From positions 1 to 50,349 of the forward strand of contig JADLBV010000096.1 in assembly GCA_020847545.1 (NCBI GenBank): a stretch of DNA of 50,349 nt. Direction: 5' to 3'. The DNA is from Phycisphaerales bacterium. Lineage in GTDB: Bacteria; Planctomycetota; Phycisphaerae; Tepidisphaerales; Tepidisphaeraceae. Within the stretch, counting starts at the first letter, position 1; each line of letters starts with the position of its first letter. A program made the position numbers and the translations under genes. The notes beneath the pieces are model-generated. The model saw only the letters and a program-made list of their open reading frames with translations, ran no database searches and was not told where the DNA came from. Shown here piece by piece: positions 1 through 50,349 of this stretch.

Positions 1-45
1 CAACGACTCTTTCCATTGAGTCGATTCGGTCCGTCGCCTAGCATC

Positions 46-101
46 TGGGCCTGTTTTGGCCCATCGCAGGCTCATTAGGTTCTGAGATAGATTCTAATGA
101 G
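46..101. promoter_or_regulatory. Two inverted repeats upstream of fliM
   Basis: The leader ahead of fliM holds a 6-bp hairpin (TGGGCC, loop TGTTTT, GGCCCA, 46-63) with no T-run after it. It also holds an 8-bp dyad (CTCATTAG at 71-78, CTAATGAG at 94-101, 15-nt spacer). The dyad could be an operator or RNA hairpin. No factor can be assigned from sequence alone, and no clear promoter is visible. Confidence 0.3.
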
Positions 102-191
102 GTTCAGTGGTTCATAAGTCGATTCTGACCTCCTCCTATAGAAATTTCCCCGTCACGTCCGATAATAGCCATATCGGCATGGAGGCCGGTC

Positions 192-1247
192 ATGGGAGAT
201 GTTCTGGAACAATCCGAGGTCGATGCCCTGCTGGCGGCGGTGGATACCGGCAGTGTGGCGGCCACCGCCGGCGCCGACAATGCCTCGGCCCAGCAGGTTT
301 TCGGCACCAGCGGCCGGACCCAGCTTGATGTGCAGGTATACGACTTCAAACGCCCCGAACGCGTCTCAAAGGACCAGATGCGGGAGTTGGAGGGGTTGCA
401 CGAAGGATTCGGCCGAAACTTCGGGGCGGCGCTTTCGGGTTATCTGCGCACCATCATCGAAGTCTCCGTCGCCCATATCGAACAATTAACCTATTCCGAA
501 TTCATCCACTCCCTGCCCAATCCAACCTGTTTCAACTTGTTAAAAGCCGAACAATTGGACGGTCAGCTCTGTCTTGAGATCAGCCCTTTGATCATTTATC
601 CGGTCATCGACCGGCTTCTGGGCGGGTCCAATGCGGATCTGTTCATCCCGCAGCGGCCGTTGACGCAGATCGAACAGCGGCTGGTCCAGCGCATCACCGA
701 CCGGGCGACGCATTTTCTGTCCGAAGCCTGGTCCAATCTGACACCGGTGACTTTTTCGGTACAGGATTTTGAATCCAACCCCCAGCTTGTCCAGATCGTG
801 CCCCCCAACGAAACCGTGGTTGTCGTGGGTTTCGAGTTGAAAATGGGCAATCGGGCCGGAACCATGTCGTTGTGCATTCCCTACAACGTCATCGAGCCGA
901 TCATGGGCGTTTTGGCCGCCCAGAACTGGTTCAGCTATCAACGCAAAGGTGGCCAGGAAGACCACCTCCGCAAACTGACCCGAAACGTCAATAGCGCGCC
1001 GGTGGAGATGAGGGCATTTCTGGCGCAAACCACCATCCGCATGGATGACCTGATATCCCTTCAGGTTGGCGATCTGATCACCACCGACAAAGCCAGCGGC
1101 CGAGATTCGCTGATTCAGATCGAAGGGCGAAACAAGTTTTTTGCCCAGATCGGCCAATTTCGCGGCAAGCGCGCCCTGCGGATCACTCGTAAGTGTCAGC
1201 AATCAAACGACTTGGGTTCGACGGAGAAGACCGAGGCGGCCGTATGA
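192..1247 (+). CDS. fliM: Flagellar motor switch protein FliM
   Basis: 351 residues, the usual size for FliM, which sits in the cytoplasmic C-ring, binds CheY-P at its N-terminus and sets rotation direction. The N-terminus has the CheY-binding type of motif (MGDVLEQSEVDALLAAV). It is followed by the middle CheC-like domain (about 50-240, with LEISPLIIYPVIDRLLGG) and the C-terminal SpoA/FliN-like domain (about 265-335, with LQVGDLI). The ATG at 192 is preceded by GGAGG at 7 nt. The stop overlaps the ATG of the next gene (ATGA), suggesting translational coupling to the protease. No other flagellar gene is present in the window, so fliM is isolated here from fliN/fliG. Family assignment is firm. 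Confidence 0.95.
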   Translation: MGDVLEQSEVDALLAAVDTGSVAATAGADNASAQQVFGTSGRTQLDVQVYDFKRPERVSKDQMRELEGLHEGFGRNFGAALSGYLRTIIEVSVAHIEQLTYSEFIHSLPNPTCFNLLKAEQLDGQLCLEISPLIIYPVIDRLLGGSNADLFIPQRPLTQIEQRLVQRITDRATHFLSEAWSNLTPVTFSVQDFESNPQLVQIVPPNETVVVVGFELKMGNRAGTMSLCIPYNVIEPIMGVLAAQNWFSYQRKGGQEDHLRKLTRNVNSAPVEMRAFLAQTTIRMDDLISLQVGDLITTDKASGRDSLIQIEGRNKFFAQIGQFRGKRALRITRKCQQSNDLGSTEKTEAAV

Positions 1248-2008
1248 CCCGCGCCGCCGCCGTCACTCGTCCCGCCTCAGCGGCTCATCCCCCCCTGCCA
1301 CTCCCCAGCGGATATCTGAAGCGTTCCGAATTACCGCTCAACAGCCTGTTGTTCGTCCTGCCGTTGATCATTTTATACGAAGTCGGAACCCGGCTTTATA
1401 CCTTCGATCCGCTCCATCAAACCGAGCAGCGGATCATCGCCTTTACCTTGATGCAGCGATTTTTCGCCCTGTTCGGGGCGAGCGGGCGATATCTCCCGGC
1501 ATTGGCGGTTGTGGGCGTGCTGCTCACCTGGCACATCGCCCGCAATGATCCTTGGACATTTCGTGGCCGAACGATCTTGATGATGGGGATCGAGAGCATC
1601 GTGATGGGTTTTCCCGTCATCCTGCTCAGTTTCCTCACGGCGCATTACCTCCCACTGTCCACGGGCCGGGCGGGATGGCAAGGGTTGATCGTATTGTCTT
1701 TAGGGGCAGGCATTTACGAAGAATTGGTATTCCGATTTATCCTATTCACCCTGTTGAGTTTATTACTTCTGGATTTTCTGAAGCTCCCCAAATTTTTGTC
1801 GATGATTCTCATTGTCCTGATCAGTGCGATCCTCTTTTCCTTGTACCATTACATGGGAAATGAGGCATTTCAGACGCGAAGTTTCATCTTTCGCACACTG
1901 GCGGGAATATATTTTGGGGTGGTTTTTTTAATTCGTGGATTTGGCATAACTGCTGGATGCCACGCGGCTTACGACGTTATGATCGTGGCATGGGCGACAC
2001 TTTCTTAA
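1244..2008 (+). CDS. CPBP-family intramembrane metalloprotease
   Basis: 254 residues with several hydrophobic membrane segments. It carries the three CPBP (Abi/Rce1-like) motifs: EELVFR (glutamate pair plus arginine), FSLYH and HAAYD, which supply the predicted metal-binding and catalytic residues. Family members are membrane endopeptidases; bacterial ones are linked to bacteriocin immunity or maturation of membrane proteins, and the substrate here is unknown. An upstream in-frame start at 1193 would overlap fliM by 55 nt. The ATG at 1244 was preferred because it gives a 4-nt ATGA overlap with the fliM stop. Its link with the flagellar motor gene is positional only. An intrinsic terminator follows at 2056. 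Confidence 0.85.
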   Translation: MTRAAAVTRPASAAHPPLPLPSGYLKRSELPLNSLLFVLPLIILYEVGTRLYTFDPLHQTEQRIIAFTLMQRFFALFGASGRYLPALAVVGVLLTWHIARNDPWTFRGRTILMMGIESIVMGFPVILLSFLTAHYLPLSTGRAGWQGLIVLSLGAGIYEELVFRFILFTLLSLLLLDFLKLPKFLSMILIVLISAILFSLYHYMGNEAFQTRSFIFRTLAGIYFGVVFLIRGFGITAGCHAAYDVMIVAWATLS

Positions 2009-2055
2009 GATTTTTCTTTGGTTTTGGCCGGAATATCCTATAATAGCCCCAATGA

Positions 2056-2086
2056 GGCGTCCGCGTTGTGCGGAGGCCATTTTTTT
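2056..2086 (+). terminator. Intrinsic terminator after the CPBP gene
   Basis: Stem GGC/GCC plus TCCGC/GCGGA around loop GTTGT, with one unpaired G on each side, followed by seven T residues. It lies 48 nt past the protease stop and would end the fliM-protease transcript. Confidence 0.75.
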
Positions 2087-2097
2087 ATCGCGGCGGG

Positions 2098-2128
2098 CGG
2101 GAGGCCTTTAGGGACAATGAGCCTCCCG
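2098..2128. repeat. REP-like palindrome (CGGGAGGC family)
   Basis: Inverted 8-bp arms CGGGAGGC (2098-2105) and GCCTCCCG (2121-2128) around a 15-nt loop. Read on the minus strand it is headed by GTAC and then the palindrome, which resembles the GTAG-headed REPs seen elsewhere in this window. There is no T-run, so it is not a terminator. Only one copy is present. Confidence 0.4.
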
Positions 2129-2258
2129 TACAAGAATATTCCTCGTCAGTGCGAGCATCCATCCCGCCGTAACGTATGACCATAAAGGAATTGATAGTCA
2201 ATTTCTGGTGGTCACAGGTGAAGAGGCGACAACCTCTTCTGGAAAGAGCACGGAAGCC

Positions 2259-2810
2259 ATGAGCAACCGTACCAAACAACGTCGTTCGGGAGGTCTTACC
2301 CTCCTGCTGTATCAGCGGACGCTTCATCCGGAATTTTTCAAAATTCTGGCCAGCGAGCCGGTGACCCGCCGCGCCTATGATGCCGAAATCTGGCTCATCG
2401 AAGGCGGGCATGTGATTGCCTTCACGGCCGGCAAGAACACGCTCACCGAAGTGATCATGACCAAGAACGAGCCTCTGACCGACCGGGGCCTGTTGCAGTC
2501 GATCCCCTGCCGGGGCGAGAAGTATCACGAAGAGACCTACGGCGGGACGATCCGCTACATGATCAGCACGCAGGAAGAGCAGTTGACGCAGACGCTCTAC
2601 GATGCCACCAAGCAGGAGATCGCCAGCTACGCCACCAAACGCGAGCTGATGACCGCCGACACCCCGGCCACCGCCGAATCCGCCGGGATGCTCAGCGTGC
2701 TGGACATCGAGCGCCGCAGCCACGAACTGCTGGTGCAGAGCTTCCATCTCTTCGATGAGACACAGATGGTCATCAAGACCCAGTCGATCATCGAAGTGAT
2801 CAAGGGTTAA
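2259..2810 (+). CDS. Conserved hypothetical protein
   Basis: 183 residues, soluble, no signal peptide. The N-terminal half (LLYQRTLHPEFFKILAS, then WLIEGGHVIAFTAGKNTLTEV) resembles planctomycete proteins of the DUF2617 type; this comes from memory and was not searched. An earlier in-frame start exists at 2208, but the ATG at 2259 begins where the conserved-looking sequence begins. The next gene starts 6 nt after the stop, so the two are probably cotranscribed. No catalytic motif is apparent and the function is unknown. Confidence 0.7.
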   Translation: MSNRTKQRRSGGLTLLLYQRTLHPEFFKILASEPVTRRAYDAEIWLIEGGHVIAFTAGKNTLTEVIMTKNEPLTDRGLLQSIPCRGEKYHEETYGGTIRYMISTQEEQLTQTLYDATKQEIASYATKRELMTADTPATAESAGMLSVLDIERRSHELLVQSFHLFDETQMVIKTQSIIEVIKG

Positions 2811-2816
2811 GAGCCA

Positions 2817-3026
2817 ATGGTCGAGTCGATTGTGGATCTCATCAATGCTGAACCTTTTCACCCGTTCAAGATCATATTGACGAGTGGCGAGGTGTATGAG
2901 ATTCCCAATCCGAATCTGGTTGCCGTCGGCAAGAGCGTGATCGTTCTCTGCTGGCCAAAGTCGGATCGCATCTCGATCCTGCGGCAAAACCAGATCGTCT
3001 CGATTGATGTGCCGCAGGCCGCTTGA
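2817..3026 (+). CDS. Small conserved hypothetical protein (69 aa)
   Basis: 69 residues, beginning MVESIVDLINAEPFHPFKI and continuing with short beta-strand-like segments (LTSGEVYEIPNPNLVAVG). Small proteins of this pattern (an N-terminal xxPFxPFxIxLxSG motif) are common in planctomycetes and have no known role. It starts 6 nt after the preceding gene and is followed by a hairpin terminator, so it is the last gene of a two-gene unit. Confidence 0.7.
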   Translation: MVESIVDLINAEPFHPFKIILTSGEVYEIPNPNLVAVGKSVIVLCWPKSDRISILRQNQIVSIDVPQAA

Positions 3027-3046
3027 TCATTTGATGTGCAACTCAT

Positions 3047-3076
3047 AAACGCGGGAGTTTCGGCTTCCGCGTTTTT
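3047..3076. terminator. Bidirectional terminator between convergent genes
   Basis: Stem AACGCGG (3048-3054) / CCGCGTT (3067-3073) followed by further T residues, with A residues on the left side. It lies between the convergent genes ending at 3026 and 3077 and can serve both. Confidence 0.7.
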
Positions 3077-3694
3077 CTATGCGCCGGCAGAGGATTCGGT
3101 GGTGTATTGCTCGATTCGGGCGAATATGGCATCCGTCGGTGTTCGTTCGTAGACAAAATCATCCAGCTTGATCGTGCCTGATTTGCCATCGGGCAGTTCA
3201 TAAGACAGATAGGCGATCCCTTTGCGGTCCCATTTGCGCTTGTCGATCTTGCGGATGGAGTCGATGGGGACGGGTGGGTGGCCGGGGACGGTGAGGGTTT
3301 GATCGGTGAGCCGATAGGCCCCGCGCGAGTTGAAAAAGGTCCAAAAGAGCAACAAAAGGCCGATCGGAGGCAGAACGAAGCACAGCACCTTCTGGATCAG
3401 AATGTCCATCTCCGAATGGGCAAGCTCGCCGGAATGTCGTTTGAAATTTTTCTGCTGGTCGGACAACTCGCGGATTCGTTGGCTGTCCTGATTCTTTTGT
3501 GCTTCGGCCAGTTGGGCGTTGATTTCGCGCAACTGCTGGTTTTCACGCGGGTAGCCGACAAAGCCATCATACCCGAACCACGCCCCGCCGGCGATCAGCA
3601 GGATGGCCATGATGTATCGCGTCCGGCGGTAATATGAGCCGGCGCGGGCGATTAATTCGGTGGGTGTGGATTGCTGAGTCTCGGTTTGCGTCAT
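3077..3694 (-). CDS. Two-helix membrane protein with coiled coil and C-terminal PH-like segment
   Basis: 205 residues. Transmembrane segment near 28-48 (IMAILLIAGGAWFGYDGF), then a charged Gln/Glu-rich helix likely to form a coiled coil (about 55-90). A second membrane segment lies near 105-122 (VLCFVLPPIGLLLLFW), followed by a C-terminal soluble domain (AYRLTDQTLTVPGHPPVP, then IRKIDKRKW) with the strand pattern of bacterial PH-like membrane-linked domains. The coiled coil would lie outside or between the helices. No enzyme motif. A 61-residue coiled-coil protein is encoded 19 nt upstream on the same strand. Function unknown. Confidence 0.7.
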   Translation of the reverse strand: MTQTETQQSTPTELIARAGSYYRRTRYIMAILLIAGGAWFGYDGFVGYPRENQQLREINAQLAEAQKNQDSQRIRELSDQQKNFKRHSGELAHSEMDILIQKVLCFVLPPIGLLLLFWTFFNSRGAYRLTDQTLTVPGHPPVPIDSIRKIDKRKWDRKGIAYLSYELPDGKSGTIKLDDFVYERTPTDAIFARIEQYTTESSAGA

Positions 3695-3713
3695 CGGTGA
3701 TCCTAATTGGTCG

Positions 3714-3899
3714 CTAAGGTTTTGATTCCAGGTTGATTAACATCCCATCAAGTGCCATGAGGGCTTGATCCAGTTTTTCCCGGCCGTCGGCAAAATTTTG
3801 CAATTCCCGCCGCTGTTCGAGCAACCTCCGCCGCAGGACCAGAACACGATCCGCGGCCTGTTGCATCAAGCGTAGATGGTCCGCATCTGTGGATTGCAT
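3714..3899 (-). CDS. Small coiled-coil hypothetical protein (61 aa)
   Basis: 61 residues, almost wholly helical, with a Leu/Arg/Gln-rich heptad-like stretch (LVLRRRLLEQRRELQNFADG). It lies 19 nt upstream of the two-helix membrane protein on the same strand and faces away from gdhA. It may be a partner of that coiled-coil membrane protein. Being short and lacking recognised relatives, it could also be a chance frame. Confidence 0.5.
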   Translation of the reverse strand: MQSTDADHLRLMQQAADRVLVLRRRLLEQRRELQNFADGREKLDQALMALDGMLINLESKP

Positions 3900-4014
3900 C
3901 GGCCGGATTTTATCGTCGATGAAGAAAATTCACCATTCATTGGTCTGATAAGTTCAATTCCAACTTGTATGGGACGCCTTGGTGACTAAACTACGCGAAA
4001 TCGTTTGACCGTAA

Positions 4015-5364
<1,350 letters not shown>

Positions 5365-5374
5365 ACGGAACAAC

Positions 5375-5857
5375 ATGCGCTGGATCTGGATCGACAAATT
5401 CACCCAATTCACCCCCCGCCAAAGCGCCACTGCGATTAAAAACGTCTCGCTGGCCGAGGAACACCTGCACGACCTGCACCCGGCCTATCCGATCGTCCCG
5501 CACAGCCTGATCATTGAAGGAATGGCACAGACGGCCGGCATCCTGGTGGGCGAGGCGCGTAATTTTGAGGAGAAGGTGATTCTCGCCAAGGTCGGCCGGG
5601 CGACCTTTCATCGGCTGGTCCGTCCGGGTCAAACCCTGACCTATCACGCCAAAATCGACCAGCTCTCCGAACAGGGAGCCTCCATCACCGGCACGGTCAC
5701 GGTCGATTCGCAAGCCGTGGCCGAGATTGAACTGATGTTCAGCCACATTGACCAAAACCTGGCCGGCCTGAAATTCCCGGAACACAATTTCGTCTTCACC
5801 GACCAGTTCATGAACCTGCTGAATACCTACCGCACCGGCGGGGATGTGGCGATTTAA
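5375..5857 (+). CDS. FabZ-like hotdog protein with altered active site
   Basis: 160 residues of the FabA/FabZ beta-hydroxyacyl-ACP dehydratase family. The family block KNVSLAEEHLHD, PIVPHSLIIEGMAQTAG aligns without gaps to FabZ. In FabZ the catalytic His heads an HFPGxP motif; here that place reads LHPAYP (residues 34-39), so His is replaced by Leu34 with a His one position later. The catalytic Glu (Glu48 in LIIEGM) is kept. It may be inactive, use the shifted His, or act as a non-catalytic partner subunit. It starts 10 nt after gdhA and precedes two ketosynthase genes, so a role in acyl-chain assembly is likely. Confidence 0.8.
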   Translation: MRWIWIDKFTQFTPRQSATAIKNVSLAEEHLHDLHPAYPIVPHSLIIEGMAQTAGILVGEARNFEEKVILAKVGRATFHRLVRPGQTLTYHAKIDQLSEQGASITGTVTVDSQAVAEIELMFSHIDQNLAGLKFPEHNFVFTDQFMNLLNTYRTGGDVAI

Positions 5858-5984
5858 TGGGAAGTCATCGTCATCTCATACCTGATCAAACGGCTCAGTT
5901 CGCTTGAATGACACGGCAAATCCGGTTAGTTTTTGCCGATTCAGGCCATTTGGCGGGAAATATCAACGTTTTGCCCTGACATCT

Positions 5985-7283
5985 ATGCGACGAGTCGTTA
6001 TCACCGGTATTGGCGTCATCTCTCCGATTGGCATTGGGACCGAGACTTTCTGGACCAACCTGCTGGCCAAACAGTGCGGCCTGCGCCGAATCGCCGCCTA
6101 TGACCCCGGCGGTTTTCCCTGTCAGATCGGGGGAGAGGTTCCGAGCTACAAAATCGGTGATTTTGTTCCAAAAAGCTACCGTAAGGCCACCAAGGTGATG
6201 GCCCGTGACATCGAATTGGCGGTGGTGGCGGCCGACAATGCCTTTCGCGATTCGGGGCTGCAATCCAAGGCCTATACCGACTCCCCCAACATCGACGGCC
6301 AACGGTTCGGCTGCAACATTGGCGCCGGGCTGATCAGCGCCGAAATCGGTGAATTGTCCTACGCCATGCATTCCGCGCGGGATGGGAATCGGCTCGATCT
6401 CAAACAGTGGGGATCGGCCGGCATGTCGCAACTTACGCCGCTGTGGCTGTTGAAATATCTGCCCAACATGCTGGCGTGTCATGTCACCATCATTCACGGC
6501 CTCAAGGGGCCTTCCAATACAATCACCTGCGCGGATGCCTCATCCCACCTGGCTATCGGCGAGGCGTTTCGCACCCTGCAACGGGGCGATGCGGATTTGG
6601 CAATCTGCGGCGGCGCGGAGACCAAACTGGTGCCGATGGGATTGTTGCGGCAATGCCTGCTAAAACGAGTCAATGAAACCGCAAATGATTGCCCGGAAAA
6701 GGCGGTTCGCCCGTTTGATATTGAAGCGGCCGGCTCGGTGATGGGCGAAGGGGGCGGGTTGTTCATCCTGGAAGAATACGAACGCGCAAAGGCCCGTGGC
6801 GCAAAAATTTATGCCGAGATCGTCGGGTTTGGGGCATCGCAGGATACTTACAAAATCACCGAACCGGACCCCACAGGCCACGGCATCGCCAAATCGATCC
6901 TCAATGCCTTGGCTGATGCCAATCTGACACCGCGGGATGTGGACCTGCTGATACCCAATGGGCTGGGGATTCCAACCCATGATCGAGCCGAGCTGAATGC
7001 GTTGAAGAGGGTCTTTGGCGATGGTTTGTCCAAGCCAGCCATCGCGCCGATCAAGGCACAGATCGGCAACTTGGCGGCCGGCTCCGGGGTGGATGCGGCC
7101 GCCGCGGTGCTGGGGCTGTTCCACGACACGATACCAGCGGCCATCAACACCCATAAAGTCATTGATGACCTGAAGTTAAACGTCAGCCCGGAAGTGCGGC
7201 AGCAGACCGTCAATGTGTCGATCTCGAATATCTATTCATTGGGCGGACAAAACGCGGCGTTGATCTTTCGTAAAATCAGTTGA
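5985..7283 (+). CDS. Catalytically dead ketosynthase (chain-length-factor-like)
   Basis: 432 residues from the ATG at 5985 (MRRVVITGIGVISPIG, the usual KAS N-terminus); an in-frame extension to 5904 is unlikely. The thiolase-fold KAS architecture is complete, but all three catalytic positions are changed. The nucleophile Cys in GPSxxxxTAC is Asp184 (GPSNTITCAD), the His of NAHGT is Asn325 (IPNGLG), and the His of the KSxxGH motif is Asn362 (KAQIGN); Lys358 remains. This is the pattern of KS-beta/chain-length factors, the inactive partners of type II ketosynthases. The intact ketosynthase starts 10 nt downstream, as expected for a heterodimer. No ACP gene is nearby. Confidence 0.85.
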   Translation: MRRVVITGIGVISPIGIGTETFWTNLLAKQCGLRRIAAYDPGGFPCQIGGEVPSYKIGDFVPKSYRKATKVMARDIELAVVAADNAFRDSGLQSKAYTDSPNIDGQRFGCNIGAGLISAEIGELSYAMHSARDGNRLDLKQWGSAGMSQLTPLWLLKYLPNMLACHVTIIHGLKGPSNTITCADASSHLAIGEAFRTLQRGDADLAICGGAETKLVPMGLLRQCLLKRVNETANDCPEKAVRPFDIEAAGSVMGEGGGLFILEEYERAKARGAKIYAEIVGFGASQDTYKITEPDPTGHGIAKSILNALADANLTPRDVDLLIPNGLGIPTHDRAELNALKRVFGDGLSKPAIAPIKAQIGNLAAGSGVDAAAAVLGLFHDTIPAAINTHKVIDDLKLNVSPEVRQQTVNVSISNIYSLGGQNAALIFRKIS

Positions 7284-7293
7284 AGAATAAACC

Positions 7294-8595
7294 ATGAACC
7301 GAGTTGTCATCACAGGAATGGGCTGGATCACGCCGATGGGTCACGACATCGAGTCGGTGTGGAAACGTCTGTTGGCCGGTGAATCCGGCATTGCAAACAC
7401 CAGCTTGTTTGATGCATCGACTTTTCCAACCAGCATTAGCGCGGAGGTGAAGAATTTTCGCCTGTCGGACCATCTGAGCGACACGACCGATCATGATGGC
7501 GCCGGCCGCAATACGCATTTTGCGCTGGCGGCGTGCGCGCAGGCATGGAAAGCCGCCGGGCTGGATGCGGACAAACTCGATCTGGACCGTGTGGGGATTT
7601 ATCTCGGTTCTGGAGAAGGTTCGCTGGATTTTGATGCCTTTACCGGCGCGGCGCTGGCCTCGTGGAAGGCCGACTCCTCTTCCAACGACATGGTGAAGTG
7701 GGCGCAGATGGCGATGGAACACATGAGCGTGGTTCGTGAGCTGGAGCAGGAGCCGAACATGCCCCTGTCGCACCTGGCATTGTTGACGGGAGCGCGCGGG
7801 CCGGCATTCAACTGTTTGACGGCCTGTGCCGCCAGCACGCAGGCGATCGGCGAGGCGACCGAGATTTTGCGCAAGGGCCGTGCCGATGTGATGATCGGCG
7901 GCGGGGCGCATTCGATGATTCATCCGTTTGGCGTCACCGGTTTTAACCGACTGACCGCCCTATCCACAGCCAACGATGACCCACCCCGCGCCAGTCGGCC
8001 GTTTGATGGAAACCGCGGCGGGTTTGTGCTGGGCGAAGGGGCGGGGATGGTGATTCTGGAGACGCTGGATCATGCCCGCGGGCGAAATGCGAAAATTCTG
8101 GCGGAGGTGGTGGGTTATGGATCGACGGCCGATGCGTTTCGCATCACCGATCAGGACCCCGATGGATTGGGGGCGGTGGTGGCGATGACCGAGGCGTTGA
8201 GCGATGCGGGGCTGACGCCGGCGGACATCGGCTACATCAACGCCCACGGCACGGGAACCAAGGAAAACGATGGCAACGAAACCGGCGCGATCAAAAAAGT
8301 GTTCGGCGATTTGGCGCAAAAAGTTCCGGTCAGTTCGATCAAATCCATGATGGGTCATTTGATCGCGGCGGCCGGCGCGGTGGAATTGATCACCTGCGTG
8401 CTGGCGATTCGGGATCAGGTGTTGCCCCCAACGATGAATTTGCAGACGCACGATCCGGAGTGTGATCTGGATTACGTCCCCAACAAGGCCCGGCCGGCCA
8501 ATGTGCGGGTGGCGCTGAGCAACAGCTTTGGCTTTGGCGGCCAGAATGACACGCTGGTGGTCCGACGGTTTGATGAATCGGCCGTGGACAAATAG
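7294..8595 (+). CDS. Beta-ketoacyl-ACP synthase (KAS II / KS-alpha type)
   Basis: 433 residues, FabF family. It condenses malonyl-ACP with an acyl chain. The catalytic triad is complete: Cys178 (GPAFNCLTAC), His318 (INAHGTGT), and Lys350/His355 (SSIKSMMGHLIAAAG). The N-terminus MNRVVITGMGWITPMG is standard. It starts 10 nt after the dead ketosynthase, and the pair plausibly forms a KS/chain-length-factor heterodimer as in type II polyketide and aryl polyene systems. A housekeeping FabF role is possible but less likely given the partner and the absence of fabD, fabG and acpP here. The product is unknown. Confidence 0.93.
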   Translation: MNRVVITGMGWITPMGHDIESVWKRLLAGESGIANTSLFDASTFPTSISAEVKNFRLSDHLSDTTDHDGAGRNTHFALAACAQAWKAAGLDADKLDLDRVGIYLGSGEGSLDFDAFTGAALASWKADSSSNDMVKWAQMAMEHMSVVRELEQEPNMPLSHLALLTGARGPAFNCLTACAASTQAIGEATEILRKGRADVMIGGGAHSMIHPFGVTGFNRLTALSTANDDPPRASRPFDGNRGGFVLGEGAGMVILETLDHARGRNAKILAEVVGYGSTADAFRITDQDPDGLGAVVAMTEALSDAGLTPADIGYINAHGTGTKENDGNETGAIKKVFGDLAQKVPVSSIKSMMGHLIAAAGAVELITCVLAIRDQVLPPTMNLQTHDPECDLDYVPNKARPANVRVALSNSFGFGGQNDTLVVRRFDESAVDK

Positions 8596-8614
8596 CGGCC
8601 AAATAAGTGTCTGA

Positions 8615-8767
8615 TCAGGTCAGCATGTAGAGGGCAAATGCCAGCGTGATGCAGGCCAGCAGGCACTCAACCATTTTACCTCGGCTGATGATGAAGATGG
8701 CCGCGAAGACACCCAGGCCGGAGGCCAGGAACATTTGCAGGACGGTGGTTTGAGCCAACAGGAGCAT
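8615..8767 (-). CDS. Small membrane protein (50 aa)
   Basis: A 50-residue frame (begins MLLLAQTTVLQMFLASG, ends FALYMLT) with two hydrophobic helices (about 8-28 and 33-49) separated by SRGK. A strong ribosome-binding site, GAGAGG, lies 6 nt before the ATG at 8767. Convergent with the ketosynthase gene, whose stop is 19 nt away. The charged turn between two helices suggests a hairpin in the membrane. No family recognised. The good ribosome-binding site and coherent hydrophobicity argue that it is real. Confidence 0.6.
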   Translation of the reverse strand: MLLLAQTTVLQMFLASGLGVFAAIFIISRGKMVECLLACITLAFALYMLT

Positions 8768-8994
8768 GGGAACCTCTCATTGTTTTGGCGAACGGCGCTT
8801 TGATCTAAATGTAGCACGGATCGCGGGAGCGGCCGGCGAAATCAGCCCGGATGCCCGCCATCGACACCGGAATCAGGATGGGATATTCCATTTGTGCGGA
8901 TTAGCCGGAGCGCAAAACCGCCCGGCCGACGGATGGGGAAATTTTTCCCTTATTCTTTGACGGAATTTTATTGTATGGGATGGCCGATTGCGGT

Positions 8995-9023
8995 TTGACG
9001 GGGATTGGCCGGGGTTGTACAGT
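8995..9023 (+). promoter_or_regulatory. Candidate sigma-70-type promoter for efp
   Basis: TTGACG (8995-9000) and TACAGT (9018-9023) are separated by 17 nt, about 75 nt before the efp start. The rest of the 330-bp gap (8768-9096) shows nothing else that I can assign. Confidence 0.45.
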
Positions 9024-9096
9024 TTCGACCCTTTTGGAAGATTCTTGCGTAAGTATTTTTGGGGGTGTTCGTTTTTGTTTTGACAAAGGATGAGCC

Positions 9097-9651
9097 ATGC
9101 GAGCCAGTGACATTCGACGGGGGCAGGCGGTGGTGATTGACGGCAAGCTGTTTGTCGTCACCAACGCCGACCACAACACACCAGGCAACCTGCGGGCCAA
9201 GGTGCAGTTCAAGCTGCGGGATGTGATCAAGGGGACGATTCTGGACAAGCGCGTCGGGGCGACCGATGACATCGACACGGTCAATCTCGACCGCCGACAG
9301 GTGGAATATCTCTACAGCGACAACGATGGGCACATCCTGATGGACCTTGAGACATATGACCAGAACACGATCCCCAAGGAGGTGTTCGGGGATGACATTT
9401 TGTTCCTCAAGCCCAACACGCCGCTGAGCGCGCTGTTTCATGATGGCAAGATCGTCAGCTATGAACTGCCCAAGACGGTGGACCTGAAGGTGACCGACAC
9501 CCCCCCCGCCATCAAAGGGGCCACCGCCACCAACCAGAACAAGGAAGCCACGCTGGAGACGGGATTGAAGACGCGCGTCCCCCCATTCATCAACATCGGC
9601 GAAGTGATCCGCATCAGCACCGAAGGCGGAACGTATATGAGCCGCGCGTAA
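9097..9651 (+). CDS. efp: Translation elongation factor P
   Basis: 184 residues in three beta-barrel domains. EF-P binds between the P and E sites and rescues ribosomes stalled at polyproline. The C-terminal signature (ATLETGLKTRVPPFINIGEVI, with STEGGTYMSRA) is intact. The N-terminal tip loop reads HNTPGNLRA. The lysine normally modified in other bacteria (PGKG, Lys34 in E. coli) is Asn31 here, so EpmA-type lysylation at that residue is not possible; this may be a lineage-wide feature. The start is supported by AAGGA 7 nt upstream of the ATG. Transcribed alone from the candidate promoter near 9000. Confidence 0.95.
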   Translation: MRASDIRRGQAVVIDGKLFVVTNADHNTPGNLRAKVQFKLRDVIKGTILDKRVGATDDIDTVNLDRRQVEYLYSDNDGHILMDLETYDQNTIPKEVFGDDILFLKPNTPLSALFHDGKIVSYELPKTVDLKVTDTPPAIKGATATNQNKEATLETGLKTRVPPFINIGEVIRISTEGGTYMSRA

Positions 9652-9688
9652 GGATCGGATACGGAAACCCGTAGTGTGCGATCTGATT

Positions 9689-9753
9689 TGTAGGGTGGGG
9701 TTCATCTCCACCATTTTATTTTTATAAATTGATGGGAATGACCCCACCCCACA
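9689..9753. repeat. REP palindrome pair upstream of the RAYT gene
   Basis: A GTAG-headed 26-nt palindrome (TGTAGGGTGGGGTTCATC..., 9689-9714) is followed by a degraded inverted copy (9732-9753, ATGGGAATGACCCCACCCC...). Together they flank the left side of the RAYT gene and match the better-preserved pair on its right side. Confidence 0.8.
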
Positions 9754-9769
9754 AGTTATCATCCCCCAC

Positions 9770-10342
9770 ATGCCGAACTACCGGCGCGCCTATCAGCCCG
9801 GTGGAACGTTCTTTCTGACATTGGTCACTCATCAGCGAATACCGCTGTTCAACGATCCAACCGCCAGACAATTACTGCACGAATCACTTGCACAGACCCG
9901 ACGTGATCGCCCATTTGAGTTGGTGGCAACGGTCTTATTGCCGGATCATCTCCATCTGGTTTTGACCTTACCACCAGATGAAAGTGATTTTTCCATCCGT
10001 GTGGGTGCGATCAAAGGTCGATTTACCCGCCGTTGGCTTGCGAACGGCGGCGGCGAAACATCACAGTCCCCCTCACGAACAGACCACGAATATCGCGGCC
10101 TGTGGCAAAAACGGTTTTGGGAACACGCGGTGCGGGACTTGGATGACCTGAACCGTTGCTGTGATTATGTCCATTTCAACCCGGTCAAACACGGCTTGGC
10201 GAGTTGCCCGCACGAATGGTCTTGGTCGACATTTCATCGATTCATCCGCGAAGGGAAATATGATGCAAATTGGTGTTGCGTGTGTGCGGGAATGGAGTTG
10301 AGAAAACCGCCGGTGAACATCCATGGAGCGGAGATGGATTGA
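9770..10342 (+). CDS. REP-associated tyrosine transposase (RAYT, Y1 family)
   Basis: 190 residues. N-terminus MPNYRRAYQPGGTFFLTLVT; metal-binding HxH-type motif PDHLHLVLTLP; and a C-terminal region with WQKRFWEHAVRD and the catalytic Tyr region CDYVHFNPVKHGL. This is the TnpA-REP branch of the IS200/IS605 Y1 nucleases, which nick REP hairpins headed by GTAG. Matching REP pairs lie immediately on both sides (9689-9753 and 10345-10411), and a solitary copy lies at 17482. The gene appears intact. RAYTs are often domesticated, so it may serve REP dispersal and not self-mobility. Confidence 0.9.
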   Translation: MPNYRRAYQPGGTFFLTLVTHQRIPLFNDPTARQLLHESLAQTRRDRPFELVATVLLPDHLHLVLTLPPDESDFSIRVGAIKGRFTRRWLANGGGETSQSPSRTDHEYRGLWQKRFWEHAVRDLDDLNRCCDYVHFNPVKHGLASCPHEWSWSTFHRFIREGKYDANWCCVCAGMELRKPPVNIHGAEMD

Positions 10343-10344
10343 AG

Positions 10345-10411
10345 ATGGTGGGGATGAACCCCACCCTACACATGCAACGGAATCCTGTAGGGTGGGGTTC
10401 ATCCCCACCAT
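10345..10411. repeat. Inverted REP pair (BIME-like) downstream of RAYT
   Basis: Two perfect 26-nt copies in opposite orientation: 10345-10370 (ATGGTGGGGATGAACCCCAC...) and 10386-10411 (TGTAGGGTGGGGTTCATCCC...), with a 15-nt spacer. Each is GTAG followed by an imperfect palindrome. They lie between the RAYT stop and the end of the adenylate-kinase-like gene. Confidence 0.9.
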
Positions 10412-10419
10412 TAATCTTT

Positions 10420-11058
10420 TCATGCATGCGAGACCAGGGCCTCGGATGGATGCGGGTCTTTTTCGTCGTCGTGTTGTTCCTTCAACGGGGCGATGATTTT
10501 GATGATTTCGCTCAGGACGCGGATCATCGGCATGGTGGCCTCGACGCGCTCGATTTTTTCGGCCGGGTAATAGCGCAGAATCGGGGCGGTGTCGCGGTCG
10601 TACACTTCCATGCGGCGGCGGATGACGGTATCCGAGGCGTCGTCGATGCGGTTTTCCTTCAGGGCGCGGCGACGGAGTCGTTCGACCATTTTTTCCGGGT
10701 CGGCCACCAGGTGGATCACCTTCACCACTTCGATGGTGTCCTCCAGTAGCGCGGCCTGTTTGACGTTGCGCGGCAGGCCATCCAGCACCAGAATATCGGA
10801 TGAGGCATGGAACTGGTTGATCATCTCCATCCCCTTGATGTACTGCCGCCAGAGGTTGATCGTCAGTTCATCGGGGACCAGCAAACCCTTGCTGGAATAT
10901 TCCCAGACCGTGCGGCCCATCTGGCTTTGCAGGTCCAGCGAACGAAAAATATCGCCGGTGGCGCTGTGATAAAAGCCGGGAATGGAACCGAGGATTTTGC
11001 CCTGGGTTCCCTTGCCGCTGCCGGGCGCGCCAAAAAGAAGGACGCTTTTGTACCGCAT
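10420..11058 (-). CDS. adk: Adenylate kinase-like nucleoside monophosphate kinase
   Basis: 212 residues. P-loop GAPGSGKGTQ (residues 10-19), NMP-binding TGDIFR, and DGLPRN in place of the usual DGFPR. A short LID with no zinc Cys cluster (RALKENRIDDASDTVIRRR) is followed by YDRDTAPILRYY. These features place it in the adenylate kinase family, which transfers phosphate between ATP and AMP. The C-terminal tail (KEQHDDEKDPHPSEALVSHA) is not part of the usual fold, and the stop is only 9 nt from a REP element. Because the sequence departs from canonical Adk, it could be a paralogue with another NMP preference. Confidence 0.85.
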   Translation of the reverse strand: MRYKSVLLFGAPGSGKGTQGKILGSIPGFYHSATGDIFRSLDLQSQMGRTVWEYSSKGLLVPDELTINLWRQYIKGMEMINQFHASSDILVLDGLPRNVKQAALLEDTIEVVKVIHLVADPEKMVERLRRRALKENRIDDASDTVIRRRMEVYDRDTAPILRYYPAEKIERVEATMPMIRVLSEIIKIIAPLKEQHDDEKDPHPSEALVSHA

Positions 11059-11073
11059 GATCGATCCTTATGG

Positions 11074-11162
11074 ATTTTTGATTTTAGATTTTTGATTTTC
11101 GATTGAAGAAGTCCGACGTATGGTCGCTTTCAATCAAAAGTCGCAAATCAAAAATCAAAAAT
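11074..11162. repeat. AT-rich imperfect inverted repeat
   Basis: Left arm 11074-11105 (ATTTTTGATTTTAGATTTTT...) and right arm 11131-11162 (...AATCAAAAATCAAAAAT) are near-complementary over about 32 nt with a 25-nt loop. The element fills the gap between the acs stop and the adk-like start. The base composition is very unlike its neighbours, suggesting a small MITE-like or dispersed intergenic repeat. Confidence 0.65.
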
Positions 11163-11166
11163 AACC

Positions 11167-13143
<1,977 letters not shown>

Positions 13144-13333
13144 GATGCTGTTCCTCGCTGTGTTAAAAGGGCCTCAAAAACAGGTTCTATTCGACCGCAC
13201 CGGAAGGAGGTGGTGTCCAAAACAAACTCGAAAGATTATTTGTACCGTTTTGCGCAGCGGTCGCCAAGGGTTTTCTTCGATTGGTCGCAAATTCCTGTAA
13301 AATGATCAGGGCGGGTTATGCCGAACAAATGAT

Positions 13334-13383
13334 CTGTAGGTCCGGCTGTGCCGGGCAATTGCGTCCGGCACAGCCGGACCTAC
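13334..13383. repeat. Inverted GTAG-headed palindrome pair
   Basis: Two inverted copies of GTAGGTCCGGCTGTGCCGG are separated by about 10 nt; each contains the palindrome CCGGC-tgt-GCCGG. The miaB stop codon lies within the right copy, so insertion may have reset the end of that gene. The arms form a perfect 19-bp stem and could also work as a terminator, but there is no T-run. The remaining acs upstream region (13144-13330) shows nothing else recognisable. Confidence 0.75.
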
Positions 13384-14894
13384 ACCGAATGTGCAATCGT
13401 TGATCCGGCCGTGATGGATGATGTTTGCCTGGGAGATTTGGACCCGCAATATTCACCGAAAAGGGTCAGGTTTTTCGCGCCGTTGATCCGCACATCCACC
13501 AATTGCCCTTTGAGCGACAAAGGCCCCGAAAAGACGACAACCTGATCGCCCGGCGTGCGGCCGACCATCTGGGTTTCATCGGCAGCCAAGGCAACGGGTC
13601 GTTTTTCCCAACCCAATTCCACCTTGCCCGTATTGGCGGCCTGTCGACTGACCAGTTTGCTTTCACCCTCAACCAGCACCCGCACGGTCTGATCAATCAT
13701 CTGGCGATTGATCGACTCGGAGACTTCCTGCTGCACCGCCAGCAGACGATTGTTGCGGCTGCGTTTGTCGGCGTCGCTCACATCATCGACAAACCGGTCA
13801 ATCGCCACCGTTCCCGGCCGGGGGCTGTATTTGAAGATAAACGAATTTTTGAACCGACATCGCCGGACCATCTCCATGGTCAGCTCAAAATCATCCTCGG
13901 TTTCGCCGGGGAAGCCGACGATAAAATCGCTGGCGATGCTGATGTCACTCATCATCTCGCGGGCGCGATCGACAAAATCATAATATTGGCCCGCTGTGTA
14001 GCCGCGATTCATTGATTTCAATATCCGGTCGCTGCCATGCTGGGCCGGGGCGTGCAGATATCGGCAGATGCGCGGGCAGTCTCGCATCGCCGCCAGCGCT
14101 TCATTGGTGAAATCGCGCGGAAAACTGGTGACAAATCGCAGCCGGGGCAGATGCGGCACGGCCTCGTGAATGTCATACAAAAGCTGGGCAAAGGTGGTCT
14201 GCCGGCCGTCGTCATGGCGAAAATGGTAATGATTGACGGTCTGCCCCAGCAGCGTCACTTCGCGAACGCCCACATCGGCCAGCCGTTTCACCTCATCGAT
14301 GATATTTTGTGGCGGGCGATGCACTTCCGGGCCGCGCGTATAGGGAACGACGCAATAACTGCAAAATTTATTGCAACCGCGGGTGATGCGGACATATGCC
14401 TGTGCGACATCATCCTCTGAATTGATGCTGCGGGAGAGATCGAGCAGTTCCAGATTGTCCTCGGCGGCCGCCAGCGTGGCGGATCGGCGGGTATTGGACC
14501 CCATCAACGCCGTCTGCCTCGGCCGATCCGAGCCGGTGACGACGGCGTTGTGAACCAATTGAGTCAGTTTGTCCAGTTCGCCCGGCCCGCACAGCAAATC
14601 CACATGCGGATAACGCCGAAACAAATCCACCCCATCCCGTTCGGCCATGCACCCGATGACGCCGATGACCAGTTCAGGGCGCTGTTGTTTTTGGGGACGC
14701 AGCTCCCCCAATCGCGACCAGACTTTTTGTTCGGCATGTTCGCGCACCGAACAGGTGTTGTAGAGGATGACATCCGCCCGGTCGCGATCCTCGGTTGATT
14801 CATAACCATGCGCGCGAAGCTGGCCCAGCACCAGCTCGCTGTCCAGCACGTTCATCTGACAACCAAATGTTTCCAGGTACAGCTTGCGTTTCAT
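13380..14894 (-). CDS. miaB: tRNA-2-methylthio-N6-dimethylallyladenosine synthase MiaB
   Basis: 504 residues from the ATG at 14894; a GTG at 14915 would add seven. MiaB is a radical-SAM methylthiotransferase acting on i6A37 of tRNAs. It has the N-terminal UPF0004 domain (YLETFGCQMN, NTCSVR, IGCMAERDG) holding the auxiliary cluster cysteines. The radical-SAM CxxxCxxC motif is present as CNKFCSYCVVPYTRGPE, and a TRAM-like C-terminal domain follows (VLVEGESK...VGRTPGDQVVVF). The last residues are encoded inside an inverted repeat. Located 45 nt after proA on the same strand, so probably part of the cdaA-cdaR-proA-miaB unit. Confidence 0.94.
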   Translation of the reverse strand: MKRKLYLETFGCQMNVLDSELVLGQLRAHGYESTEDRDRADVILYNTCSVREHAEQKVWSRLGELRPQKQQRPELVIGVIGCMAERDGVDLFRRYPHVDLLCGPGELDKLTQLVHNAVVTGSDRPRQTALMGSNTRRSATLAAAEDNLELLDLSRSINSEDDVAQAYVRITRGCNKFCSYCVVPYTRGPEVHRPPQNIIDEVKRLADVGVREVTLLGQTVNHYHFRHDDGRQTTFAQLLYDIHEAVPHLPRLRFVTSFPRDFTNEALAAMRDCPRICRYLHAPAQHGSDRILKSMNRGYTAGQYYDFVDRAREMMSDISIASDFIVGFPGETEDDFELTMEMVRRCRFKNSFIFKYSPRPGTVAIDRFVDDVSDADKRSRNNRLLAVQQEVSESINRQMIDQTVRVLVEGESKLVSRQAANTGKVELGWEKRPVALAADETQMVGRTPGDQVVVFSGPLSLKGQLVDVRINGAKNLTLFGEYCGSKSPRQTSSITAGSTIAHSV

Positions 14895-14939
14895 GTCAGG
14901 GGTATTTTGTACCACCGATGGCCGATTCGCCAGTGTTTA

Positions 14940-16268
14940 TCACCGGCAATGTCCATCGCCGGTGACGATCCATTTGGAGGTGGTCAAATCCAACGCCCCC
15001 ATCGGGCCGCGCGCGTGGAGCTTGTCGGTGGAGATGCCGATCTCCGCGCCCAGCCCATATTCACCCCCATCCGCGAATCGCGTTGAGGCGTTGACCATGA
15101 CGCTGGCACTGTCCACCCGCCGGGCAAAATCATCGGCCGACCGTTTGGAATCGGTCAAAATCGCATCGGTGTGGTGGGAACCATGTTCGTTGATATGGTC
15201 GATGGCCTCATCCATCGAATCAACCACCTTGATGCCCACAATAAACGCCAGATATTCGGTGTCCCAATCCGCATCGGTGGCGGCTTTGGCGGATGAATAC
15301 AATTTTCGCGTGCGTTCATCCCCGCGAATCTCCACCCCCTTGGCCGCCAGGTCTTCGCAGACGTTTTTAAGCAATCGGTCGGCCGCCTCGCGATGGAACA
15401 ACAGGTGCTCCACCGCGTTGCACACCCCTCCGCCGGGGTAGCTGGTCTTGGCGTTGACGCAAATCTGCCGAACCTGCGATTCCATCCCCTGCGTGTCGCG
15501 GTCGATATAAATGTGGCAATTGCCCGTAAAATGTTTCAACACCGGGATGGTGGAGTCGGCCACCACCGCGCGAATCAGCGATTCACCGCCGCGTGGTATC
15601 ACCAGGTCGATGTTGCGATCCTGCTTCAATATCAGCGGCACCAGCGCCCGGTCGGTTGATTCAACCAGTTGCACCGCATCCACCAGCGATGGATCGGCCG
15701 ACTTCAACGCCTGATGAATGATCCGCACGATGGCGCGATTGGATTCAAACGCCTCCTTGCCACCGCGCAAAATAATCGCATTGCCGCTTTTGAGGCACAA
15801 CGCGGCCGCGTCGCTGGTCACATTCGGACGGGATTCATAAAAAAACAGCACCACCCCGATCGGCACGCGCACCTTCTGAATCCGCAGCCCATTGGGCCGG
15901 ACGTACCCTTCGATCACCTGCCCCACCGGATCGACCTGCGCCGCGATCTGCTCCACCCCATCGGCCATGGACGCGATGCGCTTGTCACTCAATTTAAGCC
16001 GTTCCACCACCGCGGTGGGCAAATTCGCCTGTTGCGCCCCCTGCACATCCTTCGCATTGGCCGCCAGCAATTCCTCACGACCCTGCCGGATGGATGCGGC
16101 GATCTGACGCAAAATCTCACCCCGCGCCTGTCCGCTCAGCACCGCCACCCGCCGCGAAGCCTCCCGCGCCCGCCGACCCAACTGCTCAACATAATTTTGA
16201 TGTTCACTCACCAGCTCATTCCAATCTATCTTGGTTTTCTCTGTGCCCTCCGTGTCTCCGTGGCACAC
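14940..16268 (-). CDS. proA: Gamma-glutamyl phosphate reductase ProA
   Basis: 442 residues. It reduces gamma-glutamyl phosphate to glutamate-5-semialdehyde in proline synthesis. It is an aldehyde-dehydrogenase-fold enzyme; the catalytic Cys is in YPGGGVCNAVE. Other family segments include FFYESRPNVTSDAAALCLKS, ILRGGKEAFESN and the C-terminal GLGAEIGISTDKLHARGP. The first 13 residues (CHGDTEGTEKTK) are translated from a dispersed-repeat-like word (CACGGAGGGCACAGAG). The true start may therefore be the GTG at 16268 or a second GTG at 16211. It begins 9 nt after cdaR. proC is in the window but 16 kb away; proB is not seen. Confidence 0.93.
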   Translation of the reverse strand: MCHGDTEGTEKTKIDWNELVSEHQNYVEQLGRRAREASRRVAVLSGQARGEILRQIAASIRQGREELLAANAKDVQGAQQANLPTAVVERLKLSDKRIASMADGVEQIAAQVDPVGQVIEGYVRPNGLRIQKVRVPIGVVLFFYESRPNVTSDAAALCLKSGNAIILRGGKEAFESNRAIVRIIHQALKSADPSLVDAVQLVESTDRALVPLILKQDRNIDLVIPRGGESLIRAVVADSTIPVLKHFTGNCHIYIDRDTQGMESQVRQICVNAKTSYPGGGVCNAVEHLLFHREAADRLLKNVCEDLAAKGVEIRGDERTRKLYSSAKAATDADWDTEYLAFIVGIKVVDSMDEAIDHINEHGSHHTDAILTDSKRSADDFARRVDSASVMVNASTRFADGGEYGLGAEIGISTDKLHARGPMGALDLTTSKWIVTGDGHCR

Positions 16269-16277
16269 CCTTCTTCA

Positions 16278-17444
16278 TTATTGCGGCTCGCGCGGCACCA
16301 GTCGAAATTCAATCGCCCGCGTCGGATCCTTCACCTTCACATCCTTGGGCAGCACATACTCCGGCAGTCGGGAAATCCGATTGCCTGTGGCATCGTCGCT
16401 GGTCACCTTCAACCGCGCATACGGCTTGGGCGCATATTGCGGGTCCATCATCGCCTCGTGCAGCTTGGGCGGGCCGATCAACACCACGTTGGCCAGCGTC
16501 GGCCCCGATGATCCATCGTATACGATCTTGAAATCATCCCACAAACTCGGCGGCGCCTCGACCACGATCGGCATCGAGGGATACGTCCACTCCTCATCGG
16601 CCGCCCGCAAATCCAACGTGACATCCACCGTGGAGGGGGTCAACGCCGCCCCATCTTCCTTGTTAAAGGGGGACCGCAGCGGCACATTCTTTTCCACATG
16701 ATGGCCCGGCGTCTTGAGTGAGTCTCGCCCGCTCAAATTGACCTCGATCATCAGCGTGTCATTCCCCGCCGCCTCGCGTGCCGCATCCAACGCCGACTTT
16801 GGCCCGCGATAATGCACCGTCTGCGGATCAAAGGCCGGCGGCGATTCCAGGTTGGTGATCGAATCGGGCAATTTCAACGGCAAATCCGCCTCCACCACCT
16901 CATCCACATACACTGTCAATCGCGGCGGACGGCACGCCAGCACCGTAATCGCGTTGCGCTTAAAGAGCGGCTGTCCCGCGATCAGCGGCAAACTGCTGAT
17001 CTCGTGCCGGCGATTGGGCGTCAGGCTCGCATCCAGATCAATTTGCAGCCGATCCAGGTCGGATGAGGGTTTGGAGAGGGCATCGATCAGGGCATCGACA
17101 TTCCGTCGCGGCCCTTCCAGGTCCACCATCACATTTTTGTCACCCAGCAACCGCACGATCCGGTTGGGGGCGGTGCTGCGAACCTCGATGGGAATCGACA
17201 CGTTGGTCGGCCGGGCCAACTGCTCGCGCTCGGCATAAACCCAGACCAGAATCGTCAACGGCGCCACCCACGCCAGCGTCTTGAGCATCTCGATCAACCG
17301 CTCGCCCGAAAATTGCTGCCGAATCTTCCGCGGCGCCGACCGCGCCAATTCCTGCCACGGCCCCTTGGAACGCACCGGCAGCCGCAACGGCGCCCCCTTG
17401 GGCGTCGCATCAACAACCTCCGGCTTGTTCGATCGTTCCGACAT
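16278..17444 (-). CDS. cdaR: CdaR-like protein with YbbR domains
   Basis: 388 residues. After a basic cytoplasmic N-terminus there is one membrane helix (about 55-70, TLAWVAPLTILVWVYA), then tandem YbbR-type beta-rich repeats (for example NVSIPIEVRS, LPLKLPDSI, NVTLD-type strands) facing outward. In Firmicutes CdaR lies next to CdaA and modulates its diadenylate cyclase activity. Here it is directly downstream of cdaA with a 66-nt gap containing a REP element. The organisation cdaA-cdaR is conserved, but the usual third gene, glmM, is replaced by proA. Confidence 0.85.
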   Translation of the reverse strand: MSERSNKPEVVDATPKGAPLRLPVRSKGPWQELARSAPRKIRQQFSGERLIEMLKTLAWVAPLTILVWVYAEREQLARPTNVSIPIEVRSTAPNRIVRLLGDKNVMVDLEGPRRNVDALIDALSKPSSDLDRLQIDLDASLTPNRRHEISSLPLIAGQPLFKRNAITVLACRPPRLTVYVDEVVEADLPLKLPDSITNLESPPAFDPQTVHYRGPKSALDAAREAAGNDTLMIEVNLSGRDSLKTPGHHVEKNVPLRSPFNKEDGAALTPSTVDVTLDLRAADEEWTYPSMPIVVEAPPSLWDDFKIVYDGSSGPTLANVVLIGPPKLHEAMMDPQYAPKPYARLKVTSDDATGNRISRLPEYVLPKDVKVKDPTRAIEFRLVPREPQ

Positions 17445-17481
17445 CTGTTTATTGTCTGCCTGCGGGGAGACGATTCATTTC

Positions 17482-17506
17482 TGTATGGTGGGGTTCATCC
17501 CCATCA
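17482..17506. repeat. Solitary REP copy between cdaA and cdaR
   Basis: TGTATGGTGGGGTTCATCCC and onwards to 17506 match the REP beside the RAYT at 9770 with a few changes. It lies inside what should be the cdaA-cdaR transcript and could form a hairpin there. Confidence 0.8.
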
Positions 17507-17510
17507 CATT

Positions 17511-18347
17511 TTACGCCACCGACTTTCGATATTTCATCCCTTCACCGCCGCCACGCCCCAGCAATTCGCTCAACAACCCCCTTAATCCTTCGGGCGTCAG
17601 CTTCCGGATCAATTGCCCGCGTTCGGCGATCGACACATCCCCCGTCTCCTCCGATACCACCAATACGACCGAATCGGACTCCTGGCTCATCCCCACCGCC
17701 GCCCGGTGCCGCGAACCCAATTCCCGCTCCAATTCCCCCGACTCGGCCAGCGGAAACTGCACCCCCGCATAGGCCACCTTCCCCTGCGACACCACCACCC
17801 CCAGATCATGCAACGGCGAATTGGGCCAGAAGATCGTCTCCAAAATCTCGGCCGTCAGGTCCGCGTTGACGCGCGTGCCGTTTTCCGCGATCCCACCCAA
17901 CCCGACATCCCGCTCGATGGCGACCAGCGCCCCGATCTTTCGGCGCGACAGAAAACTGGCCGCCTCCACCAGCGCATCGATCTCGTCGCTGATCTCGTTG
18001 GACCAACCCCGAAAGAGCCTCGTCTCGCCGATCCGCATCAACCCGCGGCGCAGTTCCGGCTGAAACACCACGATGGAGGCGAAAAACGCGAAATAAAGAA
18101 ACTTCTGATATAAAAACGCCACCCGCTCCAGCCCCCATTTGGCCGCCACCAAAGCCACCAGCAGATAAAGCGTGATTAAAACAAACGCCACCCCGCGCAA
18201 CATGCGCGCCCCGCGCGTGCCGCGCAGGAAACTGACCACCCAATAGATCACCAATCCGATCAGGAACAGTTCGATGGCCACCCGCCACCAGCCGTAACTG
18301 ACGACCGACCGGAAAAAATTGCCGAAATTAAAGATATCATCAGACAA
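17511..18347 (-). CDS. cdaA: Membrane diadenylate cyclase CdaA (DisA_N domain)
   Basis: 278 residues. Three N-terminal membrane helices (about 20-40, 50-70, 78-95) are followed by the DisA_N/DAC domain (about 110-270), which makes c-di-AMP from two ATP. The RHR motif is present (residues 213-215, SRHRAAVGMSQ). The DGA motif, normally LHDGAV, reads LHDLGV (Asp181-Leu-Gly). The essential Asp is kept, but the Gly-Ala pair is changed to Leu-Gly. This may be lineage-specific or reduce activity. It is followed by cdaR, proA and miaB on the same strand, an arrangement that fits c-di-AMP's known role in osmotic control, because proline is a compatible solute (inference). Confidence 0.9.
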   Translation of the reverse strand: MSDDIFNFGNFFRSVVSYGWWRVAIELFLIGLVIYWVVSFLRGTRGARMLRGVAFVLITLYLLVALVAAKWGLERVAFLYQKFLYFAFFASIVVFQPELRRGLMRIGETRLFRGWSNEISDEIDALVEAASFLSRRKIGALVAIERDVGLGGIAENGTRVNADLTAEILETIFWPNSPLHDLGVVVSQGKVAYAGVQFPLAESGELERELGSRHRAAVGMSQESDSVVLVVSEETGDVSIAERGQLIRKLTPEGLRGLLSELLGRGGGEGMKYRKSVA

Positions 18348-18495
18348 GGATCAGACCCGCCAAGGCCGACTGCAACGCCAAATATCAGCGCATTCCGAAT
18401 GCAACTATATAAAACAAGCGGCAGGCAGGCCACAGAGCCTGTAAAAATTCCTGATTTTTGATCCTTCCCCCCATCCTTCCCCCCCAAGACGACGA

Positions 18496-19101
18496 TCAAG
18501 ACTTATCGGCCGACAGCGGGTTGCCAAAGACGACCCGGACGATGCGATATTCCCCATCGACGTTCCGTTTCCCTTTGATCACCACAAACAGCGGCTGAGG
18601 GCGGGTTGCACCCAAATCCGGGTCGTGGGTTCCACCCTGCCAGCAAACGATGATCCCAACCGGATCCTGCGGGTCGGCCGACAGCACCTCGCCAAGCCAT
18701 TGCCGGGCGATCTGGTTGGCCTGCTGCATCTGCTGCTCATCCTGGGGGTTCATGTACTGGCGAAAATCATCGGGCACATTGCCGGCCGTCCGAAAATCGG
18801 ATGCGATGTCGGTTGCCAACGCTCCCGGCAATCCCTCATAGGCATGCTGGCCCAAAAGCGATGCCTGACGAATCCGATCAACCAACAGCGCCAGATCGCA
18901 GGTTTCCTGCGTCCCAAACTGCCGGATAACCGCCTGGCCATCCAGATTCGCCCGCAAATGCGCCGACTCCCCATCCAGCACATTGCGGGTGAACCGCTCG
19001 ACCGTCGATTCCCACGAAAGATTCGCCGGCCGGGTCGATTGCGCGGCCGCTGAAGCACTCATAAATCCCAGCAAACTCATCACCAACCAGAACCATCTCA
19101 T
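18496..19101 (-). CDS. Secreted hypothetical protein
   Basis: 201 residues with a clear Sec signal peptide (MRWFWLVMSLLGFMSASAAAQ, cleavage after ASAAA likely). The mature part is mixed helix and strand, with a C-terminal strand-rich block (PVGIIVCWQGGTHDPDLG, then QPLFVVIKGKRNVDGEYRI) that suggests a compact exported domain. No recognised family. It lies 148 nt upstream of cdaA on the same strand; the gap contains no obvious terminator. Exported to the periplasm or cell surface. Confidence 0.7.
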   Translation of the reverse strand: MRWFWLVMSLLGFMSASAAAQSTRPANLSWESTVERFTRNVLDGESAHLRANLDGQAVIRQFGTQETCDLALLVDRIRQASLLGQHAYEGLPGALATDIASDFRTAGNVPDDFRQYMNPQDEQQMQQANQIARQWLGEVLSADPQDPVGIIVCWQGGTHDPDLGATRPQPLFVVIKGKRNVDGEYRIVRVVFGNPLSADKS

Positions 19102-19275
19102 GAAAATACTCCTCCACGAAATGTATCGCTGTAAAATCTATCGGCGGGAAAACCGTCACAATCCGGTCGTTTTTTCAAGATTTGATACAAATTCAAGCAA
19201 ATGGGCCGATCCATGACTTATCGGACCGGCCAAAGGCGGGATGGCTGAGGCTTATTTGCAATGCGATCCGCTTGT

Positions 19276-20253
19276 TTAACCCATCGCCTCGACGCCGCCC
19301 ATGATTTCGGACAGCTCGGTGGTGATCTGCGTCTGGCGGGCGCGGTTGTATTGCATGGTCAGGGATTTGACCATCTTGTCGGCGTTGTCGGTGGCGCTCT
19401 TCATGGCGATCATGCGCGCGACATGCTCACTGGTGGTGGCGTCCAGAAATGCCTGAAACAAGGCCGACTTCACCGTCAACGGCAACAATTCATCCAGCAA
19501 TTCGCGCGGCGCGGGTGAAAAATCGTAAATCGTCTGCGTGTCGTAAACGTGCGCCGCCGCCTGAACATCGGCGCCGCTGCGCCGGGCATCCAGAGCGCCC
19601 GCCTTGGATTGCGCCTCTTTTTCCGCAACCTGCTGGGCGATGTGGTCGGCCGCCTCGGTCACACCCGCCAGCGGCAGCAACGTCAACACATCCGGCTTCT
19701 GGGTCGAAGTGCTGATGAAGTTCATGTACGCCACATGAACCGAATCCAGCGCACCGGACGTGAACTGTTGCATGAAAAACTGCGCCACCTGCTCGACATC
19801 CGAAAATCGGGGCAGGTCGGCGAACTGGTCATATCGCTGGGTGATCGTTCGCTTCTGGAAATTGAAGTAGGAAATCCCCTTTTTGCCGGCCACATACAGG
19901 TCAACCGTCTTGCCGCTCGACTCCAGCTTGCGAAGGTACGCCGCCGCCGTCCGCAGCACGCTGCCATTATAAGCCCCCGCCAATCCGCGGTTGCTGGTGA
20001 TGACAACCAGGGCAACCCGCCCGGTGGTATCGGCCGCGCCCGGCCGGCGCAACAGCGGATGCTCCACATTCCCCACACTGGCCGCCAATTCACGCACCAA
20101 TTCGCGCACCTTCAGCGTATACGGCTTGGTCCCCACCGCCCGCTTGAGCGATTTCTGAAACTTCGCCGTCGCGATCATCTGCATCGTCTTGGTGATCTTG
20201 CGGATGTTCCGAACCGCCTTGCGGCGTTTGACAATCGCACGTGCCTTGGCCAT
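19276..20253 (-). CDS. atpG: ATP synthase F1 gamma subunit
   Basis: 325 residues, longer than the usual 285-295. The N-terminal helix (MAKARAIVKRRKAVRNIRKI) and C-terminal helix (NADKMVKSLTMQYNRARQTQ, ITTELSEIMGG) of the rotating coiled-coil shaft are well conserved, as is ITSNRGLAGAYN in the Rossmann-like part. Extra length comes from a segment near 225-255 (EKEAQSKAGALDARRSGADV). No atpA, atpD, atpC or other ATP synthase gene lies on either side, so atpG is separated from the usual operon. AAGGA 10 nt upstream supports the start. Its upstream side borders a decayed mobile region. Confidence 0.93.
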   Translation of the reverse strand: MAKARAIVKRRKAVRNIRKITKTMQMIATAKFQKSLKRAVGTKPYTLKVRELVRELAASVGNVEHPLLRRPGAADTTGRVALVVITSNRGLAGAYNGSVLRTAAAYLRKLESSGKTVDLYVAGKKGISYFNFQKRTITQRYDQFADLPRFSDVEQVAQFFMQQFTSGALDSVHVAYMNFISTSTQKPDVLTLLPLAGVTEAADHIAQQVAEKEAQSKAGALDARRSGADVQAAAHVYDTQTIYDFSPAPRELLDELLPLTVKSALFQAFLDATTSEHVARMIAMKSATDNADKMVKSLTMQYNRARQTQITTELSEIMGGVEAMG

Positions 20254-20612
20254 TGGCCCGATTCCTTTGTGGAAGCTAAGTGATTATTAAACCTATACTT
20301 ACGACAAAAACACAACCAAAAATGGACCCTGTCCGTCCACCGGCGGAATATCCACTGGCTCGACAGTTTAGCGCCGCAACGATGATTGTAAAGCCCCACA
20401 CCGATATGAACTGTTGGCCGACCATTGAGTGGGAATCACCCATCTCCTAACAGTCTCTTCTTGTACCTAGCGGTCCCAGACACATCGCCGACAGCATGAT
20501 GCACACCCACTCTCAGGGTGACAAACCCTGCGCCATGGTCCACCTGCCCGTAGATCGGCAGTAGTACGGGTGTAAAATGGTGAACAGGTTGATGGAGGGA
20601 GACCGGAAACCG
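20254..20612. other. Gene-free stretch upstream of atpG
   Basis: About 360 bases with no supportable coding frame and a lower GC content than the flanks. It must contain the atpG promoter, but I cannot identify hexamers with confidence. The right half grades into the repeat region of the mobile-element debris. Confidence 0.5.
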
Positions 20613-20745
20613 GGACGTAAATAGGATATGATTTTTGCCCCACAGAGGAGTACCGTCTCCTACATGTACAGGCAAGCACGCGTCGCCCCCGGCGGATGGG
20701 TCTACCACGAGGCCTGAAATACTTTATGTCCCCATTTCATGCCCC
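20613..20745 (+). repeat. Direct repeat, copy 1 (133 bp, RAYT 5-prime-end-like)
   Basis: Shares most positions with 21730-21863, including TAGGAT-TGATTTTTGCC, GAGTACCGTC, TGTACAGGCAAGCACGCGTC and TACCACGAGGCCT. A hairpin AGGAG/CTCCT lies in the middle. The part from 20664 reads MYRQARVAPGGWVYH before a stop, which matches the start of RAYT transposases (xRQARxxPGGxxYH). Confidence 0.8.
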
Positions 20746-20944
20746 CCGGCCGAAGGACTGAACAGCGTAGGTGAACCAGGTGATCGGCAACAGGGAGCCG
20801 GAGCTTCTGGAATTGAGTGTGCATCGCAATCGGCAGTACGGCGACGATGCGTGGGTCACAAAGACGGACAGTATCTTGAGACTGGATCACACGATCCGAA
20901 CGGAAGGCCGGTCAAAGAAGGTGATCGAAAAAGGCGCGACCTGA
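20664..20944 (+). pseudogene. Decayed RAYT transposase (N- and C-terminal fragments)
   Basis: Two pieces of one RAYT-type gene remain. The N-terminal piece (20664-20717) reads YRQARVAPGGWVYH and then stops. The C-terminal piece (20771-20944, another frame) reads EPELLELSVHRNRQYGDDAW, then LRLDHTIRTEGRSKK before its stop; this is the conserved RAYT tail (pGDxxWxxk...Lgl..TlrprGRPkK). The roughly 170 residues in between, including the catalytic HUH and Tyr regions, are missing. It is a relic of a second transposase lineage, distinct from the intact copies at 9770 and 43047. Confidence 0.65.
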
Positions 20945-21065
20945 CAAGGCTCGAACCAGAAACTACTTACGTCTATTTCATGTCTGTCCTGAGGTTCAAA
21001 ACGGGTAGTCACGTGACTATATGCTGTTTGACAGACGATAACATCCCCCCGTAACATATGAGTGT

Positions 21066-21692
21066 GTGCTGAGTAATCGGATGCATGCCTACTTAGCCGT
21101 TGGTCATGTAGCAACATTGGTTGGTTCTACTCAAAAATTCGATACGAGTATGCAACAGCTTCTCAACTGGTTGCGAGGGAACGACATCCCTAACTGGGTG
21201 ACATTTTTGCTGCCCATACTCGGTGGTTTTTTCACGCGTTTGTACTACAGACGGCCATACCGCAATTTGCCAAATCTTGATGTCGCGCTCAAGGAATTCC
21301 AAGGAACCATTGACAAGCAATCCTCGCACGCAATTAAGATCGTATTCAAGAACAAAACAGGCAAGTCGGTCAAGGTGATGAATGCATATGTGACAAAGGT
21401 CACACTTAATATGCCACTGCATACGTTGACGGATCGGGATTGCGCTACAGGCAACTGTGAATTAAAATTCCGCGATGATGGTGACTGCAGCTATTATAAT
21501 AAGGATGTCTTCGATCTTCAGCCAGACCATACGTGTGAAACAGCAATCTACACTAGAGAGAAACCTTCTGATGAACTGCTGCAATGTAAGTCTATCTGGT
21601 GGCGTCAACTGCTCCGGCGACCGCGGTACTTTGTTTTGAATTATCTCACAATGATCGATTATCGCCTGTATATGGTCAAAACTGTATTGTGA
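21066..21692 (+). CDS. Unknown membrane-anchored protein in low-GC island
   Basis: Up to 208 residues from a GTG at 21066; ATGs at 21081 and 21150 (MQQLLNWLRGNDIPNW) are alternatives. One membrane segment (WVTFLLPILGGFFTRLYY) is followed by a basic stretch (RRPYRN) and a soluble domain with strand-like segments (AIKIVFKNKTGKSVKVMNAY), four cysteines and a C-terminal basic/aromatic region. The codon use is markedly more AT-rich than in neighbouring genes, and the gene lies between two direct repeats with transposase debris. It is probably horizontally acquired. No family recognised; a defence or toxin role cannot be judged from sequence. Confidence 0.6.
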   Translation: MLSNRMHAYLAVGHVATLVGSTQKFDTSMQQLLNWLRGNDIPNWVTFLLPILGGFFTRLYYRRPYRNLPNLDVALKEFQGTIDKQSSHAIKIVFKNKTGKSVKVMNAYVTKVTLNMPLHTLTDRDCATGNCELKFRDDGDCSYYNKDVFDLQPDHTCETAIYTREKPSDELLQCKSIWWRQLLRRPRYFVLNYLTMIDYRLYMVKTVL

Positions 21693-21729
21693 AAAGGATA
21701 TGGAAAATCCATTGTAAGACCCGAAATCT

Positions 21730-21863
21730 GGACATAATTAGGATCTGATTTTTGCCACACAGGCGAGTACCGTCGCTTGTGTGTACAGGCAAGCACGCGT
21801 CGTCCCGGGCAGGCCAGACCTACCACGAGGCCTCAAATACTTATGCTCTCGTTTCATGTCCCC
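21730..21863 (+). repeat. Direct repeat, copy 2 (134 bp)
   Basis: Second copy of the 20613-20745 repeat. Its central hairpin is a 9-bp stem, CACAGGCGA / TCGCTTGTG, around loop GTACCG. The RAYT-like start (YRQARVVPG) is frame-shifted here. The two copies bracket the unknown low-GC gene. Confidence 0.8.
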
Positions 21864-21967
21864 GAGGTGCTCTCCAAGCGCTGAGCGAATTTTGTCTTCA
21901 TTAAGATGGGCTCATTTTCCTGATTCCGCCTGCCCTAACACAAGGAGACCGTAGGCCGACTAGAACG

Positions 21968-22954
21968 ATGGCAGTCAAAAATGTGCGGGCAAGTATGGAA
22001 CTAATAGCCCTTGGCGATTACCTTCCGCCCAGCATGGCGGAAGGTAAGTCTTTTCTCGTTCAGCGGTTCGCACGGATTCCCGTGGGGCAGTTTCATGTCG
22101 TCGGTTATTCGGTGGCCGGCGAGGAGACGGTCGTTCAGGTTCCGGAGCTGAATGTCTGCTTTGACATCGGCCGATCCCCCCATTTCGCGTTGACCAGCGA
22201 CATCGTCTGCATCAGCCACGCGCACATGGACCACATCGCCGGCCTGGCCTATTACCTGTCACAGCGGCACTTTCAGGGAATGAAGCCGGGAACGATCATC
22301 GTCCCGCGCGAACTGGAACGCCCGATTGACAATTTATTGCGATGCTGGCGGGAAGTGGAACGCCAGGGAACGCCTTACAAACTGATCGGGCTGTCGCCCA
22401 ACCAGCATTATGAAGTCCGAAAGGATTTTATCATCCGCGCCCTGGCCACCCATCACCGCGTGACCAGCCTGGGGTATTCACTGATCAACGTTCGCGAAAA
22501 ACTCAAGCCCGAATATCAGGGCATTCCCGGCCCGGAACTGGCGGAGATGCGTAAAAAAGGGGTTGAAATCCAATACCGTCTTGAGGTTCCGCTGGTCACC
22601 TATCTGGGCGACACCACCATCGGCCCGGTGTTTGATCATCCGGATGTGCAAAATTCACAGGTTTTGCTGACGGAACTGACTTTTTACGATGAAGATCACC
22701 GACAACGGGCAAAAGTCGGGCGACACCTGCACCTGGAACATTTCCTCGAAATCCTGCCCAAATTAAACAATCAGGAGATCGTCATCATCCACATCTCACG
22801 CCGAACGGGCATCGGACGAGCCAAATACCTGCTACGAAAGCGCATCGGCGAGGCGAAGATGAAAAACATCCATTTCCTGATGGATTTTGAGAACGCCGCG
22901 GATGCCGGAGATGTGGAAAACGTCGGCCCACCTCTTGCGGATTCGGCCGAATAG
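21968..22954 (+). CDS. Metallo-beta-lactamase-fold hydrolase, RNase Z-like
   Basis: 328 residues. The metal motif HxHxDH is SHAHMDH, followed by GDTT-type motif YLGDTT (Asp metal ligand) and a late His in IIHISRR, in the position of the THxSxR motif of RNase Z. These point to the tRNase Z/ElaC-like branch, which cuts tRNA 3-prime trailers, but the overall sequence is divergent and other MBL phosphodiesterases are possible. The start may instead be the ATG at 21995 (MELIALGDYLPP). Convergent with the ParA-like partner gene, with only 6 nt between stops. Confidence 0.8.
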   Translation: MAVKNVRASMELIALGDYLPPSMAEGKSFLVQRFARIPVGQFHVVGYSVAGEETVVQVPELNVCFDIGRSPHFALTSDIVCISHAHMDHIAGLAYYLSQRHFQGMKPGTIIVPRELERPIDNLLRCWREVERQGTPYKLIGLSPNQHYEVRKDFIIRALATHHRVTSLGYSLINVREKLKPEYQGIPGPELAEMRKKGVEIQYRLEVPLVTYLGDTTIGPVFDHPDVQNSQVLLTELTFYDEDHRQRAKVGRHLHLEHFLEILPKLNNQEIVIIHISRRTGIGRAKYLLRKRIGEAKMKNIHFLMDFENAADAGDVENVGPPLADSAE

Positions 22955-22960
22955 CCCTTA

Positions 22961-24463
22961 TTACGCCGCGTCAAGCAGCATTCCACGTCGGCCGCCCCAC
23001 CGCAATTTTCGATACGACTGAACGGTCACACTGCCGCTTTGCAGCAACGGCTGGAGCAATTCACCCCCACGATCGGCCTGTTCAACCAGTAATCGCAACT
23101 GGGGATGCTGATGGGCATCAATGGCCAGTTGGGGCATCGCCATGGCGATCAGTGAACGGTTTTCGATCAGCCAGCGATAGGCTTCACCGATGTGCCGCAA
23201 ATCCGCCAAACCTTGCGATGCAACCGCCAGTAATGTGACGGCATGATCCCGCCCCACCGCCAACTTGGCCTGCGGGCAATTGGGGACACTGAGCGGGCAT
23301 TGCACCCATTCCGCGCCGCTGTGCTGTAAATAGGCCGACAGTATGTTGTTTTCCGAATCATCGGCGGGCAATTCGATGACATCGCTATCCCCAGCCATTT
23401 TGAGTTTTGGGGCAGGGGCCGAAACAGGCTGTACCAATGCAATCGAATCCGTTTGTACGGGTGTCGGTTTAGTCGCCGGGGCCGTCGGGGCAATCGGAAC
23501 GACCACCTCGGCCAGCATTTGCGGCACGGCCGGGGCCTTGTGCATGGTGGGTTCGGGGTGATGAACTGCGGGTTCGGGCGATTTTTCGCGCGGGTTGCTT
23601 TTGGCCTTGGACAGAAAACCGGCAACGGCTTGCCATTGTGGACCGGCCGCCATTTGCGCCTTGTCGCGTGTCGGCCGCCAAACCAGCACGGTATGCTCAC
23701 AGACATCCGGCGCGGATCGAACCACTTGTTCCGATTCAACCGTCCAGTTCATGAACTGTCGGCAAACGCTGGTCAACTTGCGGCTGACCCGACCCGCCTC
23801 CTGTTCATCAACGGCATCCAAAATCACCAGCGACAAGGCGGGGTGATGCAATTCGGCCAGCCCCTTGAGCGTGCGATAGCTGGATACGATCCCATCGTGA
23901 TCGCATGTGGTCAACAACGACCAATGATCCACATCCCGCAACAGGGCGCGGGCTTCGGGGATGCGCGGATTGGGCAACAACAGCAGCCACTGATCCACAT
24001 CCCAGTTTAATTCATGGAGCGATTCGGCCATCTGGCGCGGCTCGACGCTCGAATCGGCGGTTGATCCCTCACCATCGGTCTGGACACCGCGGTCAAAACA
24101 CATCAACCGAAACTCAGAGGCATCCACCTCGATCAGGCCAACGCGGGCACCCGAAGCGGCCATGTGACGGGCGACTTCCAGCGCACGCTCGAACTGACGC
24201 CCATTGAGATGAGCGCCGATCAACGCCGTCACCGGGGCGATTTTGTTTCGCGGATCGGGAGCGGTTTCATTGCCGTAAACCTGTGCGAATTCCTCCGGCG
24301 ACAGGTCGATGCTGACATCGGGCCGTGGGGGAGGCGGTGTGCGTTGCGGCCGCGATGTACCGTTGGTTTGACGATCCCGCACGCTGCTGAGAAACAGGTG
24401 GCTGATCTCGCTGAGACTCCGTTTTGGCTTGGGATCATCCGGCATGGCGGTTTCACTTTCCAA
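22961..24463 (-). CDS. Degenerate ParA/MinD-like protein lacking a P-loop
   Basis: 500 residues. After a Pro/Arg-rich N-terminus (about 1-65), residues 75-270 follow the ParA/MinD pattern: VTALIGAHLNGRQFERALEV where the P-loop strand should be, GARVGLIEVDAS (DxD-like strand), VDQWLLLLPNPRIPEARALL (switch II region) and WSLLTTCDHDGIVSSYRTLKGLAE. There is no GKT Walker A, so ATP hydrolysis is unlikely. A Pro/Ala-rich linker (about 290-375) leads to an unrecognised C-terminal domain. It starts 18 nt after the ParA-CBM48 gene, so it may be its partner or regulator. The ParA-like reading is my inference from pattern. Confidence 0.7.
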   Translation of the reverse strand: MESETAMPDDPKPKRSLSEISHLFLSSVRDRQTNGTSRPQRTPPPPRPDVSIDLSPEEFAQVYGNETAPDPRNKIAPVTALIGAHLNGRQFERALEVARHMAASGARVGLIEVDASEFRLMCFDRGVQTDGEGSTADSSVEPRQMAESLHELNWDVDQWLLLLPNPRIPEARALLRDVDHWSLLTTCDHDGIVSSYRTLKGLAELHHPALSLVILDAVDEQEAGRVSRKLTSVCRQFMNWTVESEQVVRSAPDVCEHTVLVWRPTRDKAQMAAGPQWQAVAGFLSKAKSNPREKSPEPAVHHPEPTMHKAPAVPQMLAEVVVPIAPTAPATKPTPVQTDSIALVQPVSAPAPKLKMAGDSDVIELPADDSENNILSAYLQHSGAEWVQCPLSVPNCPQAKLAVGRDHAVTLLAVASQGLADLRHIGEAYRWLIENRSLIAMAMPQLAIDAHQHPQLRLLVEQADRGGELLQPLLQSGSVTVQSYRKLRWGGRRGMLLDAA

Positions 24464-24481
24464 CTGACAATCGCCCCACCG

Positions 24482-25792
24482 TTAATCGACCTCAACGATG
24501 TTGTTCAATTCGCCAAACTGATTGGCTTCGACATAACTGTTGTGCGGATCGGTCATCCATTGGCCGTCCACGATGAACCGGTAGCGATATCGCCCCGGCT
24601 GCAGCGGCAGGCTCATAAACCATTCACCGGGACTGCCGTTGGTCCGCATCGGGGTGGATACCGACGACCAGTTGTTGAAATCACCGGCGATCAGGACGTT
24701 TTTGGCCTCCTCAAATCGCGCGGAGAAGACAACTTCCGCCCCAACCCGTTTGACGCCGTAAAATGCGTCGATTTTTTCCCGTGTACTCCGGGCGGCCGAC
24801 TTTGCTGCCGGTGCGGGAGCTTCGGTCTGCTCTTCTGATTCGGCGAATCGTCCGCCGATCTTCTCTCCGATTTTCTCCTGGACGACGACCGGCTCCGCCG
24901 GCGCGGTTGTGGTGACGGTATTTCGACCAAACTGGAAATTGGTCATTTGGGCCAGTTGCTTGGCGCGTTGCACCAGTTCGGCCGGCCGCGAGAGTTTCTC
25001 GGCTGGCGCCGGCTCAATGTCGATGGGACGATCCCCCATCAACTCACGGGCCAGATTCACAAAGTCCTTGTACCCCCGGCTCCCCGGATCGTACTCGGTG
25101 ATCGGCTGGCCAAAACTGGCGGCCTCCTTGAGCTTGGTATTGAAATTGACCGTGCTTTCCATCAGGTATTCGCGGAACTTGCTCCGCAGTTCCGACAAAA
25201 CCTCGCGGGCCAGCTTGGTGCGCGTGTCATAAAGTGTCGGCAGCACGCGGATGAGAATCTCCTTGTCGCAGCGGTCGCGCATCTCCTCAAGGGTTTCCAT
25301 CATCTTGGTCAACCCGTGCAGGCTGAAAAATCCGGTCTCCACCGGAACCAGACATTCATCGCACGCGCGCAGGGCGTTGAAGGTCAATAGCCCAACGCTG
25401 GGCGGGCAGTCGATGATCGCCCAGTCGTAGTTGCCGCTGACTTTTGCCAGCGCATCGCGCAGTCGATCCTCCCGGCCCGGCCGACCGGCGAATACCTGTT
25501 CAAACGCCGCCAGGCGAATATTGGAGGGGGCCAGATCAAAATTACTGGCGATCTGCCAGACAATCTCGTTGATGCGCGCCGTGGAGCCATCCCGCTCTTC
25601 AAGCAGGGTGTCGTAAATGGTTCGTTCAATCTGATCTTCAGGGACCGCCAGGCCTACGCCGCAATGGCCTTGAGGATCCATGTCCACCAGCAACGCTCTT
25701 TGCCCCAGACGTGCCAGGCAGGCGGCCAGATTGATGCTGGTCGTCGTTTTCCCACAACCACCCTTCTGGTTGATAATGGCGATGGTTCGCAT
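24482..25792 (-). CDS. ParA-family ATPase fused to a C-terminal CBM48/AMPK-beta-type glycogen-binding domain
   Basis: 436 residues. Residues 1-265 are a full ParA ATPase: deviant Walker A NQKGGCGKTT (Lys10 and Lys15), VDMDPQG, and IIDCPPSVGLLT. A charged linker (about 270-345) carries VVVQEKIGEKIGG. Residues 346-436 form a carbohydrate-binding module: VLIAGDFNNW (Trp375), RYRYRFIVDGQWMTDP (Trp412) and GELNNIVEV (Asn430-431). These are the residues that contact glycogen in AMPK-beta. The gene is followed at 18 nt by a P-loop-less ParA-like gene; no parB and no glycogen enzyme is adjacent. ParA proteins position DNA or protein cargo on the nucleoid, so this one may position glycogen (inference). 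Confidence 0.92.
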   Translation of the reverse strand: MRTIAIINQKGGCGKTTTSINLAACLARLGQRALLVDMDPQGHCGVGLAVPEDQIERTIYDTLLEERDGSTARINEIVWQIASNFDLAPSNIRLAAFEQVFAGRPGREDRLRDALAKVSGNYDWAIIDCPPSVGLLTFNALRACDECLVPVETGFFSLHGLTKMMETLEEMRDRCDKEILIRVLPTLYDTRTKLAREVLSELRSKFREYLMESTVNFNTKLKEAASFGQPITEYDPGSRGYKDFVNLARELMGDRPIDIEPAPAEKLSRPAELVQRAKQLAQMTNFQFGRNTVTTTAPAEPVVVQEKIGEKIGGRFAESEEQTEAPAPAAKSAARSTREKIDAFYGVKRVGAEVVFSARFEEAKNVLIAGDFNNWSSVSTPMRTNGSPGEWFMSLPLQPGRYRYRFIVDGQWMTDPHNSYVEANQFGELNNIVEVD

Positions 25793-25855
25793 GCCCTAAC
25801 CTTCCTTGGCTCAAATGGCGGTCAATCCTTCGACCGCGATCTAAATGAATTTGGC

Positions 25856-25873
25856 GGAGAATTTCCGTTCTCC
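25856..25873. promoter_or_regulatory. Hairpin upstream of the ParA fusion gene
   Basis: GGAGAA-TTTCCG-TTCTCC, 64 nt before the ParA start, in the AT-rich divergent region 25793-26189. It could be a leader hairpin or operator; no factor is identifiable. Confidence 0.35.
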
Positions 25874-26042
25874 TAGGCGATTCATCGGTGAGGTGATGCG
25901 AAAAACTTTAGCATTATGGGACAAAATATCGCGATAGAAATGCTGATAACGCATATTTAATAATTTTTGCTGATTTTGTTGTTGACTGCTGGATTCAATA
26001 TCGGTAAATTCCTTATATGTGGGTTGGGCAGCTTGTGCCGGG

Positions 26043-26072
26043 ATGTTTATAAACATTCGGCAACTGGTTGCC
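26043..26072. promoter_or_regulatory. Two adjacent palindromes upstream of the fibro-slime gene
   Basis: A perfect 14-bp palindrome ATGTTTATAAACAT (26043-26056) is followed 2 nt later by GGCAAC-TG-GTTGCC (26059-26072). They sit about 120-150 nt ahead of the slime-protein start, within a 400-bp AT-rich divergent region, and are good operator candidates. Confidence 0.45.
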
Positions 26073-26189
26073 ACAGGTCTTTTGTTTTTAGTTATTTGTC
26101 CGAGGCGATGTCATCATAAGTGCTTATGGCACGGTGCTTTAGGCATTATATCGAAACATATGCGCGGACATGCGGAAAGGAGCTGGAAC

Positions 26190-27281
26190 ATGCGTCGTAA
26201 GGTTTTATTTGCCATGACGGGTGCCATGCTCGCCACCGGCTTTGGGGCTTCTTGGGTGAGCGCACAAGCCGATCAGCGAACGGTGACGGGTACGGTTCGC
26301 GATTTTAAGGGGGCTTTTGATATATCGGGCAATCCCAATCCCGGTGGGCATCCTGATTTCGAGCAGTTTGATTTTCGGCCGGATGGATTTGGCCAACCCA
26401 CCATCACCCCCTCGGGTGTCCCTCCATTTTACACACTTGGCTTTAACAGCCGATTCCCCAAGGAATATTTCCCTCCCACGATCAATCCGAGCGATATCAA
26501 CATCGCATATCCGGATATGGACCTTGCCACCGGCGGCAATGATCAGACCAACAAAGTTGAACTGGGTATCGTGAATTCAACGCTGGGGTCGGATGGCAAA
26601 CCCGTCTATCAAGGCCAATCCAATGCGGGTTTTTATAAATCCACCCACGATGCGGCCAGCTTCAACCAGTGGTACAACGACACCTCTGGCGTCAATCTGT
26701 CCCATGATATTGTATTGAGTCTGGTGGATGGCGACGCCGATGGTGTTTACACGTTTTCCGATCATAACTTTTTCCCGCTGGACGATCCGGCCGTCATTGC
26801 CGGCGACATCGGCAGCGCCGATGCCGGTGGATTCACCGGATTCGGAAATGAAGGTCGCGATCACAATTTCAGCTTCACCCTCGAACTGCATGACAAGCCG
26901 GTCTACAACGGCGGCGAAACATTCCGGTTTGTCGGCGATGACGATGTCTTTCTGTTCATCAACGGGCAGTTGGTGATGGACCTTGGCGGGGTTCACAATC
27001 CATTGCCTGAAGGCGGCCCGTTTGTGGTGAATCTGGACGACCTTGGCCTGACCAAGGGCCAGGAGTTTGATTTTGATTTCTTCTATGCCGAGCGCAATAC
27101 GAGCAATTCCACCATCCTGATGGAAACCTCGATTTTGCTGGGCGAAGGTGGTGGCACTCCCCCGCCGCCTCCACCCCCGCCACCACCGGCCGCCATTCCG
27201 TTGCCCGCAGCGGCGTGGATGGCGCTGAGCCTCATGGGTGGTATGGGCGCATGGTCCAGATTGCGACGTCGTCAGTCGTAA
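26190..27281 (+). CDS. Fibro-slime domain surface protein with PEP-CTERM-like sorting tail
   Basis: 363 residues from the ATG at 26190, preceded by GGAAAGGAGC; an in-frame extension to 26019 is rejected. Signal peptide about 1-28 (VLFAMTGAMLATGFGASWVSAQA). The fibro-slime domain occupies about 80-320, with FSDHNFFPLDD, FRFVGDDDVFLFINGQLVMD, LGGVHN and FDFFYAERNTSNST. A poly-Pro run then leads into IPLPAAAWMALSLMGGMGAW and RLRRRQS, a VPLPA-CTERM-like exosortase signal (motif, helix, basic end). It is likely exported and anchored or released by exosortase, possibly binding extracellular polysaccharide. The downstream polysaccharide genes fit this. Confidence 0.88.
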   Translation: MRRKVLFAMTGAMLATGFGASWVSAQADQRTVTGTVRDFKGAFDISGNPNPGGHPDFEQFDFRPDGFGQPTITPSGVPPFYTLGFNSRFPKEYFPPTINPSDINIAYPDMDLATGGNDQTNKVELGIVNSTLGSDGKPVYQGQSNAGFYKSTHDAASFNQWYNDTSGVNLSHDIVLSLVDGDADGVYTFSDHNFFPLDDPAVIAGDIGSADAGGFTGFGNEGRDHNFSFTLELHDKPVYNGGETFRFVGDDDVFLFINGQLVMDLGGVHNPLPEGGPFVVNLDDLGLTKGQEFDFDFFYAERNTSNSTILMETSILLGEGGGTPPPPPPPPPPAAIPLPAAAWMALSLMGGMGAWSRLRRRQS

Positions 27282-27303
27282 TTCAATGTTGTCCGTGTAA
27301 CCG

Positions 27304-27336
27304 ATGCCGTGCGGTTTGGTCACCGCACGGCATTTT
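27304..27336 (+). terminator. Intrinsic terminator after the fibro-slime gene
   Basis: A perfect 12-bp stem, ATGCCGTGCGGT (27304-27315) / ACCGCACGGCAT (27322-27333), with loop TTGGTC and a T-run starting at the base. It lies 22 nt past the stop. Confidence 0.85.
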
Positions 27337-27356
27337 GATTTGAATAGGAACCAATC

Positions 27357-28049
27357 TCAGGCCAGTCCATAGTCCGGGACCAGCGCCCCGCTGGTCAGCG
27401 CATTGTCTGGGCTGGCCAGAAAGGCGATGGTCCGGGCCACCTGTTCAACCGTGGGCCAGCGGGAATAATCCGCATCGGACATGGAGGTGCGATTGGCGGG
27501 CGTGTCCATGATCGAAGGCAAAACGGCATTGATCCAAATCTGATCGTCGCGCGTCTCTTTGGCCAACGATTGCGTTAGCGCGGCGACTGCGGACTTTGCC
27601 GTGGCGTATGCGATCATGCCGGAGGTGGGCGCAACGGCCGCGCGGGCGGCGACATTGACGATCCGTCCACCCTGCCCGGTCTTTCGCATCGCGACAATCG
27701 CTTCGCGGCAGCAAAGAAAACAGCTTAAAGTGTTCAACTCAAACTGGCGTCGAAAATCATCGGCGCGGGTTTGCTCAATCGGCGCGGCGCTGAAACCGCC
27801 GATGGTATGAATCGAGGCCCACATCGGACCCACTTTGGCGTAAAAATCAGTGACGGCCTTCTCATCCGTGCAATCGACCGGATGAAGATGCAGGTTTTTG
27901 TGGGGATTGGGTTGATTTTTCCCGCTGCCCAAATGCCCTGTGGCATGACAGATCGCGCCACGCTCAAGCAGCAATTTGACCACGGCCGAGCCTAAGGCGC
28001 CGGTTCCGCCCGTCACCACCACCACCCGGCCGGCGTAGTCCTGGTCCAT
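27357..28049 (-). CDS. Short-chain dehydrogenase/reductase (SDR)
   Basis: 230 residues from the ATG at 28049; a TTG five codons earlier is rejected because AAAAGG lies 8 nt before the ATG. Classical SDR: cofactor loop TGGTGALG, NVAARAAVAP in the catalytic-Ser region, and YATAK with the catalytic Tyr and Lys. The usual catalytic Ser falls where this protein has an Ala/Arg-rich segment, so activity needs care in assignment. Substrate unknown. It follows ugd on the same strand after an 88-nt gap that includes a REP-like element, so it may belong to the polysaccharide unit or be independent. Confidence 0.85.
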   Translation of the reverse strand: MDQDYAGRVVVVTGGTGALGSAVVKLLLERGAICHATGHLGSGKNQPNPHKNLHLHPVDCTDEKAVTDFYAKVGPMWASIHTIGGFSAAPIEQTRADDFRRQFELNTLSCFLCCREAIVAMRKTGQGGRIVNVAARAAVAPTSGMIAYATAKSAVAALTQSLAKETRDDQIWINAVLPSIMDTPANRTSMSDADYSRWPTVEQVARTIAFLASPDNALTSGALVPDYGLA

Positions 28050-28077
28050 GGAGAGCCTTTTCAATGGGGAAATCGAT

Positions 28078-28102
28078 GGTCCGCACGGGTGCGAACCCTA
28101 CA
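28078..28102. repeat. GTAG-headed REP-like palindrome (third family)
   Basis: On the minus strand it reads TGTAGGG then TTCGCACCCGTGCGGACC: GTAG followed by an 8-bp stem GGTTCGCA/TGCGGACC (one wobble) with loop CCCG. It has the same header as the other REPs but a different core. It sits between ugd and the SDR gene. Confidence 0.5.
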
Positions 28103-28137
28103 AAATCACACCCATATATTCACACCCGGCAACAGGT

Positions 28138-29490
28138 TTACACCCGGGTTTTAAGCCGCAGGGTGTTTTCGACGGCCGGACGGCCCATGGGGTAATACTG
28201 GAATCCCGTTTCGCGCATCACGTCGCGGTGCAGGCAGTTTCGGCCATCAAAAATAATCGGCTGGTTCATCGTCGCCGCGATTTTTCGGAACGGCAGTGTC
28301 GAATATTGAGGCCAGTCAGTCAGCAAGGCCACCGCATCCGCACCAGCCGCGGCGCTGACCGGATCGGGGAACCACTCCACCTGCTCCTTAAAGAGCTGTT
28401 TCATGTTCTCCATCGCCTTGGGATCGGTCGCCCGGACATGCGCACCTTTTTCCAACAGGTAACGGATCACATCAATCGCGGCCGACTCGCGGATGTCATC
28501 GGTGTCGGCCTTGAAGGCCAATCCCCAGACCGCGATGGTCGCCCCTTCGATCGGCCGGCCCAGCTTTTCAACAATTTTTTGCACGAACCGCTGCTTTTGA
28601 TTCTTATTGACGGTTTGAATGGCCTCGACAAACAGGTTTTCATGGCCCACCGCCTTGCTGATGTGCTCCAGCGCGGCCACATCCTTTGGAAAACAGGAGC
28701 CGCCATATCCACACCCGGCCCGCAAAAACGCCGGCCCGATGCGAAAATCGGTGCCGATCCCCTTTCGGATGTCCTCGATGTCCGCGCCATACGCCTCGCA
28801 CAGAATCGTCATCTCGTTCATGAACGAGATTCGCGCGGCCAGCATCGCGTTGGCGGCGTATTTGGTCAGCTCGGCCGATTCCCAGGCCATCGTCATGAAA
28901 TGCTCTTCGCGCTTGATGATCGGGTCGTACAACCTGCGCATCATGCGAAACGCCTCGGGCGATTCGCCGCCGATGACAATGCGGTCGGGTTCAAGAAAAT
29001 CCTTGACGGCCGACCCTTCGCGCAGGAACTCCGGGTTGGAGACCACCTGCACATAGGCGTTGGTCTGCTGTTTAAGAAAATTGTACAACTTGCGATTGGT
29101 GCCGGCCGGCACGGTCGATTTGACGACAATCGTCACCATGTATTCGTTGTTCAACGCCACCAAGGCGTCGCAGACTTCCTTGCCTGCACCTTCCAGAAAG
29201 CTCATGTCCACAGTGCCATCGTCCTTGGGGGGTGTGCCGACCGCCAGGTAGACGACTTCGGCTTCCTTGAGGGCGGATTTGACGTTGCCGGTAAACTGCA
29301 ACTGACCCGAGGCGTAATGCTCCTGCATCAATTCCTGCAACCCCGGCTCAAAGACGGGGCAATGCCCATCCTGTAGCATCTTGAGCTTGCGCGGGTCTTT
29401 TTCGACGCCCCGCACCGTATGCCCAAGGCTCGCCAGGCAGGTGCCGGTGACCAGACCCACATAACCACAACCAATGACAGTCACATCCAT
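28138..29490 (-). CDS. ugd: UDP-glucose 6-dehydrogenase
   Basis: 450 residues, usual family length. It oxidises UDP-glucose to UDP-glucuronate with two NAD. N-terminal Rossmann fold (VIGCGYVGLVTGTCLASLGH); active-site Cys in GYGGSCFPKD; Lys/Asn-type catalytic helix region ELTKYAANAMLAARISFMNE; C-terminal nucleotide-sugar domain with VWGLAFKADTDDIRES. UDP-glucuronate feeds acidic polysaccharides and is the substrate of decarboxylase/epimerase enzymes such as the one encoded 1.5 kb upstream. Together with the wecA-like gene it forms an exopolysaccharide precursor set. The GDP-mannose dehydrogenase branch is a less likely alternative. Confidence 0.92.
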   Translation of the reverse strand: MDVTVIGCGYVGLVTGTCLASLGHTVRGVEKDPRKLKMLQDGHCPVFEPGLQELMQEHYASGQLQFTGNVKSALKEAEVVYLAVGTPPKDDGTVDMSFLEGAGKEVCDALVALNNEYMVTIVVKSTVPAGTNRKLYNFLKQQTNAYVQVVSNPEFLREGSAVKDFLEPDRIVIGGESPEAFRMMRRLYDPIIKREEHFMTMAWESAELTKYAANAMLAARISFMNEMTILCEAYGADIEDIRKGIGTDFRIGPAFLRAGCGYGGSCFPKDVAALEHISKAVGHENLFVEAIQTVNKNQKQRFVQKIVEKLGRPIEGATIAVWGLAFKADTDDIRESAAIDVIRYLLEKGAHVRATDPKAMENMKQLFKEQVEWFPDPVSAAAGADAVALLTDWPQYSTLPFRKIAATMNQPIIFDGRNCLHRDVMRETGFQYYPMGRPAVENTLRLKTRV

Positions 29491-29539
29491 AATTAAACCT
29501 CAAACCCTTCTTAAATAGCTGAAAATTTATTTAACACGA

Positions 29540-30883
29540 TCACCCGATTTTCATCGGCGATGAAGCGGGTGGAGTAGTCCAGGTGGATTCTTCCGTAGTT
29601 ACAACCGTTGTTTCCTCTTTGATCTCCAACACCGAGCCTTGCTCAATGGAGACGGATGTGGAGACGACTTCGCTGGTGCTTAAATCCCGCCGGGCAACCA
29701 CCCGTGGCTTTTCATGCACCATCCCCATTTTATAGGCCGCGACGATGATCGAACCAAAGATCACCAGATAGATCGCCCCCACATATCGGGTACGCATGTA
29801 AACGATCGATGCGCCCAGCAACGCGAAGAAGATCGCCAATCCGTAGCTGATCAATACCGTCTGTTTGACGCTGAATCCACGCGCCACAAGCTGATGATGA
29901 ATATGGTGCTTGTCCGCGCTGAAAATCGGCCGGCCGTTCACATATCGACGGGTAAAGGCCAACAAGGTGTCCAGCACGGGCAGTGCGAACATGACGGTCG
30001 CCGCCATGAACCACTTGGGATGCTGACCCTGGCCCATGAGAATGATCATCACCGCGCAACAAAACCCCAAAAACATGCTGCCGGTGTCCCCCATGAAGAT
30101 GGAGGCGGGATTGAAATTATAAGGCACAAACCCCAGCACCGCCCCCAACAACGCCAGTCCCAACACCACCCGCAATCCATCCCAGTTGGTGTTCAACCCG
30201 GACCCGGCCATAGCCAGATGAATCGCCAGAAACAGCAACCCGGCCGAAATCACGCCGGTCACCCCGCCGCACAGGCCATCCAGACCATCCATGAGATTCG
30301 TGGCGTTGCAACAGAACACGACGATGAAAACAACCAGCAATCCGCTGATGGAAATGATAAACCAATCGGGAATCATCGGCAGGCCAAACCGGTTGTTGAG
30401 CAAATGACTCACCGGAACCAGCACCGGCTCCACCAGCCGGGTGCCGATGCCATCCGCCAGCAAAATCAACGCGGCCAGCACCTGCCCCATGATCTTCACC
30501 CACGGCTTGAGCCGCAGAATATCATCCCACAACCCCAGCAAAACGATGCAGCACGCCCCCACCACAATGCTGAATTTGATCACCAGATGGGTGGTCGTCC
30601 ACCCCAGCGGCACTTGATGCAATCGAAGAAACTGGCTGACCGCCAAACCGCAAATCCATCCCAGAAAGACCGCCACGCCACCCAGATAAGCCACCGGCAC
30701 GGCGTGCATTTTGCGAATGCGGTCCGGCTCGTCGATGATCCCGTAATACATCGCCACCGACCGCATGATCGGCGTGAAAATAAACGACACCACAAACGCC
30801 GCGTAAAAAACGTAGATGTAAGGGGACAACACCTCATCCGCGGTGAATGGCCGGCCAATTTGTCCCAGCAAAACGCTGATCAT
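29540..30883 (-). CDS. WecA/TagO-like undecaprenyl-phosphate sugar-1-phosphate transferase
   Basis: 447 residues with about eleven membrane helices. It has family motifs of the MraY/WecA/TagO group: HAVPVAYLGGVAVFLGW, GLWDD, the catalytic NATNLMDGLDGLCGGV, and FNPASIFMGDTGSMFLGF, plus the cytoplasmic HHIHHQL loop with metal and substrate ligands. The enzyme moves GlcNAc-1-P or a related sugar-P onto the lipid carrier and so starts glycan assembly. The C-terminal 60 residues form an acidic Ser/Thr-rich cytoplasmic tail not seen in standard WecA. It lies 49 nt upstream of ugd on the same strand. Confidence 0.9.
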   Translation of the reverse strand: MISVLLGQIGRPFTADEVLSPYIYVFYAAFVVSFIFTPIMRSVAMYYGIIDEPDRIRKMHAVPVAYLGGVAVFLGWICGLAVSQFLRLHQVPLGWTTTHLVIKFSIVVGACCIVLLGLWDDILRLKPWVKIMGQVLAALILLADGIGTRLVEPVLVPVSHLLNNRFGLPMIPDWFIISISGLLVVFIVVFCCNATNLMDGLDGLCGGVTGVISAGLLFLAIHLAMAGSGLNTNWDGLRVVLGLALLGAVLGFVPYNFNPASIFMGDTGSMFLGFCCAVMIILMGQGQHPKWFMAATVMFALPVLDTLLAFTRRYVNGRPIFSADKHHIHHQLVARGFSVKQTVLISYGLAIFFALLGASIVYMRTRYVGAIYLVIFGSIIVAAYKMGMVHEKPRVVARRDLSTSEVVSTSVSIEQGSVLEIKEETTVVTTEESTWTTPPASSPMKIG

Positions 30884-31023
30884 GCTTCAATATCCCAAGG
30901 ACACGCCGGCACCCGCCACCGTGGATGGAGTCATCCTTGTTAGAATTTTCGGCGCATTTTGCATCGCTCTCAAGTCAACCACGTCAATTGGTCCAACGTC
31001 CGATAAAAAGGGACCGGCGGTCA

Positions 31024-31995
31024 TTACGCCATTGCACGCTGTTCGGCAATCACCGACTGGATGATCTGATCCAGATTCAGCTTCGGCCTGAAACCTATTA
31101 CGCCTCGCAGACGATCCAGTTTTGGTACCCGCCGGGGAAGATCATCAAAGGCATGACCATACGCCTGTTCATAACTCAGATGGTGGATCTGACTGGCGGA
31201 TTTACAGTGCCGTATAACGCGCTCGGCCAGTTGGTTGATCGAAACTTCCTCATCCGACCCCAGATTATACACCTGTCCCAAGGCCTTTGGCTCCCCCATT
31301 AATTGAACCAGCGCCTCAGAGACATCAGAAACATGACAAAAACAACGGGTCTGGTTCCCGTCGCCATAGACCTCCAACGGCTTTCCCGCCAATGCGGCCG
31401 ACACGAATCGGGGCAATACCATCCCGTACATGCCAACCTGCCGCGGGCCAACGGTGTTGAACAACCTCACCAGCACCACCGGCAAGCCATATTGTCGATG
31501 ATACGCCAGCCCCAGAAATTCATCGATCCCCTTGGAATACGCATAACACCAGCGGCTGGAATGGGTTGCCCCCATCACCACATCGTCCAATTCATCAAAC
31601 GGAACCCGCGCCCCTTTGCCATAAACTTCGGAGGAACTGGTAATCAGTGTCGGCCGACCGAACCGATGGGCGGCCTCCAAAACCACTTCGGTCCCATGAA
31701 TCGTCGTCCGAATCGTCCGCACCGGCTGATCCAGAATCAACTGCACCCCCACCGCGCTGGCCAGGTGATAAACCACGTCGGCCGAGTGAACCAGCGTGTT
31801 GACCGTGGCAACATGCTCAACCGAATCGCGGACAAACTGGAATTTCGGATTCCTGCGGATATGTTCGATATTTTCCACCCGACCGGTGGATAAGTCATCC
31901 AGCACGGTCACGCGGTCCCCCCGATCCAGCAGCCGCTCGGCCAGATGCGAGCCAATAAACCCCGCGCCGCCGGTAATTAAGGCATGAATCGACAT
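31024..31995 (-). CDS. NAD-dependent nucleotide-sugar epimerase/decarboxylase
   Basis: 323 residues of the extended SDR family. TGGAGFIGSHL cofactor loop, VLDDLSTG, catalytic SSSEVYG (Ser/Thr) and YAYSKGIDE (YxxxK), and RLFNTVGPRQVGMYGMVLPRF. The last motif and the overall pattern fit UDP-glucuronate decarboxylase or UDP-glucose 4-epimerase types. With ugd close by, UDP-glucuronate processing is the favoured role (inference). It is separated by 140 nt from the wecA-like gene on the same strand; no terminator is visible in the gap, so they may share a transcript. Confidence 0.87.
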   Translation of the reverse strand: MSIHALITGGAGFIGSHLAERLLDRGDRVTVLDDLSTGRVENIEHIRRNPKFQFVRDSVEHVATVNTLVHSADVVYHLASAVGVQLILDQPVRTIRTTIHGTEVVLEAAHRFGRPTLITSSSEVYGKGARVPFDELDDVVMGATHSSRWCYAYSKGIDEFLGLAYHRQYGLPVVLVRLFNTVGPRQVGMYGMVLPRFVSAALAGKPLEVYGDGNQTRCFCHVSDVSEALVQLMGEPKALGQVYNLGSDEEVSINQLAERVIRHCKSASQIHHLSYEQAYGHAFDDLPRRVPKLDRLRGVIGFRPKLNLDQIIQSVIAEQRAMA

Positions 31996-32055
31996 CCCAA
32001 AAGAGATTATATCCCAAATTGACCCCGATCAAGCGGTTTGTGGTATCGTCTGGCC

Positions 32056-32865
32056 ATGGAATATGAACTGGGAATCATCGGCGCGGGGAACATGGCGGAG
32101 GCGATTGTGCGGGGGGTTATCCAGGGCGGAGTCATCGCTCCGGCGAAAATGGTGGCGGCGGATGTCTCTCCTCAACGACGCGAATTGTTTGCCAATCAGC
32201 TTGGCATCAAAGCCGTGGAAAAACCGGCCGACGCGGCACGCGGGGCGAAAATCGTGCTGTTGAGTGTCAAACCGTATCAGATGGGGGAGGTATTGGGGGA
32301 AATTCGCCCAAGTTTACGCCCCGATTCGCTGGTGGTGTCGATCGCGGCGGGGATTGGGTCCGGCGCGATTGAGAAACATCTGGGAAATGGATCATGGCGG
32401 GTGGTGCGTTCGATGCCCAATACCCCCATGCTGGTGGGAGAGGGGATGGTGGCCATCGCGGCCGGCAAGTGGGCGACACCGGAGGATATGGCGACGGCCC
32501 GGCGGCTATTTGAGACGGCCGCCAGTGTCGTGGAGGTCAAAGAGGAACAGATGGACGCGGTGACGGCGGTCAGCGGGTCAGGCCCGGCCTATTTTTATTA
32601 TCTGGTGGAACAGATGACCGAGGCGGGGGTGCGGCTGGGATTGTCGACAAAGGATGCGGAATTGATGGCTCGAAAAACGGCATTGGGGGCGGCCAAACTG
32701 CTGGTGAATTCCACCGACTCGCCACGCGAACTTCGCCGCAAAGTCACCACGCCAGGTGGAACAACCGCCGCCGCGATTGATTACATGGAATCACACCAGA
32801 TGGGTCAGATCGTCATGGATGCGCTGTCGGCGGCGGCACAACGCAGCCGGGAGATGGGGAAATAA
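32056..32865 (+). CDS. proC: Pyrroline-5-carboxylate reductase
   Basis: 269 residues from the ATG at 32056; a TTG six codons earlier is dismissed. It carries out the last step of proline synthesis. N-terminal Rossmann fold (LGIIGAGNMAEAIVRGVI), VVRSMPNTPMLVGEGM, and the C-terminal dimer domain with the ProC signature (AVSGSGPAYFYYLVEQM, then KVTTPGGTTAAAIDYME). Convergent with purN, whose 3-prime end overlaps it by 53 nt. proA is 16 kb away in this window, so the pathway genes are scattered. Confidence 0.95.
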   Translation: MEYELGIIGAGNMAEAIVRGVIQGGVIAPAKMVAADVSPQRRELFANQLGIKAVEKPADAARGAKIVLLSVKPYQMGEVLGEIRPSLRPDSLVVSIAAGIGSGAIEKHLGNGSWRVVRSMPNTPMLVGEGMVAIAAGKWATPEDMATARRLFETAASVVEVKEEQMDAVTAVSGSGPAYFYYLVEQMTEAGVRLGLSTKDAELMARKTALGAAKLLVNSTDSPRELRRKVTTPGGTTAAAIDYMESHQMGQIVMDALSAAAQRSREMGK

Positions 32866-33481
32866 CCCGCACCCGTCGGCCGACAATTTGCAGTCGACGC
32901 TGGGCAAAAAGCCCGATCGCCTCCGGATAGGCGATGGTTTCCTGTTCAAAAACGCGATGGGCGAGGGTGTCCGGGGTGTCATCATCCAGAACTTCGCAGG
33001 TACGCTGGAGGATGACCGGGCCGCTGTCATATTCGGCGTCCACGAAATGAACCGTGCAACCGCTGACTTTGCACCCGTAATCGAGCACAGCCTGATGGAC
33101 GCGCCGGCCGTACATCCCTTTGCCGCCGAAACTGGGGAGCAAGGCGGGGTGAATGTTCATCACCCGGCCGGCATATTTTTCAGGAACCTGCAACAGACAC
33201 AACCACCCCGCCAGGCAGACCAGATCGACATTGACATCATCGCAGAGGGTAAAGATTTGTTTGCCATGCTCCTCGGCGGTGGCGAAATCGCGGCGGTCGG
33301 CGATGAAATTCATCAGTTTGGCATCCGCGGCGCGCTGAAGACCCACCAAACCGGGACGGGAGCCGATGACTACGGCAATTTGCGCGTTCAATGTGCCGGC
33401 GGCGATCCGGTCGATCAGGTTTTGCAGCGTTCGGCCGGTTCCGCTGAGCAATACCGCGAGTTTGAGGGGGGAATCGCTCAT
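32813..33481 (-). CDS. purN: Phosphoribosylglycinamide formyltransferase
   Basis: 222 residues from the ATG at 33481, which overlaps the ileS stop as ATGA, so translation is probably coupled. PurN transfers a formyl group from 10-formyl-THF to GAR in purine synthesis. Motifs: LLSGTGRTLQNLID, then LVCLAGWLCLLQVP, the catalytic NIHPALLPSFGGKGMYG (Asn and His), and VHFVDAEYDSGPVI (Asp). The 14-residue upstream extension lies inside ileS and is rejected. The C-terminal tail (SPSPGCVVPPPTAHP) extends over the 3-prime end of proC. Confidence 0.94.
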   Translation of the reverse strand: MSDSPLKLAVLLSGTGRTLQNLIDRIAAGTLNAQIAVVIGSRPGLVGLQRAADAKLMNFIADRRDFATAEEHGKQIFTLCDDVNVDLVCLAGWLCLLQVPEKYAGRVMNIHPALLPSFGGKGMYGRRVHQAVLDYGCKVSGCTVHFVDAEYDSGPVILQRTCEVLDDDTPDTLAHRVFEQETIAYPEAIGLFAQRRLQIVGRRVRVISPSPGCVVPPPTAHP

Positions 33482-36357
33482 GGGTTCAATTTGCGCAACG
33501 CCGCGGCGTCGCGGAGACACAGATCGGGGTGTTGCTCATCACGGCCAACATCCGGCCGGCGCTTCCAGCTACGGGCGCAGGCGGCGTAGTCATTTCGTCG
33601 ATCCACAATTTTGACCGTGACGGCCGGTGCGCTGTCGGCCGATTCGGCAAAGGTGTGGTGGCCGGCGCCGACAAGGTCTTCCAGATCGACGCCATAGGCT
33701 TGCAGACGACGACGAAGGTCATCGCTGTCCACCTGATAGATCACCTCGGCATCGAGGGCCTTGTTCAGACCGACTTCCTTTTTCAGGCCATCAAGTTGGG
33801 AGAGCGCCTGATCACGCAGCTCCATCAGCAGTTTCCATTCCTCGCGTTGTTCATCGGTGGGTGACTGATCCGATGCCTTTGGCAGCAACGCCAGGTGAAT
33901 GCTGGAAAGTCCGGCCTCATCGGCGGGCTTGCTGGGAATCTGTTCCCACGCCTCATCGGCCGTGAAAACGATCATCGGAGCCAGCAGCTTGGTCAGAACC
34001 ATCACCATCCGGTGCATGACCGTCTGGCATCGCCGGCGAATCGCCGAGTCAGGCAGTTCGCAATAGAGCCGGTCCTTCATCGCGTTACCATAAATGGCGC
34101 TGATCTGGACGGCACAGAAATCGTGCAGCAATCGAAACGCGCGATGGAGCTGATAAGACTCATAGGCGCTGGTCACTTCGCCAATCAGCTCATCAAGCTG
34201 GTTCCACGCCCAACCATCAAGACTGCGAGGGGGGATGGTTTGCGTGTGCTTTGCCGAATCAAAATCGTACAGGTTGGAGAGGAGATACCGCAGCGTATTG
34301 CGGATTTTGCGATACTTGTCGCCAAATTCCTGCAACATCTTCGGGCTGACGGGAATATCACCCTGATAATCGACGCTGCAACACCACAACCGCAGTACAT
34401 CGGCCCCGTGGCGGTTGATCTCCTGCGTGGCGGTGACGTACTCCTTGTCGCTCTTGGAGACCTTGGTTCCATCCGGCTTGACGACAAAACCGTGGGTGAG
34501 GACTTGCCTGAACGGAGGCACACCCGTCGCCCCCAGCGATGGCAACATCGACAACTGGAACCAGCCTCGGTGTTGATCGGAACCTTCCAGGTACAGGTCG
34601 GCCGGGAATTGCAGTTGCGGACGCGACTGCAATACGGCGTGCCAGGAGCTTCCCGATTCAAACCAGACGTCGAAAATGTCCTTCTCCTTGCGCAGCTGAT
34701 CGGGAGAAAATCCGGCGGGATATTCAAAATCACTCCCCAGCAGTTCGGCCGGTGAGTCAGTAAACCACGCATCCGAACCTTTTTCGGCAAACCGTTTGGC
34801 CACCGCGCGGACGCTGGCGGGAGTCACCAGTGCTTCTCCATGCTCATTATAAAAAACCGGGATGGGCAATCCCCACGCCCGCTGCCGCGAGATGCACCAA
34901 TCCGGCCGGGAATCGATCATGCCGGTCATGCGCGATTGCCCCCATTTGGGGATGAATTCCACCTCGTGGGCCACGCTCGCCAAGGCGCGCTGCCGCAATG
35001 ATCGCGGGCGGGCGCCGATCTCACCCATCACGCCATATTCGCGGTCGATGGCGATGAACCATTGCTCGGTGGCGCGAAAGATCGTGGGGGTTTTGCTTCG
35101 CCAGTCGTGAGGATAGCTATGGCTGATGACCCCTTGGTCAAACAGCACATCCAGTTCGACCAGCTTGTTGATGATTAACGGGTTGGCATCCCAGACGCTC
35201 AACCCATGCAGCCATGATGGAACGGTCTGATCAAACCGGCCATTGTGCAACACCGGACAATAGACCGGTAATCGATTGAGAATGCCGGTGGCGTAGTCCT
35301 CCTCACCGTGGCCGGGGGCGGTGTGAACCAGCCCGGTGCCATCGGTGGTGGTGACGTAAGTGGCTTCCAGCAGCGGCCCCTGTCGGTCGATGAAGGGGTG
35401 CTGATAGGTGGCGCCGGCCGCGACAATCTCCCGGCCGGTGGTCGATTTGAGCACCTGAATATTGGTGATGCCGGGGCGATCCTCAAACACCTTTTTAACC
35501 AATTCGGTCGCGACCACGCCCAGGCGCGATCGTCCATTGCGGTCATAACGGACCAGCGAATATTGAACCTCCGGATGGACCGCGATGGCCAGATTGGCCG
35601 GCAATGTCCAGGGGGTGGTCGTCCAGACCAGAAAATCAATCGCCTCCCCATCGGCGTCAAACAGGAGATTCATCGCCTGCGGATTGGCGCTGCGGAACTC
35701 GACAAAGATGCTGGGGCCTTCAACGTCGCGATATTCCAACTCCGCATCGGCCAGCGCGGTCTGATTGGCGATGGACCAATGGACTGGTTTGAGCTGTTTA
35801 TAGACCAACCCCGCCTCGACAAAGCGTGCAAAGACCTCCAGCACGGCCGACTCATAGGCGGGTTTGAGGGTTAAATAGGGATTTGCCCAATCCCCAAAGA
35901 TGCCAAGCCGTTGAAACTGTTCATTTTGAACGCCGGCGAATTTTTCGGCATAGGCAAAGCAGAGTCGGCGGACTTCAACGGTGGACATCTGCCGCAATTT
36001 TGGGCCAAGGTCCTGCTGGATTTTGTGTTCGATGGGCAGGCCGTGGCAGTCCCAACCGGGGACATAGGGGGTTTGATGCCCCTGCATGGTGCGGAAGCGC
36101 AGGATGACATCCTTGAGGGTTTTGTTGATCAGGTGACCGATGTGAATGTCCCCATTGGCAAAGGGTGGGCCATCGTGAAGGATCCATTTTTTACCTTTGG
36201 ATCGGGCGCCCTGAATCTGGTCATAGAGCTTTTGCTCCTGCCAGCGTGCCAATCGCGGCGGTTCGTTTTGAACCAGCTTGGCTTCCATCGCAAATGGGGT
36301 TTGCGGGAGGTTGAGTGTGGTTTTGTAGTTCTTTTTGGCCGGGGTATCGGTGCTCAT
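33478..36357 (-). CDS. ileS: Isoleucyl-tRNA synthetase
   Basis: 959 residues, class I synthetase. HIGH motif in GDIHIGHLINKTLKD; KMSKS motif as KVSKS in PDGTKVSKSDKEY; the large editing (CP1) domain has TTTPWTLPANLAIAV and the GHGEEDY segment. The C-terminal zinc ribbon, normally CxxC...CxxC, reads C927-x2-S930 and C947-x2-D950, so two of four ligands are lost. It is in a unit with the MATE gene (31-nt gap upstream) and purN (4-nt overlap downstream). No T-box-like leader is visible. Confidence 0.97.
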   Translation of the reverse strand: MSTDTPAKKNYKTTLNLPQTPFAMEAKLVQNEPPRLARWQEQKLYDQIQGARSKGKKWILHDGPPFANGDIHIGHLINKTLKDVILRFRTMQGHQTPYVPGWDCHGLPIEHKIQQDLGPKLRQMSTVEVRRLCFAYAEKFAGVQNEQFQRLGIFGDWANPYLTLKPAYESAVLEVFARFVEAGLVYKQLKPVHWSIANQTALADAELEYRDVEGPSIFVEFRSANPQAMNLLFDADGEAIDFLVWTTTPWTLPANLAIAVHPEVQYSLVRYDRNGRSRLGVVATELVKKVFEDRPGITNIQVLKSTTGREIVAAGATYQHPFIDRQGPLLEATYVTTTDGTGLVHTAPGHGEEDYATGILNRLPVYCPVLHNGRFDQTVPSWLHGLSVWDANPLIINKLVELDVLFDQGVISHSYPHDWRSKTPTIFRATEQWFIAIDREYGVMGEIGARPRSLRQRALASVAHEVEFIPKWGQSRMTGMIDSRPDWCISRQRAWGLPIPVFYNEHGEALVTPASVRAVAKRFAEKGSDAWFTDSPAELLGSDFEYPAGFSPDQLRKEKDIFDVWFESGSSWHAVLQSRPQLQFPADLYLEGSDQHRGWFQLSMLPSLGATGVPPFRQVLTHGFVVKPDGTKVSKSDKEYVTATQEINRHGADVLRLWCCSVDYQGDIPVSPKMLQEFGDKYRKIRNTLRYLLSNLYDFDSAKHTQTIPPRSLDGWAWNQLDELIGEVTSAYESYQLHRAFRLLHDFCAVQISAIYGNAMKDRLYCELPDSAIRRRCQTVMHRMVMVLTKLLAPMIVFTADEAWEQIPSKPADEAGLSSIHLALLPKASDQSPTDEQREEWKLLMELRDQALSQLDGLKKEVGLNKALDAEVIYQVDSDDLRRRLQAYGVDLEDLVGAGHHTFAESADSAPAVTVKIVDRRNDYAACARSWKRRPDVGRDEQHPDLCLRDAAALRKLNP

Positions 36358-36389
36358 GAATCGACTCGTTGGGACCTGTCACAGCGGGA

Positions 36390-37817
36390 TCATTCCACCG
36401 GCAGGGGGACTTTCAAACCATCTACTTTATCGGATGCCGGATCATCCTCCAAACGGATCGACCGCCAGGCCCCGGAGCGGAAACGGGCAAAGACAAAGAT
36501 GCCCACGGTGATGCCATACGCCGTCGCCATGATCCATGGTCCGGCCACGCCCAATGCGGGCCAATAATGGGCAACCAACACCCCTCCGCCCACCGCGATT
36601 GTCCAGCAGAACAGTGCCGTCATCACGGCCGGGACAAACGTATCCCCAGCGCCGCGCAACGCGCCGATGTACAACAGGTACAGCGCGTCAAAAAACTGAT
36701 AAAAGGCCGCAAATATCAGCAAAACAGCGCCCATCCGCCGGACATCCGGTTCTTCGGTGAACATCCCCATCAGCCAATGTCGGCCGAGATAGAAAAACAA
36801 TCCGCAGCAGACCATGTATATCGCCGCCACCAGAAACCCCAGGTCCGCCCGTTGACGGGCCATGTCAGGCTCTCCCTTGCCGATATACCTCCCCACCAAC
36901 GCCGTGACGGCCGTCCCCAACCCGATGGCGGGCATGAAGCTGACCATCATGTAACGGAGCATGAATGTATTGGCGGCCATGGCGTGTGTGCCAAACGGGG
37001 CCATGACCCACATTGTGAACAAGGACCATGCAAGGACATCCGAAACCAGTTGCAATCCCGAAGGCAACCCCAGCCTCAACAGGACTTTCAGTTTCACCCA
37101 TTGCAATCGCCAGTCGGCAATGTGATAGGTATGAGTAATGCCCGGCCGGCTGACGAACCAGATCAACGTCATCAACTCAAATCCAACCCCGATCCCCTGC
37201 GCCCAGGCGGCCCCCACCACACCCATCGATGGCACGCCCGCATTTCCGAAGATCAGGATCCACGCCGACAATGCGTTGGCCGAGACCCCCACCACCGCTG
37301 AGGCCAGCACAAGCCCCGGCCGATTGACGGCCAATAGAAAATTCCCCAGCGTCGTGCCACCGAGTTTGAGAATCGCCAGGCCGATGCTGATCTGAAAATA
37401 GGCCGACTCCAGTTTGGCCAGTTGGGGTTCATGTCCCAATGAATGAAAAATGGCTTGTGAAAAGGGAAGAGCCGGCAGCACCAGCACCGCGAAAAACAGG
37501 CTGAACCAGACACCCTGCCAGAGATATTGGCCGCAGGCGCGGTATTCCTTGGCCCCATAATGCTGGCTGACCAGGGTGTTGATCAGAAAAAGCACCCCCA
37601 CACCAAAGCTGATGATGGCAAAGGAGATCATGCCGCTGTTGGCCGCGGCGGTCGGCTCGGTGACGGAACCATGAACATGGGCCAGCATCCAGGTGTCGAT
37701 GAACTGCATCACCGTGTAGGAGGCCATCTGCGCCACGGTTGGGCCGGCCAGCGCCAGCAGTTCCCAAATGGGCGATTTGGCGGCATTTTGCGACTGAATG
37801 GTTGATGACTGGTTCAT
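36390..37817 (-). CDS. MATE-family efflux transporter
   Basis: 475 residues with about twelve membrane helices arranged in two halves, typical of MATE antiporters that export organic cations using Na+ or H+. Family-like segments are WELLALAGPTVAQMASYTVMQFIDTWML in the first helix region, then NTLVSQHYGAKEYRACGQYLWQG and the second-half counterpart TAVTALVGRYIGKGEP. It lies 31 nt upstream of ileS on the same strand. Its mRNA leader carries a strong hairpin plus U-tract 20 nt before the start, which suggests attenuation or a riboswitch. Substrate unknown. Confidence 0.92.
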   Translation of the reverse strand: MNQSSTIQSQNAAKSPIWELLALAGPTVAQMASYTVMQFIDTWMLAHVHGSVTEPTAAANSGMISFAIISFGVGVLFLINTLVSQHYGAKEYRACGQYLWQGVWFSLFFAVLVLPALPFSQAIFHSLGHEPQLAKLESAYFQISIGLAILKLGGTTLGNFLLAVNRPGLVLASAVVGVSANALSAWILIFGNAGVPSMGVVGAAWAQGIGVGFELMTLIWFVSRPGITHTYHIADWRLQWVKLKVLLRLGLPSGLQLVSDVLAWSLFTMWVMAPFGTHAMAANTFMLRYMMVSFMPAIGLGTAVTALVGRYIGKGEPDMARQRADLGFLVAAIYMVCCGLFFYLGRHWLMGMFTEEPDVRRMGAVLLIFAAFYQFFDALYLLYIGALRGAGDTFVPAVMTALFCWTIAVGGGVLVAHYWPALGVAGPWIMATAYGITVGIFVFARFRSGAWRSIRLEDDPASDKVDGLKVPLPVE

Positions 37818-37837
37818 ACTGAAATTCTGGGCATTTA

Positions 37838-37868
37838 AAACAAAAACCCGAGGTTTTGACGCCTCGGG
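37838..37868 (-). terminator. Hairpin/U-tract in the MATE leader
   Basis: On the minus strand: CCCGAGG-cgtcaaaa-CCTCGGG followed by TTTTTGTTTT, ending about 20 nt before the MATE ATG at 37817. It is a textbook intrinsic terminator placed in a leader and so probably regulates the MATE-ileS-purN unit. It could also stop readthrough from the membrane-protein gene at 38555. Confidence 0.8.
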
Positions 37869-37919
37869 GATGATGAAGTCTGGATGAACTTGAATAATCC
37901 TACGGGGCTTGCGCTGTTG

Positions 37920-37975
37920 AAACGATACGAATTTGGATGCGCTCGGGTTCCATGGGTTTGCATCGTATCCGCCGC
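37920..37975 (-). promoter_or_regulatory. Structured leader upstream of the MATE terminator
   Basis: The minus-strand leader contains GATACGA paired with TCGTATC (7 bp) enclosing about 33 nt that include GCAAACCCATGGAACCCGAG. With the terminator at 37838 this gives a leader of 100-150 nt. It does not match a riboswitch class I can recognise (fluoride, guanidine, yybP-ykoY and cobalamin were considered). Confidence 0.4.
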
Positions 37976-38132
37976 CGTTGCAAGGTCAATCGCGACGGCC
38001 ATCATTCCCCTGCTTTGGGAATATTTTCACAATATTGCTTAATAAAAATCATGGTTTATAGTTCATCCGATAGGTCCAACGGGGACCCCATCATTTTCAT
38101 GGAGAGGGGAAGAAAGCCGAAAGGAGCTGACC

Positions 38133-38570
38133 ATGCCAACCGTCCGGGACATCCTCGCGACCAAAGGCTCGCAGATTTTCTCGATCGGCCCGCAAGCCAC
38201 CGTTCTACAGGCCACCCAACTGATGAACCAGCACAAAGTTGGCGCATTGGTTGTGATGCACGAGGAACAGGTGGTCGGAATGTTCACCGAGCGCGATGTG
38301 CTGCGCCGGGTGGTCGCCGAACAACGACTGCCGGCCGATGTCACATTGGCCGATGTGATGACCTCCGAAGTCATCTGCTGCGAACCGGACATGGATCTGG
38401 ACGATGCCAGCACCATCATGCAGCAACGGCGCATCCGCCATCTGCCGATTTGCGACAACGATGGCAACCTGCTTGGGATGATATCCATCGGGGATCTCAA
38501 CGCCCTGCACGCATCGCATCAGGAACAGACGATCCATTTTCTCAACGACTATATCTATGGTCGTGCCTGA
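38133..38570 (+). CDS. CBS-domain pair protein
   Basis: 145 residues made almost entirely of two CBS motifs (about 8-62 and 73-130). First: QATVLQATQLMNQHKVGALVV with MFTERDVLRRVV. Second: MTSEVICCEPDMDLDDASTI with RIRHLPICDNDGNLLGMIS. Stand-alone CBS pairs bind adenosine nucleotides and sense energy state or regulate partners. The start is supported by AAAGGAGC 7 nt upstream. The 3-prime end overlaps the convergent membrane-protein gene by 16 nt. No attached effector domain, so the partner is unknown. Confidence 0.9.
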   Translation: MPTVRDILATKGSQIFSIGPQATVLQATQLMNQHKVGALVVMHEEQVVGMFTERDVLRRVVAEQRLPADVTLADVMTSEVICCEPDMDLDDASTIMQQRRIRHLPICDNDGNLLGMISIGDLNALHASHQEQTIHFLNDYIYGRA

Positions 38571-40378
38571 TCGGCTTGCCGTTTGGCGGCATCCAGATCA
38601 TACAGAAAATACCGATCTGATTGCATGGTGTGTATCAATTGCCCATCGTGTGCGCTTCCCATCCGATGCGCCACGATGATGTAGCGCGCGCCATATTTGC
38701 GCGCGACATCGATCAGGTGATCATCGCCGCGTGATTCGTATCGCTGATCAATGCCCTGGAGCGTGCGGTCAAACGGTTCGGGAAGTTGCATCAGGTCCGG
38801 CATTTGCAGAATGTCCCGCAGGCGGTCGCGCCAGGTGGCCATCTCGGCGCTCATCTGCGGTATGCCCTTGAAATTGATGACAATCGCCCGCCTTGCCTCC
38901 AGCCGAAACGCCTGTTCGGATGGTGGGACAAGGAAGACCGCATCGACCGGGGTGTGATCGCGCGCCCAGTGGCACAGGGCGATGTAATCGGGATCGTCCT
39001 TGGGAAGGATGTTCAATCCCAGCGCATCGCCGCTCCAGGCAAAACTGATGACAACAACAAGGATGATCGATGCGGACAGGTTGATGCCGGCATTCCATCG
39101 GCCGCCGATGTCATACAGCGCCGCCAGGGCGCAAAATGCCATGAACATGGAGAGCGGGAATAGATTTTCCCGCACAAATTGGGCCGCGCGGGCTAGTTGG
39201 CCGGGGGCGTGAGGGTCATTGCGGGCGATGATCAACATCAACAACCCGGCCGCGACGACCACCGCAATCGTAGTCGCACGCGAAATTGTTTTGCCAATCA
39301 CCCCCGAATCACACAACAGATACGCCACCGCGCCGCACGCCAGCAATTGAATATAAATACTGAACCGCCAGACGACGATCTGCACGAGGGTTTCGCTGAA
39401 AAACCAGATCCCCGCGCCGATCAGGCCGATGGGCAATAGAAGCAGGAAAAAACAAGCGATTTGGGTTGCTGTAACCCACTCCCGCCTGCCGAGTCGAATC
39501 GGTCGAACCGCGATCCACCCGGCCGGCACAACGGGCCACAAAAAACTGATCCACAACGCGATCGGCCAGCTCAGCGGGGCATAATGGTGCGGATGGCGCA
39601 GTTTGACATACAGTTGCACGAACTGTTCCAGCGGCACGGGAGCGCCCGCGTGCAGCTTGGCATAAAACGCGGGGATCAGATTCACCAGTGAACACAACCC
39701 GATCCCGATGCCGCCAAGGATGAGTTTTCGTATGCCGGGTCGTCTCAATCCCAAAACAAACAAATAACCCCACAACAACAGCGCGATGACGGCATGGTTG
39801 ATGTGCCAGATCGCCGCCAGTGCCAACGCCACGGCCGCCCAGCCGATCCGCCCGGCGATCAAAAACAAAATCCCCCAGAGCATCACCACATTGGCGACAT
39901 TGCTGGGCAAAAACGCCCCATCCTGAATGAACTGAAACGACCCCAACCCCGTCCCACCGGCCGAGAAATAAAACAGCACCACCGACAACAGATAGGCGCG
40001 CACACTCCCACCCAGTTGAAAAACGATCTTCAACCAGGCCAGATGAAACAGGAAGAGCACCAGAAGATAGAAAATCAAAAACGCCGGTTTTTCCCACCCC
40101 AGCTTCATGAACCAGTGGGTGATCTGTGTAAAGATGATGTGATATTGCAGCGTGTTGTTCAGATACCAGTCGTGATGAAACAATTCAGGCCACGTCTTTT
40201 TCATCGCCTCCAGCAGATAGAGCGTGTGGTTGCTCAATCCAAACTGATAGCCGCGCAGACAAAGCGTCAGGGCGCTGCCCAGAAGGATGGCGAAGATCAT
40301 TCGCCAGCGGCCGGCGCACGATGATTCCATGACATGGATTGGCGCTGAAGATGCGTTCAGCGCGGTTGGTTCAGGCAT
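38555..40378 (-). CDS. Large polytopic membrane protein (DUF6798-like)
   Basis: 607 residues. About ten to twelve membrane helices span residues 25-450 in a pattern like lipid-linked-sugar glycosyltransferases (GT-C fold), followed by a C-terminal soluble domain (about 470-600: LCHWARDHTPVDAVFLVPP, RRAIVINFKGIPQMSAEMAT, YGARYIIVAHRM). This C-terminal block resembles planctomycete DUF6798 from memory; not searched. It may act in polysaccharide or glycolipid synthesis, but there is no firm catalytic signature. Convergent with and overlapping the CBS gene by 16 nt. Confidence 0.75.
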   Translation of the reverse strand: MPEPTALNASSAPIHVMESSCAGRWRMIFAILLGSALTLCLRGYQFGLSNHTLYLLEAMKKTWPELFHHDWYLNNTLQYHIIFTQITHWFMKLGWEKPAFLIFYLLVLFLFHLAWLKIVFQLGGSVRAYLLSVVLFYFSAGGTGLGSFQFIQDGAFLPSNVANVVMLWGILFLIAGRIGWAAVALALAAIWHINHAVIALLLWGYLFVLGLRRPGIRKLILGGIGIGLCSLVNLIPAFYAKLHAGAPVPLEQFVQLYVKLRHPHHYAPLSWPIALWISFLWPVVPAGWIAVRPIRLGRREWVTATQIACFFLLLLPIGLIGAGIWFFSETLVQIVVWRFSIYIQLLACGAVAYLLCDSGVIGKTISRATTIAVVVAAGLLMLIIARNDPHAPGQLARAAQFVRENLFPLSMFMAFCALAALYDIGGRWNAGINLSASIILVVVISFAWSGDALGLNILPKDDPDYIALCHWARDHTPVDAVFLVPPSEQAFRLEARRAIVINFKGIPQMSAEMATWRDRLRDILQMPDLMQLPEPFDRTLQGIDQRYESRGDDHLIDVARKYGARYIIVAHRMGSAHDGQLIHTMQSDRYFLYDLDAAKRQADQARP

Positions 40379-40438
40379 GGGATCATTGTGCGAATAAAAA
40401 GGGCGATGTCATCCACATTACAGCGGTTCAGACAATGA

Positions 40439-41356
40439 TCATGGCTTGGCCGGCTGGGTGGCTGGGGGTTTGTTGCCGCCGGGAACCAATCCGCCAAGCC
40501 CCTGCTGCAACGCCTGGCCGGGGTTCTTCAAGGCCTCTTCGGGGTTTTTCATCGCCCCGCCCAGCGCCTCGCCCAACTTTCCGGGGAGTTTTTTGGCCAG
40601 ATCATCGGCCACCTTGGCGATCTGCGTGTTGAATTTCTCCTGCAATTTGGCGGCCAGTTGGTTGACGTTCAGATTCAGCAATTCCTTCAGTTGCGGCGGA
40701 ATCTGGTCCGAATCGGCCGCCTTGGACGCCATCGTCGTCGCCAGCAGCATGACCACCTCCTTGATGGCCGCGCCATTCTGGTTGCCGTCACCCGATCCGA
40801 TGTTGGCAAGATTGATCGGAGGCAACGTCAGGTCATATTGATCCTTCAACCCCGGAATCCCCGGCCGAATCGCCACCGTGGCGCCGGTCACTTTCAACTG
40901 ATCGATGATCAGTCGAAGCGGCTGGCCTTCCTGTCGTTTGCCGTCGCTGGGCGCTTCGGGCTTGTCCTGACTCAACTGGTCCATCACCGCCTGCACGTTG
41001 AACTTGCCACCGGACTGTTCCAGCACCAGCTTGGGATTTTCAATGTTGATGCTCTGAATGCGGATGGGATCGGATCGCAACTGGCTGTATTTCACGGCCA
41101 CATCGATCCCCGACAACGTAAAGAGCTGCGGCGCGGAAAACCCCTTGGGTGATGCGATCTGCATGTTGCTCAAATTCAAATTGCCGCCAACCAGCGACAC
41201 ATTGGCCCCACCCACCGTGGTCAGCAGATTCAGCGACTGCGTGCTCTGGCTGGCGACCGTGGAACGTACGATCCGGTTCAGGTTCAAATACAAAACAACC
41301 CCGCCGACGACGATGATTAAAACCAGTACCAGAATGATCCATTTGACGATTTTCAT
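40439..41356 (-). CDS. AsmA-like membrane-anchored protein
   Basis: 305 residues. A single N-terminal membrane helix (VKWIILVLVLIIVVGGVVLYL) is followed by a beta-rich region (about 30-180) with repeats of the AsmA/TamB type (LTTVGGANVSLVGGNLNLSN, IRIQSINIENPKLVLEQSGG, LIIDQLKVTGATVAI). A helical Gln/Ala/Lys-rich stretch and a Pro/Gly/Lys-rich C-terminus complete it. AsmA-like proteins bridge envelope membranes and move lipids, but this one is short. A role in the envelope is plausible; substrate unknown. Confidence 0.7.
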   Translation of the reverse strand: MKIVKWIILVLVLIIVVGGVVLYLNLNRIVRSTVASQSTQSLNLLTTVGGANVSLVGGNLNLSNMQIASPKGFSAPQLFTLSGIDVAVKYSQLRSDPIRIQSINIENPKLVLEQSGGKFNVQAVMDQLSQDKPEAPSDGKRQEGQPLRLIIDQLKVTGATVAIRPGIPGLKDQYDLTLPPINLANIGSGDGNQNGAAIKEVVMLLATTMASKAADSDQIPPQLKELLNLNVNQLAAKLQEKFNTQIAKVADDLAKKLPGKLGEALGGAMKNPEEALKNPGQALQQGLGGLVPGGNKPPATQPAKP

Positions 41357-41554
41357 AAGCTAAGGCTCCTTTATTTTGGTATTGTGAGCCATCTCACGTT
41401 TCCGCACAATCCCTATTTTTGGCCATTCGATTGTGATTTAAGGTGTTCGCAGGAGGCCAAAAGCTTGCAACAACAGGCCATATCATGGTTTACTAGAGAA
41501 TCGGCATGCCCATTGGCGGGCGGCCGCACAGGATCAACCGCGGGAGTTCGCAAC

Positions 41555-41965
41555 ATGAGCAGACTGGCGTTGGCGGGGATGACAATATTCGCGGGGGCGA
41601 TGTTTTTGGGCATGGAACTCGGCTGCCGGCCCAAATCGCAGCCGTCCGACGGGTTGCCCCCCAAGGGTGATACCTCACTGGTTCAGGAATTGCGCCAGAG
41701 TTATCAGCGCATCCACCCCGGCACGCGCGTTGGGCTGGTGACGGCCGTGGCGGAGGATGTCACATTGGCGGCCGTCGGCGACATCGACCTGAAAAGTTTC
41801 AAAAACGGCGACATCCTCACCATTATCGACACCAACGAGAAACCGGTGGCCAATGGCACGGTGGTCAACATCACACCCGATGCCCTGCATGTGAAATACG
41901 CCCCCGTCCCCGGCGGCCGCGCCCCGCGACAGGGTGACCTGGCGGTCTCGCTGCAAAATCCGTGA
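41555..41965 (+). CDS. Small putative lipoprotein
   Basis: 136 residues from the ATG at 41555 (GGGAG upstream); a longer frame from 41384 is rejected because it lacks a ribosome-binding site and has no signal sequence of its own. Signal segment ALAGMTIFAGAMFLG then ELGC, a weak lipobox, suggesting lipid attachment at Cys24. The mature part has strands such as VGLVTAVAEDVTLAAVG, ILTIIDTNEKPVANGTVVN and PVPGGRAPRQGDLAVSL, compatible with a small beta-barrel (SH3-like) domain. Function unknown. It is followed 30 nt later by maf on the same strand. Confidence 0.7.
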   Translation: MSRLALAGMTIFAGAMFLGMELGCRPKSQPSDGLPPKGDTSLVQELRQSYQRIHPGTRVGLVTAVAEDVTLAAVGDIDLKSFKNGDILTIIDTNEKPVANGTVVNITPDALHVKYAPVPGGRAPRQGDLAVSLQNP

Positions 41966-41995
41966 TCCATCGCCCCGGCGTGGAGAAATGCAACC

Positions 41996-42601
41996 GTGCA
42001 AGGCCCCCGGCTGATCCTGGCCAGCGCATCGCCGCGACGACAATCCCTGTTGCGCGATGCGGGATTTGTCTTTGACATTCACCCGGCCGACCTCGACGAA
42101 GCATCCTTCGCGGCCGATGGAATGGCCCCCTCGGAACTGGCCAAACGACTGGCGCTGGCCAAGGCCGAGGCGGTGGCTTCAAAATTTCCCGATGCGGTTG
42201 TGCTGGGGGCCGATACGATCGTAGCCTTCGGAGAACAGATTCTCGGCAAGCCGCGCGACGCCCAACACGCCTATGAGATGTTGAGCCTCTTGTCGGGAAC
42301 CACCCATCTGGTGATCACCGGCGTGGCGGTGGTGCATCCCTCCGCACGGTTTTCCGCAACGATTCGCAACCTCTCGGCCGTGCGAATGAAACCGCTCACC
42401 CTTCACGACATCGAAAACTACATCGCCACCGGCCAATGGCGCGACAAGGCCGGCGGATATGGCATCCAGGACACCGACCCCTTCATCATCCGCATGGCCG
42501 GCAGCCACACCAACATCGTCGGCCTCCCCATGACCGCCACCCGCAACCTGCTGGCAACCGCGGGTATCACTACGGATAAAGCATCATCATCTCATTCGTA
42601 G
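41996..42601 (+). CDS. maf: Maf-like nucleoside triphosphate pyrophosphatase
   Basis: 201 residues from a GTG at 41996 preceded by GGAGAAA. The family hydrolyses dTTP/UTP or modified nucleotides to the monophosphate and pyrophosphate, and has been linked to septum control. Motifs: LILASASPRRQSLL, VVLGADTIV, GKPRDAQHAYEM, YIATGQWRDKAGGYGIQ and TNIVGLPM. All core residues appear present. The C-terminal end (ITTDKASSSHS) is slightly long. Downstream (42602-42814) is a 213-bp gap with only a weak 7-bp dyad. Confidence 0.92.
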   Translation: MQGPRLILASASPRRQSLLRDAGFVFDIHPADLDEASFAADGMAPSELAKRLALAKAEAVASKFPDAVVLGADTIVAFGEQILGKPRDAQHAYEMLSLLSGTTHLVITGVAVVHPSARFSATIRNLSAVRMKPLTLHDIENYIATGQWRDKAGGYGIQDTDPFIIRMAGSHTNIVGLPMTATRNLLATAGITTDKASSSHS

Positions 42602-42814
42602 CGTTGTGTTGAAGTGATCTGCCATGGCGCGATGAACCGAGAAGGGCGATGAACGCATTATCTGCGTCCTCGTTCATTAACCTTAATGTGTTCTGGCAAA
42701 CAAAACCTATCGATTCCCGGACGCGATGTCTTGTTCGCTTCAGACCCGGTGTTGCGTGAATTCACCAGAGCAGATAATTTGTAACGCAGACAGCTTGTGG
42801 AAAGGAGCTTGGGA

Positions 42815-42991
42815 GTGGCGACGGAGGAAAAGTTCGATCGAATTGACGCTTCATCCCAAACACGGGTGGCGAAGCTCATTGAAGAATTCCACCAGATTAA
42901 TATTGTTGAGGCACAGGGTTTGCTTCTTACATTAAATCGCTCGCTTGATGGTTTTCGTAATAAACACAATAAATGGGCTAGGAAAAGATAA
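42815..42991 (+). CDS. Small helical hypothetical protein at the RAYT boundary
   Basis: 58 residues from a GTG at 42815 with a strong AAAGGAG 7 nt upstream. Sequence is helical and charged (EEKFDRIDASSQTRVAKLIE, then LLLTLNRSLDGFRNKHNKW). The stop codon falls exactly where the left inverted repeat of the RAYT element begins (42990), so the present C-terminus may have been set by that insertion. No family recognised. It overlaps an antisense frame that I do not accept. Confidence 0.55.
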   Translation: MATEEKFDRIDASSQTRVAKLIEEFHQINIVEAQGLLLTLNRSLDGFRNKHNKWARKR

Positions 42992-43012
42992 ACGGGACAG
43001 GTCCAATTATTG
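42990..43012 (+). repeat. Left inverted repeat of the RAYT element
   Basis: 23 nt, the perfect reverse complement of 43731-43753. Confidence 0.85.
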
Positions 43013-43046
43013 ACGCCCCGCGTTTCTTCCCATTATGCTGTTTCTC

Positions 43047-43736
43047 ATGCCCCGACAAGCCCGTCATGCCCCAGGTGGTTTGATCTATCATGTGCTCAAT
43101 CGCGGCGTGGGAAGGCAGGATTTATTCCACCATGCCAACGATTATGCCGCGTTTATTCGCGTGTTGAACGATGTACTTGAAATCGAACCGATGCGCGTGT
43201 TGGGCTACTGCCTGATGGACAATCACTGGCATCTGGTTGTCTGGCCGCAGCGCGACGGACAACTGGCGCGGTTTATGCAGCGGCTGACAATCACGCACGT
43301 TCGACGATGGGTTGAGCACCGCCATCGCGTAGGATGGGGCAGCGTTTATCAGGGCCGGTACAAGTCCTTTGTCGTGCAGGATGACTCGCATCTGTTGACG
43401 CTGCTGCGATATGTCGAGCGAAATCCCCTGCGGGCGGGCATTGTCAAGCGTGCCGAGAACTGGCGATGGTCAAGCCTGGGCCAATTGTTTACCCCGCCGG
43501 TGGCACAATTGCCGCGAATCGCGATTGCTTCATGGCCTATTGCCCGGCGAAGAGACTGGATCGACTGGGTGAATGCTCCGCAGACGACGGCCGAGGAACA
43601 GGCGGTCCAACAGTCATTGGCGCACAATCGACCTTTCGGTTCCGATACCTGGACAAGACAGATGGAAAAGCGATTGGGCTTAGGCCCCCTCCGCCGCCGC
43701 GGCAGGCCAAAGGGTATCACTAATGAGGATCAATAA
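43047..43736 (+). CDS. REP-associated tyrosine transposase (RAYT), second lineage
   Basis: 229 residues from the ATG at 43047 (MPRQARHAPGGLIYHVLNRG). The Y1/HUH features are present: GYCLMDNHWHLVVWP (HxH metal site) and the conserved YVERNPLRAGIVKRAENWRWSS region with the catalytic Tyr. The C-terminal tail is FGSDTWTRQMEKRLGLGP then RRRGRPKGI. Both domains appear intact, so it may still be active. It belongs to a different subgroup from the RAYT at 9770 and shares its N- and C-terminal motifs with the decayed copy at 20.7 kb. Confidence 0.93.
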   Translation: MPRQARHAPGGLIYHVLNRGVGRQDLFHHANDYAAFIRVLNDVLEIEPMRVLGYCLMDNHWHLVVWPQRDGQLARFMQRLTITHVRRWVEHRHRVGWGSVYQGRYKSFVVQDDSHLLTLLRYVERNPLRAGIVKRAENWRWSSLGQLFTPPVAQLPRIAIASWPIARRRDWIDWVNAPQTTAEEQAVQQSLAHNRPFGSDTWTRQMEKRLGLGPLRRRGRPKGITNEDQ

Positions 43737-43753
43737 TTGGACCTGTCCCGTTT
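43731..43753 (+). repeat. Right inverted repeat of the RAYT element
   Basis: 23 nt, the perfect reverse complement of 42990-43012. The transposase stop codon TAA is inside it (43734-43736). Confidence 0.85.
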
Positions 43754-43818
43754 TTTACAGCCGCCGCATCCTCCATCCATTTGATCTTGGCCGTGACATT
43801 CACATACTGTTACCCACG

Positions 43819-44853
43819 ATGAATCTGTCCGATTCGCCCGATTTGCTGGACATCGAAAACGAACGCATGTTGCGCGATTATCTGCGCGCCGGCGGCCATT
43901 TGTCGGCTAGCGATTCCGTGAGCGTGCGCGTGCTGGCGGGAGGGGTCTCCAACAAAACCGTGCTGATGGAATGGCCCGATGGGCATGGATGGGTATTAAA
44001 ACAGGCGCTGGCAAAATTGCGGGTGGCGGTGGATTGGTTCAGCGATCCGGCCCGCATCGAACGCGAGGCGATGGGGCTGCGGTGGCTGGAAAAGATCGCC
44101 CCGCCGGGGACGATCACACCTTTGGTGTTTGAGGACCCGGCCCATCATCTGCTGGCGATGGAGGCCGTCCCTCGGCCGCACGAAAATTACAAAACATTGC
44201 TATTGAGTGGCCAAATTGATGAATCCCACGCCAAACAGTTCGGCCAACTGCTGGCGGCCATTCATCGCGGCGGGTGGGAAAGACAATCGCAACTCGCGAC
44301 AATTTTCGACGACCGCAGTTTTTACCAATCTCTGCGGCTGGAGCCGTATTATCAATACACCGCCCAACAGGTTCCCGATGCGGCCGACTTTTTAACCCCT
44401 CTGATCCAATCCACGCTGGATCGACGAATCACCATCGTTCACGGGGATTACAGCCCCAAGAATGTGCTGGTTCGCGATGGCCGATTGATTCTGCTCGATC
44501 ACGAGGTGATTCATTTCGGCGATCCGGCATTCGATCTGGGCTTCGCGATGACGCATCTGCTGAGCAAGGCCCACCATCTGCCGCAATTTCGGCCGGCGCT
44601 GTTGAACGCGGCCGGTTGTTTCTGGAACAGCTATCTCAATACACTTGGCGATGTCCCCTTCATCACCGATTTGCCATCCCATGCGGCAAGACAGACGCTC
44701 GGTTGCCTGCTTGCCCGCGTGGCCGGCCGTTCGCCGCTGGAATATCTGACGGGCGATCAACGGCTGCGGCAACGCCATCGCGTTGTGGAACTGATGAAAA
44801 ATCCACCGGCCAATCCGCCGGAATTATTCAACCGCTTCATACAGGACCTTTAA
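43819..44853 (+). CDS. Aminoglycoside-phosphotransferase-fold small-molecule kinase
   Basis: 344 residues from the ATG at 43819 (MNLSDSPDLLDIENERML); the upstream extension lies in the RAYT element. The APH/choline-kinase fold is clear: HGDYSPKNVL (catalytic HxDxxxxN loop) and ILLDHEVIHFGDPAFDLGF (metal-binding Asp). N-lobe VRVLAGGVSNKTVLM with KQAL supplies the ATP lysine. Relatives include methylthioribose kinase and homoserine kinase II. It is followed directly (2-nt gap) by an enolase paralogue, suggesting the two act on one small phosphorylated compound (inference). Confidence 0.87.
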   Translation: MNLSDSPDLLDIENERMLRDYLRAGGHLSASDSVSVRVLAGGVSNKTVLMEWPDGHGWVLKQALAKLRVAVDWFSDPARIEREAMGLRWLEKIAPPGTITPLVFEDPAHHLLAMEAVPRPHENYKTLLLSGQIDESHAKQFGQLLAAIHRGGWERQSQLATIFDDRSFYQSLRLEPYYQYTAQQVPDAADFLTPLIQSTLDRRITIVHGDYSPKNVLVRDGRLILLDHEVIHFGDPAFDLGFAMTHLLSKAHHLPQFRPALLNAAGCFWNSYLNTLGDVPFITDLPSHAARQTLGCLLARVAGRSPLEYLTGDQRLRQRHRVVELMKNPPANPPELFNRFIQDL

Positions 44854-44855
44854 TC

Positions 44856-46124
44856 ATGCCCACACTGAAAAGCCTCAATGCCATGGAAATCCTCGACAGC
44901 CGCGGCCGCCCCACCGTTTGGGCGCAATGCACATTGGACGATGGCGCGATCGCCGATGCCTCCGTCCCATCGGGCGCATCCACCGGATCGGCCGAGGCGT
45001 TGGAATTGCGCGATGGGGATCGCAATCGCTACCGCGGGCTGGGTTGCACCAAGGCGGTGGCCAACATCATCGGACCGATCCAGCAACATCTGCGCGGCCG
45101 GGATTTTACCGATCAACAGTCGCTGGATCATGCGATGCTGGAGTTGGATGGGACAACCAACAAATCCAACCTGGGCGCCAACGCCCTGCTGGCGGTCTCC
45201 ATCGCGTTCGCCCGCGCCTGCGCGGCATCACGCACATTGCCTCTATACAAACATCTGGCCGACATCGCCGGCCACAATGGACAAACACTCCCCCGGCTTA
45301 CCGTGAACCTTTTCAGCGGCGGCAAACACGCCGGCGGTCAAGTGTGCATTCAGGATGTGCTGTTGGTCCCCGTATCGGCCAACACCATCAATCAGGGGCT
45401 GGCGATGGTCTGGGCGGTCTATCAATCCGCCGCCGAACTGTGCCTGCGAAAATACAACACCCGCGCCTTAAAGGCGGATGAAGGTGGTTTGGCGCCCCCC
45501 TTCGCATCCACCGAAGACATGCTCAAAGATGCGGTGGAAGCAATCACCGCCGCCGGCTTTCGTCCCGGCCAGGATGTCGCATTGGCGGTGGATGTCGCCT
45601 CATCCCATTTTTACGAAAACGGCATCTACCAATTCGACGGCCAACGATATTCCAGCAGCCAAATGATCGACCTGATCGCGGGATGGATCAACCGCTATCC
45701 GCTGGTCAGTGTCGAAGATGCCTTGTCCGAAGATGACTGGGCAAACTGGCCGGCATTACGACGCGCCATCGGAGAAAAAGCGATGGTCTTGGGGGATGAT
45801 TTTCTCTGCACCAACCCCGCACGCATCGGACGGGCAATCGAGAGCCAATGCGCCAACGCGCTATTGTTAAAGGTCAACCAGATCGGAACGCTCAGCGAAG
45901 CCGCGGAGGCATTGCGGCTGGCCCGTTCGGCCGGCTGGCGCATCACCATCAGCGCCCGCAGCGGCGAAACCGAGGACAACTGGCTGGCCGATTTGTCGGT
46001 GGGATGGGGTGGCGATCAGATCAAAGTCGGTTCCATCAACCAATCTGAACGACTGGCCAAATACAACCGCCTTCTGCAAATCGAATCGCAGACGCATTGG
46101 CCAGTGATCAATTGGCCGAAATAA
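44856..46124 (+). CDS. Enolase paralogue with substituted active-site histidine
   Basis: 422 residues from the ATG at 44856, 2 nt after the kinase. Enolase fold is clear: SGASTG, KADEGGLAPP (Glu209), metal ligands Asp246, Glu287 and Asp314, Lys339 in LLKVNQIGTLSEA and Lys390 in QIKVGSINQSERLAKYN. Two catalytic-site positions differ: the SHRSGETED histidine (H373 in yeast) is Ala367 (SARSGETED), and the QEF glutamate (E168 in yeast) is Asp167 in IQDVLL. The INGGxHA loop is FSGGKHA. It could be a weak enolase or a paralogue for another phospho-acid. The open frame extends far upstream, but that part is out of the kinase frame and not real. Confidence 0.87.
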   Translation: MPTLKSLNAMEILDSRGRPTVWAQCTLDDGAIADASVPSGASTGSAEALELRDGDRNRYRGLGCTKAVANIIGPIQQHLRGRDFTDQQSLDHAMLELDGTTNKSNLGANALLAVSIAFARACAASRTLPLYKHLADIAGHNGQTLPRLTVNLFSGGKHAGGQVCIQDVLLVPVSANTINQGLAMVWAVYQSAAELCLRKYNTRALKADEGGLAPPFASTEDMLKDAVEAITAAGFRPGQDVALAVDVASSHFYENGIYQFDGQRYSSSQMIDLIAGWINRYPLVSVEDALSEDDWANWPALRRAIGEKAMVLGDDFLCTNPARIGRAIESQCANALLLKVNQIGTLSEAAEALRLARSAGWRITISARSGETEDNWLADLSVGWGGDQIKVGSINQSERLAKYNRLLQIESQTHWPVINWPK

Positions 46125-46186
46125 AAATACCCGGCGGGTTGAGCGCCGTGCATTTTGAAGAATCTTCACATCGGGATCGAAGACAC

Positions 46187-46918
46187 TCAGCTTCGACGCC
46201 CGCCACCCATGATCCTCAGCATGAACAGGAACAGGTTGATGAAATCCAGATACAGCATCAGCGACCCCACGATCGACATCCGCGCCGACAAGGCCGAGTT
46301 GCCTTCCACCTGATAGCTGAGCTGCTTGAGCTTCTGCGTGTCATACGCCGTCAGGCCGACGAAAATGAAGACGCCCGCATAGGTCACCAGCCAATAAAGC
46401 GCGCTGCTGGCGACGAAGATGTTCACCACACTGGCCAGAATCAACCCGATCAACGCCATGAACATCAAACTGCCCAATCGGCTCAGGTCGCGCTTTGTGA
46501 CGTATCCATAAAAACTGGTGACGCCGAACATCCCCGCGCTGACGGCAAACGCCCCGCCCAACGCCGGCAGGTTGTACATCAAAAAGACCGAGCAAAGCGT
46601 CAGCCCGTTCAATGCCGCGTAGAGCAAAAACAATCCCGTCGCCACCGATGCGTTGATCTTGTTGACAGCGGATGAAATCACCACCACCAGCACCAGCTCG
46701 GCGATGATCAGCGCCCAAACCAGTCCGGAGCCAAAGATCATCTTCAGCACCGCCGGCGACTGGCTGGTGCCCCATGCCACCACGGCCGTCAGCGCCAAGC
46801 CGACGCACATCCACGCATAGACCGAGTTCATGAACCGCCCCGCCGTGCGATCCGAAGCATCGGATTGCGCCCAGGGAACCGAACGGTTCATCCCCATCGG
46901 ATTTGGAAATTGACTCAT
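46187..46918 (-). CDS. Bax inhibitor-1/YccA family membrane protein
   Basis: 243 residues with seven membrane helices after a short hydrophilic N-terminus (AQSDASDRTAGRFMNSVYAW). Family marks include FMNSVYAWMCVGLALTAVVAW, FGVTSFYGYVTKRDLSRLGS and AYDTQKLKQL in the last third, the region of the conserved Asp pair. BI-1 proteins are Ca2+/proton-leak-type channels, and in bacteria may limit membrane stress. AAGGAG lies 8 nt upstream of the ATG. Convergent with the enolase-like gene. Confidence 0.93.
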   Translation of the reverse strand: MSQFPNPMGMNRSVPWAQSDASDRTAGRFMNSVYAWMCVGLALTAVVAWGTSQSPAVLKMIFGSGLVWALIIAELVLVVVISSAVNKINASVATGLFLLYAALNGLTLCSVFLMYNLPALGGAFAVSAGMFGVTSFYGYVTKRDLSRLGSLMFMALIGLILASVVNIFVASSALYWLVTYAGVFIFVGLTAYDTQKLKQLSYQVEGNSALSARMSIVGSLMLYLDFINLFLFMLRIMGGGRRS

Positions 46919-47006
46919 GTTAAAATCTCCTTAGCAAAACGATAAACATTATATCCTATCGGCCGACCATCCTCAGCGTCCAATGATTATAAAATGACCC
47001 GCAAGT

Positions 47007-48920
47007 TCAACCCGATTGTTCGGACGAATGGCCCGCGGCGATCACCTGGCCGTTGCGTTTGCCCAACTTGAAGGTGATGTGCCGTTTGGGTTGTTCCTCG
47101 CGCAGCCGCATCCGGTGTGCCCGCAAAACGTCGCTTCGGGTGATCATCCCAACCAGTTTCGACGGCTCCTGTCGGCTGACCACCGGCAACCGCCCCACAT
47201 CGTGGTTGACCATATGGTCGGCCGCATCCCGCAGCGTGCAATCATCGTAGACCACGCTGGGACGTCGTCGCAACAGGTCTTTGACGGGCACTTGGCCGGG
47301 AACTTCCATCTTCAGCAAATCCCGGCGGGTCAAGACACCCAATAAATATCCATTGGCATCAACAACAGGGAATCCCTGATGAGATGAACCCTGCGCACCC
47401 GACTGAATCCAATCCCGCACCTCTCCCACCGGGCGGTTTTCCAGCAACGACACGATCGGCCGGCTCATCATCTGACTGACCGACACCGTATCCAGAAAAT
47501 CCGCCTCAAATTCTTCGGGGACATGAACCCCCTGCCGAGCCATCTTCTCGGTCATGATCGAATGGCGCATCAACAGGCACGAGACCAGATATGCCGCCGA
47601 ACATCCCGCCAACGCGGGCAGAATCGTCATCGGCGCCATCGTCGTCTCAACCGCGAAGACCACCGAAGTCAGCAGCGCACGCGACGCCCCGGCGAAAATA
47701 CCGACCATCCCCACCAGCGCCGCCATCGAGATGTCAATGTGGGCCTGTGGAAACAGGTGCCGGCCGGCAATCCCCAATATGGCCCCCAGCGTTCCGCCGA
47801 TGGTGAAGACCGGCGCCAGCGTTCCACCGGCCGTGCCGCTTCCCAGCGAAATCGTCCACGACAGAAATTTCATGATCCCCAGAAACACAATCGCCCCCAG
47901 CGCCAGTTTCTGACTCAGCAGATCATCAATGTTGAAATATCCCGAACCAAATGTTCGCGGCGCCAGATATCCAATCACCCCCACCAGCACCGCGCCAATG
48001 GCCGGATGCCACATCCAATGGATCGGTATTTTTTCAAACAGGTGTTCGATCAGATAGACCGTCCGCGTCAGCACCACCGCCCCCACTCCGATGATGCATC
48101 CGATCACCAGATACGCCATCATCGCCGCGCGGGTGACCGGGTCCAGCTCACTGGGCGCGAAATGGAAAAACGGCCCCTCCCCTTCAAAAACATAATGCAC
48201 CACCGTCGCCACCACGCACGCCAGCGCCACCGGTATGATCGAACGCGGCCGAAATTCAAACAGCAGCAGCTCAATCGCCAATAGCACGCTCGCCACCGGC
48301 GCTCCAAACGCCGTTGCGATGCCCGCCGCGGCGCCGGCCGCCAGCAATGTTTTGCGCTCGCCGGTGGTTACAGGCAGAAACTGTCCCAACAACGATCCCA
48401 GCGCCCCGCCGGTGGCGATGATCGGGCCTTCAGCGCCGTATGGACCTCCGGTGCCGATGGAGATCGCCGCCGACACCGGTTTCAAAAACGTCATTTTGGC
48501 CGGAATGTTGCTCTGATTCAGCAGCACCTGTTCCATCGCTTCGGGGATGCCATGACCGGCCACCGCCCGCGATCCATACCGCGCCATCAGCCCGATGATG
48601 ATGGCACCGATCACCGGCACGCCGATCACCACGGGCGACACGATTTCCATCGGCTGATGAATGATCTCCACCGAAAACCGGTGGTAAAAAAAGAGGTTGG
48701 TCAAAAACCAGATCAGATAAATCAATGCCCGCGACGCCAGCGCCGCCGCCAGCCCCACCACCATCGCCGCGATGCTCACATACACCGCGCGCGGCCCAAA
48801 CGCCGTCCCTTCGTGCGGCACCTCCGCCGCCTCCAATGTCGGCCCAAGCGATGGCGACACCGGCAACCCGCCGGTGGTTGATGACTGTTCGATCTTTCTG
48901 GCCGCCTTGCCCTCTTCCAT
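47007..48920 (-). CDS. ClC chloride channel/antiporter with C-terminal CBS pair
   Basis: 637 residues from the ATG at 48920; a TTG six codons earlier is rejected because AAGG precedes the ATG. The ClC membrane domain (about 50-450) has the selectivity segments GTGGPYGAEGPII (the gating Glu is in GAEGP where GREGP is usual) and GSGTAGGTLAPVF, and GASRALLTSVVFAVETT. Two CBS domains follow (about 490-600: MMSRPIVSLLEN, then GRLPVVSRQEPSKLVGMI) and probably sense nucleotides. A MarR-type regulator gene lies 38 nt upstream on the same strand and may control it. Confidence 0.92.
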   Translation of the reverse strand: MEEGKAARKIEQSSTTGGLPVSPSLGPTLEAAEVPHEGTAFGPRAVYVSIAAMVVGLAAALASRALIYLIWFLTNLFFYHRFSVEIIHQPMEIVSPVVIGVPVIGAIIIGLMARYGSRAVAGHGIPEAMEQVLLNQSNIPAKMTFLKPVSAAISIGTGGPYGAEGPIIATGGALGSLLGQFLPVTTGERKTLLAAGAAAGIATAFGAPVASVLLAIELLLFEFRPRSIIPVALACVVATVVHYVFEGEGPFFHFAPSELDPVTRAAMMAYLVIGCIIGVGAVVLTRTVYLIEHLFEKIPIHWMWHPAIGAVLVGVIGYLAPRTFGSGYFNIDDLLSQKLALGAIVFLGIMKFLSWTISLGSGTAGGTLAPVFTIGGTLGAILGIAGRHLFPQAHIDISMAALVGMVGIFAGASRALLTSVVFAVETTMAPMTILPALAGCSAAYLVSCLLMRHSIMTEKMARQGVHVPEEFEADFLDTVSVSQMMSRPIVSLLENRPVGEVRDWIQSGAQGSSHQGFPVVDANGYLLGVLTRRDLLKMEVPGQVPVKDLLRRRPSVVYDDCTLRDAADHMVNHDVGRLPVVSRQEPSKLVGMITRSDVLRAHRMRLREEQPKRHITFKLGKRNGQVIAAGHSSEQSG

Positions 48921-48958
48921 AAACACTTCGCCTTTCAATGATTCTCAAATTTATAAAA

Positions 48959-49510
48959 TCAATTCACCGGAATTTTTCGTGTGGTCGTGCGTCGAATCGT
49001 CTTGGCCGGCTCGTGGGTCTCTTCTTCAAAAAACAACCCCGCGTGCTGATCATCGAGGCCGATCAACTGCACCAGCCGGGTCAACAACGCCGCCAATTCA
49101 CCGCGAGGTTCATCCCCCATGCGATGCAACGCCTGAACAATCTGTTCCTGTGCCGCGTTTGGCGTCTGCCGCAACACCTTTCGGCCGGCCACCGTCAACG
49201 CCAGTTCCAACCGCCTTCCATCCGATGCCGACCGGCTTCGCTGAACCAACCCTTTATCGACCAATCGCTGCACCACCACCGAAACCGTACTCTGATGCGT
49301 CAACGTCCGCTCGGAAAGCTCATTGACGCTGATCGCCCGCTCACCCGCAAGTTTTTGCAACACAAATACTTGCGCGCCATTCAACCCCACCTCCCGGCGG
49401 GTCGTCTGTGATGCCTGCCTCAACGCGCGCACGATCCGTCGAATCGCATCCAATACCTGCCGCGTCTGCGCGCCGGCCGCGCTTTTAATTGTTGACTCCG
49501 CTCGATCCAT
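48959..49510 (-). CDS. MarR-family transcriptional regulator
   Basis: 183 residues from the ATG at 49510; a TTG nine codons earlier is less likely. Winged-helix core: VGLNGAQVFVLQKLAG, ISVNELSERTLTHQSTVSVV (recognition helix) and VDKGLVQRSRSASDGRRLEL (wing with the conserved DxR). MarR dimers usually repress genes near their own and respond to small phenolic or oxidant ligands. The closest candidate target is the ClC gene 38 nt downstream. Rho is upstream but separated by a terminator. Confidence 0.9.
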   Translation of the reverse strand: MDRAESTIKSAAGAQTRQVLDAIRRIVRALRQASQTTRREVGLNGAQVFVLQKLAGERAISVNELSERTLTHQSTVSVVVQRLVDKGLVQRSRSASDGRRLELALTVAGRKVLRQTPNAAQEQIVQALHRMGDEPRGELAALLTRLVQLIGLDDQHAGLFFEEETHEPAKTIRRTTTRKIPVN

Positions 49511-49581
49511 GGGCTCCCATACATTTTGCGCCCCCAAACTTCATTTGTCCATAGCGCGGCCGACCATTGCCATAAACACAG

Positions 49582-49608
49582 AAAACCCCGGCACTTGCGT
49601 ACCGGGGT
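49582..49608 (-). terminator. Intrinsic terminator after rho
   Basis: On the minus strand: CCCCGG-tacgcaagtg-CCGGGG followed by TTTTC. It lies 41 nt past the rho stop, so rho transcription ends before the MarR gene. Confidence 0.85.
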
Positions 49609-49648
49609 TGGTTAAAAACACAAAATTCTCGCCGACTGAAAGTCGATA

Positions 49649-50349
49649 TCAATCCAGATTCATCGACATCAGGAACTGCCCGTTGCTCGGAACCTTTTCC
49701 AAACGGCTCTTGAGCAATTCCACCGATTCCACCGGATTCATGTCCGACAGAACCCGACGCAGGCGATAAACCAGTTCCAGTTCCTTCGGATCCAGCAGCA
49801 ATTCCTCGCGGCGGGTGCCGGAGGCGTTGATGTCGATCGCCGGATAAGTGCGACGATCCACCAGCCGTCGATCCAGGTGCAACTCGGCGTTGCCGGTTCC
49901 CTTGAACTCCTCAAAGATGACTTCATCCATCTTCGAGCCGGTATCGACCAGCGCGGTGCCCAGGATCGTCAATGACCCGCCATTTTCGATGGCACGGGCG
50001 GCGCCGAAAAATCGCTTGGGCTTCTGCAAGGCGTTGGCGTCCACACCACCGGTCAGGATTTTGCCCGAATGCGGGACTTCGGTGTTGTACGCGCGGGCCA
50101 GGCGGGTGATCGAATCCAGCAGGATGACCACATCCCGCCCGAACTCGACATAGCGCTTGGCCTTCTCGATCACCATCTCGGCGATCTGAATATGCCGGCC
50201 GGTCGGCTCATCAAACGTGCTGCTGACCACCTCCGCCTGCGTGTTGCGCTTCATGTCCGTCACTTCTTCGGGACGTTCATCGATCAACAGGACGATCAGC
50301 ACCACTTCGGGGTGGTTCTTGCTGATCGAATTGGCGATCTTCTGCAACA
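49649..50349 (-). CDS. rho: Transcription termination factor Rho (C-terminal part, runs off window)
   Basis: The last 232 or so residues of Rho; the N-terminus lies beyond the right edge. Rho is a hexameric RNA helicase that ends transcription. Visible features: Walker B region [18 protein letters not shown], the Q-loop/ATPase segment [17 protein letters not shown], the Arg-finger/R-loop block [20 protein letters not shown] and [20 protein letters not shown], and the C-terminal helix [14 protein letters not shown]. No changes to these key residues are visible. A factor-independent terminator follows the gene. Confidence 0.97.

Follow-up and report, generated by a model that had tools for sequence, protein, structure and literature searches.

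Cargoes known to be positioned by ATPases of the ParA/MinD family include DNA, carboxysomes, chemoreceptors and division complexes. Which cargo an ATPase positions is set by its partner protein, which is often unidentified, leaving "orphan" ATPases (PMC10241942). In M. xanthus, ParB residues L11, L15, L18 and I19 bind a hydrophobic pocket at the edge of the ParA dimer, and R13, which is needed for stimulation of the ATPase, lies near ParA Y81, with E82, D110 and E117 (PMC12462528). In the carbohydrate-binding module (CBM48) of AMPK, Thr148 is central in the sugar pocket; the T148D substitution abolishes binding of cyclodextrin and glycogen, and T148A retains binding (PMC4416872). No paper on a fusion of ParA with CBM48 was found in the literature searched.

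We analyzed such a fusion, encoded on the minus strand of a 50,349-nucleotide stretch of a Phycisphaerales MAG, hereafter the window. The gene and its elements are as follows.

24482–25792, minus strand: ParA–CBM48 fusion gene, 436 aa from an ATG start, stop codon included in the coordinates (open reading frame, Pfam, PDB, AlphaFold).
25028–25792, minus strand: ParA/Soj ATPase domain, residues 1–255 (Pfam AAA_31; VIA Z 37 to ParA/Soj structures).
25742–25771, minus strand: deviant Walker A motif NQKGGCGKTT, residues 8–17 (from sequence; K10, G11, G12, G14, K15 and T16 invariant in 67 homologues).
25613–25615, minus strand: Tyr60, equivalent to M. xanthus ParA Tyr81, the proposed receptor of the ParB-peptide Arg (8ray alignment, PMC12462528, co-variation).
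24758–25027, minus strand: linker, residues 256–345, with a conserved helical segment at 269–288 and a disordered stretch at 292–331.
24485–24757, minus strand: CBM48/AMPK-beta-type module, residues 346–436 (PF16561, E = 6e-17; AMPK beta-2, E = 2.5e-12).
24668–24670, minus strand: Trp375, at the position of AMPK W100 (Trp in 67/67).
24557–24559, minus strand: Trp412, at the position of AMPK W133 (Trp in 67/67).
24509–24511, minus strand: Glu428, at the position of AMPK Thr148 (Glu or Asp in 58/67).

The Pfam profile AAA_31 matches residues 1–179 (E = 1.2e-51) and AMPK1_CBM (PF16561) matches residues 362–436 (E = 6.4e-17; 62 bits against a gathering score of 26.8), with a further match to CBM_48 (PF02922; E = 3.9e-8; 34 bits against a gathering score of 22.4). 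A phmmer search of the PDB with the whole protein returned ParA/Soj (E = 1.6e-55) and the AMPK beta-2 CBM (E = 4.7e-11); the C-terminal domain alone matched the latter with E = 2.5e-12. The initial annotation had described a complete ParA with a deviant Walker A motif and an AMPK-beta-type CBM48 that keeps Trp375, Trp412 and an NN motif, here placed at residues 430–431; all of this, the gene coordinates included, proved right. The AlphaFold model of the fusion has a pLDDT of 87, exceeding 90 over most of the length of both domains, the C-terminal one among them. The assignment of the CBM fold rests on sequence, because matches to the ParA domain take up the Foldseek and VIA lists of the fusion model. 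The fusion itself is neither a chance product nor an assembly artefact, since dozens of other loci share the same architecture.

The ParA domain is 41–42% identical to M. xanthus ParA and superimposes on Soj/ParA structures with Z scores of 34–38 and an rmsd of 1.6–1.8 Å over 240–250 residues (VIA). All three ATPase motifs, the deviant Walker A (KGGxGKT) as well as Walker A' and B, are present and invariant or nearly so in the 67 homologues, with K10, G12, K15, T16, D37, D39, Q41 and D128 invariant, and the basic residues R191 (60/67) and K220 (59/67) are conserved. We infer from these residues a nucleoid-type ParA that looks active and would bind the nucleoid with ATP.

A search for the fusion across Planctomycetota, a line of inquiry already suggested by the initial annotation, found it in many Phycisphaerae families, in most genomes alongside a second, canonical ParA (phylum and class samples), and the gene context was compared in 81 loci. 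The fusion is mostly missing from several families of the class sample (f104, f108 and f113). The nearest named relative (L037) is 76% identical. Among the matches listed, the fusion also occurs in Desulfobacteraceae (L110), Omnitrophota (L112 and L115), Rokuibacteriota (L113), Auribacterota (L114) and Eisenbacteria (L116), that is, in at least five phyla besides Planctomycetota, which rules out an origin confined to Planctomycetes. Given this occurrence in many families and in other phyla, ParA–CBM48 is evidently an old and widespread architecture and no local accident. Two Phycisphaerae-like copies on contigs labelled Actinomycetes (L094) and Kuenenia (L084) are probably misbinned; the former groups with a Phycisphaerae copy. 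The CBM has been lost or is degenerate in some orthologues (L021, L027, L028 and L029), and in L028 and L029 the orthologous ParA is about 325 aa long and ends ahead of the CBM48, making these natural CBM-less variants. Stand-alone CBM48 proteins of about 100–140 aa, close to the fusion module, are common in the class (for example G473:C6:4916-5194 and G460:C13:159601-159891).

When all genes within 10 kb of the 81 fusion copies were clustered, a single conserved neighbor emerged, the co-oriented gene immediately downstream, which usually lies less than 200 bp from the fusion. A six-frame HMM search found this partner immediately behind the fusion in the window and in 34 of the 80 other loci, or 35/81; the majority of loci have no partner beside the fusion. 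The adjacent partner is present as well in the Desulfobacteraceae, Rokuibacteriota, Auribacterota and Eisenbacteria loci; for the first of these, and for L099 and L100, adjacency was confirmed by the six-frame search. In the window its elements are as follows.

22961–24445, minus strand: partner gene, 494 aa from ATG, or 500 aa from an upstream TTG at 24463 (HMM).
24386–24430, minus strand: N-terminal ParA-binding-like peptide KPKRSLSEISHLFLS, residues 6–20.
23591–24244, minus strand: middle domain, residues 68–285, FlhG/FleN-like with the P-loop lost (VIA, Foldseek).
22964–23380, minus strand: C-terminal domain, residues 356–494 (pLDDT mostly above 90).

The AlphaFold model of the partner (pLDDT 81) has a disordered N-terminal tail with a short conserved motif, followed by the middle and C-terminal domains. 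The middle domain matches FlhG with a Z score of 13.4 over 176 residues at 4.1 Å (Foldseek E = 3.6e-9); FlhG/FleN chains occupy Z scores from 13.4 to 10.8, and the next group follows at 9.6. The Eisenbacteria partner matches FleN by sequence as well (7e-9). The window protein has a degenerate P-loop and the Eisenbacteria one a semi-intact P-loop (GEKIQGKT), whereas the true FlhG proteins of relatives retain SGKGGVGKT/S. A sequence-profile search of the PDB with the C-terminal domain gave only noise, and in the structural fold search with the partner the matches were taken up by the middle domain; the order of the secondary-structure elements of the C-terminal domain is at most suggestive of a PD-(D/E)XK-like fold. 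The window partner has no Pfam match, and hence none to a ParB/Srx CTPase or HTH domain. The parts of the partner are arranged differently in two outgroups: in Auribacterota the C-terminal domain is apparently a separate gene at position +2 (214 aa), and in Rokuibacteriota the N-terminal motif is joined directly to the C-terminal domain. The searched genomes that lack an adjacent partner yielded none elsewhere: in most, the search reached just a true FlhG, its P-loop intact, and in four there was no match, so those lineages may have another activator or none. The initial annotation had supposed that the CBM48 itself recruits the cargo and that no parB partner is needed, which is contradicted in about 40% of loci by this co-oriented gene with its ParA-binding-like peptide.

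Nearly all partners carry the pattern [LIVY]xx[ILV][SAT]xx[FYL]L[STG] close to the N-terminus. The motif is found in 31 of 79 genes at position +1 and in about 0–5% at other positions. The peptides of the Desulfobacteraceae, Rokuibacteriota and Eisenbacteria partners (LGRGLDEISDIFLS, LGRGLEDVSHLFLS and LGRGLAEVSHIFLS, respectively) follow LGRGLxEISxxFLS or LGRGLxxVSHxFLS, the LGRGL form of the ParB-type L-x-R-x-L-x-x-[LI] peptide. The ParB of the window's own MAG starts MSKVQRPRLGRGLSSLIS and contains RLGRGLSSLIS. In the window partner, the corresponding KRSLSEIS keeps the Arg and the later aliphatic residues, with the first Leu replaced by Pro. Both matches at position −1 belong to Omnitrophota, which have no FlhG-like partner; the gene concerned encodes a protein with one TM segment that starts MTRDEIYDHLAQVYLGK, bears the same motif and has a weak CIA30-like match.

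In the 8ray alignment, M. xanthus ParA Y81, E82 and E117 correspond to Y60, D61 and E98 of the fusion. Where the partner has Arg at the position of ParB R13, the fusion has Y60 in 11 of 12 cases, compared with 3 of 20 where the Arg is missing (Fisher p = 3e-5, uncorrected for kinship). Mapped on the tree, the pair shows three co-losses and three events in the opposite sense, in which L039 and the L056/L094 clade have retained the Tyr but not the Arg and the Desulfobacteraceae copy pairs Arg with a residue other than Tyr; the co-variation in this alignment rests on few independent events. That the N-terminus of the partner is a ParB-type activator of the fusion ParA is supported, not proven: gene order, motif and co-variation are the grounds on which we infer the interaction.

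With moderate confidence, we propose a two-gene positioning module of the ParA type, in which the partner would serve as activator and cargo adaptor and the CBM48 as tether or sensor. The ATP-bound ParA domain would dimerize and bind the nucleoid non-specifically, as its conserved active site and basic residues suggest. Next, in the manner of the N-terminal peptides known from ParB and other ParA/MinD partners, the ParB-like N-terminus of the partner would dock on the edge of the ParA dimer and trigger hydrolysis of ATP and release. The FlhG-like pseudo-ATPase and C-terminal domains of the partner would bind cargo or an apparatus. The flexibly linked CBM48 may tie ParA to an alpha-glucan-like polymer; alternatively, it may sense a glucan or another ligand and tune the cycle, as in AMPK. 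In this way some non-chromosomal cargo would be regularly placed or partitioned; glycogen is one candidate.

We aligned the sugar site of the CBM48 with that of AMPK beta, using the AMPK numbering of the sugar-contact residues. Across the 67 aligned fusions both contact Trp residues are invariant, Arg or Lys occupies the K126 position in 65, Asn the N150 position in 63 and Phe or Tyr the L146 position in 64. These counts indicate that a ligand site in the CBM48 is clearly under selection. The site agrees with that of AMPK beta in its Trp, Arg/Lys and Asn contacts and departs from it at the Thr148 position, which is acidic in 58/67, Glu in the window protein, and Gly in the Desulfobacteraceae, Rokuibacteriota, Auribacterota and Eisenbacteria outgroups. 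Alpha-glucan binding by the Phycisphaerae proteins cannot be assumed from the alignment, because T148D at this very position abolishes binding in AMPK.

The CBM48 may be an AMPK-like regulatory sensor or a protein-binding E-set domain whose ligand is not the cargo, the acid fitting another ligand such as an amino-sugar polymer or a protein loop. We hold this to be a tentative but quite possible alternative: the conserved acid in the pocket, the loss or degeneration of the CBM in the four orthologues named above and the AMPK precedent (PMC4416872) all favor it, and the retention of both contact Trp residues without exception in 67 sequences, which suggests sugar stacking, speaks against it.

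The initial annotation had gone further and named glycogen as the cargo, the CBM48 binding it directly and ParA spreading the granules over the nucleoid for inheritance. We consider this unlikely, although the conserved Trp, Arg/Lys and Asn contacts are compatible with it. The gene content of the class, surveyed in 120 genomes (GlgA by TIGR02095 at E ≤ 1e-60, GlgB by TIGR01515 at E ≤ 1e-80, GT5 by PF08323), is divided on the matter: GT35 phosphorylase is present in 108/120 and GH57 enzymes in most fusion genomes tested, some of them beside a GT5-like synthase, whereas GlgA is present in only 3/120, GlgB in 18/120 and GT5 in 34/120. None of GlgA, GlgB, GT5 and GT35 was detected in the window's genome at these thresholds. 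A complete lack of alpha-glucan enzymes there is ruled out by a GH13 that looks secreted and carries a CBM48 at its N-terminus and by two GH57 proteins of 413 and 563 aa, the longer of which has a sequence like that of a branching enzyme. Two genomes, G445 (100% complete) and G348 (97%), carry the fusion and gave no match to GT5, GlgB, GT35 or GH57, and glycogen as cargo, possible in many genomes, is for that reason not required by gene content. Nor was a conserved glycogen gene found among the clustered genes within 10 kb of the 81 copies. Together with the acidic Thr148 position, these results leave glycogen as cargo unproven, while ParA-type positioning as such, claimed alongside it, retains the backing of an active-looking, paralogous ParA and appears likely. 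Separately, a GT5-like synthase gene adjoins the GH57 gene in G287 (L154), G400 (L152) and G406 (L153), an alpha-glucan gene pair other than GlgA/GlgB in Phycisphaerae.

The fusion might instead be the chromosomal ParA of the window organism, paired with an orphan parB. The earlier statement that no parB is present is true of the window, where none adjoins the fusion in a ParABS arrangement; it does not extend to the genome, which has a parB on contig 34 (L034:8601-9551, minus strand; G000:C34), nor does it take in the adjacent gene with its ParB-type peptide. The contig 34 gene has a nuoD-like gene on one side and no adjacent parA, and a second Soj-type ParA was not found in the window's MAG, as this reading would predict. 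We nevertheless judge it very unlikely: most of the family, the same-genus genome G403 included, has a separate ParA about 40% identical to that of the fusion, and with the MAG at 95.6% completeness and split into 162 contigs, this second parA may simply have escaped assembly. The second ParA in relatives argues against the fusion as sole chromosomal ParA. Since most relatives have such a separate ParA, the fusion ParA is, as far as the comparison goes, a paralogue of the chromosomal Soj, which makes the positioning of another cargo plausible.

To the right of the fusion, the window encodes a divergently transcribed PA14-domain protein with a PEP-CTERM-like C-terminus (26019–27281, plus strand) and, at 27357–37817, an SDR, a UDP-glucose dehydrogenase, a WecA-like transferase, an epimerase and a MatE flippase, a set typical of surface-polysaccharide synthesis; a membrane diadenylate cyclase with a CdaA-like DAC domain is encoded at 17511–18347 (minus strand). 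That the fusion belongs to these right-hand genes (27.4–37.8 kb) and acts in polysaccharide secretion as BcsQ does, for which a Pfam CBP_BcsQ match (E = 9e-14) could also be cited, is the least probable reading and hardly credible, as the exopolysaccharide neighborhood is not kept in the 80 other loci, which speaks against the link, the ParA domain scores Z 34–38 to Soj against Z 28 to BcsQ, and NCBIfam BcsQ (TIGR03371) gives 83 bits against a cut-off of 157.85.

The favored reading, a ParA-type positioning module of two genes, has as its core a conserved ATPase–partner pair that is recognizable from sequence in several phyla; the ATPase of the pair contains a carbohydrate-binding module. A bolder form of it would posit a widespread and hitherto undescribed class of ParA positioning system, anchored to a polysaccharide through the ATPase, in which the ParB-like activating peptide has moved to an FlhG-derived pseudo-ATPase (in other phyla to a membrane protein) and the nucleoid serves to space out a polysaccharide body inside the cell; we regard this as doubtful. 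A polysaccharide body as cargo would make the module, judging by the literature searched, the first known case of a ParA system that serves a storage or a structural glycan. The occurrence of a ParB-type peptide on unrelated proteins suggests a route to the partners of orphan ParAs.

Compared with known systems, the fusion shares the fold and all ATPase motifs of ParABS Soj proteins (M. xanthus 8ray, H. pylori 6iub/8jmj, T. thermophilus 1wcv) and keeps the ParB-peptide receptor residues Tyr60, Asp61 and Glu98. It differs from them in its C-terminal CBM48, in a neighbor that is not ParB and in the separate Soj of its relatives. The CBM48 belongs to the same domain family as that of AMPK beta (1z0n, 2f15, 4y0g) and has the Trp, Lys/Arg and Asn contacts in common with it, but has Glu/Asp for Thr148 and Phe/Tyr for Leu146 and is attached to an ATPase. 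The partner shares with FlhG/FleN the fold of its middle domain and a segment that precedes the ATPase fold at the N-terminus; in contrast to FlhG/FleN, it has no P-loop, a ParB-like peptide replaces the FlhF-binding motif, and a C-terminal domain is added. As in positioning systems of the McdAB/PomXYZ type, a ParA ATPase is combined with a partner bearing a short N-terminal activating peptide, yet the domains of the partner differ, and the carbohydrate module sits here on the ATPase.
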